This document shows positions 1 through 64,000 of a DNA stretch of 64,000 bases, in pieces. The notes beneath the pieces are model-generated. The model had not been told where the DNA came from, did not search any database, and saw only the letters and a program-made list of their open reading frames with translations. Position 1 is the first letter of the stretch, and every line of letters starts with the position of its first letter. This DNA comes from Nitzschia sp. pyKryTriq1 (taxonomy: Eukaryota; Bacillariophyta; Bacillariophyceae; Bacillariales; Bacillariaceae). The DNA lies in NCBI GenBank assembly GCA_956465555.1, contig OY101116.1, positions 2,418,001-2,482,000 on the forward strand, in the 5' to 3' direction. A program made the position numbers and the translations under genes.

Positions 1-493
1 GGGAGCCTCAACATCTGCAATGTCCATCGAGATGGTGCATCTACTCGGACTACAACACAAGATGAATAAGAGTATCTACGGTAATGCGAAAGGAGTTGGA
101 TCGTCGTCGATTCTTGGTATAGTGGAGCATGTCAGCTGCATGATTGGTGAAAATGTTGGATTTCGATCTTTCTTCATGGTGCTGGAGGGGAAAATGCCAT
201 ATTGCATTCTTGGATTGGACCAAATGAGACGATTTAATTGTCTTGTTGATGTAGGTGGGAATGTACTAATATTTGGGGGGAAAGATGGAGTTTGTGTTCC
301 TTTCTTACCCAAGGAACAAGCTTCCAGCGTAGCCTACTGCATGATGTATGAAAGCAATGAAGCTGCTGCGCTGCCACCACCGTCCAACTATCAACAGCCG
401 CCACACCAGGACCAGCGTGAAAATGAAGGTGGGTGGGGCTCTTACCTTCCGTGGGGTAAAAAAGGCAGTGGCGGCGGCGGTGGTCGAAGGTAG
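1..493 (+). CDS. DDI1: DDI1-like aspartic protease, C-terminal part (5' end cut by window)
   Basis: The frame is open from base 2, so the gene starts before the window. The first residues read GASTSAMS, which fits the end of the D-[ST]-G-A active-site loop of the DDI1 retroviral-like protease domain; the catalytic Asp itself lies just outside. Downstream the family pattern continues: NAKGVGSSSILG, a CMIG strand, FMVLEG, then ILGLDQMRRFNCLVDV and a short strand before FLPKEQ. This is the host ubiquitin-shuttle protein family that helps deliver or cleave ubiquitylated proteins at the proteasome, not a viral remnant. The tail is low complexity, rich in Pro, Gln and a final Gly run, and I see no UBA domain in it. 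The stop is at 491-493. Upstream exons and the ubiquitin-like domain cannot be judged. Confidence 0.85.
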   Translation, partial: GASTSAMSIEMVHLLGLQHKMNKSIYGNAKGVGSSSILGIVEHVSCMIGENVGFRSFFMVLEGKMPYCILGLDQMRRFNCLVDVGGNVLIFGGKDGVCVPFLPKEQASSVAYCMMYESNEAAALPPPSNYQQPPHQDQRENEGGWGSYLPWGKKGSGGGGGRR

Positions 494-707
494 AAATGCA
501 CCACCTAGACTGTTACCAGTTTTGGAAGATTTTGGTTCGGTTCTTTGTTAGAGTAGACGACGACTACATAACCCAGAGTACTGGATAAGATCGAATTGCT
601 TATATAGCTGTAAATCATAGAGTAGAGTACTCCAGGTAATAAGTCTGATGGAACATGGTGTGACATGAAATGACTTTTACGAGCTGATAGATGGTACAAG
701 GAGTTGC

Positions 708-1859
708 TTACTCCTGTGTCGATGAAGAGATCTCAGAGGAGAAATCAGAAAGGGAAGAACCTCGCCCAAGGCTTGATTCAGCATCTGCACGCGATCGCTT
801 TCTGTCCCCTTTCACAGAGGACAAGAGGTTGTCAAAGGACTTTAAAATTTGGCGCTCCGAAACTCGACTGTTGGTCACTAACACAGCAAGGTCCATCCAA
901 AGCCCCAGGGCCTCGCCATTAGAGCCTTCAGGACGTATCTCGAGCAATTGGGTCCAATAGAACGAACGTCTGCTGGGCGTGAGCCCCTTGTCAGCGCTCA
1001 CATCGGGAGCCTTTGATTTCGTCTCTTTCCTTCTTGAAGGGCCAGGCTCAACGACATTGGCTGTGGAAGCCTTGTCGCGGGGGAAGTTCGCAGTAGCTGT
1101 AGGGAGCTGACCTGCATGATCCCTCTTTCTTCTTTTCTTGGAATGCTTGGACTTGGAATTTTCGCCGGAAGCGTGGGATCTTTTCTTGATTTGCTTCGAG
1201 TCGCCGCCCTCATGTACGCGACTTCCAGGGTCCAATTGATGTCTTGCATGATCGTGCCGGCTCTTAAAGTTGCGCTTAGCAACTGGAATACCACAGAGAG
1301 AGCAGTATACAAACTTAACCCCTTCATCGCGGCAAGCTGCATCGGAACATATTAGATGTTCCCCGTGCTTCATGTTCTTATGAAGAACGAAAACAGCCGT
1401 CTCGAAGTTGTGCTCCTCTGGCATTCGCCTGGCTCGGCACGGCACGGTTCCTCTTCGTTGTTTCGGGTCGAGTGCTTCCTTTTCTTGACTTCTTTTAGCT
1501 TTTTCTCCTTTTTTCGGGCTGGGTGAGGAAGTCGCGGGGGTCTTCTGAGAACGAACATCGCGAGTGCTCGCTCCTGGAGCCGCCGCACCCACCAGCAATT
1601 GGCTTTTGAGAGTCTCTTTGGCATCCTGAGTCGACAAGAACCTTTTTATTAACGAAGCCTCACCGGGGATCTGGGAGGGTCCCTGGGTTGACGACGAATT
1701 GCGATAGGCATTGATTACCCTGGCGATGGCATCATTTGGTTCGTTTGTGGCTCCTTCTCGTCGCCCTGCCGTTGGTTCTCCTTGGTTTGATCGAAGAAGT
1801 TGGCGCCCTAGCAACCCGACGAATTGGTCATTAGTATCAAAGTTCATGGAGGACTCCAT
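708..1859 (-). CDS. Hypothetical protein with a compact Cys/His motif and basic, disordered flanks
   Basis: Single-exon frame of 383 residues from ATG at 1859 to TAA at 708-710; an upstream TTG codon extends the frame but is not a likely start. The centre (about residues 150-205) holds the only ordered-looking part: HGEHLICSDAACRDEGVKF, YCSLCGIPVAKRNF and SRHDHARH, that is two Cys pairs and several His, suggesting zinc binding. On both sides the chain is rich in Lys, Arg, Ser and Glu with likely nuclear-localisation runs (KKRSH, HSKKRRKRD). The C-terminal part contains FYWTQLLEIRP and an acidic, Ser-rich tail. I believe similar Cys/His proteins occur in other diatoms, but this is recollection rather than a search. 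No catalytic function can be assigned; a nuclear nucleic-acid or protein-binding role is inference from composition. Confidence 0.6.
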   Translation of the reverse strand: MESSMNFDTNDQFVGLLGRQLLRSNQGEPTAGRREGATNEPNDAIARVINAYRNSSSTQGPSQIPGEASLIKRFLSTQDAKETLKSQLLVGAAAPGASTRDVRSQKTPATSSPSPKKGEKAKRSQEKEALDPKQRRGTVPCRARRMPEEHNFETAVFVLHKNMKHGEHLICSDAACRDEGVKFVYCSLCGIPVAKRNFKSRHDHARHQLDPGSRVHEGGDSKQIKKRSHASGENSKSKHSKKRRKRDHAGQLPTATANFPRDKASTANVVEPGPSRRKETKSKAPDVSADKGLTPSRRSFYWTQLLEIRPEGSNGEALGLWMDLAVLVTNSRVSERQILKSFDNLLSSVKGDRKRSRADAESSLGRGSSLSDFSSEISSSTQE

Positions 1860-2783
1860 GGTTGTTCTATCTTCAAGCAAAGGCGTCTGTTTGATTGCCT
1901 TCTATGAGCAAGGTGGAAGTGAGGTACTCGTACAAGTATTATTGTAAGACAGTCAATAGTCGTCGTCCGATGTCCGAGGTCGGAGGTTGATGAAACTCAA
2001 GCAGCTATCTCCTCCCTGTACAGAAAGAACTCATACCTGTACGACGTAACAGCAGCCGTGGCTGGCAACTTTAACGTGCGAGTGCGACAGAAACCGGTCG
2101 TAGAAATACGTTCAACCTGAACAAACAAGTAACAAGTCAACATTTAGAGAACACGAAGAACAACTGACTGCGCTTCTCACTCTTTCACTGACAGCCACGT
2201 TGTTTCATTTCCTGCCGCCTTTCCAGGCATGTTGTGCAGTTCAATCGTACCGTACTTATTGTACCGATTGATAAAAAGTGAAAATTATTATTTCTCCGAG
2301 GAAAAAAGAACCCTTTGGGACGTTTTCAACGGAGGTCGGATCTGGTACTGTAGGATCCGACCAAAAAGTCGGACGGGCGGAGTTTCTCCGAATGTCCGGT
2401 CCACCAAATTGAGCCAGCAGCGTCTTTTGCATATCCAATGGATAAGCGAACATTCAGGATTCTCCATATCCGAATACTTTTTATGATATATCCAATGGTT
2501 AGTGTCTGTCGTGTCTGCGGCGTCTGTTTGTTCTTCTCCTCACTTTTCGTCCCTTTTCCGTCTGTCATCCCTTTCTTCGGTAAAATGTGACCGATCCGAT
2601 CACTTCTACAAAATGCGATCGATCGATCGATCCGAACAAAATTCATGCCAAAACAGAAAATATTCGATCAGCTTCACAAAATCCATTGTATGTATACTCA
2701 TGAAGCCTCGGCATGTACACTCGTGCTAAAGAAAAAGTAAAGTAAAAGTAAAGTAACAACGCAGCTCTGGAATCCTTAGTTAT
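1860..2783. other. Intergenic gap holding repeat copy 1
   Basis: No gene is supported here. The gap is upstream of the minus-strand Cys/His protein and downstream of the oxygenase-like gene. Its notable content is the 227-bp repeat at 2420-2646 (see separate entry), which ends in a GATC-repeat run. Confidence 0.5.
2420..2646. repeat. Near-identical direct repeat, copy 1 (227 bp)
   Basis: Matches 6266-6495 in the same orientation almost base for base; the only difference I see is a 3-bp gap. It includes two copies of ATCCAATGGAT-like sequence and a GATCGATCGATCGATC run. On the minus strand it reads open from an ATG at its very edge, and the 3-bp difference preserves that frame. The repeat begins about 560 bp upstream of the start codon of the minus-strand gene ending at 708. 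Confidence 0.9.
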
Positions 2784-3659
2784 TTACACTTCGACCAACC
2801 AGTTTAGCGTCCACCTCCTTGTTGCATCAGTCATATTCGGCATTGACTGATGTAGACAGCGACTATCAAACACCAGTAGCATCCCTGATTTGGCGGTGAT
2901 CGACTCCACCTCTATTTTTGCAGCCTTCATCTTTTTGAACAATCTACCACCGTCCCTCTCGTACGCCGGCATTCCACAGGACTCTCGGTAGAGTTCAATG
3001 TTCCCGTTGTTTTCGTTTGTTTCATCGATAAAAAAAATAAATGTATACTGTCGGGGCGCTTCCAATAAAGCGCAATCTCGATGCAGTTTTCCTTTTACCC
3101 ATCGATGATTCGTTGGGGGTGCTGCGATTGCATCTGCGCTGTTCTCGATAAGAGTAAACTTACCAATTATTCGCTCCAACGAGTTAGTTGTAGCTCGAGC
3201 AATTATTTCCGCCACCCATTTCTTTTGGTACAGATGGACGAGCGGAACGCTTACTCGATTTGCCTTGGTTTCGGGCAACTTATTTTCTAATTTTGACCAG
3301 CTCACAATTTTCACTTTCAATCATTCTTGTCGACTACCTCGTGCATAGGGCAATGGCATTCCGCGTTTTCGCAATCCGGATTGGTCTTTGAATTTCATAG
3401 CGATATGTGGGAAGCACTGGCCTATCTTCCGGCCAACAAAGTACATTTTGAACGCATTGACAAAAGAGTTGGCGTGATCGGAAATCAGCCCACCCTTCAC
3501 ACCATCAAGATAGTAATGTCCTCTGGTATCATGGTCATTGGGTGGTACACAGGAGTTTTGGATCCTGTCGGAGGACAGACTATCTGACCGTCTGTCTGTC
3601 TCCCTTCAATCGAGCTTGCCAAGATGACCGTCAACTTGCTGTGAACTAACTGAAGCCAT
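2784..3659 (-). CDS. 2-oxoglutarate/Fe(II) oxygenase-like (phytanoyl-CoA dioxygenase type), frame interrupted
   Basis: The C-terminal 178 codons (2784-3320) look like a PhyH-type dioxygenase: KLHRDC gives the H-x-D iron ligands, RCLHQSMPN gives the distal His, and RRW supplies a likely 2-oxoglutarate Arg. No ATG opens this part; an in-frame TGA (3323-3321) lies just before it. Upstream the same frame is again open and coding-like (for example GHYYLDGVKGGLISDHAN and GRKIGQCFPH) back to another TGA at 3608-3606 and an ATG at 3659. A 51-nt GT-AG segment (3337-3287) would remove the second TGA without changing frame, but it is shorter than every other intron here. So the gene is either multi-exon with an odd small intron, or decayed. 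The stop is TAA at 2784-2786. The substrate is unknown. Confidence 0.5.
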
Positions 3660-3920
3660 TCTATGCTGCTTTTGTACGATATAGTCTAGTAGTGGGAGAG
3701 TTCACAAGATGAGAGACTAGTCTACTGATTGGAATAATAATGTCAGCTAAAAAGTAGAGATCTACCTCACATAATTTCCGATAATGAAGAGATGGAAGTT
3801 ATTTTTTCTTCAATAAAACCAGCACGAAAGATGAAAATTCGACCTAAAACAACACATCGCTACAGCAGCAGAACCTCGCAAGAACAATCTCAGGTGAACT
3901 TTGAGAAAGATCGGCTGCCT

Positions 3921-5762
3921 CTAAGCGTACTGAATACGCATAGTGTTGGTGGAACCAGCAATGGCGTTCGTTCCTTGAACAACGACAATGGGATTGCCGG
4001 GTGACGCCTTTCCATCCTTGACCAACTTGTTGATGGTCTGTGTTACAACAGTTTCAAGATGCTCAAGAGTCGGCACAACAACCGCGTCGCATCCCTTCAA
4101 AACACCAAAACTCTGACAGGCAACACGTTCAGACGTCGTCAAGACAACCACAGGACCACCAGGGCGGAACTTGGCAACCTGCTGGGCGGTGAGACCGCTC
4201 TCGGAGCAAACAATGATAGCCTTGGCATTCAAGTCAATCGAGGTCTTGACAGCGGACGAAGCAATACTTTCCGAGCGGGTCATTTTTCCGTGCGCCTTGA
4301 GAGAAGAGTTGCGAACTGCTTGGTAAAGCACGTTGAAATCGACAGCACATTCAGCCTCAGTGCAGGTCTCAGACATGATCTTGACAGCGGCGCGCGGGTG
4401 CTCGCCTCCAGCAGTCTCTCCAGAAAGCATGACACAGTCAGTTCCGTCCAGAACAGCATTCGCCACGTCACTGCATTCAGCACGGGTGGGTCGAGGGTTG
4501 GTAGTCATGGACTCAAGCATCTGGGTAGCAGTGATGACGGGCTTGCCGGCAATGTTGCCCTTTCGGATCATCATTTTCTGAGCAAGGAAAACCTTATCCG
4601 GTGGGATTTCCATTCCAAGGTCTGGTGCAATGTTGAATTGTGAGAACAAATTGAGGTGAAAAAATGAACATGGCAGTAATTGCGACAAGAAACACAGCGG
4701 ACGCACCTCCACGAGCGACCATGATACCGTCAGTCGCCTCCAAAATTTCGTCATAGTTGTCAAGACCTTCTTGATTTTCGATCTTGCTGATGATTTTGAT
4801 GCCTTGGTTCTCAGGGCCCAAGACTTCGCGAATCTTGTGCACATCACTGGCTTTTCGGACGAAACTGGCAGCAATAAAGTCGATCTTGTTGGGGATCCCC
4901 CATTCGACGATATCCTTGATATCCTTTTCTGAATACATAAAAATATGGTGAGAAATTGATAAATAGTAATGGCAGAATTGGCATCAACCAAACGCTGGTT
5001 CACATTTTCCCGCCCCCCGTTTTTTTTCGTACCTGTCAAAGTGGGCAAGTCCACAATCACGCCGGGAAGGTTCATGTTCTTGCGTTCACCAATGGAAGCA
5101 TTGTTTTCGACACGGGTGCTGACTTCGCCAGCGGCCTCGTCACAGGAGAGGACCGTCAAAACTAGGGAACCGTCAGCGACCAAGATGGTTTGTCCTGGTG
5201 TGACAGAGGTTGCCAAGGTTGCATACGAGCAAGCCAACTTAGTGCTGTCTCCCTTGAAGGAGTAGTCAGAAGTCAACACCAACGTTTGGTCCTTGACCAG
5301 CGAAATCTTCTTGGCGCCGTTGGCGAAGAATCCGGTGCGAATCTCGGGTCCCTTGGTATCCAACAAGATAGCTGAAAATTAAAGATCGGCAGCAGAAAAT
5401 TTAAGTGAGAACGCATGTTCGCGAGGAGCGATTGCTTCCATCCCTTTGTCGTTGTCCTCGTGAAAACAAATAATGTTGTTCAACTGGCTGCTCTTACCGA
5501 CGTGCTTCTTTTGGTTGGCAGCAGCCTCTCGGACGCGATCCAAGCATGCCTTGTGTCCCTCGTGGTCACCGTGGGAAAAGTTGAATCGGGCAACCGACAT
5601 GCCGAGCTCAATCAGGTCTTCCAAGCAAGGTACGTCCCAACATGACGGACCCATGGTACAAATGATCTTCGTTTGGCGTTTGCTGGTATCCGTCTTGGCC
5701 AAAATTTTCTCCAAAGTGATGTTGGCTCCTCGGAGCTCTGGTCCATTTGCGTCGGAACTCAT
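3921..5762 (-). CDS. PK: Pyruvate kinase, four exons
   Basis: Exons, in transcript order: 5762-5498, 5371-5033, 4928-4707, 4621-3921; introns of 126, 104 and 85 bp all follow GT-AG. Splicing gives 508 residues, the usual size. The enzyme makes pyruvate and ATP from phosphoenolpyruvate and ADP at the end of glycolysis. Visible landmarks: [12 protein letters not shown] and RFNFSHGDH near the N-terminus, [13 protein letters not shown] across the first junction, the active-site segment [37 protein letters not shown] across the third junction, and [19 protein letters not shown]. The C-terminal regulatory domain is present ([20 protein letters not shown]). The N-terminus ([12 protein letters not shown]) shows no obvious targeting peptide, which suggests a cytosolic form. 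Repeat copy 2 lies about 500 bp upstream. Confidence 0.95.
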
Positions 5763-7026
5763 GATGGATGGAAAGTTGATGGACTGAATTAACTAAAGGG
5801 GGTGGATGAAGATGAAGATGAATGATGGGAACCACTCAACAGTTTGTGAGCTTACGACGGATGAGCAAGAGGGATAGTACATAGTAAAAGACTTTGGTTT
5901 TTGTCGTCGTGGCGGAATGAAAGGCGGGAACCAAGAAATGATGGATGATGCATGTTGCATTCCTGCTGGTAAATAGCGCCAACGTCTATTCCTGACGAAG
6001 ATACCAGTATTCTGATTGGCGGATGATATGGCGAAGTCTTTTGGTTGGAGGCAGAAGGCGGCATCGGCAGTTTTTTGCAGCAGACGTCACACGAACGCAC
6101 GCACAACGCAACGCAACGCAACGCAAGACGCAACTTACGCACAATCGCGCATGCAGGCATGCGCGCATGAGAAATGTTTGATTCATTCGATTGATTACTC
6201 CTTCGCGCTCATCCCATCGCGCTCGGACTGTCTTTATGTCGTCCGTCAAGATTGGCCTGTCGCCTGCGTCTTTTGCATATCCAATGGATAAGCGAACATT
6301 CAGGATTCTCCATATCCGAATACTTTTTATGATATATCCAATGGTTAGTGTCTGTCGTGTCTGCGGCGTCTGTTTGTTCTTCTCCTCACTTTTCGTCGTC
6401 CCTTTTCCGTCTGTCATCCCTTTCTTCGGTAAAATGTGACCGATCCGATCACTTCTACAAAATGCGATCGATCGATCGATCCGAACAAAATTCATTGGGA
6501 AATGAGGTTCTGAGGTTGTATGCTGGAGGAGATGATGGATGGCAAGCATCGTGGAAGTATTGCGTCGGGATTGTTGAAAAACCGAGTTGGTGGAAAGCGT
6601 CGTTTTGGGCCATCTTCTATGGAGCGGTTTGGAGGCTCAAAAATGGTGAAAATTTGTGTCACTGGTGAATCACGTTTTATTTTGTTGCTGGCGTGTCAGA
6701 GTCGCTTAGGACATAGAATCGTTAAGTAATTTTAGAGATTGGATTTGCCTATTCTATAGATTGGATATGTATGGGGTGCCTGTCGCCTGGCCTGCGGTCT
6801 TTTCATGCGTTTCTCGTGCCTTATTTTCGGCGGGAAAGACGAAAGACGAAAGAACAACAATCGATTTCAGATGATTGCTCCCATCAACCTCATCTCTTTC
6901 AGACGATAAGACTTCGGAATCGTCGAGGTTTTTATATTCCCCTTTTATGAATACATTGTATATCGAAAGCCGCACCACGATACCGTTGAAAGAATTTCAA
7001 TAATTCAATACATCATCGTCGTCATT
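5763..7026. other. Divergent intergenic gap with repeat copy 2
   Basis: Lies between pyruvate kinase (minus) and the 811-aa protein (plus), so it should hold both promoters. It contains an AACGC pentamer run at about 6107-6131 and the 230-bp repeat at 6266-6495. A minus-strand ATG frame of 187 codons (6549-5986) runs through the repeat, but its composition outside the repeat is not gene-like. Nothing else is supported. Confidence 0.5.
6266..6495. repeat. Near-identical direct repeat, copy 2 (230 bp)
   Basis: Partner of 2420-2646, same orientation, with an extra GTC triplet. It begins about 504 bp upstream of the pyruvate kinase start codon, much the same offset that copy 1 has from its own downstream minus-strand gene. 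Flanking sequence is unrelated between the two copies as far as I can see. Confidence 0.9.
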
Positions 7027-9462
7027 ATGTCATCGTTCAATTCAGAAATGCTCGACACCTTCGATCAATCGTTGAGGTTCCATCAAGAACCAGAGACGCC
7101 AACGAAATCTGATGATGAAGAGGGAATATTCACTCAGGAAAGTGCTCAGGAGACTATTGTTGAAGAGATTGATCCCGCTGACGATGGTCTTTTTCAAATG
7201 CTCAATGCATCAATGAAATCCAAGCCGACAACTTCCCCGAAAAAAAGAACAAAGAAACCGATGAACAGTCCCCACCGAAGGAACAATGTTCCAAACCGTC
7301 ACCCGACGAAATCACGCCAGCCACCTGTCAGTCCCCCTGCCGAGCTACCCCTCCAAGGAGTCGTCGATCCTGACGACTCTGTGGCTTCCAACGAGGGGGG
7401 CAGGCATGAGCAGAGTAAGGAGAGTAATGGGTCTACGATTAGATCGCGGAGCAGTCATGCGTCGTCGTCATCTATCGAAGAAGATACAGCAAATCCAGCT
7501 GCTACAAATCACTCTATGGGCTCAAGGACCGGAAGAAGTACGCCTTCGAAAACATCTAGTCGGTCCAGAAGTCAACCAAGGAATCATCGTCACAGCCACA
7601 ACCAAAACCAAAACCAAAACCAAAACCACCGTCATTCTTGGAGTGCCACGCCGCACGAAGAGAAAGAGAGGCGCCGCTCAACGTCTTTGGGTAAGCGGCG
7701 AATGAGTACTTCTTCGGGTACTGGTAGAAGGCACGGAGAAGGTGCTGCTCGGCCTAATCGGTCTCCAAGATCACCAAAGCGGCCCATTCCATCTGCACCG
7801 AAGAATGCAATATCTACAGAAAACGATGTTTCAAATGAAGAAATGCAGTCGAATTCCAAAAGAGATCAAAGTCCGGAGCGAAATAATGAGGATCAAAATG
7901 TTGTGCATAAAGAGATCGAAGACGAGGCACCGAACCTTGTGGCTGGTATGGGGAATCATCTTGTTCAGGTCATCTCGGGTGGAGCGAAAGCATGTGCCAA
8001 AGAAGTCGCCCTTGTTGCAAAAAGTTCGAAGAAAGAATTGGAGAAGGCGCTTGCTGCGACCAAAGGAGCTGCACATTCAGTTGCGGAAACCACTAAATCC
8101 ATTACAAGTAGCATCATACCTCCGCCAACAAGTGGAATAGATTCCGCTACTGCCACCCTTGAGACCACGGATGTTTCAAGTCACGAAAATATTCTACCAA
8201 GGGAAGATTCGGAGGAGAACGTTCCCCAAGCATTGGCTATTGCCTCCAGCCATTCCTCTGGGAACATGCATAGCGGCACGGGACAGGGACAGGATAGACC
8301 GAGATCCCCCAAACGAGAGAGAAACTCTGTGAGAAGTAATAGAAACAGAGACGAAGGTGGTGACCGGAAGAAGGAAACAGAGGCTTCTGCTTCAAAAAAT
8401 GGCCACCCAGGTCGAAATCAGCTGTTGGTTTCAGAGCACTCTGGGAAGAGCAAAAATACTGTTAGAACAAAGACAACCGGAAGAATGACCGTTCGGGATC
8501 GAAGAAACCTAGCACGCCGTACCGAATATCAACCCAAAGAGCCTCCAAAAGATCACACTAGTCTCGAAAGTAACAGCTCAAGTCATTCAGATGGAGCAGT
8601 TCCTATGGTGTCTGGGGCCCGTGAAACAGAGACGAGCCTCGAGTTAAAGAATCAAGCAGTAAACAATCCTCAACCCTCCGAAAACGACAAGGAATGGCTG
8701 CAAGCTAGATCTACGAGACAGGACGACATTATGTCTTTTATCAAACCGAAGGATGGTGGTGGCCAATCAGGAGCTCAAGGACCGCGAACAATGTCAGAGT
8801 GGCCATCGAATGGTGATCGCTCTCCGAGGCGAGAAAGTCAAGAATCACAAAAACAAGAACAAAAGCGTAAAAACATTTTGACGGAAGGTGCAAAAGTTGC
8901 CAAGATTGCAATCGGTGTTACGGCATTTGGGGCTAGAGAAGCGATAAATACAATCAGAAGCCCCAAGAAAGAAATGGAGAAGATTATGCGTGTTTCAAGC
9001 AAAGCTGCTGAAAAAGTTTCCCGTGCTGCATCTGACCCCAAGTTAACAGCGCAAAGGATGGCCTCAATGACAAAGGATGTTTCAGTCGGTATTATGCGTG
9101 AAGCGACGGAGGTTACAAAAGGAACTATGCAACTCGGCCGCGAAACCGTAGCAGGTACCGTCGGGTGGTTGATGCAGGATGGAGACGAAGTAGAGTTGTC
9201 GGCCAAACATAGCGCCACTGCGGCCGATTATGATTCACAGACATTGGCATCTCGAAAGAAGAATGACTCTTTGATGGACAGAGTGGCCAACGTCGTGGAT
9301 ACACCAGGCGAAAAGAACGGCCAAGGAACAGAACCTTTGCGGCGGCAGAGAAGAAACGAACGAGGGCCACGACCAATAATGGTGGACGGAATGCCCGAAC
9401 GGATGCCATCTAGACTGGTGACGGGCAATACTGGAAAACCAACGATATCCTGGGACACCTAA
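7027..9462 (+). CDS. 811-residue low-complexity protein with long amphipathic helices
   Basis: Single exon, ATG at 7027 to TAA. Most of the chain is Ser/Arg/Lys/Asn-rich and probably disordered, with repeated RSPKR/SPRR-type sites that could be phosphorylated, and a short HNQNQNQNQN run coded by a CCAAAA hexamer array near 7600-7630. Two ordered-looking segments stand out: about residues 312-360 (GGAKACAKEVALVAKSSKKE onward) and about 618-715 (EGAKVAKIAIGVTAFGAREA, then KAAEKVSRAASD and TKGTMQLGRETVAGTVGWL). Their Ala/Lys/Glu spacing resembles the 11-residue amphipathic helices of LEA or apolipoprotein-like chains, which can lie on membranes or lipid droplets. The second segment looks like a diverged copy of the first. 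I do not recognise the family and no function is assigned. Confidence 0.65.
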   Translation: MSSFNSEMLDTFDQSLRFHQEPETPTKSDDEEGIFTQESAQETIVEEIDPADDGLFQMLNASMKSKPTTSPKKRTKKPMNSPHRRNNVPNRHPTKSRQPPVSPPAELPLQGVVDPDDSVASNEGGRHEQSKESNGSTIRSRSSHASSSSIEEDTANPAATNHSMGSRTGRSTPSKTSSRSRSQPRNHRHSHNQNQNQNQNHRHSWSATPHEEKERRRSTSLGKRRMSTSSGTGRRHGEGAARPNRSPRSPKRPIPSAPKNAISTENDVSNEEMQSNSKRDQSPERNNEDQNVVHKEIEDEAPNLVAGMGNHLVQVISGGAKACAKEVALVAKSSKKELEKALAATKGAAHSVAETTKSITSSIIPPPTSGIDSATATLETTDVSSHENILPREDSEENVPQALAIASSHSSGNMHSGTGQGQDRPRSPKRERNSVRSNRNRDEGGDRKKETEASASKNGHPGRNQLLVSEHSGKSKNTVRTKTTGRMTVRDRRNLARRTEYQPKEPPKDHTSLESNSSSHSDGAVPMVSGARETETSLELKNQAVNNPQPSENDKEWLQARSTRQDDIMSFIKPKDGGGQSGAQGPRTMSEWPSNGDRSPRRESQESQKQEQKRKNILTEGAKVAKIAIGVTAFGAREAINTIRSPKKEMEKIMRVSSKAAEKVSRAASDPKLTAQRMASMTKDVSVGIMREATEVTKGTMQLGRETVAGTVGWLMQDGDEVELSAKHSATAADYDSQTLASRKKNDSLMDRVANVVDTPGEKNGQGTEPLRRQRRNERGPRPIMVDGMPERMPSRLVTGNTGKPTISWDT

Positions 9463-9915
9463 GCGCTACACCTTTTGAATCATTTAGATCTAAGAAGATT
9501 CTGCCCTTGACTTTTGCATGCGATTTGAAATGTATGCAGGCTTATTTCAGCTACTAGTACCGCTTTCGATTACTACTGGTTAGGAAGATAAGGATACGTG
9601 GTAGTAGAGACTTGGTTGTTGCTACCGGTACCGATATTGTGAGCACTCTCGTCTCCCTACGAATATGTAGTCTTTTGAGAGAGAGTTTTAGTCGTTCTTG
9701 GTTCGGGAGTTTCGAACGTTCTCTCCAGCTATCGCCATGAGTATTTTTTCGCGCAGTCGGAATGCGCAACTCTGCTTCCGCAAGCAATACCAATGGTACC
9801 CGGTATTGTACACGTACCGGTAGGGGAAACTAGCCAAATAGTTTATAGTTTATATTACATAAAAAATCAATTTCGATCCCAGTATGCTGTCCATAATCCA
9901 TAACGCATCATAACA
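9463..9915. other. Intergenic gap
   Basis: No gene or structured element is supported. It contains several short palindromic words (GGTACC, TACCGGTA types) around 9620-9830. Confidence 0.4.
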
Positions 9916-10782
9916 ATGTTCGGATATGCAAATGCTTCCTTTCAAAGACGTAGGATTGACCAGGGGATTCTGAGTGCTTCAAAATATTTCTTCTCGTCGT
10001 TGGAAAGGCCAACTGTTTTGTTTCAAGACAACCATCTTCTCGCCGTTAATAAACCCGTAGGATGGCACAGCGTCCCAAATAATCCAGGTCCAGTGTCTCC
10101 GAAATGCCTGCTTTCCGAGCTTAAACGCATGGATCTCGGTGGTGGTCGCCACAAGGACTTTTTGCTATCTCTCCATCGCCTAGACCAGCCATGCAGCGGA
10201 GTCATTTTATTTGCAAAGACCAGCAAAGCAGCAACGAGGGTGACCGCGATGTGGAAGAAAAAGCTGGTCGAGAAACAATATATTTGCGTTGTCTTACAAG
10301 ACAGGATCGAAAGTCTGCTGAAACAATCTAAAGCCACTGGTAATGATTGGCATTCGCTGGCTGGGCAAGTCTCGCCGAATTTGAAGAATCCTCGTTCCGT
10401 GAACATGCGACACATCAATGATTCTACCGGTAAATCAACGGTGTCGTCCCATAGACAGGTTTCTATTGACTGGAAATTATTCGGAGTAAACAACACGATG
10501 CCGAAGTTTCAAATGATACTAGTCAAGACGAATGATGGGTCGCGGCACATGGTTCGAGCCTTGCTCGCCAAGGTAGGTGGGTGCCCAATTCAAGGCGATT
10601 TCCGATACAATGCCGCCGCGGTTCCATTGGCTGACCAGTCGGTTGCTCTACATGCATTCCGTCTCTCGTTGGACCCAATCCTCCAACTAGGAAGCTTAAA
10701 GACTTTTGATTTTGAGGCGCCTATTCCCAAAACATGGTGGGACTTTTTTGGAATTGGCGAAGAAAGTACCGTGTTCGTCTGA
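9916..10782 (+). CDS. RluA-family pseudouridine synthase
   Basis: Single-exon protein of 288 residues. The RluA fold is clear: LFQDNHLLAVNKPVGWHSVP opens the catalytic domain, and LHRLDQPCSGVILFAKT contains the catalytic Asp of the HRLD motif, followed by KKKLVEKQYICVV. Later TNDGSRHMVRALLAKVGGCPI and GDFRYN complete the core, and ALHAFRLSLDP matches the usual C-terminal strand. These enzymes convert uridine to pseudouridine in rRNA or tRNA. There is no S4 domain. The first 35 residues (MFGYANASFQRRRIDQG onward) are basic and rich in Ser, so an organellar, most likely mitochondrial, location is possible but not proven. ATG at 9916 is the first start and lies shortly before the domain. Confidence 0.9.
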   Translation: MFGYANASFQRRRIDQGILSASKYFFSSLERPTVLFQDNHLLAVNKPVGWHSVPNNPGPVSPKCLLSELKRMDLGGGRHKDFLLSLHRLDQPCSGVILFAKTSKAATRVTAMWKKKLVEKQYICVVLQDRIESLLKQSKATGNDWHSLAGQVSPNLKNPRSVNMRHINDSTGKSTVSSHRQVSIDWKLFGVNNTMPKFQMILVKTNDGSRHMVRALLAKVGGCPIQGDFRYNAAAVPLADQSVALHAFRLSLDPILQLGSLKTFDFEAPIPKTWWDFFGIGEESTVFV

Positions 10783-11408
10783 GACATTTTGTACATTTAC
10801 TACTATTAGTGGTAGGTTGTAGAAGTCGTTCTTTTACCTATAGCTACTCCACCAGTTTGAATTTGTTATTCTTTCGACCACTGTACAGTACCGGTAGTAG
10901 AGTAGACTATCTTTAGAAATCTCTACGGGTACAGGTACCGTGGCACCGGTTACTGTCTGTACTCACCCCGTGAACTCCTTTCTTCGAGAGCGTCTGCAAA
11001 GATACTGTCTGTGTGCTCGTTACTACCTGGTATCGGTCGGGATTGTAGTCTACGTCTAGTATGTCGTAAAGCAGCGAAAAAGTGCACCATTTAGCTACTA
11101 GCTTGACGGTCGAGAGCAATGAATCATCATCTGTCTGTTGTTGCGCCGCGGGCCGGATAGACCACTACGTACATACCGGTACCAGTGTAGGGTCCCTCTG
11201 CTGTCTACTACTTCTCTCTACTATACCTTTTCTAGTAGAGAGGAGAGAGAGAGAGTAGTAGTAGAGGGCCTACCGCCCCCACGTCGTGTCTACTACGAAG
11301 TAGCACTCCGCGCACGGTTACGCAGTAGTAGTGGAGTAGAGTACGAGTATTGTATCAGTAGACTAGTAGTAGGTACCCGGTACCAGGTACGGTACCAGTA
11401 CTGGACCA

Positions 11409-11445
11409 GTGCTGGTACTCTCTCTCTCTCTCTCTCTCTCTCTAC
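11409..11445. repeat. TC dinucleotide microsatellite
   Basis: A (TC)n run between two palindrome-rich tracts; flanking words such as GTACTGGACCAGTGCTGGTAC are near-palindromic. Confidence 0.85.
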
Positions 11446-11708
11446 TAGTAGAGTAGAGTAGAGGACTCTCTACTAGCAGAGTAGAGAGACATGATCCCCC
11501 TCTACCGGTACTACTAGTAGTAGTAGAGAGGACCCCTGATCCCCCTCCGAGCTCCGAGCGCCATCGCTCGTGCCATCTTCCCTGACCCCCCCCCCCGCCC
11601 CCCGTGCCCCGTGCCCATCCATCCATCCCCATCCGCCCGCCCCTCTTCTCATACTCGTACTCACTCCTCCTCCCCTCCTCTGTTACGACAAATCCACGAT
11701 ATCGTTAT

Positions 11709-11934
11709 CCCGTGGGATCTCCATTTTGGATTCCACGGGATTTTCAACGCGCACCGGGCCAACCTCTTAGGTCATGTCCGATGACGCTCAACGGACGCGC
11801 ATCCGTTGAACTCCCGCCGAATTTCTCCCCAGACCCCTCAGCCGTCTTTTCTCAATCCCGTGGATTTCCACAAAGAATTCCACGGGATTGTGAGGTTACA
11901 TCCCACGAAATTTCATCCGAGATTCCGCGGGATG
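11709..11934. repeat. Interspersed ATCCCGTGGATT / ATTCCACGGGAT motif cluster
   Basis: At least six copies, in both orientations, of a motif centred on CCCGTGG or CCACGGG and flanked by A/T (for example GGATTCCACGGGATTTTC, ATTCCGCGGGATG). Related copies return at 12674-12730, including the perfect palindrome AAATCCCGCGGGATTT at 12693-12708. Confidence 0.7.
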
Positions 11935-12072
11935 TTGTTCTGGACTTGTCTTCTCTCTCCGTTCTCAGGGCGAAGACGCCGAATATACACCTAGAAATCA
12001 GTGCATTCCTTCAAGTCGATAGGAAGTACTAACAATAAGTAGTAGACGTGAATGAAACACTCTGGAAAACCG

Positions 12073-12365
12073 TTTTAGGGCAATGGGGCAGATCCCCTAC
12101 TGTACCTTGCGCACGATATTACGTGCTGAAGCCACGATGGGGTTAGTAGTAGTAGCAGTAGTAGTAGCAGTAGCAGTACTACTAGTAGCAGCAGCAGCAG
12201 TAGCACTACTACTACCGGTAGTAGTAGCAGTAGTAGTAGTAGTAGTAGCAGTACAGTAGTTGGGGCACCCCATTGAACCTTTGAGCGCGATATTACGTGT
12301 TGTTGACCACAATGGGGCAAGTACCCCATTGAATTTTTGCGCGCGATATTACGTGTTGTTGATCG
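12073..12365. repeat. Three-copy 56-bp tandem unit interrupted by a triplet array
   Basis: Each unit has TGGGGCA, then a GCGCGATATTACGTGTTG core. GATATTACG starts at 12115, 12289 and 12345, so units 2 and 3 are 56 bp apart. Units 1 and 2 are pushed apart by a TAG/CAG triplet array at about 12139-12258. Unit 1 is the most diverged. Confidence 0.75.
12139..12258. repeat. Imperfect TAG/CAG trinucleotide array
   Basis: About 120 bp of alternating TAG, CAG and CTA triplets, with internal strand switches (GTAGTAG then CTACTAC), lying exactly between units 1 and 2 of the 56-bp repeat. Confidence 0.85.
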
Positions 12366-12391
12366 GGACACAGGCACGGATATTTATGTTC

Positions 12392-12652
12392 ATACGTAAT
12401 AGAGGATAGTTCAAACCAAATGTATAAGCATACGTAAAAATTTGACGGCCATGGCACGTAGGACTCGTTATGCGCGGAGCAGATAATTCCATGCTCGGTC
12501 CCGAATGCTGCCGTATTGCTTTGCGTTACTTTGAAGATACAACCCTCAATCTTCAAGGGACTACCACGGACACGTTGGTTGGGTTGGATGTTCAATAGAC
12601 AAATTTGTCCCAGTCGAAGGGGAGGCAACGTGTCATCATACCTCTTCTTCAT
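12392..12652 (-). other. Coding-like relic, unidentified, possibly from a mobile element
   Basis: From an ATG at 12652 the minus strand reads as ordinary protein: MKKRYDDTLPPLRLGQICLL, then LKIEGCIFKVTQSNTAAF and GTEHGIICSAHNESYVPWP. The pattern of strands with a final -GI-- segment resembles small C-terminal domains seen in some transposase-like proteins, but this is only a resemblance. It lies inside the repeat-rich region and has no identifiable partner domain. Confidence 0.3.
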
Positions 12653-13169
12653 GGTTTTGGCTTGGGGATTTCGATTTCGTGGATTCAAAGTAAAATCCCG
12701 CGGGATTTCGAATTTCGCGGGATTGTCGTAACACCTCTCGGTCCCACTGTACAGCACACGTACCAGTACTGCACTTGTACTGTACCCGTACGTGCGAGTA
12801 TACATGCAGGCAAGAAACGCTCTATGTATGTTGTTGTCGCACAATCGAAAAACAACCAATCGAAAGCAACCAGCCGTCTGACGTTTCCACCGGGCGTTAA
12901 TTAAAAAAACTGACGGTCGGGTTCGTTTTGACTTTTTGCGCCACGTACCACGTGGTTTCGCAATTCTGCGGGCCATACCGGTACTACTTGATGCTGCTGC
13001 AGGAAAAGCGAAATAATGCTAAAATAAATGATGCGAAACCTGCGATCGATGAGATGACGCCCACTTTTTGATGACACGAACACGACACTACTATAATAGT
13101 AGATTACCACAACACACAACACACAACAAGACACGACGGTCTCTCCCGTTCTCACTGAACTCAAGAAAC

Positions 13170-14405
13170 ATGGCAATTTCATCATACAAGCATTCTGAGG
13201 CTACGAGTTGGCTTACTAAGGCATGCCAATTATTAAAAGAGGATCGATGGCCGCCTGAAATGCCATTGCACTTCGATGGATCGGACTTCAAGGAAGAAAG
13301 TAGAGACGAGGCTGCTCTCGTTTTCTTTGATGCGATCTGGGGCTGGGGGAAAGCCAAAACCATCAGCCTGAAAAATATTAGATTGAGCCTCAGGGGCAAA
13401 GAAAAGCTTGGATCTGCACTGGACGCGAATCCCTTTTTGGACAATTTATCATTGGTGAAAGTCTCGAGCGATGATGGTCGTATGGAATTCTTGTCGAGAT
13501 CGTTGTTTTCCGGAAACAAGAGCATTAAGGAATTGACCATCGACAGTTGCCAAATAAGAAGGCAAGACTATCACTTTATGCGACGAATCTTGGGCGTTGG
13601 ACATTTGCAAGTTCTCAAGCTACGCAACCTTGATGATGTGATACCGACGATTTCTCCATATCTTGCACATTCCTCCCTGAAGATGTTGGGTATCAGCGGA
13701 TGTCGTGCAAATCAAGAAAGTCTTGTTGAAATGTTACGGAGCATTACCTTGAACACAAATATAAAGTCGCTGGTTTTGCAGGATTGTGGAATTGGATCTT
13801 CGGTCAAGAAGGAACTTAATGATCTGCTTTCAAACAACTCAACGCTGCAGTCCGTTGATCTTCGCGAGAACAACATATATGAAGAAACAATAGCTTTACT
13901 GGCAAAGGGTGGCCTACGACACAACAATTCGATACAGACACTAATACTGTCGCAGAACCCTATCGGTGATGATGGTGCCTCTTCGATAGCAGAGATGCTG
14001 GCTTTGAATCCAACCATTGAGTCTCTTGGTCTGATTGACTGTGAAATTTGGGGGCGTGGGTGCATGTCGTTGGCATCCGGTCTGGCTTCCATGAAGGGAC
14101 TGAAAGAGCTCTTTGTCGATGGCGATATGGAAGACTTTGCTCATGTTGTTCTACAGTCTCTTGAATCCAATATGTCCTTGCATCATCTTTGGACGGACAG
14201 AACCACGTACCTGATTCACAGGGATCGCACGTGGAGACAGGTCGAATTTTTCCTTCGTCTGAACCGTGCCAAGCGGCGGATATTAGTCGAGCCAAGTGTG
14301 CCCGTCTCGTTGTGGCCAATCGTGCTAGAAGGGGTCAGTGGCGACCCTCGCTTGATTTACCACCTTCTTCGACAGAAACCCGAGTTGATATCTACAAAAA
14401 ATTAG
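13170..14405 (+). CDS. Leucine-rich repeat protein (RNI/NLRC3-like repeats)
   Basis: Single exon; ATG at 13170 gives 411 residues (MAISSYKHSE). An in-frame ATG at 13071 would add 33 residues of low-complexity sequence and is less likely. The N-terminal 90 residues are unassigned. From about residue 100 the chain shows ribonuclease-inhibitor-like LRRs of roughly 28 residues: LDNLSLVKV, IKELTIDSCQI, LQVLKLRNLDD, LKMLGISGCRA, IKSLVLQDCGIGSSVKKELN, LQSVDLRENNIYEETIALLA, IQTLILSQNPIGDDGASSIA, IESLGLIDCEIWGRGCMSLA. Such repeats bind other proteins; nothing in the sequence tells the partner. The C-terminal 80 residues (WRQVEFFLRLNRAKRRIL, then LWPIVLEGVSGDPRLIYHLL) recall the conserved tail I associate with diatom LRR proteins. 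There is no transmembrane segment or kinase domain. Confidence 0.8.
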   Translation: MAISSYKHSEATSWLTKACQLLKEDRWPPEMPLHFDGSDFKEESRDEAALVFFDAIWGWGKAKTISLKNIRLSLRGKEKLGSALDANPFLDNLSLVKVSSDDGRMEFLSRSLFSGNKSIKELTIDSCQIRRQDYHFMRRILGVGHLQVLKLRNLDDVIPTISPYLAHSSLKMLGISGCRANQESLVEMLRSITLNTNIKSLVLQDCGIGSSVKKELNDLLSNNSTLQSVDLRENNIYEETIALLAKGGLRHNNSIQTLILSQNPIGDDGASSIAEMLALNPTIESLGLIDCEIWGRGCMSLASGLASMKGLKELFVDGDMEDFAHVVLQSLESNMSLHHLWTDRTTYLIHRDRTWRQVEFFLRLNRAKRRILVEPSVPVSLWPIVLEGVSGDPRLIYHLLRQKPELISTKN

Positions 14406-14537
14406 CTATCATGACAAAGCTAGGGGGAATACAATTTTAATGAATCTTTTGAAAAATCTATCTCAGTAGAAGAAGTGTGCAGTATGGTATGCGAAGAGGG
14501 TGGAGAATCTCACAATCCACCTATAGATTTACCCTGC

Positions 14538-15611
14538 TTAGTCCGAAAACGGAATGCCTGCCGCCGCCAATCGTTCTTCGTAAGATTTTTGTGGATTTTG
14601 CGATGAGGATGATTCAGATTTCTCCTCTTCGGCCTCTTCTTCCAAGGCCACGACGTTTGTCACTTCCGGGATGTAATGCATCAACATATTTTCCACTCCC
14701 TGCTTTAGTGTCACACTCGAACTAGGACAGCCAACGCAACTCCCGGCCAATTGCACTGTCACGATACCCGTTTCTTCTTCAAATCCAATATACCGAATAT
14801 CCCCGCCGTCTTCTTGGACAGCTGGTCTTATACGCGCCTCGATCAATTCCTTAATCATGGCGACTACCTCGTCGTCATCGTCCAGGATGGTGGTATCGCT
14901 AATGATAGGTTCGTCCACCATAACGGGCTGGTTGCTATCGAAAAAGTCCATCAACGTTGAAAAGATATCTGGTCGCATGAGTTTCCTGTAGAAGAAAGAA
15001 TGAAAAACAAACATACAAAGAAACAAACAAACAAACAAACGCTGAATGAGATTTGGTTTCTGGCCTGTACGAACCAACGCATACGTACAACAGGCAACAT
15101 TGGAGTTGGGAGAAAAGAAAGAAATCACTTGTACTCGTACTCACCAGTGATGCTCCGCATACTTGGTGATAGTGACAAAATCAAATCCCAGGTAGACAGC
15201 TTTGACTCCATCGATTTTGAATAATTGTGTGGCAAGTGGGGATTTGAGGATGTCCTCCATGGAATCGGTTTTGCTGACAAAGAATCCAGTGCCATCCTCA
15301 TTTTCCAAAACGATGCGGCCAGATGGCACGAATTTGATGGATTCTGGGTTGGGTGTGTTTTCTGTTTGAATAAAGACTGTTCTAACTTGTTGCTGCCTTT
15401 GTTGCTTCTGAGATTGTGTGAGACAGGAAGTTGACATAACATTTCCATTGGCCGCCGCTGCCAGATGGTGCATCGAACGAGTCATCAGCAGCGCAGGCGA
15501 AGTAGAACCTTTCGAAATTGGAGCACTACGTGTACCCGCTCCTACTAGTCGGTTGCATCGAGCGCCAACGGCTCCGGCTTTTGTTGCGAGAGTTCTCAAT
15601 GATGTGTACAT
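14538..15611 (-). CDS. NFU1: NFU1-type iron-sulfur cluster scaffold, mitochondrial, two exons
   Basis: Exons 15611-15145 and 14985-14538, joined over a 159-bp GT-AG intron inside a Trp codon; the product is 304 residues. NFU1 carries Fe-S clusters to mitochondrial targets such as lipoate synthase. Residues 1-75 are basic, Ser/Ala/Thr-rich and lack acidic residues, as expected of a mitochondrial presequence. The NFU N-terminal domain follows ([45 protein letters not shown]), then [16 protein letters not shown]. The C-terminal NifU domain contains [30 protein letters not shown] and the cluster-binding [19 protein letters not shown]. An acidic Ser-rich tail ends at [15 protein letters not shown]. 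The family length and order are complete. It is divergent to TRAPPC11. Confidence 0.95.
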
Positions 15612-16270
15612 GATGCTTGATAATGTTCTAATGAGACGAAACGAAGATAGGTCCTCGTGCGTCGAGTTTGAAAGAGGATCGAGAATAGTACCGGTAGTCG
15701 ATGAGGATGATAATGAGATGACGATGGACGATGATCATCATTCGTGTGTTCTCAGTGTTGCGTTTGTTTTCTCGTGCTCTTTTCTTCTCTCCGCGCTCCG
15801 CGTCGTCGTCGGTTTGCGGGTTTCCTTCGCGCTCTTTTGACAGCGCACATACGGCCAGGCAGGCAGTGGAGTTTCAGAAAGAAGCTGACGTCATCGTTTT
15901 CTTGTGTTCGTTTTAAAATAAAATAATTGTTTAGTTGGTTCGTGAAAAAGTAAAGTGTCCGTCTATGGACGACTCTGCGCCGTCGCATTTTTATTTCTCG
16001 CCCGCGGCTTACGAGTGGGAGTACCGGTACCGGTACGAACGGTACCAGTACAGTAGACGACGACGACGACGACTCGCGAGACTACACGTACGGTACAGTA
16101 CCAGTACTGGACCCGTAGAGACTAGTCTATTGTTACAAACGAAGAACGAAGCATTTGCTTTCATTGACGTTTCCGTCTTCATTTCAAGTTCCACCCAGTT
16201 GATTGTCGAGCCGTTCATTCGTACACTAATACCAGTACTGAAACGAGTATTTCAATAGTGAAGGTGAAAG
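15612..16270. promoter_or_regulatory. Divergent gap between NFU1 and TRAPPC11
   Basis: Should contain both promoters. No conserved element is identified; 16018-16110 is dense in GTAC/CCGG palindromic words and a GAC triplet run. Confidence 0.4.
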
Positions 16271-19200
16271 ATGGAGAGCTACCCAGGGGAGCTGCTGGTG
16301 GGTGTCTCTCCCTTGGTGTTTTGCGTCGATGCGACGCTGGCTTCCAACAACAACAACAAGAAGACGGCGGCAAGTCGTATTGGTCAAAATGGTGACGACG
16401 AGGATCCATCCGGTACTGCTGCTGCCGTTCATTCTCGCAGTCAATTCGATCGCTTTCTCGATGCCATGGCGGCTTCGTTACTCGACGGGCCCGACGGTGG
16501 CGATCGTCTCTACTATAGCAGCAGCAATCCAAATGATCAACTGTCCCCGAACGGTGGGCGGCGGCGTACCGTAGACGATGGAGTGTTGGGATTGTTTCGT
16601 GGAGATGAAGGAGAGCTCGATTCGGATCAAGAAGATGGCATCATTCTGGGCGGTGGAGATATAAGTTTTGGTGGCGAGGGCGGCGGCGGTGGTGACATTA
16701 TGGATCCCAAGCGAACGAGATCTTTTGGGTTTCGCATGGGCGGTCCGGGTGGTGGAAATCGAAATAATAATAGTAATAATAATGCGGCGACACTGAGAGG
16801 GGCGCCCAGCAAAGATGGAAGCATTGCTGGTGGAGTCAGCACGTCGTTTGCCAGAGCCTTGCAGGAGGGGCAAGGCTTCTTTCAAAGGGCGCGGATCGTA
16901 TCCATAAGCAGTCGACATGGATTCCCCCCTTCGAAAGATCCAACCGGTGACGACAACCGAATCAAGGATTTCTTCCTTGGCAAGACACTTCGGACGGGAA
17001 GGATCTTGGCGGCTACTAAGAGACGACCCATCGATGGCATACTGCCGAGCGGGTGGTTGGAGAAGCATGCGGCGGCACTTCCTAGCGTGATCATTGTTGT
17101 CGTGCAAGTTGGCAGTCACGCACAGCAAGCCGAGCAAAATTCCCTACTGGACGAGACTATGAAGAGTTTGCAAATGTCCCTTGCGAGCAAGCGCGAATGT
17201 ACTATTCGAGTTGTTGGGCTAGTACAAGAGGGAATCAGCACTTCTATGGCTCAAGAATGGAAGCAAAAGATGAGCGAAACCCTTGAAAGTCAACCGCCGT
17301 TAACATTATTGGACGTCGCCGCCCTTCAACAAGATGCTGCGCCGTCGATGACCTTGGAAATTCTGCACAAAGCTGTACATGATGCTTCCTTTCGGTACTA
17401 TATGACCCAGGCCCGTAGAACCAAACACAAGCTACTCGAGTTGGGACCTGCTCGAGAAACGCCGCTGTTGTTACCTCTATGCATTCGATATTGTTTCAAA
17501 GCTGCCATGTTCTACGAATTTCAGTGGAACCCCGAAAAATCACTAAAGTACATGGCGGAAGCGTACCGTCATGTTGAGACCTACTACCGGTATCTCTTGC
17601 AGCAACGGGAGATTGCTAACGGCTCGGACGAGGGAGGAGCTCAAGCAGTGGCGCTGAATGCTCCCAAAATTCGCCTTTCAAATCATGGCAGCAGTTCTGC
17701 GACCGAGGATGAGTCTGCGGGAGTGGAGATGTTGCTTCAAAGTGAAGACGATGTGACCAATCTACTTCTTAACCCTCCCGCTGTTCCAGATGACATGGTT
17801 CACCAGTGTAGAGTCATTGCAGACTGGCTTAATTTCAAGATTCTTCAGTCGAGCCTTACGAGTAATACAGAAGGGGGCTTGCTGGCTGCCTCGGCGCAGT
17901 TACAAAAGCATATCCAAGCCTTTTGCAATCCCCTCCGAAGCTTTGTTTGCAGTCCCGATCATGCCTACATGGATTGGGCGTTTGTGGCGCACCAACGCAT
18001 GGTTGCCAGCCAGCTATTGGAACGTCACCCACCCAGAGCTCTCGGAGAATTGGGCAATGGCAATGATGAAGTCATTTTGCGATGTTCGCCATGGAAATCG
18101 TACGAGGCCACCGCAGAGGCATTTCTGCGATTGGGAGCTGAGGTAAAGAAAGCTGCCAACTCGAGTCAAATGGTCAAAACTGTCGGGGATGACATGCGAT
18201 CGAGATATGTTGGAGGTCTCGATAAAGATGGCTACCAACCAAAATTGCGAGAAGAACTAAAGGTCAACCATCGAGAGCTTGCGCTGGACTGCCTTCGTCG
18301 TGCGATTTCGTTCTACGAGCGAGATACTCAAAAGCGTGAACAGGAAGACGGAGATGCTGTCTTGTCGTTTGGTCGCTCGGGAACACGTAGCTATTACCTA
18401 GCTGGTGGTACTCTCGTCGGGCTGGAGCGATATGCCGAGGCAGCCTCGTTTCTAGAAAAGGCGGTAAAATTGGCGAAGGGCTGGAAAGGACTCGAATTGA
18501 CAGCTCGGCGGATGCTCATCAAATGCTACGAGAAGCAGCTACCTGCCGAGTCCTTGGACAGTAGCCAAGCGCTGGCTTCCATCTTGCTTGACTCGTATTT
18601 CAATGCTGAGATGTCGAACATAGACTTACGGCGCGCACTCCAGAATTTCGCTTCCGCTTCCAACACTGGAACGATCAAATGGCATCGCGAATGCTCCGAT
18701 GAAGAGGACAAATCACTCCCTTTTTCGTTCACATTGACTTTTCCTGGCAGGACACACGCGACTGCGGGCGATGCCGTCGAAGCCAGCCTGCGCATCAAAT
18801 CAAATCTTGACTATGGGGTGCATGTGGATTCTGCGACATTGCTCACTCTGGCAGGGAAAATATCTGTTCCTTCTTCTGATCTTTTGGGTGCAAAGAATGC
18901 CAACGAAGGGGTTGGAGGTGGTATTATTGTTCAGGCAAAGTCCACAATTTGGCTTTCTACGTCTATTAAACTACCTAAAGATTTAGATAAGATCGCCAGC
19001 GATGAATCTGGGAACGGTGGGGAAAACAAAGGAGTACCCGGTAAGGGATCCTTCTCGAAAAGTGCTCGGCCGCGGACGGCTGGACTAACTGCAGCTGGTG
19101 AGTCCTTACGTGCCAGAGGGCGACACCGGACTTTAAAAGACAAACGCTAACAATACCCTTGACTTATTTGCAGGCGGTGCTCGGTTTGCATCTGAAGAAG

Positions 19201-21181
19201 CTTTTGGAGACGCCGAATCACGTTCTGGCAAGAACCAGTGGAGTCTGAAGTGCCTTGGTGGTAAGCCACTTCGCTGCGATGGGCTTTGCATAATATTCTA
19301 CCCAGTCCAGTCTGCTGCAACTGAGGGTGACAGCATTCGCATAGAGCTGGTCATTGAAAAGAATCACGCCGTGACAGAAGCGACGATCAAGCGCACTCCG
19401 TTCGAGGAGGAAAATTATATTGCGTCATCGTGGATGCGCCCCCTGGACCTTCCCTTGAATTCGGGACCCAGATGCCTACGCGTTTTGCCGCCACTTGCAG
19501 ATATGATCATCACTAACATCACAGAGACCTTTACAAACGGAAAGGTATTGGAAGGGACTGTCAACCGAGTTTTGCTTCGACTCAAAGCGGGGTGCCAAGA
19601 AAACTGTAGCGATGTTGCCATTCGCGTTGCGTGCTCCAGCGTTCTTGTATCGGCCACTGGAGATTCAACAAGAATATCGTCAGACTCAGTCGACGAGGAG
19701 GAAGCGATTTCGGTTGTAGATCCTTCGCATCCCCATGTCAGGACGCCTGTGTTAGTAAAGGCAGACAAGGACGCGCCTGCTCAGATGATAAGGTATGGCT
19801 ACGAAATCCCCAAAGGGTGGACACTTGTCGGCGAAGATGGCCGTGGCGCAGCTGGCGATGACTACTATCCAGTCATCGAGTCGTTGAGAAGTGGAGAACA
19901 GACGTATGCAGTCTTCGACATTTTCAGGCCGTCTCCTCCAGTGACGAGAATCGCCGGAGTGTTTCAGCCTGGAGAAGATGAAGAGGGGCTGGCGTATGAA
20001 CATTCGATGTGTCAGAGCGACATTGAGATCTCCATTCGATACAACCAGAAACGATCGTTACAGAAACAGAAAACTATGACAGCAAAGCAGCGTGGTCGAA
20101 GGAAAGGAGACGATGAGTCCCCACCCTCCGATGAAAATGAGTCGGACCTAGTTTTTCTGACTCAAACGGCGTCCGTCGTATGGAGCCAACCCATATCGAC
20201 GACTTTTTCACCAGGCCTGAAAACGACACAGCCGTGTGGAAATAGGCATCCCACGAATACAGTACCCGATTCCAACAGTAGAAGGAACCCAGTTGCGCCG
20301 ATGATGGAAGCAGAAATGGTCTTGGTGGACGGGGAGCGTGTTACGACGAAGTGCACCCTGGAAGCCGCTGCCTCTGCGGACGGGCTGTTGACGGACGTCG
20401 AGGAGATCAAGTTTGAGGTAAGATCACCACCTACACGTCCACGTGTATCGCTTTTCTTCACTGACTTCTAAACTTTTGCGTATTGTAGGACACTCAGGAA
20501 GAGAACGCCCCGTGTACGTTCACGCTATTGAGTGGGAAGGATGAATCAGGTTTACTGTACAAAGCTCGCCCTGACGATCCTTGTCGGAAGCTGATTCTAG
20601 GATCAAAGTTCTCCCTCGCTTGGACCAGTGAAGTCAACATGAAGAGCAATTATCTGAAGGGCAGCGTATCCGCATCTCTAGGTGTTCTATCGATTGGTTG
20701 GTCACCTAATCCTTTAGAAGTTCCCGACGAGGTTAGAGAAAGTGGATACTCTGGATCGTCCATGCATGGCCCTCTCCGTCTGGACAGTCCTTCAACTTGC
20801 CGTTTCATGGGCCCGCCTTGTTACATCGAGAATGCTCCGTTCGAGACCATGATGGATAGGCTTCCAGATTATCTGGAGGTGGCAACCCCTTTTGAAATAA
20901 CTTATCACATCAAGAACAAGACGGCATTTGACCAAAAGCTAAATGTATCATTGAAAGAGGAACAAGGGGCGAACGACTCTCTTGGCTTCTTGGTCGCCGG
21001 GCTTGTAGTGGGTGAAATCTCACTTGGGCCGTTTGAGTCGCACACGCTGTCGTATTCGGCCGTCGCAACAAGGACCGGGAAGATTCATGCTCCGCAACTT
21101 TGCGTCTCGAGTCATCGATACAACACATGGCTGATTCAAGAATCACAAGATGAAAATCGAACGTTGTTCGTTGCACCATAG
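16271..21181 (+). CDS. TRAPPC11: TRAPPC11 (foie gras), trafficking complex subunit, three exons
   Basis: Exons 16271-19097, 19174-20417, 20489-21181 with introns of 76 and 71 bp (GT-AG); the product is 1587 residues. TRAPPC11 belongs to the TRAPP III tethering complex in ER-Golgi traffic and autophagy. The N-terminal part fits the family: FFLGKTLRTGRILAATKRR, LPSGWLEKHAAALPSVIIVV, then the foie gras domain with LLLPLCIRYCFKAAMFYEFQ and SLKYMAEAYRHVETYYRYLL. Helical repeats follow (GGTLVGLERYAEAASFLEKA), then beta-rich Gryzun-like domains (FTLTFPGRTHATAGDAVEAS, KVLEGTVNRVLLRLKAG) and a C-terminal segment ending LVVGEISLGPFESHTLSYSA. It is longer than the animal protein (about 1130 residues), mainly from Gly/Asn/Asp-rich insertions in the first 200 residues and near residues 450-500. 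Confidence 0.9.
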
Positions 21182-21473
21182 GTATCCGTACATAAACCTT
21201 GCTACGAGCGTCTTTAAGTTCAACTACTGTAGAGATTACCCTTCAGTCTACTCTCTAGCTAGATTCAAAGAAAGAATAGGTAGGGCTGGCTCGCAGTAGG
21301 AATCTTGTTTTCGACGGACCTCCCAGACCACTACTAGCGTTTCCGATATGATCTCCGCTAAGATGGAAATCCTTGCCGAACGAGGAAATGGTACAAGTAC
21401 CCTATTGCACTTAGCTTTGCAGACCTTCACCAAAATAGTTGACCAGACACTGCGATCATGTCTGAGTACACTC

Positions 21474-23120
21474 TCATTTTGACACTCCGACTTTCCACAG
21501 GTCGTAGGATGCTTCCAACAAAGGTAGTCCAGATTTCGAAGCTTCAAAAATCTTTTCTCCAGCCTCGGTAGCCCTTGATTTGGCAGGCACGGAAGATGCC
21601 TTGGTCGAGAAAGCCATCAATAATTGGGATAACTCTGCACAAGCGTGTTCTGTATGTTTTGAGGGCCGTGCTACAGTCTCGCCTTCTAGCAGAGCAGGGA
21701 GCAGCGACGTGAGGGCATTGACGGCTAATTCACCCGCCTTCAAATCGTAGTGAAAATCAAACTCATTCTCGCTTTCTTCTTCTCCCCAATGTGCTGCGAT
21801 TTCTGAAATGATCTGGAACAGTACCGCTACGGCAGTAGGCAAGGCAACAACCTTTGTGTTGTAGCATTCTTTACCCTCCGACTCGAGATCCGCTTTGGCA
21901 GCTGCTCGAGCCAAGTCCCCGTAGGCTTTGACCGCTGTTTTCAGCGAAAAGGCATTTCCTGCATATACTTTCGTCTTGCCTTTCCGTTCAAACGTATTAC
22001 CCATGAGTTCCGCCACGTATCCAGCTGCAACGACGCCATAGTTCGGGAATGTTGACCAGGGGACTTCCAAGAATGCACAGATCATTGTTGCTTTCAACCC
22101 TTGGATGCCAATATCGTTTATCATGATTGGCTTGACAACTTCTAGTACCGAATCGTCGAGCCCTTGACTGGAAACCTCCGCTAGTCGGAGCAATAAAAAT
22201 AGGGAGAAATCCTCCAAAGAATTCTCCTTCCATTCGTTGGATTGCACTTTGGACTCTTGAATATTTTCAATGGCGAGTCTAGGAATGGCTGTGAGCCCAA
22301 TCAACAATGCATTTTCTGGGTGCTTTCCCAGCGAAGCTAGCAACCCAAAGGCCCACCGATAATCTGCTGTCCCTCTTGCGGCATGTGCTGTTAAATCTTG
22401 CAAGATCCGAAGCATGGAATTTGGGTTCTCTAACGGTGGTACTTTCGGAGCTCGTAATGACGTCGATTGTCGGGGTGAAAACTGTCCGATGACGACCTCA
22501 GCAGGCTCGTAAAAAGACAAATTCATCAGGCAGATCAAGCACAAGTATGCCTCCTTCTTCCCCGCCGAAATGACGTGACAAAGATTCGCTAGTAACTTCT
22601 TGTGAATTCGTTCCAGGGTCATGACTCGTTTGTTCTCGTGCGGGATTGCAAGATTGTTAAGTGTCAAACAGACGTAATGTAGTTTTTCATCATTGTTTTG
22701 CAGTAAGCAGTCTGCAAGGGGATTCAAAACATCGTACTTTCCAGTGGCCACCATCGCTTCGCGGTTGTTCTTGTGAGCGACATCGCATAGCTCGTAAAGC
22801 TGCTTGGCAGCATCCGTCGCCCTCGCCGGGTCCTCACGCTCCATTTGGACCATTTCTTTGGTTAATTTGGATATGTCTCGTAACGTAGGAGACCGACGTG
22901 TCTTTGGATTGATTGATTGATCCATACGAGCAACAATGATATGATATTAGTCGGTTGAGAATTTCAATCAACGAATAATAGAAGATCCTCTGCTTGCACC
23001 CAGGAAATCCGGGGAGCGACTCACCTTTTCCTTGTTGGCATCCTTGTCTACGCTAGCAATATCAAGGTTTTTGTCTTCCACTTCGGTACCCCCGTTCAGA
23101 AAATTGGAAATGAAATTCAT
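21474..23120 (-). CDS. ARM-like helical repeat protein, probably two exons
   Basis: The main exon reads MDQSINPKTRRSPTLRDISK from an ATG at 22925 to TAA at 21474 (483 residues). A better model starts at ATG 23120: 32 codons (MNFISNFLNGGTEVED onward) run into a GTGAGT donor at 23024, and joining to an AAAG acceptor (exon from 22901) keeps the frame and gives 507 residues. The chain is almost wholly alpha-helical, with Leu/Ala/Asn spacing like armadillo repeats: LNPLADCLLQ, LHYVCLTLNNLAIPHENKRV, EAYLCLICLMNLSFYEPAEV, WAFGLLASLGKHPENALLIG, LFLLLRLAEVSSQG. Such folds bind other proteins. No enzyme motif or targeting signal is seen and I do not recognise the family. It is convergent with TRAPPC11, 292 bp away. 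Confidence 0.7.
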
Positions 23121-23607
23121 CGTCTAAGCAACTGACTAATACGAGAACTGACCACAAGCAGGTCGTTCCTTCAAGCAAGGCCTTTGTAGAAACGAAACGT
23201 GAAGATATGAGAATACCCGGAGTGTGTGACAAGGAATGCAGTGCGATGTGCGATGCGATGGGAGGCGGGACATGGGAATTAGCGACGCCGGCGCCATTGC
23301 CGATTGCCGATTGTGATGGATTTTGACGGTCCTTTCGAATCTTTAAATCAGTCGAACGATTCTATTTGACTCACCTGACTGTTTGTCTTCGCACATGCGA
23401 CGCACAGTTTGCGGGAATGGCTGGATACTCGATACACTGTACTTGCTATGTACTGTAACAGTATTCCTCGGTACAAGTAGTACTTTACTCTAGTAGAGGA
23501 GAACAGAGGTGCAAGTACTCCTTGCTTCTAACTTCAAACCACTCGTACTTTACTTCTTTTTATGGTACGAGTATATGATATTGGTACTAAGCTACTAGCA
23601 CTACTAC
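23121..23607. other. Intergenic gap
   Basis: No gene is supported. The part next to 23608 has GTAC and TAGTA words; the rest is unremarkable. Confidence 0.4.
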
Positions 23608-24921
23608 TCACTCCCACTCCTGTTCTTTTCTCAACGAAGATGTCCGGCGCTGTGGTGCACAGGGCGCCGAGTCACCAATTGAGCTGTTGCTATCCCATTT
23701 GGTCATGAATGAATCGTTCCCTAGCGAAGACATAAGCGAAAAGGAGCAAAGAGAAGAACAATCTTCATCGTCTCCTCCCTCGCGCAAGTTAACAGCTGGT
23801 GAAGAAGTAGTAGTGACAATTTCGATCGCGGCCTCACGGATGATCCTACGCCGTCTCGTGGTGCCGTTGCTCTTTTCTTTCTTCGTCTTCTTCTTTGTCT
23901 CCACGCCATCCAAAGGAGAAAGTCCCATGGCATCGTTAAAGGCGCTGTTGACGGCCGTAAAGAAGGAAGGCAACGAGGTGTTCCCTCTTGTAGCGAATAC
24001 CAATCTTGCTTTTGTGAAACCGACACTCCTTGCATCGATGCTTGTACTAGTAGCGCTGGTACAAAGCGGCATCCTCGCGACGTCTATATCCATGGTGGCG
24101 GAAGCCTCATTCTCTGTATTGTCTTCTTCAGAAATGATGAAGTTTTCATCTCGTCGAACTTCGTCAGCAAGACACCGCCCTCGCTCCAACGCCTGCCTCT
24201 GGTTTTGATACGTATTTTCAAAGTAAATATCCGCCAGCTGATCTGGATCCGCCATGTTGTTATCCCACTGCATCCGCTGTTCAAAGAAAACTTCATATTG
24301 TGCCTCCTCCACAACACGCTTGCTAATCTTGTATTCCATGGGGGTGAAGAGTCCATCGATACAGCTCGTATCAGCACCACCACCACAAGGAGGATCACCT
24401 GCTCGATCTATCCCTTTCGACTCTGTAGTAGTAGTAGGACTGGTTGCTCTGCTACCACGAATCTTCGTGATTTCTCTGTTCGATATCAAGGCGGAAATAT
24501 CATCGCAACGGTCTTCAATCATATCATCTTCCTCCTCGGTCGTGTACCACATTGCTTTCTTCTCTCTCTCCGAGAGCTGCGACCGTCCAGGTATTTCAAG
24601 GATTCGAACGGAGCTATTGAAGGATACTACACGTTTGCTGCATGATACATCTCCTTGATCTGGAACAAGTTGTATCGATTCTTCATCTTCGTCAATGTCC
24701 TCCTGCTGTTCTGGATCTCGTGTGAAGTTGAATGGGTGACGTTGTAGCACTTGCGGTGCGTAGGTTCTTCCTCCTTGACGACGACGAGTTAATTTTTCAT
24801 GTTGTCGCACTCGACAATCATTAGATCGCACACTCGAGACATTTTTGGATGTTGGGGTGTAGCTTCTTGAGTGTAGGGTAAAGTCTAAGGTTGATTCCTG
24901 AGGATTCAGTATTTCATGCAT
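23608..24921 (-). CDS. Diatom-type unknown protein with VRI-EIPGR-LSE-E--AMWY motif
   Basis: ATG at 24921 (context CCACCATGC) gives 437 residues. An ATG further up at 25023 is in frame, but TTTTATTACAG ending at 24984 looks like a 3' splice site, so that stretch is probably a 5' UTR intron end. Two segments stand out. Near residues 115-155: VVSFNSSVRILEIPGRSQL followed by SEREKKAMWYTTEEEDDM. Near residues 195-270: CIDGLFTPMEYKISKR, then EAQYEVFFEQRMQWDNN and DQLADIYFENTYQNQRQALE. I recall the same two-part pattern from many unannotated diatom proteins, where the second part often begins with RGLE. The rest is Ser/Glu-rich and probably disordered. No biochemical role is known to me. Confidence 0.65.
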   Translation of the reverse strand: MHEILNPQESTLDFTLHSRSYTPTSKNVSSVRSNDCRVRQHEKLTRRRQGGRTYAPQVLQRHPFNFTRDPEQQEDIDEDEESIQLVPDQGDVSCSKRVVSFNSSVRILEIPGRSQLSEREKKAMWYTTEEEDDMIEDRCDDISALISNREITKIRGSRATSPTTTTESKGIDRAGDPPCGGGADTSCIDGLFTPMEYKISKRVVEEAQYEVFFEQRMQWDNNMADPDQLADIYFENTYQNQRQALERGRCLADEVRRDENFIISEEDNTENEASATMDIDVARMPLCTSATSTSIDARSVGFTKARLVFATRGNTSLPSFFTAVNSAFNDAMGLSPLDGVETKKKTKKEKSNGTTRRRRIIREAAIEIVTTTSSPAVNLREGGDDEDCSSLCSFSLMSSLGNDSFMTKWDSNSSIGDSAPCAPQRRTSSLRKEQEWE

Positions 24922-25893
24922 GGTGGCTGGAATTGGTAGTCGACAAAAATTATTATTTTGTGAGCTCGGGAACCATACAGTGCCTGTAATAAAAGTAAAG
25001 CACTGCTGATTGCTAGCTATCATCAGATTAAAGGTACTGGTACCGGTAGATAGAACATAGTTCGGTCAATTCGAGAGGGTCTGCAATTAACACTACCAAA
25101 CGCAGGTTTCTCCGAATTCGCCAAACACTTATCTTCGCTCCCATCTTGAGGGCTATTGTCAAGAAGCCAGGGGAGACGAACATCCTAATAAATCCCATTC
25201 CAAGGAGATAGAAAGCACATGCCATCATAATATTTTACTGGATTTCACTTGATCTAGATTTTCTTCTCCAACTTCTCACGAGAACCCGAGTAACGCGTCA
25301 TTCCTCTTGCCCGAACCAACACACTGAAATGCAGTCTTGGTGGGCAATATTATTACGGAGAGGATTTATCCGCGGATGCCAGAGAAGCTAACGCTCACTT
25401 TATTTTGCTTTTCTTGCGTCCACCAACAGACGACTGAAACGAAGAGAACCAAGAACGAGAAAATAACCCCCAAGACTGACTCCCATCAAGCATCATACTG
25501 TCGCGAGGAATGTCAACCCAAAAGACCCCCCCCCCCCCCACGATCAATCGAATCGTCATCACCATTGGTTACACACTTGGCCACAATCTTTTGCCTGCAG
25601 AACCATCGTCGCCATCTTCATGATGACTGTTACTTGGGGACAAGCCTGGCGCTACATCCTTTTCTCCGTCCGAGCAGTCCTGTATTCATAGCCCTGTATT
25701 CATATACTGTAGACTACCGGTAGTGGTACTAATAGCGAAGCAAATGCAGCGAAGAAAAAGTCGCTGTCCTAACAGTTTACGCCAGTCGGCTAGACTATTA
25801 GTCGGGCGAATACCAATCAACTTCTCTTACAGTACGAAATAGGAGCTATAACTTCAATTGTGGCCCATGAATGATTCTTCGACCCCCCCCCCC
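24922..25893. other. Intergenic gap with two long C tracts
   Basis: No gene is supported. It contains a probable 5' UTR splice acceptor for the gene ending at 23608 (AG at 24985-24984), a 14-C run at 25526-25539 and a 12-C run at 25883-25894. The second run directly abuts the stop codon of the condensin gene. Confidence 0.45.
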
Positions 25894-28248
25894 CTATGCC
25901 TGCTCCGCCAAACTAGGCGCCCGGTACGTTTCCATCGGCCTTTCAACGCTGCTAGAAACAAGATCAAAGATGTAGGTCGACCTGTCTTCATCGATGATTC
26001 GAATATTCCCCGAGTTTGCAAGGCTCAAAGAGGCCAGGAACAGCCGACAAACGTCGCTTTGAGTACAGCCCTTGGTCACGCTATCAAACTCGACCGTAGT
26101 GGTAGCAGCCTGGAGTACAAAGTCGAACAGTGAAGTTTGGTGAGAAAAAGAGAAAAACTGGGGCAGACATCGGAGGGAAGCAAGAGGACGATACTTACGT
26201 GTTCAGAACCGTCGCTCTTCCGTTTGATTCTTTGCAATCCTTGTCTGGCACTTTCGAGAAGATCTTCCGAGTATCGATGGATATCAAATGCAGCGCGGCG
26301 CTCTTCTTCTTCCAATATTGGTGCCAGCTTGGCCTGCCACTGATTTACACGATCAGAAAGTTTCGTGTTAAACGCGAAATCCTCTGCACCCTTTGCAAAT
26401 GCTTGAATGTGAGCACGGCAGAGTTCTTCAAAGGTCTTGCCAAGATTGGATTCTGTGTGATACATTAACAGAAAGACAAAATGATTAGACAGGGCAACTT
26501 TTGGTTTTATGACTGACTCCCCAAAACACTTACCTCCACCCGTAGATCTATCCAGTTGATAGGCTTCATCAAGTGACGCCATGCCAGCATTTCCAACATC
26601 ATTTTCGTCGTCGTTGTCGTCATCCCCACCAAAGTCAAAACCACCGCCATAGTCATCGGCGTCATCATCGTCATCGTACATGGCTTGAGAAGGTGCATCT
26701 GCTTGCGCCTCTGTGACTTTCTTTCTCTCGGCACGTCTTTCAGACGCCCGTGCCTTGGCTGTTTCCTTGGCGATGTATAGAAATTCGTCTCCAAAAATGA
26801 GACCATCAATTGGAATGGGGGGAAGCTCCTCTCGCTTCCCAAGCAATGCTTGTAGAGTCTCGACTGCCAAACTCGTGCGAGGCTCCTCCGTAGTGGAAGG
26901 TCTTGGTCGACTGACCACGCGCCGAGTGCTGGCTCCTGTGACGCACTCCGAAGGCGGCAACGTGATACCCTCGGGCAACCGGTAGGTCTTGCCCTTACGA
27001 AGCGGTTTCGAGTGAAAACCCTCACTGGAATGTGGATCCAAGAGTGCCCAGGGGTCGTCTCGTTTGACTTTGGCGGGTGCATCAGCAAAGGTGACTCGTT
27101 TAGGTGCCTCATTGGCAGTTTGTTGGGCAACGCCAACCTCTACTATCATTCCGTTATCGTCCATCATGGGAGACGGACCGCGATCCTCGTCGTCGCCATC
27201 ATCATTCATGGCAAAACCAGGCCCGTCGTCACTATGGTCATCATAATCGTCTCCAGTTGGTTGAAGTTCCATCGGTGCCTCAGCAGCATCCTCACCAAAC
27301 AAACTACGTCCTCCCTCAACATTCTCGGAGAAGCCACTTGAAACCGGTCCAGCCGTTGATGGAGCGGATTGAGATCCAGGCATGAGTAGGACCCCGTCCT
27401 CGCCTACATCGCATAATCCATCGACGAGACGAAGGCTGCCATTGTTCAAAGTCCCCAGCAAGGCTCTCTGGTGCGACGAAGAAGCAATTCCACCGAGGCT
27501 GCTGCGCTCTGCTCGAGTCACTGACAGTCCTCCCAGTGAAAGTCGCGTACGGGTGAGAGACTGATTGATAGGCGTTCCAGAAGAGGCTAATGCATCGATA
27601 TCATCATCGTCCTCCTTGAGGTTGATCTTGGTGTTGGTAAAGTCTTCGGGAACGACATCGTCGAGAAGCAGAAAATCTTCATTCGGGTCAAAATCATAGA
27701 AATCATCAATCGACGCATCTGCAGACTTGCGTCGGGACTCCTTGGCATTGGCCGACGTCGACTTGAAGAACTCGTACAAGGCTTTATATACAAGTCCATG
27801 CAGATATTCTACCTTGCGACTGTACACATTCGAGGAGTTTTGTAGAATAATGGCCGCGTGGGCGAAATTAGGAATTCCGTCTCCTTGCTGTTGCTGTCCC
27901 GAGGACGTGGCATCATCGACGTGCTGCAATTGACTACCCGAATGACCGACTAGTTCCTGAAGATATTCTTCCAAACTGAAAGCAGATCAAAGCGAGATGA
28001 GCACAGACACAAATATCATGCACTTATAAAGCAGTCCAGGCAAACTCAAAGCCGCCTTTGAGGAGGGACGATGATTGATGATTCGTCAATATTTGTACGC
28101 ACCAAGAAGCAATATCGACATCCCAGTTTCGAGACAAGTCCCGAATGGGTTGGAGAGAGGACAATGCCGACTCTAGGACGGTGTTAGATGGTGGAACTTC
28201 CGTCATGATCTTTTGTCCCTTTTTATGTTGCGTTTCCCCGTTGCCCAT
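25894..28248 (-). CDS. NCAPH2: Condensin II subunit H2 (kleisin beta), four exons
   Basis: Exons 28248-28103, 27975-26534, 26452-26199, 26109-25894; introns of 127, 81 and 89 bp, all GT-AG; 685 residues. The kleisin subunit bridges the SMC2-SMC4 heads and recruits the HEAT subunits in condensin II, which compacts chromosomes. Family landmarks are spread over all exons: LQPIRDLSRNWDVDIAS in exon 1, EEYLQELVG, NFAHAAIILQNSSNVYSRK and VEYLHGLVYKAL in exon 2, FEELCRAHIQAFAKG and RVNQWQAKLAPILEEEE with FDIHRYSEDLL in exon 3, and VCRLFLASLSLANSGNI with TYRAPSLAEQA in exon 4, the last matching the conserved end of the animal protein. Between them are acidic, disordered linkers including a GGGFDFGGDDD tract. 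A 12-C run touches the stop codon. Confidence 0.92.
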
Positions 28249-29073
28249 GGTTGTTGCTCCATTTTAATTTTAGCGCAGCAGCTCGGAACAAACGCATGTA
28301 CCGGTACTGTACCAGTAATGTACAGTACCGGTACTGTCTGTACGTACCGGTGCTGTACCGTACTGTACCTGGTACGAGTACAGCACGAGTACAGCACGAG
28401 TACAACGAACAAAAACGACGCCATCTCGAGTTTTCGGCGCGAACTTCTTCGGCGGGCAGGCGCGCAAGTCTATCGTTTGAATTTTTCTGAGTCGAATAGA
28501 TCGATGGGGGGTGTCTGATGGATGGCGGCGCGGCGGCGGATGGTGTCTGATGATGATTGATGATTTACCGGTATGTACCTGGTACTGGTACGGTGTACGG
28601 TATGTGTGATGCATGCGCATGGTGAGACACGGGTCACGGGTCGGGTGCATGCGATGACAAGACACAAGACGTGCTTGCGTTCCCGCCACCCGCCATCAAA
28701 ATTCTGTTTCTGTTTTCGCTGATGCCAGTTGTTGACGTCCCGCCTTGACGCTACCGAAGGCCATGGCATTGATATGACAGTATCCTTCACTACTCTAACT
28801 ATTTGAAACTATTGAAGCTTCTCTACTGTAGTCGCGGAATCACGATTCACTTCATCGTCGGACGATTGTTGTTTGCTACTCCTCCTACTAGTAGGGTAGG
28901 AACCCCCGGCCTGCTGTCAAAGATCATCATTCTGACTGGAAATTCTCGATATCTTGGTGTCATGAAATATTTCAGACAACCGTATCTTTGTTCCTACGTG
29001 CATTGAACACCGACGCCGCTGAATGGGAACAGTTCTCATAATTTTTCTTGCCTCGATATCGATTGCTGCTAAA
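28249..29073. promoter_or_regulatory. Divergent gap between NCAPH2 and the FAH fusion gene
   Basis: Should hold both promoters. 28295-28400 and 28565-28600 are dense in GTAC/CCGG palindromic words. A 17-codon in-frame extension upstream of the fusion gene's chosen ATG (from 29023) is hydrophobic and looks like leader rather than core protein. Confidence 0.4.
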
Positions 29074-31068
29074 ATGACCACTTGGCTGGATATTCCTAAG
29101 GATTCTGACTTTTCTTTGAAGAATATTCCTTTTGGAGTCTGCTCGTTGACGCCGTCTTCCCCTCGAAGATGTGTGACTGCCATTGGAAACAATGCGGTGG
29201 ACCTTGGAGTGCTCCAAGATGCAGGAGCCTTCATGGACATCACTGAATTGGACGGTAATGTATTTTCCGAGGCAACGCTAAATAACTATTTGGCTCACCC
29301 TCCGGAAGTTTGGCCGAAAGTTCGTCAACGAGTCATCAGTCTATTTGATGGAACGTTGGATCTTCTGAGCTCCAGTCCAGAATTGCAAGCAGCTTGCATG
29401 TACGACCTGAGCGCAGTGTCTATGCATCTGCCTTGCGAAATCGGGGATTATACTGATTTCTATTCTTCCCGTGAACATGCGACCAACGTCGGTACCATGT
29501 TCCGTGGAAAGGACAATGCATTGCAGCCCAACTGGTTACACCTTCCAGTTGGGTATCATGGACGGTCGTCAACCGTGCAAGTGAGCGGCGAGCCTGTCGT
29601 TAGACCATATGGTCAATTGCAACTCGATGCTACCGATCCAAGTAAAGGGAGCACTTATGATACTTGCAAATTGCTTGACTTTGAGTTGGAGGTTGCCTTT
29701 TTTGTCGGAGGGCCCGCCAATTCAGGCCCCATGTCCATGAAGGATGCCAAAAGACGAATCTTTGGATTCTGTTTGATGAATGATTGGTCAGCCCGTGACG
29801 TTCAAAAGTGGGAATATGTTCCGCTCGGTCCATTTACCGCCAAGAATTTTGCGACTACCATTTCACCGTGGATAGTTCCGACAGAGGCGCTGGAACCCTT
29901 CAAAACCGCCACGTCTGCGGGCAAGCAAGACAATCCTGTACCCCTGGAATATCTCCAAGATCCTGACTATTCATCTTTTGATGTTCGACTTAGTGTGGCG
30001 ATTCAATCACCGACTATGGAAAAGCCCCACGTAGTTTGCCAGTCCAATTTTGCCAACCTCTATTGGAATGCTGCCCAGCAGCTGGTTCATCATTCCGTGA
30101 CCGGATGCAAAATGAATCCTGGTGACCTACTGGCCAGTGGTACTATTTCGGGCCCTACAGAGAACTCATTTGGCAGCATGTTGGAACTAAGCTGGAAAGG
30201 AAGTCGAACTGTAGACCTTGGTGGAGGAGAAGAGCGCAAATTCCTCAGAGACGGTGATACGGTCATCATGGAAGGCTTCTCTTCGAAGGATGGTATTGGT
30301 CGAGTGGGCTTTGGAGTATGCTCTGGACAAGTTTTACCAGCTGGTACATCAATCTCTCCGGTTGTCAAAGCTCCACCAAGGTACAATAATTTCAAGCTCT
30401 ATGCGTACTGGCGTTCTTCTTCGTCGTGGCGAGTGCGAATCGCGCTTGTCGCCAAAGGCGTTCCATTTGAGGTTGTTCCCGTGAATCTTAAACTTGGGGA
30501 ACAGAAGAGTGATGGCTTTATGGAAAAGAATCCATTAGGTCAAGTTCCAGTCCTGGAATATACCGATACAGCTACCGGCTCGTTGATCTGCATGACCCAA
30601 TCTGTCACTATCATTGAGTTTTTGGATCAGGTTTTCCCTCAATCGAAGTCTCTGATCCCAACAGATCCTGACGATAAAATTGCCGCAAGTGAGATGGTCG
30701 AGGTCATCAACTCTGGTATCCAGCCGTTGCAAAACGCTCCACTCGTAAACAGTCTGGAACGCGCCTCCGAAGGGAAAATCGTTGCAAAAGACTTTGCTCA
30801 GGGCTTTATCACCAATGGCTTCAAAATGCTCGAAATTCTCATCAAACGAAGAAGAGAGAGCTCCAGACATACTGGCCCCTTCTGTCTGGGGACCTTTTCA
30901 CCCTCTATTGTGGACGCCTGCTTAGTGCCACAACTTTACAACGCTCGTCGGTTTGATGTTGATGTCGACAAAGAATTCCCAATGTTGGCAGATATTGAGG
31001 AGCGATGCTCCGGACATCCGTGGTTTGTCCCGGCGCATGCGAATGTCCAGATTGACGCAGAGATCTAA
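29074..31068 (+). CDS. Fumarylacetoacetase fused to maleylacetoacetate isomerase
   Basis: One uninterrupted exon encodes both final enzymes of tyrosine/homogentisate breakdown. From ATG 29074 (MTTWLDIPKDSDFSLKNIPF) it has 664 residues; an upstream in-frame ATG at 29023 would add MGTVLIIFLASISIAAK. Residues 1 to about 425 are fumarylacetoacetase: DYTDFYSSREHATNVGTMFR, PNWLHLPVGYHGRSSTV, LLDFELEVAFFVG and MNDWSARDVQKWEYVPLGPF carry the metal and catalytic residues; the domain closes at GVCSGQVLPAGTS. After a linker of about ten residues comes a zeta-class GST/isomerase (from about 438): FKLYAYWRSSSSWRVRIAL, MEKNPLGQVPVLEY, SVTIIEFLDQVFPQSKSLIP, INSGIQPLQNAPLV, VDACLVPQLYNARRF. The Cys of the usual SSCSWRVR motif is Ser here, while the GSH-activating Ser is kept. 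Together the two parts would turn maleylacetoacetate into fumarate and acetoacetate. Confidence 0.95.
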   Translation: MTTWLDIPKDSDFSLKNIPFGVCSLTPSSPRRCVTAIGNNAVDLGVLQDAGAFMDITELDGNVFSEATLNNYLAHPPEVWPKVRQRVISLFDGTLDLLSSSPELQAACMYDLSAVSMHLPCEIGDYTDFYSSREHATNVGTMFRGKDNALQPNWLHLPVGYHGRSSTVQVSGEPVVRPYGQLQLDATDPSKGSTYDTCKLLDFELEVAFFVGGPANSGPMSMKDAKRRIFGFCLMNDWSARDVQKWEYVPLGPFTAKNFATTISPWIVPTEALEPFKTATSAGKQDNPVPLEYLQDPDYSSFDVRLSVAIQSPTMEKPHVVCQSNFANLYWNAAQQLVHHSVTGCKMNPGDLLASGTISGPTENSFGSMLELSWKGSRTVDLGGGEERKFLRDGDTVIMEGFSSKDGIGRVGFGVCSGQVLPAGTSISPVVKAPPRYNNFKLYAYWRSSSSWRVRIALVAKGVPFEVVPVNLKLGEQKSDGFMEKNPLGQVPVLEYTDTATGSLICMTQSVTIIEFLDQVFPQSKSLIPTDPDDKIAASEMVEVINSGIQPLQNAPLVNSLERASEGKIVAKDFAQGFITNGFKMLEILIKRRRESSRHTGPFCLGTFSPSIVDACLVPQLYNARRFDVDVDKEFPMLADIEERCSGHPWFVPAHANVQIDAEI

Positions 31069-31204
31069 TGAAAGAAAACCTATATCCAGGGTAGATTTGA
31101 ATGGGCACTTTATTATAAACCACCTTGTACACGGATAATTTCCGGAGCCACAGTCGGCACTGTTTATACAGTAGTCGACGATTTGTTTGGGCTCTATTGT
31201 TTTT

Positions 31205-32409
31205 CTAATAGAATGCCGTCCTGTACATGTTGGTGATGGATTCGATGGATAGCAAAATGATCATTGCATGGGGAGCGCAACGACCATAATAGGCGGAAAA
31301 TCCGGAGAAAAAACCACGCAGTCCCTCGTTACGAGCGATCTTTGTAGTACAATCGATGATTCCCTTGTACGGAAACTCTCCAGTGAGCGGATCTGGTTTT
31401 TGGGCCATCAGACGACTTTTAATCAAGTCAAAGGGCAAGGAAAACAAAGCGGCAGTAAAACCGGCAATCGCGGAAGCACCCAGACGGGTCGGAAGTGAAG
31501 GACCGTTGGTCATTTCATCGCCCAACAAGCTAGCAACGCTTTCCTTCGCCTGATCGTAGCAAGCCATCATACCCACATTCATGGACATGCCTCTCAAAAT
31601 ATTGGGAGCGAGACCCTTGTACAAAGCGCCAACTCCTTCTTCCTTCGTGGTACGAATAAGAGCCTGACGTCAAAAAGGAAAGAAAAATAGTGAGAAACCG
31701 AAAGAGCACTAGGAAAAGGAATTTCTTGTCATCGGCCGGTACTTACATCGAACACATTTTTGTAGTTTCGTCGGTCTTCAGGCTTTGCCATACCGTCAGA
31801 CTGCAATCGCACCAAGGCAATATCAAAAGGGGTACCGATGCACACTGCAATACTTCCGCTTGCCATACCACTTAGAGTTTTCGATAGAAAGTTGATTGGC
31901 TGTCCCTCATTTCTCGCCGTGAGAATATCAGAAAATTTTCGGTGCAATCCAATTCGAGCCGTTCCATAAACCATTTGTCGTCCAATGGCGGCGTCGACAC
32001 CTTTGTAGACACTAAGAGGACCGTCATTCTTGACAATATTTGCAATGATAGTGGTGAACCCTGGAACTGGCTTTCCAGGGTTAAGTTGTCCATACAACTG
32101 CATTCTCACCTACTCAGTGGAATAAAAGTTTGAAAAACAGCATGAGCTAACACATACATGGAATAACCAATCGGAATCCAAGCGATTGCACCACTCGTTT
32201 ATTTACCTTGGCCAAGTCCATTGGATGAATAAACACCGAGGCGAAGGTCCTGCAAATTTTATCAAAAAGGAATCTTGGTTAGAGCCTGGAGGAAGCCAAA
32301 CGAAACAAACATGGTGGCCAGCATTCCGAATATCTTACGCAGCAGCTCCTCCACAAACGAAAGGTTCCAACGCCTTTGCGACAGGATTGGGAGTCTTCTC
32401 AGTTGCCAT
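31205..32409 (-). CDS. Mitochondrial 2-oxoglutarate/malate-type carrier, four exons
   Basis: Exons 32409-32339, 32249-32207, 32109-31747, 31663-31205; exon 2 is only 43 bp. Splicing gives 311 residues, standard for SLC25 carriers of the inner mitochondrial membrane. The three repeats are recognisable by their P-x-[DE]-x-x-[KR] signatures: HPMDLAKVRMQLYGQ (across a junction), GTPFDIALVRLQSDG, and LPFDLIKSRLMAQKP. The combination of YKNVFDALIRTTKEEGVGAL after the second signature and FSAYYGRCAPHAMIILLSIE at the end best matches the oxoglutarate carrier (SLC25A11) branch. That carrier exchanges 2-oxoglutarate for malate across the membrane as part of the malate-aspartate shuttle. Other dicarboxylate carriers are close relatives, so exact substrate is likely rather than certain. 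Tail to tail with the fusion gene, 136 bp apart. Confidence 0.9.
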
Positions 32410-33525
32410 GGTCAAACTTTGATGACGTTTTTACGAAAAGAAATAATTTTTATGGCGGAAAGAATAATGCGGACGAGAGACGAGAGGAGAAGCTGGATGG
32501 TGCGAGCGATGCATGGATGACCGAGCGAATAATAACACAGGTGGTGTACCCCTGCCGTACCGGTACATTAGGTGGTCGGCATTGAAAATTGAAAGTCGTC
32601 GGCATTCGGCATGTTGGCTGGCGGGATGCAAGGACACACAAATTCCGGAGGGCGAACGGCAGTAGTACTGGTACTGGTACCGTACCCCACAAGTACTGTA
32701 CCAGGTACAAGTACTATGGATACGCTCCCGCTGTAGACCGCAGGTCTACCGGTACTGCTTAACTTGTACAAGTGTACCGTAGGAAACGGCCACCGTCCGT
32801 CCGCGTGTCTCTCGTATCGTGCGTCGGCGAATGATTTCCGAATTTTGCTGACCGGTACCTGGTACCTGGTACCTGGTACTTGTAGCGAGCCTCGCGCGAT
32901 AAGGAGTACTACAAGTACTGTACACTTGTAACTGGTACAGTACCAGGTACGGTACCGGCGTTATCCTTGGTACCGTTATGTGCAGTACTCATACTCGTGT
33001 ACAGAACCGCATTCAAAGAAGAAAGGGGGCGGGGATGTCGCCATCCCCGACCCACCCCCGTAAAATGAAATAAATATGATCCAAGACTGGATGGGTGAGG
33101 CGGCTGGTGGCGCAATGAGCATGATCACTGATGTCTGGACACAGCACGAGTAGGACCGGGAGTACCAGTACGAGTAAGTATGATAGTACCTGGTACAGTA
33201 CGAGTACTCCCCGCCTCTCTAACCATGGTACTGTAGGAGAAGTACCGGTACTAACTCTCGTACGAATACCAATGCTCCAAGAGCTTATTCACATTGCTAT
33301 CGTCGAAGAACAGTATTCACTCTTACTCTCCAAGTAGTATACTACGAAGCCCTACTTTCTCAACCCAGGCATCGAATCATCATCGTCCGTCTTCTCCTGG
33401 CCAAAGGTCTCCTCTGTGAGTGAGTCGTCGTTGATCGACAATCGTTGCAAGTGAATACCAGCCTTCATAAAATTTCTCATCCATCTTTATCTTGTCATAC
33501 AGATTTCATCCTTGATCAATCCATC
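32410..33525. other. Divergent intergenic gap, palindrome-rich
   Basis: No gene. 32560-33260 is one of the densest GTAC/CCGG tracts, including three tandem GGTACCT heptamers near 32853-32880. A probable splice acceptor (CTTGTCATACAG near 33501) suggests a 5' UTR intron for the next plus-strand gene. Confidence 0.45.
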
Positions 33526-34191
33526 ATGCAAAATCCTTCGCACTATTACGACGACTCCTCTGAGACGGAGGACATGGAGCTCCAGACCGGAACTAGTCGA
33601 ATGGAAAGTACTAGGAGTACCGGCGACGACATTCGCATCCTCGAACATCCAGGTACCAACGGGGTTGAGAGCACCGAAGACCGTTCGGCAAACTCAACGC
33701 CTAGCGCATCCAAGGCAACGACGAAGAGTCGCTCCTTCCATGAGCCTGCTACCTTCAACGACAACTCAGTCGCTTTGGATAGCCAAGGATCGATGACGAT
33801 GGATGATGATGATTCCAAGGGAAAAGACGATGATGACCACCCTGGGAACAACGCCGGCGACGCTGGTGCGACTACCGAATTTGATGCCATCGCTCGAGAT
33901 GCAGCGCTTCTCCTCGACAAGAAACTGGAAGACAACCGGGATTGGGTGAAAAAGCTTCTTCATGAGATGACAGCGTACGCCAAGACGCTCTCTGAAGTCC
34001 ATGCGGAATACGCAAGAATCCAGCGCCTTGAACACGAGGAGTCGCAGCGTCTGGACCAAGTCGAGCCTGACGTCCAAGGAGCCACAAGCCACTTGCTTCA
34101 AAATCATATGTTTGGTGGAATGGCGAATCAATTGAGTGTAGGCGACAGCACTACCACCTTGGGTTCCAAGCGAAAGTCAGACCAAGCGTAG
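33526..34191 (+). CDS. Small acidic protein, unknown
   Basis: ATG at 33526 (MQNPSHYYDDSSETED) to TAG gives 221 residues; the frame is open 27 codons further up, but that includes a probable splice acceptor. The first 130 residues are Ser/Thr/Asp-rich and probably disordered. Residues about 130-205 form a helix with heptad-like spacing (AIARDAALLLDKKLEDNRDW, VKKLLHEMTAYAKTLSEVHA, EYARIQRLEHEESQRLDQ), a likely coiled coil. The end (GSKRKSD) has a short basic patch. I do not recognise the family. Its reading frame, codon use and the AT-rich UTRs support a real gene, but the function cannot be given. Confidence 0.6.
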   Translation: MQNPSHYYDDSSETEDMELQTGTSRMESTRSTGDDIRILEHPGTNGVESTEDRSANSTPSASKATTKSRSFHEPATFNDNSVALDSQGSMTMDDDDSKGKDDDDHPGNNAGDAGATTEFDAIARDAALLLDKKLEDNRDWVKKLLHEMTAYAKTLSEVHAEYARIQRLEHEESQRLDQVEPDVQGATSHLLQNHMFGGMANQLSVGDSTTTLGSKRKSDQA

Positions 34192-34356
34192 GGTGCCTCG
34201 TTTCTTGTACTACGAAGCAAGATTGCGGGAGTGCGAATACAGTGAGAGGCGGCATCCCATGAGGCTGCAACCTGGGTGTTACTGCATGTCCTCCTGCCTC
34301 CCAGAGCTATTCATGTCGATCGATACATTCCTTGCAAACATATCCAAATAGGTCGA

Positions 34357-35214
34357 CTAGAAGTTGAGTTTCCCACCAAATCTTGTTTCGTACTCGTAGT
34401 CCCACCGATCCCAGACAAAGCCGAGAGAGTTCAGTTGCTCGATCTGTTCGTCTGATAGCGTCGAATGCTCGCCAGAAGCCTTGCGCTTGAACTTCTTGCG
34501 TACGCTACTGACCCAGTTTGCTAGTTTTTGGTTTGGATGTGATATGGGCACGCAGCAATCACCATTTTTCATTCTGTATTCCTCAAGCTCATTACACCTC
34601 ATATCCCAATTGCGTTCATGGGAGTTTTTATACCAGTCTGGGTCCAATGCAGCCAAGGCCGAAACTTTGGCGTCATCAAGCTTGGACGTAGGCTCTCCTT
34701 GCTTGTACTTGGGATATTCCTGTCGCTGCCGACGGAGGAATGTTGCTAAGGATTGTGGCAGCTTGCCGCGGAACAGCCCATGGGCTTTCAAGTCTTCGTA
34801 TCGCAACCACCACGCATCTTTTTCGCGCCGATTCCTGTTGGATACGCTGGTCGCATCCCAGCAAAAGCCAATGTCATCGAGTATCTTTACTTTCTCTTCT
34901 GTCATGGAGCACGGCGCTTCATTGGCACAAAACTTCTGATATTGAGCTCGCTGCTTGTTTACCCAATTTCCCAGCGCAGGATTTTCGGCGTAGCGCTTAG
35001 GCACAAGTGTATCACCGTATTTGTTGCGATATTCAATTAGTTCGTTGGCACGATCAATCCATGTCGCTCTAGTTGACACGGGGGCTACAACCGAGCCTTT
35101 GCTTTGCCCAACGGAACACAGCAACATGGAATCAGACGGCATAGGGCCAAATAAACATAAGAAGACAAATACCAGGAGGACACACAGCTCCATGGTTTGT
35201 CGATTCCTGTTCAT
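34357..35214 (-). CDS. Helicase-associated (HA) domain protein with signal peptide
   Basis: ATG at 35214 gives 285 residues. The first 30 (MNRNRQTMELCVLLVFVFLC then LFGPMPSDSM) form a clear signal peptide or anchor. The rest holds about three HA-type repeats of 60-75 residues with the usual W-----L--Y---G---VP and LG-WV--QR--Y patterns: WIDRANELIEYRNKYGDTLV with NPALGNWVNKQRAQYQKF, WWLRYEDLKAHGLFRGKLPQ with LATFLRRQRQEYPKYKQGE, and WDMRCNELEEYRMKNGDCCV with NQKLANWVSSVRKKFKR and LNSLGFVWDRWDYEYE. HA repeats are named for occurring beside helicases, but as stand-alone proteins they are, to my knowledge, abundant and uncharacterised in diatoms. Here the leader suggests the secretory pathway. 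No plastid ASAF-type motif follows the leader. Confidence 0.8.
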   Translation of the reverse strand: MNRNRQTMELCVLLVFVFLCLFGPMPSDSMLLCSVGQSKGSVVAPVSTRATWIDRANELIEYRNKYGDTLVPKRYAENPALGNWVNKQRAQYQKFCANEAPCSMTEEKVKILDDIGFCWDATSVSNRNRREKDAWWLRYEDLKAHGLFRGKLPQSLATFLRRQRQEYPKYKQGEPTSKLDDAKVSALAALDPDWYKNSHERNWDMRCNELEEYRMKNGDCCVPISHPNQKLANWVSSVRKKFKRKASGEHSTLSDEQIEQLNSLGFVWDRWDYEYETRFGGKLNF

Positions 35215-36669
35215 GCTCCGCTGCTCTTTCCGGAATTTCAACACTGAATTACTCCGAATAGTCGTCGTACTCGTATGCAACAAGGCAGCAAAAAATAAAA
35301 AGATCCTTGCTTGTATAAACCTGGTGGTTGTTTTGCTTCGAATACAAACTGAATCGCAACTGACACTTCGGAGAATCAGTTTCGCTGGTCCACCAGAATA
35401 CCGGTACTGTAGCAAGGTATCAACAACAACCACCGGTCAGTTATATCAAAGTGCGGACAATCACTTGGCTTGTGGTTTTTATGTGTCAAGTTGTTGATGG
35501 TTGATGTCTGTTGCATCTCTGTCCTCGGTCGTTTGTTGCGCGTGTCTTGTCTCTACGGCGAAGTACGCAGTAGTCTACGGTAGGTACTCTACCGGTAGAA
35601 GAGAGGGAGACAGTTGTTGTTGTTGTTGTTTTCAAGCTCCAGTGGTATTGAGCTTGCCTAGCGTAGGATATCAATCCCGACAGAGGCTCGCCACCACCTA
35701 GCCTGGTCTGGTTGGACTACCGCTCATTTTAGCGTCATCTGTCATCTCACTACTAGCCGGCGGGCTTGCTTAGTTCGGGATATCGATCCCAGCAGAGGCC
35801 CGGCGGGTTTTCCTTTTTGATGTTAAGTACAGAAGGCGCAAGTGTGCCACGCTCGCAGTATCGTTAATGGGTGTCTGCTAGTGTCACGGCGGGGTACATG
35901 AGTCCGTGCAGAGAGATTCGCGATGATAGGCCTGCCCTGCTTGCGACACAGGGGGGCCTGCGCCGCCTGCGCATCAGGAGTTGAGTCCGTGTATCTGCGT
36001 CAGCATTGAGTCACACAAGGTGGCTGGACAGATCGGACTCTTAAACGTAAATATTGGGCTTGAGTGTAACGACAAACAGCATAGAAAGCTGTCATCGCGC
36101 GACGATTCGAACTCAGGGCCTCACTGATCCTCCCAAATCAGTTCACCACCTGAGCTACGTAACCCTTGAGGGAGACAGTACAACCAGTACTGTACGAGTA
36201 CCACCATACGCGCGTACTACCGCACTTTAGTCGCGACTAGCTCGAGTGCAACAAAAATCCCTTTTCGGACTACATACAGGAATTGACCTTCGTTACGGTT
36301 TCAGTTCAATAACAAGCATCATCTTCAATTGAAGTACAAGTATATAGCATCAGGATTATCATGTAACACGTATCACCAAGAGGCTCTAGAGTATGGATCA
36401 TCTACACAATGGTACAGGATCTGCACCATCTCTTGTCTAGCCAAAGCCACTGCTAAAACAACTCCCACTACAAGTACTTTCCGAGAGAAACGAAGAGTAT
36501 ACATGGTAGTTATTGTGTACGGCGTATGATGGCCCCTTTATCTCTTTTCAAAAAACTAATAGGACAAAAATGAATAAATGTATCATGTCGCGTGAATTGC
36601 ACTGTGCAGAGTATAACGCTTCCCCAGTGGACAAGTGAAGATGCGGCTGCCACCTGTCAATACCAAAAT
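35215..36669. other. Intergenic gap with tRNA-like relics
   Basis: No protein gene is supported. It contains two related 41-43-bp units (35652-35692 and 35764-35806, sharing GCTTGC-TAG, GGATATC-ATCCC and CAGAGGC), a hairpin ACAGC/GCTGT next to 36080, and the tRNA-like sequence at 36096-36165. A GTTGTTGTTGTT run lies at about 35613-35630. Confidence 0.5.
36096..36165 (-). other. tRNA-like sequence with A and B boxes (pseudo-tRNA or SINE-type head)
   Basis: Read on the minus strand it begins GGGTTACG and then has TAGCTCAGGTGG (A box, 36158-36147) and AGTTCGAATCG (B box, about 36114-36104) at normal tRNA spacing. Between them ACTGAT and ATCAGT form a perfect 6-bp stem around an 8-nt loop TTGGGAGG, one base longer than a standard anticodon loop. 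The T stem and acceptor stem do not pair well. So RNA polymerase III boxes are kept, but the fold is not that of a working tRNA. Confidence 0.5.
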
Positions 36670-38377
36670 TTAGACGACGGCGAGTGGCGGCTTGCAGCCT
36701 TCTAGTAGTCCCTCCCCTTCCTTTGAAATCTCAACAATTTCACCAGTTTCCTTATCGACCACTTGGTCTTCCCCATACAAAAGTCCCCGATGTCCTTTGA
36801 TGGAAATGAAAATACTCAGGAAAGCCGATGCAATAATGGAGCCGCCCATGATATTGAATGCTTGGTTGTAATTTAACTCGCGAAAGCCGAGACCAAAGCA
36901 CACAGCACCCACATTGCCACCAGCTCCTACAATGCCAGATACTGACCCGGTAAATGGAGGTTTCACATATGGAACGATGCCAAACGAAGTTCCTTCGGCG
37001 CTTTGAACAAACAAGGAAAACAACACGAGCACGATGACAGCTCCTGCCAATGTATCAGTCTCAGCAAAGACCAGGACGGCTATTCCTTCGAACAACAATA
37101 GGACGGCCTGCGCAATGATTCGCCCTCGCATGCCCATCGTCTCATTCAAAGTATCGCTGAGGACACCCCCAAGGCCGCGTGCAAATAAATTCATCCATCC
37201 AAAAATTGACGCAATAGCACCGGCTGATTCCGCGGATTGACCGAAAACATCCTGCACAACAACAAATGATAATCAAGAGGTAAGTACACGTGCATCAGCA
37301 TTTTACAGCAAACATAACCCTTTTAATCGTACCCGAAAATAGAGAGATGCTGCGTTGTTCATGGTCAGTTCGACCCCAAAGCAGCATGCATATTGAATGA
37401 AAAGGATCCATGTGTTCCGATCCAGAGACGCCGCGCAAAATGACTGCATTGCGGACACTTCTCCCATCGCATGGTTTTTCTTCAGTTCATGATAATTTCC
37501 TTTGGGAGAGTCGTCACTGATAAATAAGACGACGACCCCGGTTGTGAATGCAACGGCCGCTGGGACAATAGAAACTGTTCGCCAAGCCCGCTCCGCATCA
37601 CCATCATACATTGTCGTGAAGAGTGGAAATAAAAATGATCCCATGACAATCTGTGTAACTGATGCACCGAGATTCCCCCAACCTGCAACCAAGGCATTGG
37701 CAGTACCGACGACTTCCTTGGTAAACATTCGAGATGTCCAGTATTGGCACATTACAAAGGTACCTCCAGCCAATCCAATGAACGCTCTCAGAATGACGAG
37801 ACCCTGCGATGATTGTACAAGCCCAGTACAGGCAGTAGGAATCGAAGCCCCACACAAAACAAGTGTGAAAAGAATCCGAGCCCCGTATTTGTCGCAGAGT
37901 GGTCCCAAAATGAAACGAACGAGAATTGTACCGCCCACTCCAGCAATCGATGAGTTCCATAACTGTTGCTTTGACAAACCCAAAGTCTGCTGGATTGCAG
38001 GGAGGAGAGGTGCAATAGCGAACCAAATGAAAAACGCGACGAAGAAAGACCACCTGAAAATTCAATGAGAAGAGTAAGCGACTGTGCGGTTCGGCTCATC
38101 AGTAGAAAATGCGTCGAGATAACACGACCTCCGTACCATGAGCAGTGAAAAGCCCGCATGTGCGGTCGGCTGAAACTACAAAGCTGGATCTCTCTGGCCT
38201 TGTCGTCTTGATCCGGGTCGACTTCAAGTTCATAACTCGAGTACTTCTTCCAAGTCGAAGCGACCTGATGATATGTTGAGAATGGAGCCGTGTTAGAAGC
38301 GAAAGAAAATTCTGCTCACGTTTCATATCGGTTCGTAACCTTCGAGTACTCACTTGAGGGGTGTCGTTGTCGGCCAT
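36670..38377 (-). CDS. NRT2: NRT2/NNP-family nitrate transporter, four exons
   Basis: Exons 38377-38354 (only 8 codons, MADNDTPQ), 38264-38137, 38053-37333, 37251-36670; introns of 89, 83 and 81 bp follow GT-AG; 484 residues. NRT2 is a major-facilitator proton-coupled high-affinity nitrate importer of the plasma membrane. The family is unmistakable: SFSRPHMRAFHCSWWSFFVA, FFIWFAIAPLLPAIQQTLGL, GTILVRFILGPLCDKYGAR, the nitrate signature in LVAGWGNLGASVTQIVMG, and later ASIFGWMNLFARGLGGVLSD and SGIVGAGGNVGAVCFGLGFR. About twelve membrane segments are present. The C-terminal tail (KETGEIVEISKEGEG) is acidic and cytosolic. Diatom NRT2 genes are generally repressed by ammonium and induced by nitrate or nitrogen lack; two large palindromes lie upstream (see below). 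Confidence 0.95.
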
Positions 38378-38683
38378 CGTTCTATTGATGCTTGATTGCA
38401 GATTGCACGATTCTAACTATCGACAAATTCAGAAGCAAGTTTGAACCTTGTAAATCGAGTTTCAGATAGATGTGATGAAAAGAAAGAGGAAGATTGATGG
38501 ATGCCCAGGATACCGCAATTGGTGCGTGTGAGGTGTGAGAAGAGATAGAGCGTAGATCAGGGACCGGTGGGGCACGGTACATTACGTACAGGTGCTGTAC
38601 TAGTACAGTAGAGCGTAAACGGAACGCGAAGAAAACACAGATGGAGGGAAAAACCCAGAACATGCAGAAGATAGAAGTTGTTT

Positions 38684-38717
38684 CGAGAATGTCATCTTCC
38701 GGAAGATGACCTTCTCG
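38684..38717. promoter_or_regulatory. 34-bp inverted repeat upstream of NRT2
   Basis: Core GTCATCTTCCGGAAGATGAC (38691-38710) is a perfect 20-bp palindrome. After one mismatched pair it continues CGAGAA/TTCTCG on both sides. It lies about 310 bp upstream of the NRT2 start codon. Confidence 0.8.
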
Positions 38718-39044
38718 TTGTTACGGCTGGTGGATCCAGCCGGCCGCCGTACTGTACCGGTATGCACACGTACGAGTAACCCTGCTTCGTATTATGCACA
38801 AAATGTCAAGATTCTGAGTCGAGCATATGTAATTTGGTCATAACTGTTTTGATGATATCTGGTAGGGCCCGTTCTGTTTGTCATTCTGTAAATACCACAC
38901 GTCAATTGGCCGATCCGTGATTCGGACTCGACCCTGCCGCAGCGGTACCAGTAGGAGCATCCCGGGAATTTTCCGAAACAAAAAAATGGCGCGTTTTGTA
39001 GCGCTTATTGCCGCTCCAATAGTACTAGACCACCAGGTCGAAGA

Positions 39045-39068
39045 TTATTTCTTCGTACGAAGAAATAA
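39045..39068. promoter_or_regulatory. 24-bp perfect palindrome
   Basis: Centred on TTCTTCGTACGAAGAA with 12 paired bases on each side and no spacer. About 670 bp upstream of the NRT2 start; it is also far upstream of nothing else on the plus strand. Confidence 0.8.
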
Positions 39069-39865
39069 CATTCAACCGTCTCGTGTCCTAGCGATGGAAC
39101 TGTATTAAGGCCTCGTACCAAAAATATTTTAGGGATTTTGGTTCGACTTGCCGGATTGGTCATTTTGGAATCTCACGGTGCTGGAATTTTTGAATCAGCA
39201 ATCTAAAATGAACAAGAATAATCAATAGAGATTCCATCATGAATTTTTTATATGTTATCCATGTACTTAGATCATATAAATGATAACTCCATTTGTTGGA
39301 TTTGGATCTTTGCTCTCGCCGATCAGTCTTGGAACTGCTGGATCCAATTAATCATATCTTCCGCGATGAAGATACTGATATTCGCTCCCAACTGTCTATA
39401 TCTCTATCCCACATTCTTTCCTGTTATGGTAGCTTTTCGTTCCGTTTAGGGAATCACAATCGTTGGATTGTATTGTTCATTCTTCATGTATAGTAAACAA
39501 TAGTTTCCGCTGGAACGTCGCTTCCAAGACTACCGTCCGATTGAATCGCAGACTCATCCGATTGGATCTCCATTTGGGACTGTTTCTGTACATCGCGAAT
39601 CCAATTCACGACATAAGACCTCCGGGCTAGAAATAAAATAATGTTCGACTAGTCCGACTGAATCCGTAATACATATGCCGACTTAGTACGGAATGTACTG
39701 TACCGGGAGTATCGTACTACTCTACTACTGGTACCGGTAGTGTAGCAGAGCGTAGACTGCCGACCTACCGGTACCGTACAGTACCACATCTGTCTCCAGA
39801 AGTAAGTAGTGTTCATAACATGCAGTTTATTCTAGAATTTTTTGATGTGTATTCGTACGAGTAGT

Positions 39866-41879
39866 TTAGATAATCTCAACAGTTTGGAATTCCCTTGGCT
39901 CCATTGAAGGCGTGTTGGAGCTTCCTGGCGATTGCATATCCACCGTTTCTTCCGCCACTACTCCCGAACCACTCTGTGTGTCCACATCCATTGGATCTTC
40001 CTTCAGTGGATCTTCTTGCTTCGCGGTGGAAGCAAAGTGTTTTCGCAAAAGGGCCCCACCGACCAAAGCGACCAGAAGCAACAAGGCGATAGCAAGTAAA
40101 ATCACCAGGCCCTCGTCTTGATCGAGACCGTCTTTGTTGGTGGTACTGGCGCTTGCAAAAGCGTCGGTGTCCAAGAACTCACAGTGAGGACCCTTGAATC
40201 CCTTGGTGCAAGTGCAACCAGGGTGTCTAAGGTAGCCACAGAAAGCAAATATTAACAGGGAACGAAGGTATGTGAGTACACCAATCATCAAACGACCGTG
40301 TAGATAGAGTAGTCCGCTGGTCGATATACAATTTACTTACGGCTCGTTGTCTCCCACCCTAGCGTTGCACTTTCCATTATTAACGCAGAACGCAAAATTC
40401 GCCTTTCCGACTCCTGGCTTGCCATTCTTTGTACAGAGATCAGTACTTGTGTACTGGCAAAATCTTCCAGCGTATTGTTCGTTCGAAGTGTCGGCTTCGT
40501 CGCAATCACAGGTGTGTTTAGCTTCTTTTTCAGTCTCCTGATCCCGAACACACTTGGAGCCATGCAAGCAAACATGCTCTCCACCGGGGCAGATTTCGAG
40601 CTGGTGCTCACACTGGATACCAAAATAGCCTTCGGGGCACACGCAGTGCTCCCAAAGACGATGCGTTTCATTGAACTTTTTGAGCTCGTCCCCAAACTGC
40701 TCAAACAACTGATTGTCCTTCTTTCCACTGCGGCACTTTCCACCATTTTGGCATTGCAGTTTGCACTCGTCAACATCCTGGCCGTCGCGGAACTCGCAAA
40801 TCGGACCGTGGAAACCATCGGGGCAGTCGCAGCCAGTGTGCCTGAGGAGCGAGCGAAAATAAAACAAAATGGTTAGCCACTATAGAATCGAGGGCAGAAC
40901 ATTCGTTCGGGAAGTCATCGCTCCAATTTCACACTTACTCCTCCTCCTTGCAGGTTCCGCCATTCACGCAGAACAACTGACCGTTCTCATCAACGGCTTT
41001 GTCGCAATAGGTGGAAGATTCGTTCTCGCAAAACTCTCCCGCAAACGATTTCTCATCGGTGTTGGCAGTCGAGCAGTCACAGGTAAATTCCACATTTCCA
41101 TCCGAGTGCTCCGTCTCCAAGCAGGTGGCCCCGTTGAAGCAAGTATTGTCTCCACACTTGGCTCCCGGGACCTCGCACTTGGGGCCAAAGAATCCTTCCG
41201 GACAATCGCAGTACATAAAGTTGCCATCATGACGCGCCCAAAATTCGCTGTGGATGGCAGTGTCATAGTCCTTGATTCCCAGCTGGCAGTCTCCGCTGTT
41301 CTCGCACTCCAAGTCACAGTCGGGAACAAAACCAGTGTCAAACTCGCAGTGAGGACCACGATGTCCGGTTTTGCACTCACAAGGATACGTTCTGATTTCA
41401 AAGTCATCCTTGCAAGTTCCCTGGTTGGTGCAAAAGATTTCCGTGTCACCGCACTCCGTAGCCCCCTCGACTTCGCAGTATTTTCCAACATACGGCGTAC
41501 CGTTGTGCTCAGCGTCACTGCAGTCGCAAAAGAGCAGATCCGCCTCTACCACTGTTTCGTTCATGCCTTCAATGCACTTGCCGCCGTGGTAACAAAAATG
41601 GTCCGAGTCCTCGCATTTCTCGTACGGGCGATTGCATCGGAGGCCCGCCATGTTTTCGGGACATTCACAGTACCATCCGTTGACGTTTGTCTCCTTGAGG
41701 AAGTCAAAGGCAACGCCGTTTTTGTCTTTGGGGTGAAAGGAAAAGTCAGCGTTGCCTTGAATGCAGGTGGAACCAGGGTGACAATTAATGCTGCAGGTGT
41801 CGGTTTGTGACGAAACCCGAGTGGCAGAGGACAGCAAGAACAACAAGGAAGACCACGAAAGATGATGAATTCGCATCAT
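39866..41879 (-). CDS. EGF-repeat single-pass membrane protein (divergent pair, member A), three exons
   Basis: Exons 41879-40939, 40841-40341, 40226-39866; both introns (97 and 114 bp) interrupt a codon after its second base. The product has 600 residues. A signal peptide (LSWSSLLFLLSSATRVSSQ) leads into a Cys-rich outer region with many EGF-like modules of the C-NGG-C / C-C--G--G--C type: CHPGSTC, WYCECPENMAGLRC, CYHGGKC, YPCECKTGHRGPHCE, CENSGDC, YCDCPEGFFGPKCE, CFNGATC, LFCVNGGTC, CDCPDGFHGPICE, CQNGGKC, CVCPEGYFGIQCE, CTCTKGFKGPHCE. One membrane helix (LVILLAIALLLLVALVGGAL) precedes an acidic cytosolic tail of about 60 residues. EGF-rich proteins act in surface adhesion or recognition; in diatoms some EGF proteins are linked to sex or mastigonemes, but I cannot tie this one to those. 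Confidence 0.88.
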
Positions 41880-42685
41880 GATGATCGATCGACTTGAGTG
41901 GAGTTGAATTGAATTGCAACGATGGATGAGGAGGAATTAGTGCTGATCTACTAGCTAGAGAGTCTTGCTTCTACAACTGCAACTGATGGGATATGATGGT
42001 TGTGTCTTTGTTGTGTTGCTCGTGTTTCGTCTTGGGTGCAGGGAAGCAAGAGGAAGGGAAGGCCTGCGCCAAGCTTTGCTCTCGCATGCATCATGCTTTC
42101 GTTCTTCATCTTCTCGTGCAAAATCATACGAGGAGCACAGTACCAGGTACCGGTACGTACAGTACGTATTCGTATCCTACCTACTGGTACCGGTACATCA
42201 TTACTGCCTCCACAAATCCGACAATGCTGCTCCCCGCCATTTTTCAAGTGGATGTGACTATGTAATGGATGAGATCCACATACAAAATACATATGTTACT
42301 CGTACAAAACAGCGCGCCAGCAGATCATTTGGTTTTGAAACCGAGAACTTGATGGTCTGTCCCTGGTACGGGACGGAATGGAAGGTATTTTGGAGCTAAT
42401 TTAGGCCTTTTCCTTCCCGCCCTTTTTTGCTTGGGGCGGGTGGCGTTGTGACTTCCTTTTTTCTTTCGTTTCCTCTGTGCGTTGTGTTCGATGACCAAGC
42501 ATGATGCATGATGGGCATCAGTTGAGAAGCAAGCAAACAAATGATAATGAATGCCTGAATGTCTCCTTTACGATAGGACCACTATTTCGTTCTACTATAA
42601 TATCCCATTATTACAGTACGACAGGACAAACGAAGCAAATAACTAGCAGACTAAGAATTCAATCCAACGCAAAAGAACATCGTCA
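41880..42685. promoter_or_regulatory. Shared upstream region of the divergent EGF pair
   Basis: 806 bp between the two start codons. GTAC/CCGG words cluster at 42138-42200. No repeat common to both promoters is obvious. Confidence 0.45.
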
Positions 42686-44565
42686 ATGCAAACAACAGCG
42701 ACGACGAAGACGAATACGGCGCGCCGCTCTTCGTGGTGGCTCATATTGTTGCATCTTGCCGTCATCACTATTATTTGTGAAAGCCAAGATCCAGCATTAT
42801 TGTTATGCAATCCTGAATGTCAAAATGAGGGTGTCTGCGAACTAGTAGCAGGATTGGGTGACAACGAAACGGAAACGGGTTCTTGTGCGTGCCCCCAGGG
42901 GACATCGGGGGACTTTTGCGAAACAATTATTATTCCAGCAGTGGACGCTCCTTCCTGTCCACCAGGAACATCAGGAGAATCTTGTCAGGAATCGTCGACG
43001 TCTTCGTCGGAGGCACCCACCATTATCGATCAAGCCACAGAGGCACCTTCGTCCAACGATGCTTCTTCTCTGCCAGCTTGTGATTTGATTTGCCAGAATG
43101 GAGGGCGGTGCGAACTGGTGGATGGGTCTTCCACCGAAACGCAATGTATATGTGATCCTGGATTTTCGGGCGATTTGTGTGAGACGGCTGATGTGCCGCC
43201 CGCGGCAACCGACCCTCCATTATCAGACCCCTTGATAGAGTCTACCTGTGATTTGGACTGTCGAAATGGAAGCGTTTGTGGTCCTAGTGATGGGAACGAG
43301 GGGGGCGAAGTGAAGTGTATTTGTGCTCCAGGAACAAGCGGAGACTTGTGTGAGAGAGTCGATGGAGTGACATGTGGTGTGGACAATTGCTATTACGGTA
43401 GTCAGTGCATCCAGGCAAGCGATGGCGGCTTGTATTGTGACTGTACCACGATCAATGAACCAGGAAAGCATTTTGCAGGGCCTTTCTGCCAGTACGAGGC
43501 TACCACTTACTGTGGGGATAGCGAAGATTACTTTTGCGTCAACGGGGGTACATGTCGTAAGGAAGGCAATGGGTAAGCAAATGATATGAATGAGGTAACT
43601 GCTACCGATTTTGCGGACTTGAGAAACTCAACTTACACAACATGGTACTTAACAATATATGCATGATGTAGGGCCTTCTCCTGTGAGTGCCCCGACGAAT
43701 GGAGCGGTCCTTCCTGCGAGTTCGAGAGTCAGAATCGTGATCATGAGCATACTAAGAACTGCAAGTTGAATTGCTTGAATGGAGGACAATGTCGCAAGGG
43801 GGCCAAGGATATGCCAGCGATTGATGGATTGAGTGAAGGAACAGAGCACTTGGCGTCAGCGCATAGCGAAAAATACGAACATTGTGTTTGTCCAGAAAAT
43901 TTTGCTGGAATGCAGTGTGAGCATCGATACGAAGAGTGTGGCAATGGGGAGCATATGTGCTTACATGGGACAAAATGTGTGCCTCCGAATGACGAATCGC
44001 ATCCAAAGTGGACGTGTGAGTGCGACGAGACGTCTGGGAAGGTTTGTCAGCGCCATCGGTCGTCCGTCTGCACCTCCAGTGATGCCGATAGTACTATGTA
44101 TAGGGGGATGACGAGTATGATATACTGTGTTAATGATGGTGTATGTGTGTCTTATAAACAGGACCGCAAAAGGTGAGTGTTTCTGATGCGGTGATTTGTG
44201 CCATTTTCTCATCTCAAAAGTCTGACATGAGAATGCTCGTGATGGAAAGCTATCCTGCCTGTAAGTGCCCTCCGCAGTATACAGGGCCGCATTGTGAACT
44301 GCTGAAGACGGTTGCTCACTTAAGTGGGTCGCAAATAGTGGCCCCAACAAAGAAGGAATCCGCGGCCTCTGTGTTTGGCTTATTTGTCTCCTGCCTCCTT
44401 CTCGTGATGCTGGCTCTATTCGCATATACGAAACTGCGAGGTCAGACCAGTAGGGACAAAACTGCGCAGATCCAGGCGGCGCACATGGAGGATGAGGCAT
44501 CCAAAGCGCCCATGATGGAAGATGTTGACTTTGAAGGACTCATGGAAGATGTGGAGTTACTCTAG
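42686..44565 (+). CDS. EGF-repeat single-pass membrane protein (divergent pair, member B), three exons
   Basis: Exons 42686-43572, 43672-44172, 44250-44565 with introns of 99 and 77 bp; 567 residues. The last acceptor (AAAG at 44249) was chosen because it keeps frame and gives the same 12-residue spacing between Cys residues as member A. A signal anchor (WWLILLHLAVITIICESQ) is followed by EGF-like modules: CNPECQNEGVC, GSCACPQGTSGDFCE, CQNGGRC, CICDPGFSGDLCE, CRNGSVC, CICAPGTSGDLCE, CYYGSQC, FCVNGGTC, CECPDEWSGPSCE, CLNGGQC, CVCPENFAGMQCE, CLHGTKC, CKCPPQYTGPHCE. A helix (VFGLFVSCLLLVMLALFAYT) and acidic tail end it. Exon 2 is 501 bp in both members and both intron phases match, so they are diverged duplicates. 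Confidence 0.88.
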
Positions 44566-44670
44566 AGATTTTTTAAAGAAAATCTATCATATTGATGAAG
44601 TTAATACCATTAACATCAGACACCAATGTCGTTTTCTTCCTAGAGCTAATTACATGTGTTTTCGTCTTGC

Positions 44671-46431
44671 CTAATCTTCTTCCATCAAACTTTCAGCTTC
44701 ACTATCTTCTTCGCTGTCACTCGCATTGTTCTGAGAAAACTCAAATTGCAGCGGCAGTCGTACACCACGACGCTTGTGTTTGGGATGAAGAGTTACCTTG
44801 GCCCAGTTGCCGCTGGAGCCTGGAGCTAGAACCTGACACTCCTCTTCGTGGAATGACTTGACAGTTTGTTCGCCCTCTTCAAGGCCGACCAGCATCAAGT
44901 CTGGCAGCGGATACATGCTTAGAGCGTAGTCGAAATTCCAATAGATGGGCGCTTGGGGTAGAAGATGACCCTGAGAGAGGACCGTATGGAGAATGCGAGT
45001 CGAGATGGCATGCTTTCCATCTCGCTTGTCCGGGGAGGCGGAATTTCGCACGGACAAGATTTCATTTTGGAGATGTTGCCGGATCATATCCTGTCGAAAG
45101 AGAAGGATATCCTGCTGTCCCCCGTATTGCATTCGGCAAGGATTGCTGACAAACTGAACGTTGGCTTGCAAATGCTGAGAAAAAGCCGACGGGGCGTTGA
45201 TGGGCGGAATAGGCCAGCACATACTAGGGGTATCATTCGGACCAGGCATGATCAAAACGGAATGGTTGGCAGGGAGAGGTTCCAGCTGCCGGCTCAATTC
45301 TTCCAGGGCAAGAGGCAGCGTCAATGAGCCGGTGGAAAAGTTTCCCATCAGAACTAGCATTACCTGTTGTGCCGACATTTCCTCGCACATATTGTCCACC
45401 AGATCGCCCAGTTGATGCAGAATAGCTGGTTCATCGAGAGCGACATTAGTCATGGTAAAGATTGTCATGGGTGCAACACTGCTGGCGTGATTCGAGGAAA
45501 CGTTAAGTGAAGTAGGAGCCAGTGGAATGAAGGGTTGAGATTTTGCCTTGGCCTCAATGGGTGGCAAGTTGAGTTCATTGACGACAAAAATGCCGTCGTC
45601 GTAGTAGCCTTCCACTAGAACAATGCAACCCTCTGTATAGATACCACTAGCATCCAGAGTGGTATCGGAATGCAAATGTAGAGGAATACTTCCCGTCAGA
45701 TCTTCCAATTCAAAGCCCGTCGCTGCCACTCCCTCCACTTGCGCCATCGCACTCGAGGTGGAAGTGGCGCGCAACAGACCCAACAAGATTTGAGTCGAGG
45801 CTGCGCTGCTTCCCAACAACCGATCAATGCTCGTCAAATACGGGACGGTGCGAGCCACTCGCTGCTGAACACGAAGGTATCGCTGGGTCATCATGTCAAT
45901 CTTGTCTTCCACGGTTCCCAGCAACGAAGGACGGGGACCCGACTCGCTTGTCGCCGAGAAGCGGAACTGCTGGCGAAGTGGATCGTACACCAGGGTCGGA
46001 GTGTCAAATGCATCCACGACCACCCAGTCGGGGTGTTTCCCTTTGGAGAATGGCACTTGAGCTGACGGGGCGGCCGAGCTCTTGATCTTGGTCTTCTTTG
46101 AGATGGAATGCGAGGCCCCAGTACCAGCACCAGTACCTGTAGCAGCAGCAGCGGTGGCGGCTTTGGATTTCGATGCCACAGCGCGTTCGCTGATAGCAAC
46201 CGCCGCAGCTGTGGCTTCCTGGACAGCATCTTCCCATAATTGAGGGGTGATGATCTTGGGACTGACACGAGCGAGCTTCTCTTGCAAGCACTCCAAGATC
46301 GGGTTGAGATGTTCGAAATCTGTCTCGTCTTCGCCATAGCCTAGCATTGCTTGAAGCGCCGCTGGCTGGACGTGTAGTCCGTACTTTTTGGTGGTTTTCA
46401 CCAGCTGCCGTCTTCGTTGCATTGACGACAT
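44671..46431 (-). CDS. POLE2: DNA polymerase epsilon subunit 2 (Dpb2)
   Basis: Single exon, 586 residues from ATG 46431 (MSSMQRRRQLVKTTKKYGLH). Dpb2 is the non-catalytic B subunit of the leading-strand replicase and links it to the CMG helicase. The N-terminal helical domain (LQAMLGYGE through TPQLWEDAVQEA) is followed by an Ala/Lys-rich linker, an OB-fold part (TGSIPLHLHSDTTLDASGIY, GCIVLVEGYYDDGIFVVNEL) and the phosphoesterase-like domain: VMLVLMGNFSTGSLT, VLIMPGPNDTPSMCWPIPPI, FVSNPCRMQYGGQQDILLFR, HTVLSQGHLLPQAPIYWNFD and YALSMYPLPDLMLVGLEEGE. As in the family, the metal-binding residues of true phosphoesterases are not kept. An acidic tail ends the protein. It is 105 bp from the convergent EGF gene. 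Confidence 0.95.
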   Translation of the reverse strand: MSSMQRRRQLVKTTKKYGLHVQPAALQAMLGYGEDETDFEHLNPILECLQEKLARVSPKIITPQLWEDAVQEATAAAVAISERAVASKSKAATAAAATGTGAGTGASHSISKKTKIKSSAAPSAQVPFSKGKHPDWVVVDAFDTPTLVYDPLRQQFRFSATSESGPRPSLLGTVEDKIDMMTQRYLRVQQRVARTVPYLTSIDRLLGSSAASTQILLGLLRATSTSSAMAQVEGVAATGFELEDLTGSIPLHLHSDTTLDASGIYTEGCIVLVEGYYDDGIFVVNELNLPPIEAKAKSQPFIPLAPTSLNVSSNHASSVAPMTIFTMTNVALDEPAILHQLGDLVDNMCEEMSAQQVMLVLMGNFSTGSLTLPLALEELSRQLEPLPANHSVLIMPGPNDTPSMCWPIPPINAPSAFSQHLQANVQFVSNPCRMQYGGQQDILLFRQDMIRQHLQNEILSVRNSASPDKRDGKHAISTRILHTVLSQGHLLPQAPIYWNFDYALSMYPLPDLMLVGLEEGEQTVKSFHEEECQVLAPGSSGNWAKVTLHPKHKRRGVRLPLQFEFSQNNASDSEEDSEAESLMEED

Positions 46432-47476
46432 GATTATATACTGTATAATCCCAGTACTTTGAACACGGTTCGAATATCGGTAGACTACTTGTCGGCAAAG
46501 ACAATGAGGCTGCAACTTTATTATGAATTCAACAAATGTACCGGTACCAGGTACCGGCGTAGCAATTGTTGTGCTCTTCGCTCTGCTCTCTACTAGCCAT
46601 GATTATTCATTCGCTCGATCATTGGCGGGACGAATGCGCGGGCTGGCGGGCTTTGATGGCAGCTATTATTTTGGCGCGAAAGCAGCAGATGTTAGTCCAC
46701 CTAGTCATCCCATACTCTACTGTAGCTCTACTAGTAGTACTGTATCATAGTTCGTACTGTACTCGTAGAGTGAGCGAGAGGGGAGGGTTCTCTGGTGGGA
46801 TCTTGGAAATTTACCCGTCTGAGTACTTCTACCGGTAGGGACCTCTCTCTACCGGTACTAGCTACTCTACTCTCTACTAGAGAGAGAGAGAGTACCGGTA
46901 CGGTACTAGTAGAAAGAACGGCCGATTAAATCTGTGATAGAACTCTCCTGTACTGTACCAATGGTACGCACTACTCTCTACTACGAGTGCCGAAGAGAGA
47001 GAGAGAGAGAGAGAGAGTAGAGACTTTCTACTACTATAGTAGACGACAGACGACTCTCTCTCTCTCTATCTATCTATTATCATACAAGAGGGACAGGCGA
47101 GGACCACCATTGGAAACTCCCTCTTTCAAAGCAAAATCACTTTGAACGAACAGAGGAGGACATTCAGTTGTAGACCAGCAGTGAAGTATGATCCTAGCTA
47201 CAATTAGTAGGGAGCAACAAGAAAAAATACCGTTCGTGCTGTACAGCCACACCCCTCTTTCTTCTTCCTCCTCTCCTCCATAAACAAGAAATTACAAGTT
47301 GACCAGCAGTATTCCTCGACGACAAGGGAAAGTCCATGCACTAATGAAGTCATTGTAGTGAATGCGACAGCTACTCGATATAAGAGACTACTCGTATATC
47401 CTAGTATATCCAGTGACGCAAGAATGGCTCAGCAACATACCAATATTCCATACTCGAAGTCCTTAGTACGCTGTTC
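46432..47476. other. Intergenic gap with GA/TC runs and palindromic words
   Basis: No gene. GTAC/CCGG words at 46540-46560 and 46820-46920, a (GA)n run at about 46995-47018, (TC)n and TATC runs at about 47050-47078. Confidence 0.5.
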
Positions 47477-48310
47477 TCAATCCCTGTCGCGGAACACATG
47501 CTGCGTCGCCCTGTCGGCAGGCATAGCCTGGCGGTCCCCTTTCTTGGAGTAAACTCCAAAAGGCTGAATTTCCTTTTTCTTTTTCTTCTTTTTTAGTTCG
47601 TGAGATTCCACCTCGTGTGTTCGAATAACAAATAAAGTCATTTCAATAAACAACATTACCACTCCGCTGATCACAGCCACAATGACGCGCTTAATGTCAG
47701 TCCCACCCGTCGTACGAGAAGAAAATTCTTCACCAAAGAAATAATCAAAGACCCCACCGGCAAAGAAATACATAAAACAACCAAATGACAAGGGAGCCAC
47801 AATCATATTCAGTCCCACGGAGGCTGCGTAGGTCATGGACTTGGCGGTGATATCGTCCTGGACTTCCTTTTGTAAATTATTCGTGAGTTTGACGTACTTG
47901 GTTTCTTCGTGTTTTAAACGAAGTCGTTCCATTCGCTGACGGAATCTCCGTCGTTCTGCCGTCTCTTCGGCAGGTGGCGGTGGAGGAGTGAAGACCAATG
48001 CTGTTCCCTCAAGAGCTCGTTCGATTGAGGATTTATCCTCGACCAAAACCTCCAAAGCCTTGAGAACATTCAAAGGTAACCATTGAGGATTCTTATTGGG
48101 ATGTTGGGGGCTGTCCTTGAGAACTCGAATGGCTTCTTTCTTGGTGAGTTTCCCAGCAGCCGATGAGTCGGACTGGGTTCTGCCCGAGTGGCCTTGCAGA
48201 CAGCACTCTCGCCATATTTGTAGCAAAGAATCGGTGGGGTGGACACCCTCGAGCTTCTTTTCGTAGAATGGGATCTTCTCGACCGTGGCTGTTATTTCTG
48301 TTTCACTCAT
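47477..48310 (-). CDS. VMA12: Vma12/TMEM199-type V-ATPase assembly factor
   Basis: ATG at 48310 gives 277 residues in one exon. This ER membrane protein family helps assemble the Vo sector of the vacuolar proton pump. The family core is plain: RLRLKHEETKYVKLTNNLQ, then ITAKSMTYAASVGLNMIVAP leading straight into the first membrane helix (LSFGCFMYFFAGGVFDYFF), a short lumenal loop GEEFSSRTTGGTDIKR, and the second helix VIVAVISGVVMLFIEMTLFVI. The N-terminal 130 residues are helical and soluble with a PPPPPAEE linker. The C-terminus carries a KKKKKKK run after HEVESHELK, in keeping with a cytosolic basic tail. Family membership is secure; that it serves V-ATPase in this organism is by homology. 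Confidence 0.9.
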   Translation of the reverse strand: MSETEITATVEKIPFYEKKLEGVHPTDSLLQIWRECCLQGHSGRTQSDSSAAGKLTKKEAIRVLKDSPQHPNKNPQWLPLNVLKALEVLVEDKSSIERALEGTALVFTPPPPPAEETAERRRFRQRMERLRLKHEETKYVKLTNNLQKEVQDDITAKSMTYAASVGLNMIVAPLSFGCFMYFFAGGVFDYFFGEEFSSRTTGGTDIKRVIVAVISGVVMLFIEMTLFVIRTHEVESHELKKKKKKKEIQPFGVYSKKGDRQAMPADRATQHVFRDRD

Positions 48311-49806
48311 GATGGAACAATTCAAGACGATGTGATGATTGTTTGCTTCTTGGTATAATCGTAAGGTACCGGTAGAATTGATGATTGATGATTGATGATG
48401 AGATGATTGTGGCAAACGCCTCTATTGTGGCAAACGCCTACCGGTAGCGACGGAACAGAGTGGTGGAGCGGATGTGTACGTAGCTGTAGTACTGTGCGGA
48501 CGTGTACAGTACCAGTACTGTACTGGTACCGTACTGGCACGACCACTGTAGAGGCCTGAAGAAGTGTACGCGATATTATGTACGTACTCGTACCAGGTAC
48601 GGTAGAGTACGAGGTTCCCTCTAACCGTACCGGTTTACGAACTAGTAGAGGGTCCTTAGAGGTACACTACTAGTAAGTAACACCAACGCATCTTTGCTTA
48701 CCGTTCTCGCCCCTTGTGTGTACGTCGCTATCTGTTCCCTCTGATGCCTAAAAAAAACGAAAACAAATATACAATACGACGGATTATCGTTGCTGAATTT
48801 TTGAAAAAAATCCTATAGTTGATGCAAGATATCTCTTTGAATAGGTGGTCTTTATCGATAGAACTATAAGATTTTTTCTCAGTCTTTCTTCCGAAAAGAG
48901 TGCGGAAAGTCACACACTACCCTGACACCGATAGCTCATTATTTTACATTTCGAAACTTCGAATCGTGTATTAGTAATCAAAGTATTCAAAAGAGCCCCA
49001 ATCGTCGAGCCAGAGACCCATACCCGTCGAGCAGCCCGCGTGGAACTCTACGATTTCAACAGTGACCCGTGCATAAGATGGACAAAAGTAGTGTGTGGCC
49101 ACGAAAAGTGCGAAAATTGTAGTTCAATAAGCAAGTCAACCTCACCACCCTTCTCTTCTACGGTATGTACCGGTACAGTACAGTACCACTACGGCAATCG
49201 TATCGTATCGTATCGTATCGTATCGTATCGTATCGTATCGTATCGTACAGTACAGTACAGTACAGTACAGTACAGTACCTGGTTACAGTACCGGTACCGT
49301 ACAAGTACAGCAGCACCCCTACGAACTATTCAACTACCAAACGCTCAACTACAATACCAAACGCAGCAGTTATTCCGGTAGTAGGAATGAGTCCATATTT
49401 CACGCTTCTTCAACCATTATGTCCTACAACGAAGTCGACGACCATCCATCTATCGGGTCCAGTAAAATAGTATTCATAGCGGTAGTCCAGAGATACCGGT
49501 AGAGGAGAGAGGAATTTATTTTACCTCTACCGGTAGAGAGATCCGAAACAATGGGAGTGTCACATCCCACTCCAATGCTAGACTAAATCCAGCCTGTAGA
49601 AGATTCTCCAAATCAAACCAATAGCTCTCTCAAAAGTACGTACAATAGCTAAAGTGCCCGCTTGAACGGCAAACTAGAATGTCAAAAAATGTCTAGAAGA
49701 AATTCAAGATAGATGGTACGAGCACTGTACAGCCGGATATAGCTCTTAACTCAGCGATTCCAGGGGAGGTCAAAGTTGGCGTGGTTTAACGTACACGTTT
49801 CCAACC
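48311..49806. other. Intergenic gap with pentamer arrays
   Basis: No gene is supported. GTAC/CCGG words fill 48480-48680 and 49165-49310; two adjacent pentamer arrays are at 49198-49275. The stretch 48700-49060 is AT-rich and plain. Confidence 0.5.
49198..49275. repeat. Abutting pentamer arrays (TATCG)9 and (TACAG)6
   Basis: Nine TATCG units (49201-49245) pass without a gap into six TACAG units (49246-49275); the unit changes at two positions while the period stays five. Confidence 0.9.
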
Positions 49807-50952
49807 TTATAGATCCTCGTCCTCGCTGTATTCAGCGTCCATACTGTCAGCTGGGTAATGGTCGGGTTGAGGTGCCGCCATGACGGAGACGGGCGAAGTG
49901 GTGCGATTTGTTTTGTGCACATCATTCATAACGTCATTGCCCGCCTGATCATTGGCCTGGGCAAAAATAAGCTCAAGGCGCTCTCGGCACGCCAACACTT
50001 CTGGAGTGTTAATGTCAACCATAGTCCGATGGAACGGAAAGCTTGATTGGTTGGCATGGTCGGGGAGCAGTCTTTGGATAGCGTTCAAGATCCCCGCAAT
50101 GGCAATCTCGGATGGCTTGTAGGATACGAAGAAGTAGTCCATAACAGAAAGTTCGACCATGAACTGGGATAGGTCATGAACTTCATGTTGCTCGATTGAT
50201 AGAAAGAAAAGGAAGTGCTTCACGAAGAGCTGGGGCGTTGGGGGGTGGACATGCCACTGCAAGCGTTGCAGTACGTCATATTCCATCATTTCCATTTCCT
50301 CCAGAGTGAAGAAGCCTCGGCTTAGCTGCAAGATAGTGTCCATGGAGGACTTTGATCCGGGGATCAAAAGGTGCTTGTATTCGTTGAGCTTGACTGACAG
50401 GTAAAGGCATGTCATTGCCAACAGCTGGAACAAGTTCTTGTCCACAGCGGATGGATAGACAGCCAGATACCGATCGAGATGGCTCATGGCAATGCTGACG
50501 ACCTCGCGGTGAAGATCGAAATGATCAACAACTGAGAGATTCGGATCAGATGACAACAAGCAAGATATCATGTGAGATCCACTGTTGCAAAGAGATGCTA
50601 CAGCGCCAGCCTTTGGCGCCTCCAACTTACCCTGATAGGCCCACTCGCAGATTTTTTCACGCCAGTGTTTGTTAATTTGAGCACTAGAGCCATCGGCACT
50701 GCTTTCGCCTGGTGCAGCTTGGCCCTGCGTAGATTCTCTATTAGTTGAATAATCATCAGGACTAGATAAAGGCGATTTCCTCTTCTTGCTTGGGCTCTCG
50801 GGGGAGAAATCATCGGTATCATCCGATGGCACAGGAGCGTCTGCATCCATCGAAATAACACATTGCTGCATCCTAGAAATATAATCCTTCGTCACATATT
50901 TCGTCGCTTCTTGATCCAGAAGGACTTGCAAGCGTTCAGATGCATCCACCAT
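49807..50952 (-). CDS. Diatom-type cyclin (divergent pair, member A), two exons
   Basis: Exons 50952-50631 and 50531-49807 across a 99-bp GT-AG intron after the first base of a codon; 348 residues. Reading through the intron is also open, but the spliced form REKICEWAYQVVDHFDLHRE is the proper cyclin-box entry. The cyclin N-domain runs through VSIAMSHLDRYLAVYP, LLAMTCLYLSVKLNEYKHLL, and LEEMEMMEYDVLQRLQWHVH; the C-domain follows with PPTPQLFVKHFLFFLS and YFFVSYKPSEIAIAGILNAI. An N-terminal Asp/Ser-rich part holds a KKRK nuclear signal. The KLNEYK and HPPTPQLF words are what I know from diatom-specific cyclins, which are thought to link light or nutrient signals to the cell cycle. No destruction box is obvious. 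Confidence 0.88.
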   Translation of the reverse strand: MVDASERLQVLLDQEATKYVTKDYISRMQQCVISMDADAPVPSDDTDDFSPESPSKKRKSPLSSPDDYSTNRESTQGQAAPGESSADGSSAQINKHWREKICEWAYQGKLEAPKAGAVASLCNSGSHMISCLLSSDPNLSVVDHFDLHREVVSIAMSHLDRYLAVYPSAVDKNLFQLLAMTCLYLSVKLNEYKHLLIPGSKSSMDTILQLSRGFFTLEEMEMMEYDVLQRLQWHVHPPTPQLFVKHFLFFLSIEQHEVHDLSQFMVELSVMDYFFVSYKPSEIAIAGILNAIQRLLPDHANQSSFPFHRTMVDINTPEVLACRERLELIFAQANDQAGNDVMNDVHKTNRTTSPVSVMAAPQPDHYPADSMDAEYSEDEDL

Positions 50953-52604
50953 ATTTACCAAGCACAAGCATATAGTTCCAATGGCAAAGACAAAAGGTGG
51001 ATGATAGACCTACTTCACCCGAGAGAAGAGGAAGATGAGATCCGAGTTTTTGTGTGTAGACGGCTTTGGTTGGTTCTAATTGTTTGAGAGCACGATGACA
51101 ATCCGAGGTACTTGGAATAAGTAGGTTTTACGGACTACCTGGTACAAAACGTTTTGATAAGATTTTATTATCATCTATCAAGCACATCTCAGTCCGCATG
51201 CAATGCATCGACATCCACGCATACCCAATAAGCGTGGAGGGTTCTTGTGGCGTTGCCGGCGCGGCGTCACTAATGTACCGTACCGGTACCGGTACTGTAC
51301 AAGAAGTACGCAAATTGCCAACGCAACGTCGCAGCTCCAAAGCGGATCTTTCTGCTCGTATCCAACCCCCCCCTCCTTCCGCCTCCCCGGAAGTTTATTT
51401 TAACGATACATTTCGCATCGGTGTGGACATGTTAAAAATTTAGCTGACATTAAATGTAATTTACATAGCTTCAACGAGAATTCGGTTCAAACTCGTGCAC
51501 AGAACATTCGATTTCGCGCCAAAATTGAACGATAGCCTTATTTATTTTTAATCCACGGTCATTATAAGCCGTGTCGCGCGGGCGCGGGTCACGGCTTATT
51601 CAGCACTACTACATATGAAAATAAGAATAACGTCATGTCGCTTACGGTACGAACCGGTCGGTATTCGTCAAGGCGGTTAAAATCACCTGTTGTTGGGGAC
51701 TACCGGACATGCATGCATTGTTGGAAAAACTTCTCCATTTTCGCCCTATCATTCTGTCTTATTTCTACATATTATTTATAATATCAGATGATGATGATGA
51801 TTCTTCTTGTTCGTTCAGCCGTGGGTTTTCGTGGGATGCTTCATTTTACTAAAAGAAAGTAGCTACCGGTAGTACAGTAGTCATCATCCAAAGAGGGCAA
51901 GAATCAATCTGCAAAGTCTGCTTCAGTTGTTGGACGAGCGAGGCTTTCACAAATACAATCATGTCCCCTATCAACAATTTTTTGAGGAGTAGAGAGGCCT
52001 CACTCCTCTCTACTACCAGTAGTAAGTAGTAGTCTACCGAGATACAGTACCAGGTACGTACCGGTACACCGGTACCGGTAGGTAGAGTGAGTACAAGCAA
52101 GAAGTAGTCTACTAGTACAGACTGTAGTGGTACTATTTCAGTATTCGTAGTACATACCGAGTACAGACGACAGAGTAGACTAGAGTACGAGCAGTTCTTT
52201 TCGAAGATCTAGTCGAAGGAGTCGTCGCATCACGCCTAATACAAAAGACACCGGTACACGATCCTCGAGTGATTTTCCTACCCGCCGCACTACAGAAACA
52301 GACAAAACGTCCGGAGCGAAAGTCGAGCGCGCCGCGTCATTGTTTTTCCACTTTCCAATTTCCACTCTCTCATTATTTATTTCATTTTTATTTATTCATT
52401 CAATTCTCCCAAATCGACCAACCGCCGTCGCTCGCTCGGCCGGCGGCCGGCAAATTGAAATTGGATCACACATCATCATCACGGCAACGGAGCAACGACC
52501 AAGAAGATCTTCCCACCGGTACCAGGTATGGCAAAGTAGCTAGAAACCTGCCACCATCGCACCTTCGTTTAGAACAACGACAACAAACAAAGACAGCACG
52601 CAGG
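50953..52604. promoter_or_regulatory. Shared upstream region of the divergent cyclin pair
   Basis: 1.65 kb between the start codons, with a GC-rich hairpin at 51564-51599 and GTAC/CCGG words at 51275-51305 and 52040-52090. No gene is supported inside. Confidence 0.5.
51564..51599. promoter_or_regulatory. GC-rich hairpin, 10-bp perfect stem
   Basis: ATAAGCCGTG (51564-51573) pairs with CACGGCTTAT (51590-51599) around a 16-nt loop made of CG-rich repeats. It stands in AT-rich surroundings, near the middle of the gap. Confidence 0.75.
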
Positions 52605-53793
52605 ATGGGATTCTCTTCTGAAAGGCTGGAAGTGTTGCTTTCAAAGGAAAGCACGACATACAGAACCACCGACTACCTGAAGAGTTCGACGCCGGACATT
52701 GGGGACGACGACGACTCATGCGCCGTGGACGATTCTTCGTCATCGGTCGCGGGTTCCTCCGGAACAAACGATGAGGCGGACTTCCGTGATTCCGAGATGA
52801 CGGTCGACAATGATGATCCTTGCCAACATGAGGCCAAGAAGAGGAAACTGAAACAGGGCGACTTGCCGTGTCCGACAACTTCGATCGCTGCCATGGACGA
52901 AGCCGAGCGACGGCAAATGTGGCGCGAGAAGCTCTGCGAGTGGGCTTATCAAGGTGAGAATCCCGTGCACATTCCGTTTCTGAAAAACAATTCCCAAACC
53001 CACTCACCTCTATTGATTCGTTCATCGCTTTTCTTTGACCATCCCGCAACTAGTCGTTGATCATTTTGGTCTTGCACGGGAGATTGTGAGCATCACCATG
53101 AACACTTTCGATCGATACTGTGCTGTGCTCGTGGAGGAACGAGGAGCGGGACTGAGTGGTGTCGACGAAGTGACGGCGCTGGACAAAGACGGAGTCGCGT
53201 TGACGGCCATGACAGCTCTGTCGTTAGCGATCAAGCTGAATGAATACAAGCGTATTCTGATCCCCGGCGCCCGCTCAACCATGGAGACTATTTTGAGACT
53301 AGGCCGCGGGTCCTATTCCTTGCAACAATTTGAAGCGAATGAATATGACGTACTGAAAAAACTTGAGTGGATGGTTCACCCACCTACACCTCAGCTCTTT
53401 CTTCGACAATTGCTAGCAGAATTTGGCTGCCTTGAGTCCCAAGCATCATGCAACGAAGAGGTTCGAGACCTCGCTGTGTATCTCATTGAAATTTCCGTCT
53501 TGGACTATTCCTTTTCAGCCTTCAAATCATCTGAGATCGCCCTTGCTGCTCTTCTGAATTCCATCGACACGGTCATGGCCAAGTCATCTTCTTTCCAACC
53601 AAACGACTTTTCATTGTTTGATCGAGTGCGAGTCAAGCGAACGAGCCGTGTCATTGAATGTCAGCAAAGACTTGCTCTCGTCTATAGAAAGGCGGCCGAG
53701 CCTGCATCTTTCGAAGATCCCAGTGAAGACTTCGGTGGCTACACATCTAGGATGGCGTCCCCTGTGTCCGTCACCGCAGACTTGCAGGGGTAG
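52605..53793 (+). CDS. Diatom-type cyclin (divergent pair, member B), two exons
   Basis: Exons 52605-52953 and 53054-53793, intron of 100 bp at the same place and phase as in member A; 362 residues. The N-termini match (MGFSSERLEVLLSKESTTY here, ASERLQVLLDQEATKY there), followed by the acidic linker with KKRK, then REKLCEWAYQ joined to VVDHFGLAREIVSITMNTFD. The cyclin box continues LTAMTALSLAIKLNEYKRIL, MVHPPTPQLFLRQLLAEFG and YSFSAFKSSEIALAALLNSI. The C-terminus shares SPVSVTA with member A (SPVSVMA). It has an extra insert after the first cyclin helices (LVEERGAGLSGVDEV). The pair clearly arose by duplication, but cyclin boxes differ at many residues, so the event is not recent. Each would partner a cyclin-dependent kinase. 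Confidence 0.88.
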
Positions 53794-54161
53794 AGGCGGC
53801 AGCTGTGCAAGCCCAACCTTTCGGATCACCTGTTGGGAGGTTGGGAGGTTGAGATCTTTTTGTTCTACTTGCTTCATTATGCAACCATCGCAGACCTTTG
53901 ACTGCTCGGTTGAATGTGCTGCTTTTCGATTCAGGCTACAAATCTTCATTTCCACCTAGCTCTTGCTAGCGGCCGTGAACTTGGCTAAGTTCGCCTAGAG
54001 GCACTTGTAAAATAATATGCTACACAGTTTTCGCTAAAAACGTCCCAAGACCCGCACGTCCAAGTTGTAAATAATGTTGTACCAGCATACCAGCGTATAG
54101 TCTAATGTTGCAGATATTTGGTGCCGGCTTTAGTCTTGGCGCCTGCAGATGCTCTTGTGCA
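53794..54161. other. Convergent intergenic gap
   Basis: 3' ends of the cyclin and BTB genes face each other. Nothing else is seen. Confidence 0.4.
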
Positions 54162-55541
54162 CTATCTCCGTTTCAGCTCCTTGATTTGCTTTTTCAACAG
54201 CCGAACCTCTTCCTTTGTGTCTTCCAGTTCATCTTCACATCTCACCAACTCTTTCTTCATACTCCGGTTCACTGCTCGTAGGTCTGAGTTTTCGCTTTTA
54301 AGATCAGCCAAATGACCTTTGCTATCACCCGAGCCCTTATTCATTGATTTGGAATCACACTGTGCTTTGTCAAGGGCGGCAGCCAGAGATGTGGCGAAAA
54401 GGAGAGAGTCAATTTTGGAATCCTTTTCGCGAGAACATGAACCGTTCAGATATTCGTGCAAAGCGGATGCTACGTTGAAATCTAGCCAGCCGTATTCACT
54501 AACGACGGCTGTCGCGCAGCGTTCACAGAGAACGATAAGTCCACTCCACTCCTCCGACTCTGGGGCGATATCCCGTGAATCCAGGTCTCGCGCCAGAGCT
54601 GTAAAACCAATGGCGGCCTCGGGCGCGATCATCGGCATGATCTTTTCATCCGTGAGTTCAAGCATAAGCGACAACGTAAAGAGCTTAGGATGCTTCTCAA
54701 GGTATTGGCAGATAACATCACTCAAATGATGACTCAATAATGTATAGTCGTCGACGGATCCTTTGGATGAGTGTCCCATCACTGCAGTTACTATCGATCG
54801 AAATAAGTGGGGTGGCACGCGTAGTACTGCATCCACGTCGAGATGCAGAAAGTTCTCAATGCAAAGTCGCTTTGCAGATTCGGCCAAGCGCTGGTCTTGA
54901 TAGGAATATGCGTTCGAGTAGTATGATGGTCCAGTCTTCAGCGAGAGATCTTTTTGGATAAATTTATTCACCGCTAGCATAAGCCCTTCGCAGTCGAACA
55001 CACGGGCAAGATGACGAACAGACACGGCGTTACTAGCCGTGAAGTCATCCCCAACAACAAGAGTGAGGGATTTGGCATTGGAATTCTTTTGTTGCCCAAC
55101 GTTGTAGATGAAGTCAAGTAGAAGAGGAAAAGACAGGGCATCCTGCTCATCAAGTTCAATTCTTGTGGTCCGAGCCTTACTGCGTGGCGGAATTTTTTCA
55201 CGAAAAATCTTAGCAAAGTATTTGCTGCTTCTTGGACCAGTACTAAGGATACTTTTGTGGACATGGTAATTTTTTGAATCGAATTCGCTCGTGACAACTT
55301 CAATCGTCCAGTCACTGAGGGTCGTCTTTGGATCACCACGCCACGTCGGGACTGGTGCTGAACCGAGGCACATCGCAGCGGTGGCATGGATCTTCGAAAC
55401 ATCGTCATCGCCTTCCATTGGGAAATATAATTCACCACACTGACCCAAGCTGAGGCCTTCTCTTGCTTGAGCTAGCGTCGGCATTTTCCCCAATGATTCG
55501 GCAACAGATTGTCGTGTTTGATTTACAAGGTGATGAAACAT
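54162..55541 (-). CDS. BTB-domain-like protein with C-terminal coiled coil
   Basis: ATG at 55541 (MFHHLVNQTRQSV) gives 459 residues in one exon; three codons further up the frame is open but begins with GTG. A BTB/POZ-like fold is suggested near residues 90-190: SDWTIEVVTSEFDSKNYHVH, KSILSTGPRSSKYFAKIF, LDEQDALSFPLLLDFIYNV and NAVSVRHLARVFDCEGLML, followed by a BACK-like helical part (AESAKRLCIENFLHLDVDAV, LFRSIVTAVMGHSS). BTB proteins dimerise and often link substrates to Cullin-3 ubiquitin ligases. The last 60 residues form a charged coiled coil (LRAVNRSMKKELVRCEDELE, EVRLLKKQIKELKRR). I recall BTB proteins of similar layout in other diatoms but cannot verify this. Substrate or partner is unknown. 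Confidence 0.75.
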   Translation of the reverse strand: MFHHLVNQTRQSVAESLGKMPTLAQAREGLSLGQCGELYFPMEGDDDVSKIHATAAMCLGSAPVPTWRGDPKTTLSDWTIEVVTSEFDSKNYHVHKSILSTGPRSSKYFAKIFREKIPPRSKARTTRIELDEQDALSFPLLLDFIYNVGQQKNSNAKSLTLVVGDDFTASNAVSVRHLARVFDCEGLMLAVNKFIQKDLSLKTGPSYYSNAYSYQDQRLAESAKRLCIENFLHLDVDAVLRVPPHLFRSIVTAVMGHSSKGSVDDYTLLSHHLSDVICQYLEKHPKLFTLSLMLELTDEKIMPMIAPEAAIGFTALARDLDSRDIAPESEEWSGLIVLCERCATAVVSEYGWLDFNVASALHEYLNGSCSREKDSKIDSLLFATSLAAALDKAQCDSKSMNKGSGDSKGHLADLKSENSDLRAVNRSMKKELVRCEDELEDTKEEVRLLKKQIKELKRR

Positions 55542-56435
55542 GGTTTCCACTCGATTTTTTGAAGCTGATTTCTACTGAAAATGCGTCTCTTTTTTGGATT
55601 GCGATGGCACTTGAGAGAGAGAGGAGAGATAACACCGACTTGTTACTTGTTCGTCCAAAATCCAAAAGCCGAGAGGTGGTGGGTGGTGGGAGTGAGGAGT
55701 GAGATGCCAAAAAGTGCATTTTTTGAAACGAAGAAACAAGCGCAAACTTTGATCAAACAATGGGATCTGGGCGCGCGCCAGCAGTGATACTGGTGTTCGT
55801 TTCAGTGTCGTTCCAGCGATTTTTATGCATACTGTACCTGGTACGTTCAGTAGGATCAGATCCGTCTGAGCCCCGCGCGAGCCGACGCAACAAGAGTAGA
55901 CGACTCGCACAGTAGTATCGGTACCAGTACTGTGCGTATAGTACCGTACCGTACCGGAACACGACGCGGTACTGTAGACATACCGGTACTGTACAGGTAC
56001 CTGGTACTGGTATGTACAGTTCAGTACCCGTACCGCTACTGTTTACTTGCACCGGGCGTACCGGTAGTCTACCGGTAAGTACACCTGGTACCTGGTACTG
56101 GTACTGTACAAGTACGAGTACGGCACGCAGTAGTATCTGGAAGTGAGTTTGCTCGCCCGCGCGCGCAGGACGCACTCTGACGGCGGAGGCAGGAGGGAGA
56201 CGCGAGACGACGAGACGACGAGCGAAGAGCGAGAGGGACGAAAACTTCTTCTGCCTTCTGCCTTCCTGATGCCTTAATGCTAGACTAGCTGTTTAATGTT
56301 TGTTGATGAAAGATACGATCAATCAAAGTGCAGGGTCTCTCACATTCTCACTATCGGTACTACATGTAGTACGTATACGCTCCACAGGTCTACTCAATAT
56401 TCGTCCTTGCATTTTAAAGTAGGCCACGTTTCAAG
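55542..56435. other. Palindrome-rich divergent gap
   Basis: No gene. 55840-56140 is nearly all GTAC/CCGG words, with one of the longest unbroken tracts in the window; 56150-56240 is GA/CG-rich. Confidence 0.5.
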
Positions 56436-57116
56436 ATGAGGTCACCAGTTACTAGTAGGACTATTATTGGAGGAGCATCTTTTCGCACATTTCGGTGTCT
56501 TTGGATGCTGGAAGAACTGGGAATCCCATACACCCATTTATCAGCATCGCCCGGAAGCGAAGAGGTTTTCCGTTACAATCCTTTGGGGAAGATTCCCGTA
56601 TTTGTGGAGGAAGATGGTTTTTCGATGTATGAAAGTGCAGCTATCAACACATTCCTAGGTGACAAATATCGTGCCGTGAATGCTTCCTTGATTCCACCTC
56701 CTGGCACCAATATCCGTGGGCTTTACGAACAAACTGTATCGGTTCTCACTAATGAGATGGACTCTCAAGCTCTTTGGATTCATAGAAAACATGAATCGCT
56801 GGGGGATATATTTACCCATATCCCCGAAGCTGTGACGCATGCAAGAAAATATTTTAATAAGACCAACCGATCCCTGGTGGGGCAACTGACAGATCGTGGA
56901 CCATATTTGCTTGGCAGCGATTTTACGGCAGCCGACATTCTCTATGTTCATTGCTTGGATTGGAGCAAAGTCATCGGGTGGGACGAAAAATGGAAAGCAG
57001 ATCCTATTGTGGAGACATATTTGAAGCTATGTAAAGCGCGACCCGCTTACGTGAAGGTTGCCGAAATGAGAAGGCTGGAGCAGGAAAGCCAAGTCAGCAC
57101 TCAGAGCAACTTGTAA
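56436..57116 (+). CDS. Glutathione S-transferase
   Basis: Single exon, 226 residues, normal for soluble GSTs. The thioredoxin-like domain covers about residues 8-82: TIIGGASFRTFRCLWMLEEL (with Ser/Arg in the position of the GSH-activating residue), YNPLGKIPVFVEEDGFSMYE and SAAINTFLGDKY; the cis-Pro is in KIPVF and the glutathione-binding Glu-Ser in YESAAI. The alpha-helical domain ends with GPYLLGSDFTAADILYVHCL and the helix around ADPIVETYLKLCKARPAY. These enzymes join glutathione to electrophiles or reduce peroxides. The class is unclear; the N-terminal motif is not the SSCSWRVR of the zeta-type domain at 30.4 kb, so the two are not recent copies. No targeting sequence is evident. Confidence 0.9.
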   Translation: MRSPVTSRTIIGGASFRTFRCLWMLEELGIPYTHLSASPGSEEVFRYNPLGKIPVFVEEDGFSMYESAAINTFLGDKYRAVNASLIPPPGTNIRGLYEQTVSVLTNEMDSQALWIHRKHESLGDIFTHIPEAVTHARKYFNKTNRSLVGQLTDRGPYLLGSDFTAADILYVHCLDWSKVIGWDEKWKADPIVETYLKLCKARPAYVKVAEMRRLEQESQVSTQSNL

Positions 57117-57468
57117 CAGGATTGATACTGACAAAGATAGATCAAAATATAGCTCAAGCATCGAAAAATACCACGTCCACCATCACATATGGGCCATCTA
57201 CCGAGAATCTCACAACCACGGATGATCCAATCCTCTTAGCGTTGTCTTGCAAATAGCCGTCACCTGGCGCAAAAAACCGCTGCTCGAGTGTAACGTATTT
57301 TCTCAAACCGAGCACCTAAAATAACGTCATCGAATGAAGACTTGACCGACGGGGTTCAAGGGCGGTTATCGACCATTGTCGTCATTCATTTCAACTTGAA
57401 CGTACAGAACAGCCACCGAAAACTATACCCACTATAGGGTCAGAAGAAACTGGACAGATCTGCAGCAA
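57117..57468. other. Short gap with a coding-like minus-strand stretch
   Basis: Contains the possible exon at 57154-57315 and otherwise nothing recognised. Confidence 0.4.
57154..57315 (-). other. Possible last exon of an unknown small gene
   Basis: Directly after CGTTATTTTAG (a good 3' splice site) the minus strand reads 53 codons to TGA: VLGLRKYVTLEQRFFAPGDG, YLQDNAKRIGSSVVVRFSVD and PYVMVDVVFFDA. Residue use looks like a beta-rich protein. No convincing upstream exon with an ATG was found, so this may be a relic or a gene whose first exon I cannot place. Confidence 0.3.
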
Positions 57469-58612
57469 TTAATGAAGCTCCGTGCATTTTTTTCTCAAGT
57501 CATCAATAGATACCGCACCACATTTGCTGAGAACACCTTTGAGCGAGTTGGATTTCTGGCGAACATCAAGATTGACTGCCCGTTCCAAAATATATTTGTA
57601 GGTTTCGATTTCTTTTGGTATGGCGCAGCAAAGACGAAGCACAAGCTTTGGATCAAGGGAGGCACGGTATCGGAATTGTTCGCTGCCATGTGTAATCGTG
57701 GGGCCTTGCCTTTCAAATGGTCGGTGCGGATCCCCACCTAAATAACTTTCAACGCTTCGGAGATCGTCCCAGAGCATTTCTTGGCGAACGGCCAACACGT
57801 TCCGGTGTGGAAATCGATAGATCGTTGCATTTGCATAGTAGAAATAGTTGAAGTACATGTGATTCGAGGGCCCTAGCAAAGAAGAAGCAAGATGAGGTAT
57901 AACTCTAGAGTACACACCGTGGAAGCAAAGAAAACCCATCATTCGTACCTTCAGGGCCCCTCCCTTGGACCGTTTCCAATGCCAGAGCTGAGCAACCCGT
58001 CGAACCCTTCACCGTTGAGACGACCATTGCTTTGACAAAATCGTCAATGACCGGAAAGCATATTTTATAAAAGTTGATTCCCCACGGACTGTTATCCTTC
58101 TTCAGATTGCATGCCGCACTTGGTCTGTTCGGCACACAATTGTCCAGGTGCATGTATTGAAACCAGCTAATAATGCGATCAATTGGATTCCGGATGCTGA
58201 CCATGAATGCAGTAGAATTTTTCAGGCTTCCCTTTGGTTTGAGCTTGTCGCAGTGTAGAGAGCCCACTGTTGCCTGGGACAAGAAAGATTCCTCGCCCTG
58301 AAAGTGCTCAAAACATTCTTCTTTCATCAACGCATTCCTTCGTAGTTTGCAACTGAGCTTGATTCTCCACTGGATAGTTTCGCCACCGGTCTTTCCCACG
58401 TGTACGAAAACAATACTCTGGTTTCTTCCGATACCATGTAACCGCATTTCCCTCGCTTCGGGGGGATTCTGATCCATGTGCTGCAGCATGGAGGAATTCA
58501 AGACCGAGTCTTCATTGGAAGGCAAACTTGCCAGTGTCCACAGGAACGCAGCAGCGAAGAAGAGAAGCAGAAACAACACATGTGGCGACAATGTCTTCTT
58601 GCGACGAGGCAT
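57469..58612 (-). CDS. Type II membrane sulfotransferase-like protein, two exons
   Basis: Exons 58612-57949 and 57872-57469, 77-bp intron (GT-AG), 355 residues. A basic N-terminus (MPRRKKTLSPH) and one helix (VLFLLLFFAAAFLWTLASL) make a Golgi-type signal anchor. The luminal part starts with SIVFVHVGKTGGETIQWRIK, whose GKTGGET matches the 5'-phosphosulfate loop of PAPS-using sulfotransferases, and AFMVSIRNPIDRIISWFQYM matches the 3'-phosphate motif (R-NP-DR--S-Y type). Several Cys (CKLRR, CFEHF, CVPNRPSAAC) may form disulfides. Such enzymes transfer sulfate to cell-surface sugars; diatoms secrete sulfated polysaccharides, so that is a reasonable but unproven role. The C-terminal half has no other motif I recognise. 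Confidence 0.8.
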
Positions 58613-59546
58613 GCCGAGGAAATTTTAGGAGCGAATGGAACTAATCCATTTGGCGTGACAATAGGCCTCGAACTCGAAATGGATATTATACGTCAACGAT
58701 GTGCGGAGAGATGATGAATGCTCAAAATACCATGGAACAGTCATGAGCTGTCCACTTCTTTACGCCCTGCCTCTCAGTGGTAACGGTACTCGTCTGTCTG
58801 TAGCTAATAGAGTAACAGGCACGGTAGTTAAATAGAGAGAGAGAGAGACTAAACATAACGCAACCGGCAACCATACCGGGTGCCGTCATGTCGGAGGGTG
58901 AATTGGAGCCTCCGTGTGACTCGATATGAATCACATCATGGCTCATGCTACCGGTACTGTCTTACTACCAAATAATATCATGGAGGGAGTTTTATGTTGG
59001 ATTGTTCTGCTACAGTGCCGGTACCGGCACTGCGTATGTATACGGTACTGTGGATGTTACCGTGGAACCTGGTACATGTTCTACTTAACGCCAATCGGAA
59101 GCACCTCATAAAGTGTCGATATGGTGACACCGGTACCGTACCTGGTACCGGTACGGTACCAGGTACCAGTAGAGGAGGCAGGAGGAGGAGGAGGAGGAGG
59201 GGAGGGGAGGACAGTCCAGTACGTGTACTCGTACCAGTCGTCGTCGCGGATGTGCGACCGACACGAATGAACGAAGTCGCGGATGTGATCATACTGTACG
59301 CGCATACCTCATACCGGTACCACAGGTACTTGTACCGTACAGCACAGGGGGGGGGGGGGATCTGATCCAATTCTACCTTTTGTACTTGGTATGCATACAG
59401 TATGTACCTGGTATCACAGCGTGACGAAACATCGAACGAACATCGAACACATTATGCCTGCGCAGATTTCGAAATTCCCGATTAATTGTCTGCGCCTTGT
59501 TTGACAATAGTGAATTCGTTTTGATGATTCGTCTTCCCGAACAATA
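58613..59546. other. Divergent gap, palindrome-rich
   Basis: No gene. GTAC/CCGG words at 59015-59170 and 59295-59345, a GGAGGA run at 59173-59210, and an 11-13-base G run near 59347-59359. Confidence 0.5.
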
Positions 59547-60476
59547 ATGAGCCAAGCGTACGCTATTGTACCTAGTATTGGTGGTGTGGCCCTCCTAGTG
59601 GGAGGCACGGCTGCCTTTGCGATAGATCGTGCCGATTTGGTGGCCGACGCGACCGAACTCCGCCCCATTTTCCTGCGCTACACATCCCAAGCGACGTTTG
59701 CCTTGAAGAAGCGCCCTCATTGGATCTTTTTGGGGGCAGTTTGCATTTTTTCGCCATGTCTCATGGTCACGGCACAGTGGCAAGGAGAGCTAGTGAGTGC
59801 CTTCGACGAAGATTTGCAAGGACAAATCATTTTGTACGCAACTGCGTGTGCCGTGGGCGGCTTTGGAGTGGCACTACTTCCCATGGGAAACGCTTTGGGG
59901 ACTGTGGTTCATACCGTCATGGCAGGCATCTTCGCCGCCTTTGGCATAAATTATGCATTTCGTGCGTACTCCGTGGCCGACGAACTAGGCAACGACAGGG
60001 TGGCCAGCCTGCGACTGGGTTTGGCGTTGTTGGGAAGCCTGGGAGGAGTCGTCACCATCTTTTGCGTGTACCCGGGCGTGGCGGGAACGAGCGCGCTGGA
60101 AGCCCATAAGAAGATTATGCAACAAAATCCCGATGCCACGCCAGAAACTCAAGGTGTGTTGACACCCCGGGGAATACTGATGGCACGATTGGGAGAAACA
60201 GCCCTTGCGGTGGGCCAAATTTCCATTGCCCTTGCCATGGCGCTAACACTTCTCTCGGCGGCAGGCGAAGTTGGAGACGTTTCAGACAGTCCTCCGGCTG
60301 CCTGGATTGTCGGAGTTGTGTCCGGAATTGCAATGTGCCTCTTGGCTTCCGTCTTTTATTATACAAATGACAAATGGTACGCAATGTGCCAAGCAGAGAA
60401 ACCAGCACCAGATGACAAAATGGACGATGAGGAGACGAAGAAGAACGACAACATTGAGCTCGACACAAATCCCTAA
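59547..60476 (+). CDS. Multi-pass membrane protein, unknown
   Basis: Single exon, 309 residues. Hydropathy by eye gives six or seven membrane helices: AIVPSIGGVALLVGGTAAFA, WIFLGAVCIFSPCLMVTA, IILYATACAVGGFGVALLPM, GTVVHTVMAGIFAAFGINYA, LGLALLGSLGGVVTIFCVYP, ALAVGQISIALAMALTLLSA and WIVGVVSGIAMCLLASVFYY. Loops are short and the C-terminal 35 residues (KPAPDDKMDDEETKKND) are strongly charged and probably cytosolic. There is no cleavable signal peptide and no motif of a known transporter, channel or enzyme that I can see. The small, Gly/Ala-rich helices suggest tight packing. The family is not recognised. Confidence 0.75.
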   Translation: MSQAYAIVPSIGGVALLVGGTAAFAIDRADLVADATELRPIFLRYTSQATFALKKRPHWIFLGAVCIFSPCLMVTAQWQGELVSAFDEDLQGQIILYATACAVGGFGVALLPMGNALGTVVHTVMAGIFAAFGINYAFRAYSVADELGNDRVASLRLGLALLGSLGGVVTIFCVYPGVAGTSALEAHKKIMQQNPDATPETQGVLTPRGILMARLGETALAVGQISIALAMALTLLSAAGEVGDVSDSPPAAWIVGVVSGIAMCLLASVFYYTNDKWYAMCQAEKPAPDDKMDDEETKKNDNIELDTNP

Positions 60477-61703
60477 CAGGAGAACTAGTGCAATCCAGAA
60501 TGGTATCAGTAAAAATGCATGCTGGATCTGTCGTGATGGTCGGCCTAGTACCTTTCGTGCAGAGCTGCTGGTGGTGGTTGCTGGTAGTACTACTAAGGTT
60601 CTTCACAGGAATTGATACACTAGTAGGACTCCTCCTCATTACTAGTTCTAGTAGTGTAGTTTGTACTAGTCTAGATTAGCTACACTCCCGGAAATGACAT
60701 GGCTCATCATACTACTACCAACCTGAAGTGCTGGAGTGAGTTCCTCGACAAACGGACGAAAAAGATGGGAACTCGGGCGAGCACAGTCTCACAAAGCCTC
60801 TCGATGCGCTTGAGGTCCTGAACAACGCCACCGGGGAGGTCATGAACCCTTTGACCGAAGACGAGCCTGACGACAAAACACTAACCGAGCGTTTTCACAA
60901 ATTCTTTCCCCAGATGATTCCCCAGGATTTCAAGATCTCTCCGCTAGAGCCCAACAAGCTCTCATGGATCGTCTCCACTCGCATGAGGGTCAATTGAGTC
61001 GAACTGTTTTACTAGGCCGAAGAAAAGATCTACCTTCGCCTCATGCTATGAAACTTCCGTTCACGACGCTGGGGTTTCATGATACTTCTTCCAAACCTTT
61101 CAGCATCTGTCCATCATCAATGTATTAAGTGTAATCATGAAACTGCAAAAGATCTTTCCAAACCGCTTCCGGCAGTTCCAGATTGATCAAGATCCCATCT
61201 TCAGTTTCATCTAAAATAGTCTCACAATTTCCAAAATCACAAACTCGTGAGCTCGCGTATTTACCAGCTACTAGTAGACTAGTCCCGACCGTGGATACCG
61301 TCCGTACGTCGTTCTCATATTCGAAAGCCAGCAGAGATCGGACCTCTCCACTGCACATCATCGATTGAGTCGAGGTTCGAGCTATCTCTACTGTACAAAC
61401 TTCGAGTAGGAGACTTCTTTTTGACGGTCGAACCTTTTCGTCCACAGTCCATAGTCCATACTACTGTAGAATACTCGTACTCCTTATTACTCCTACGTCA
61501 TTACCATCCTTCATTTTACGAAGGATAACTCCAAATTTGGGAGTGGATCAAGAGTCTTTTGTCCTCCTTGATCTGCGGCCCATCAGCATTGAAGTGCTGC
61601 GAATCCACAAGCATTGCGTTTTGCGCATGGGTTCATTTTGTCAAAAGAGTCATCTGCGGTCGTTGTTCCAGTTCTCGTGTTCACCCTACCTCGAACTCTT
61701 GCC
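60477..61703. other. Gap with a coding-like relic and a short minus-strand frame
   Basis: Contains the open stretch at 60740-60997 (separate entry). On the minus strand an ATG frame at 61361-61125 (78 codons, MMCSGEVRSLLAFEYENDVR start) is possible but weak. Triplet TAGTAG words occur at 60590-60680. Confidence 0.4.
60740..60997 (+). other. Coding-like open stretch, unidentified relic or missed exon
   Basis: 85 codons open, with ordinary residue use (PLDALEVLNNATGEVMNPLT, ERFHKFFPQMIPQDFKISPL, EPNKLSWIVSTRMRVN) but no ATG near its start. I do not recognise the family. It could be an old insertion or the remains of a gene. Confidence 0.35.
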
Positions 61704-62933
61704 ATGACTGAATCCAGTGAATTCGTTTCCAGAGCGGCAAAGAAATTAAGACCCAATGTTGAAAATGATGCTATTAGCGGGGAGGAGCTGAGCTATGTCG
61801 AATTTTATTCTGGGATAGGGGGTTGGACCATGGCCCTGGAAGAGGCGATTGGAAGGATACACGAACGGAAGTTTCACCTCCGACGCATCGCGGCTTTGGA
61901 TCACTCCGACCTGTGTACCAAAGTATTTGAGCACAACTTTGGGTCTGATCCGAAATCCTTTGCCGTTGAACGACTCACCTTACAACAAGTGGAAGAATGG
62001 AAAGCCAGCGTATGGGTCATGAGTCCACCTTGCCAACCTCATACTCGGCAGCACTCAAATCAGTCTGAAGATCTGAAGGATCCAAGATCGGCGAGTTTCC
62101 TTCATCTTGTGGATTTGATAAGAAAAATGAAGGTGGAGTGTTTGCCTTCGCTAATTTGCTTGGAAAACGTGGTTGGATTTGAGACTTCGAGAAGCTGTCA
62201 GCTTTGGATCGAAGCCTTGCAAGAGCGAGGTTACAGCATTTGTAGTTTTCATCTCAGCCCAACCCAAGTCGGCTTGCCTAACGATCGTCCCCGACTATTT
62301 TGCGTCGCAGTGCAAAAGAAAATGTCCGAAGAATCCCCAGCCGAAACTGAAGGTCTGCTGTCTTACTTTAATCAATCTTCACCATCGACTATCTTGACAT
62401 CAATTCCTGCCCTGGCAGTCAAGCCAGAGCATGAGATGGTTCTTTCCGATTTGCCTTGTATTTCATCGTTTTTGGACGAACCTTCCGACCATGAGGCTCT
62501 CCAGGTACCATCCAAAGTATTCCAGGGTAGTGCCGCCTGGTGCTTCGATATGGTTGCTCCAAAAAGTCGACGCTCGTCATGCTTTACACAATCGTATGGC
62601 CGATACATTCGAGGGACTGGAAGTGTTTTATATCAAGACGAAAACCGGGAAATAAATTTGATGGCTCCCGAAGATCGTAATTTTGACGAAGATTGGGCAA
62701 ATAATTTTGATTTTACGAAGCTGCGTTACTTTTCAGGAATGGAAATGGCTCGACTGATGGGATTCTCAAACTATTTTTCCTTTCCCTCCAATTGTTCCTA
62801 CAAACAGCAATGGAAACTTATCGGAAATTCTCTGAACGTTCGAGTTGCATCCAGAATTGTAGAACTTGGTCTTCGTTTGATGGCAAAGCCAAAACGTTCA
62901 AAGGGGGTCTTAGAGGACCCTACAGCTTCCTGA
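61704..62933 (+). CDS. DNMT2: Dnmt2-type methyltransferase (tRNA cytosine-5)
   Basis: ATG at 61704 (MTESSEFVSRAAKKL) gives 409 residues in one exon; the frame is open 30 codons further up but begins with TTG. The DNA-methyltransferase fold is complete: motif I YVEFYSGIGGWTMALEEA, motif IV WVMSPPCQPHTRQHSN with the catalytic Cys near residue 110, motif VI CLENVVGFE, motif VIII-like NDRPRLFCVAV. The Dnmt2-specific C-terminal words are present: CFTQSYGRYIRGTGSVL, LRYFSGMEMARLMGFSNYF and WKLIGNSLNVRVASRIVE. Despite its fold, Dnmt2 methylates C38 of tRNA-Asp and a few other tRNAs. The usual CQPFTR reads CQPHTR here, a small change next to the catalytic loop. The protein is otherwise of normal length and looks functional. 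Confidence 0.93.
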   Translation: MTESSEFVSRAAKKLRPNVENDAISGEELSYVEFYSGIGGWTMALEEAIGRIHERKFHLRRIAALDHSDLCTKVFEHNFGSDPKSFAVERLTLQQVEEWKASVWVMSPPCQPHTRQHSNQSEDLKDPRSASFLHLVDLIRKMKVECLPSLICLENVVGFETSRSCQLWIEALQERGYSICSFHLSPTQVGLPNDRPRLFCVAVQKKMSEESPAETEGLLSYFNQSSPSTILTSIPALAVKPEHEMVLSDLPCISSFLDEPSDHEALQVPSKVFQGSAAWCFDMVAPKSRRSSCFTQSYGRYIRGTGSVLYQDENREINLMAPEDRNFDEDWANNFDFTKLRYFSGMEMARLMGFSNYFSFPSNCSYKQQWKLIGNSLNVRVASRIVELGLRLMAKPKRSKGVLEDPTAS

Positions 62934-63389
62934 TCTCTCTTGTGGATAGGGACCTGTTGCCTGTTTGCGAAATCGTCAAGCACAACGTATCTGTGCGGGA
63001 ACGACGCAAGTGGTATCCATTTCGAACTGACGGAGGTTATCGGGACCATAGTTTCTCATTCGAGAAGCCCAAAACATATCTCTGCTCAGACGATGATGAT
63101 GCAAGAGTAGAGGCCAAGATTCTACTTTACGAATACTGTATCGTGTCCGTTGCGAGGTTGCGCGAAGTGCTAGCTGAACATTTGCTTGGTGAAGATCCAT
63201 CACATAGACTCAAAAGGAGTTGCAATCTCGCTGCCATGCTGTCCGTAGTTAGTGTGAGGCAGACGAAATTGAGATGGGATGGGATGGGATTGGATGGAAT
63301 TCATCGCTCATTGAGATCCCTTCGTTGCTCTACGGTACGAATTTGCCAAAGCGAGCCCGAAAGATCAAAGAAAGATTCAGCCGTCGATT
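62934..63389. other. Convergent gap
   Basis: No gene is supported; a GGGAT-type pentamer run is at about 63268-63297. A long plus-strand frame that starts inside the Dnmt2 gene crosses the gap but looks like a shadow. Confidence 0.4.
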
Positions 63390-63989
63390 TCAATATGCAC
63401 CCTTCAATGTTCGTTCGATGACCAACTTCGCGAGGTCGCTGTCTGACACAGTCAATTGAGGGCATGAAATCCCAAGCACAGGTATCAACTTTAGTGCTAG
63501 CAAATGCTTGCATAGTTCTGGCAATTCTTGATCCGAAGTAGTCTTCTTTGTCGTTTTCTCTAGAAAGGAACGGCAGTTGCAAAAATACAGATTCGGCGTT
63601 GCTCCACTCTCGATACCACCGGTAGAGTCGCCGCAGGCAAAACACATGTAGGCTGCATCTCCAGAACCTCGGACAAGCCAAATGCTTCGGTGCATCGACG
63701 AAATTTTGGTAAAAGTCGATTCATACGAATCAAGCAAGGTCAACGCCGCAGCCAGCAGCGTATTGCCAAAGAGGAATTCAGCGACACGGAGGATTTCATC
63801 ATGCTTTGTTTCGATAGAAGAAGAATCCCGGCCTTGTTGGTCGGTTTGTTTGTCGCCGCCTGCCGTCGTCATGCGGAGAAAATCCTCGAAATGGTAGACT
63901 GGGTGAATGTGTCCCTTCGTCGGCATTGGTACTGCTACAACAAGTCGCTCTGGTGGCATGATTGGGTCGGATGGATGTGGTGGTGCCAT
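63390..63989 (-). CDS. ZSWIM7: SWIM zinc-finger protein, SWS1/ZSWIM7 homologue
   Basis: ATG at 63989 gives 199 residues, one exon. SWS1 is the SWIM-domain subunit of the Shu complex that helps Rad51 filaments form during homologous recombination. The family core is visible: ILRVAEFLFGNTLLAAALTL, LDSYESTFTKISS, SIWLVRGSGDAAYMCF, then the SWIM motif YFCNCRSFLEKTT with LCKHLLALKL (C-x-C ... C-x-H), and QLTVSDSDLAKLVIERTLKG at the end. The first 60 residues (MAPPHPSDPIMPPERLVVA) are an extension rich in Pro and Thr that is absent from the short animal protein. Its Rad51-paralogue partner (SWSAP1 type) is not in the window. The gene reads towards Dnmt2. Confidence 0.88.
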   Translation of the reverse strand: MAPPHPSDPIMPPERLVVAVPMPTKGHIHPVYHFEDFLRMTTAGGDKQTDQQGRDSSSIETKHDEILRVAEFLFGNTLLAAALTLLDSYESTFTKISSMHRSIWLVRGSGDAAYMCFACGDSTGGIESGATPNLYFCNCRSFLEKTTKKTTSDQELPELCKHLLALKLIPVLGISCPQLTVSDSDLAKLVIERTLKGAY

Positions 63990-64000
63990 TGATTTCCAAA

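What the first reader, a model, noticed from the sequence alone, without database searches (positions are those of the whole stretch)
29074..31068. Fumarylacetoacetase and maleylacetoacetate isomerase joined in one reading frame
The last two enzymes of tyrosine breakdown sit in one 664-codon exon, in reverse of pathway order (FAH first, isomerase second), with only about ten residues between the domains. Both halves keep nearly all family landmarks, so channelling of fumarylacetoacetate between active sites is possible. I know these as separate proteins in animals and plants; whether the fusion is recorded in other diatoms I cannot tell.
Basis: partly seen in the sequence, partly recalled or inferred. 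Interest (0 to 1): 0.75.

Follow-up and report, generated by a model that had tools for sequence, protein, structure and literature searches.

The report
Diatom fused tyrosine-breakdown enzyme (FAH–MAAI)
The last two enzymes of tyrosine breakdown are one continuous protein here, an arrangement found in many diatoms and partly noted before in Phaeodactylum, so the gene is real, conserved and only modestly surprising.

Summary
One uninterrupted frame at 29074-31068 (+) encodes 664 residues: fumarylacetoacetase at 4-423 (541 bits, cut-off 375), then maleylacetoacetate isomerase / zeta GST at 441-662 (186.5, cut-off 171). It is not an assembly error: of 267 proteins returned by three similarity searches, 162 carry both domains (some partial), 162 of 162 with FAH first; 105, the window included, are near full length. 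Named ones are diatoms plus the dinoflagellate Kryptoperidinium foliaceum; five carry transcriptome names and span the junction. In this genome the fusion is the only one of five MAAI matches above cut-off, and homogentisate dioxygenase is present. Most recalled catalytic positions are kept. Best reading: a bifunctional enzyme doing both last steps on one chain; channelling is unshown. Novelty is limited: PMC7780933 (passages) describes the pair under one Phaeodactylum gene, as possibly "a compound of two genes". Added here: breadth across diatoms, no ATG between the domains in the window gene, unfused genes in the same order in 7 of 80 bacterial loci, a stand-alone MAAI in Triparma, and two unidentified fusions branching outside diatom fusions plus Triparma.

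The parts
29074..31068 (+). FAH-MAAI fusion gene, single open frame, 664 codons plus TAA
29074..30342 (+). Fumarylacetoacetase domain, residues 1-423 (N-terminal PF09298 and catalytic PF01557)
30343..30384 (+). Inter-domain linker, residues 424-437, no Met codon (none from residue 400 to 482)
   Evidence: predicted confidence 91 and 88 for residues 421-430 and 431-440
30385..31065 (+). Maleylacetoacetate isomerase / zeta GST domain, residues 438-664
   Evidence: TIGR01262 186.5 bits, cut-off 171.05; MAAI/GSTZ structures
30415..30438 (+). Active-site motif region SSSSWRVR (residues 448-455), aligned with SSCSWRVR of GSTZ1
   Evidence: the role of the Ser/Cys residues is recalled
29023..29073 (+). 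In-frame 17-codon upstream extension from an earlier ATG, probably untranslated or an alternative start
   Evidence: homologue N-termini

Best explanation
The gene encodes one bifunctional enzyme. The C-terminal zeta-GST domain uses glutathione to isomerise maleylacetoacetate to fumarylacetoacetate, and the N-terminal FAH domain hydrolyses that to fumarate and acetoacetate. Fusion fixes equal amounts and co-localisation of the two enzymes that handle the reactive intermediates of homogentisate breakdown. Shown: one frame, both domains complete, conservation across named diatoms, sole above-cut-off MAAI in this genome. Inferred: both activities, dimerisation through each domain's usual interface, and any benefit from proximity.
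For: Both domains exceed equivalog cut-offs. FAH positions (mouse D126, Y128, H133, R142, Y159, E199, E201, D233, Q240, Y244, K253, T350, E364; roles and numbering recalled, mapped by eye on the alignment) and MAAI positions (S14, S15, Q71, S72, Q111; recalled) are identical in the window and in at least 95% of the other fusions that have a residue there, out of 161. 162 of 162 fusions have FAH first. The fusion is the only one of 5 MAAI-model matches above cut-off in the genome and the only match to the whole protein; homogentisate dioxygenase is present above cut-off. The model has mean pLDDT 93.9 and pTM 0.87, and each half matches solved FAH or MAAI structures.
Against: No assay, proteomics or transcript from this organism. 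The HPPD model gave only two sub-cut-off partial hits in this genome, so that upstream step is not confirmed. Four other GST-like frames lie under the MAAI cut-off and could share the isomerase role. PMC7780933 suggested the P. tricornutum gene may be two genes. The Cys16 equivalent is Ser and the FAH Gly256 equivalent is Ala here, both the commonest states among the fusions. The model is poor at residues 241-260 of the FAH half (block means 65 and 61, 249-251 under 50), a stretch that holds several of the listed FAH positions.
Confidence: 0.9

Rival explanations
1. Two adjacent genes wrongly joined by the assembly or annotation (the 'compound of two genes' reading of PMC7780933).
For: That paper's wording for Phatr3_EG02215 (passages).
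Against: 162 proteins with both domains from several sources, 105 near full length; five carry transcriptome names and span the junction: P0011, P0065, P0068, P0088, P0111. No stop between the domains and no Met from residue 400 to 482 in the window.
Confidence: 0.03
2. The fused chain is made and then cut, or a free isomerase is also made from an internal start, so two separate enzymes work in the cell.
For: 25 of 105 near-full-length fusions have a Met in the linker.
Against: The window and 79 of the other 104 have none; the linker is predicted with fairly high confidence, not as a disordered stretch.
Confidence: 0.07
3. The MAAI domain has lost isomerase activity or acts as a different glutathione transferase, and is kept for dimerisation or another role.
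For: The Cys16 equivalent is Ser in 123 of 161 fusions; the score is only modestly over the MAAI cut-off; P0099 has a poorly matching GST half, 33% identity.
Against: Ser or Ala at this site occurs in 59 of the 74 stand-alone MAAI-like proteins whose motif could be read, out of 104; the other listed residues are kept; no better MAAI candidate was found in the genome.
Confidence: 0.1
4. The fusion channels fumarylacetoacetate directly from one active site to the other (an addition to the best explanation, not an alternative).
For: Short linker (21 residues from 423 to the YWRSS motif here, 20-53 among 105); high overall pTM.
Against: No inter-domain error map or coordinates were available; linker length varies more than twofold; no kinetics.
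Confidence: 0.2

Closest known systems
Phaeodactylum tricornutum Phatr3_EG02215 (PMC7780933; passages seen)
   Same: One annotated gene with fumarylacetoacetase and GSTZ1/MAAI-like parts
   Different: The authors treat it as possibly two genes; I did not fetch its sequence
FAH structures 1qcn, 1qco (mouse, organism recalled) and MAAI/GSTZ1 structures 2cz2 (mouse), 1fw1 (human, recalled)
   Same: Each half matches over nearly its full length: FAH 50-51% identity, MAAI 36-39%
   Different: These chains are one half each; none of the 50 rows shown or covers both halves
Bacterial fah-maiA gene pairs (e.g. Rhodoferax, other Comamonadaceae)
   Same: Same order, FAH gene directly before MAAI, in 7 of 80 loci
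   Different: A stop ends the FAH frame before MAAI in all 7; in the FAH tree the fusions are not nested among the 44 bacterial rows
Triparma laevis P0175 MAAI (Bolidophyceae)
   Same: Close kin of the fused MAAI domain
   Different: 253-aa stand-alone protein with its own Met

Membership tests
Fumarylacetoacetase (TIGR01266) | Score above the curated equivalog cut-off over full length | tested here: met
   541.4 vs 375.3 bits, profile 2-419 of 420
Fumarylacetoacetase (TIGR01266) | Metal and catalytic residues (Asp126, His133, Glu199, Glu201, Asp233, Lys253, Glu364 in mouse; recalled) | tested here: met
   These seven identical in the window; nearby Gly256 is Ala
Fumarylacetoacetase (TIGR01266) | Hydrolysis of fumarylacetoacetate | not testable with these tools
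   needs an assay
Maleylacetoacetate isomerase / zeta GST (TIGR01262) | Score above the curated equivalog cut-off | tested here: met
   186.5 vs 171.05 bits, profile 1-210 of 211
Maleylacetoacetate isomerase / zeta GST (TIGR01262) | SSCxWRVR active-site motif with Cys16 (human; recalled) | tested here: inconclusive
   Motif is SSSSWRVR: Ser14, Ser15, Trp18 kept, Cys16 is Ser; Ser/Ala is frequent in stand-alone MAAI-like proteins as well
Maleylacetoacetate isomerase / zeta GST (TIGR01262) | Glutathione-dependent isomerase activity | not testable with these tools
   needs an assay
Diatom FAH-MAAI fusion | FAH first, MAAI second, one uninterrupted frame | tested here: met
Diatom FAH-MAAI fusion | Groups with named diatom fusions | tested here: met
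   FAH: the window and 14 other fusion rows (named and unnamed) on one side of a branch, SH-aLRT 100; MAAI: window with P0017 (Cylindrotheca), P0011 (Kryptoperidinium, a dinoflagellate) and unnamed P0025, 100/95

The most novel reading that the evidence does not exclude
The FAH-MAAI fusion is older than diatoms, or arose more than once. Two metagenomic fusions (P0109, P0120) branch outside the group that holds the other chosen fusions together with stand-alone MAAI of Triparma and two similar proteins (100/93), and holding all 24 chosen fusions as one clade is mildly rejected (p-AU 0.025). That would mean either an ancient fusion split again in Parmales, or a second independent fusion in the same order, and would argue for a real advantage such as channelling of the reactive intermediate.
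Probability: 0.25. Interest if true: 0.5.

Novelty: new member of a known kind. Interest (0 to 1): 0.33.

Why it matters
It makes it very likely that the two-part diatom gene is one gene rather than an annotation slip, and gives a natural system for testing whether fusing two consecutive enzymes of a pathway with reactive intermediates brings channelling. It also bears on diatom metabolic models: PMC7780933 (passages) says the P. tricornutum gene that earlier models called MAAI (Phatr3_J36390) is closer to GST alpha; the fused domain is then the better MAAI candidate. It is not a new kind of system.

Tried and rejected
Bacterial-operon origin: 7 of 80 bacterial loci carry MAAI next to FAH in the same order, none fused; the other 73 gave no MAAI match at E 1e-4 in the stretch held, which is short in some. 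In the FAH trees the fusions lie on one side of a branch, the bacteria on one side of another, and the single animal row (Anisakis) between them (fusions 100, bacteria 96; fusions 98, bacteria 89). So the fusions are not nested among these bacteria, but with one animal row, no other eukaryotes and no sure root, the origin of the FAH half is not settled.

Cys16-to-Ser as a special diatom trait: rejected, because Ser or Ala is common in stand-alone proteins.

Stand-alone MAAI in diatoms: several short hits (P0151, P0152, P0153, P0163, P0164, P0172, P0182) retain FAH C-terminal residues and look like truncated fusions; P0159 and P0186 start with their own Met and were left undecided; P0157, P0174 and P0177 begin inside the MAAI domain. 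Fusions as one MAAI clade when P0109 and P0120 are put with the stand-alone rows: not rejected (22 rows against 16, p-AU 0.141). Earlier MAAI trees needed 9, 3 and 4 changes of the fused/stand-alone label, partly because truncated fusions counted as stand-alone.

Literature: looked for this fusion (one search was for GSTZ1 Cys16 and dichloroacetate and gave nothing used). Searches listed 20 of 42, 51 and 51 papers. Among listings and passages seen, only PMC7780933 describes it. One search (fumarylacetoacet + glutathione S-transferase + diatom + fused) gave 0 papers. The library lacks most subscription journals, so absence there proves little. PMC2705460 and PMC5462543 were checked by term search only: 0 occurrences of fumaryl/maleyl, and of fumarylaceto/maleylaceto. 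PMC6688387 (three passages) reports two Seminavis fumarylacetoacetase genes down-regulated; those passages say nothing on fusion.

Not possible: no inter-domain error map was returned and no model file was in the box, so active-site distance was not measured. The organism was not identified.

Full report
What is there. The frame 29074-31068 (+) runs 664 codons without a stop. NCBIfam assigns residues 4-423 to fumarylacetoacetase (TIGR01266, 541.4 bits, cut-off 375.3) and 441-662 to maleylacetoacetate isomerase (TIGR01262, 186.5 bits, cut-off 171.05); Pfam agrees for the FAH N- and C-terminal parts and the GST N-terminal part. An upstream ATG at 29023 would add 17 residues, but most relatives printed start at or near 29074. 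By sequence the halves match solved FAH chains (best E 1.1e-135) and MAAI/GSTZ chains (best E 1.6e-35 for the isomerase half searched alone).

Is the join real? Three searches returned 267 proteins; 162 have both domains, and in all 162 FAH comes first; 104 have MAAI only and one FAH only. The 162 include the window's own protein and partial ones with only the end of FAH. Near full length was defined loosely (FAH alignment starting by residue 20, MAAI alignment reaching residue 200 of the domain query) and gave 105 including the window. These lists were drawn by similarity to the query and capped at 120 per search, so they show breadth, not frequency. Names given by sources include Fistulifera solaris, Seminavis robusta, Mayamaea pseudoterrestris, Amphora coffeiformis, Thalassiosira profunda and Cylindrotheca fusiformis; taxids in truncated names resolve to Synedropsis cf. 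recta, Leptocylindrus danicus and the dinoflagellate Kryptoperidinium foliaceum. From memory, Kryptoperidinium houses a diatom endosymbiont, the likely source of its copy. P0011, P0065, P0068, P0088 and P0111 carry transcriptome (MMETSP) names and are near full length across the junction. An assembly error at 30340-30400 is therefore excluded in practice.

Active sites. Residue roles and numbers for mouse FAH and human GSTZ1 are recalled and mapped on the printed alignments. In the 161 other fusions, with gaps for truncated ones, the FAH positions are almost invariant (H133 equivalent: 112 His, 2 other, 47 gaps; E364 equivalent: 160 Glu, 1 gap). The exception is G256: Ala 99, Gly 21, Cys 17, Leu 2, 22 gaps. 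In MAAI, Ser14 is Ser in 159 of 161 and Q111 is Gln in 154, the R175 equivalent is Arg in 136 (Lys 11), while Cys16 is Ser 123, Cys 22, Ala 14, other 2. Among 104 MAAI-only proteins the motif was read in 74: Ser 33, Ala 26, Cys 14, Thr 1. So the Ser is ordinary.

Genome setting. Of two FAA_hydrolase-family matches in the genome, the other (C4) lies in a shorter, 327-aa frame. Of five matches to the MAAI model only the fusion exceeds the cut-off; the whole protein matches only itself. Homogentisate dioxygenase is present (584.3 bits, cut-off 510.75). The HPPD model gave two partial hits below cut-off, so that step is unconfirmed, introns or divergence being possible reasons. The flanking genes on the minus strand are a condensin II CAP-H2 gene and a mitochondrial carrier gene, not obviously related by function.

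Origin. In 80 bacterial loci found with the whole protein, 7 encode MAAI directly after FAH on the same strand; in all 7 a stop ends the FAH frame first. Some bacteria thus keep the same order without fusing. In the FAH trees, 15 fusion rows (support 100) and all 105 (support 98) lie on one side of a branch, the bacterial rows on one side of another (96 and 89), and the single animal row between; both trees say the same thing, that the fusions are not nested among these bacteria, and neither roots the question. For MAAI, 22 chosen fusions and three stand-alone proteins (Triparma P0175, and unnamed P0169, P0166) form a supported group (100/93), outside which lie two metagenomic fusions, P0109 and P0120. 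Holding all 24 chosen fusions together costs 35.7 log units (p-AU 0.025); holding the 22 together apart from P0109 and P0120 costs 15.3 (p-AU 0.141). The groups were picked after earlier trees, so these values are only indicative. Either the fusion predates the split of diatoms and Parmales, or it happened twice, or the short MAAI alignment (225 columns) misleads. Whether Triparma has a separate FAH was not tested.

Prior record. PMC7780933 (passages) states that Phatr3_EG02215 of P. tricornutum carries fumarylacetoacetase and GSTZ1-like annotations and 'may actually be a compound of two genes'. I found no paper describing it as a diatom-wide bifunctional enzyme (listings, some capped at 20).

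Verdict. A genuine FAH-MAAI fusion widespread in diatoms, very probably bifunctional (0.9). Channelling is open (0.2). Interest 0.33.

Noticed in passing
window 26079-27974 (-): Condensin II subunit CAP-H2 (PF06278 and PF16858 above cut-off), flanking the fusion gene on the low-coordinate side.
   Followed up: partly
window 31208-32109 (-): Mitochondrial carrier protein in at least two open stretches (PF00153 in both), flanking the fusion gene on the high-coordinate side.
   Followed up: partly
G000:C4:450475-451107 (L001): The only other FAA_hydrolase-family match in the genome (192 bits, 327-aa frame); an FAHD1-type enzyme is a guess, not tested.
   Followed up: no
P0109, P0120: Metagenomic FAH-MAAI fusions whose MAAI halves keep SSCSWRVR and a DGG-containing loop, and which branch outside the other fusions plus Triparma MAAI. 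Host unknown.
   Followed up: partly
P0168, P0137: Gene models with repeated MAAI-like domains, by eye two in Cloeon dipterum and three in Lagenidium giganteum (the latter labelled low quality).
   Followed up: no
G000:C6:1151716-1151976 (L009) and G000:C2:3274542-3274796 (L010): Partial, below-cut-off matches to 4-hydroxyphenylpyruvate dioxygenase; a full gene was not found, perhaps because of introns or divergence (only L009's frames were listed).
   Followed up: partly
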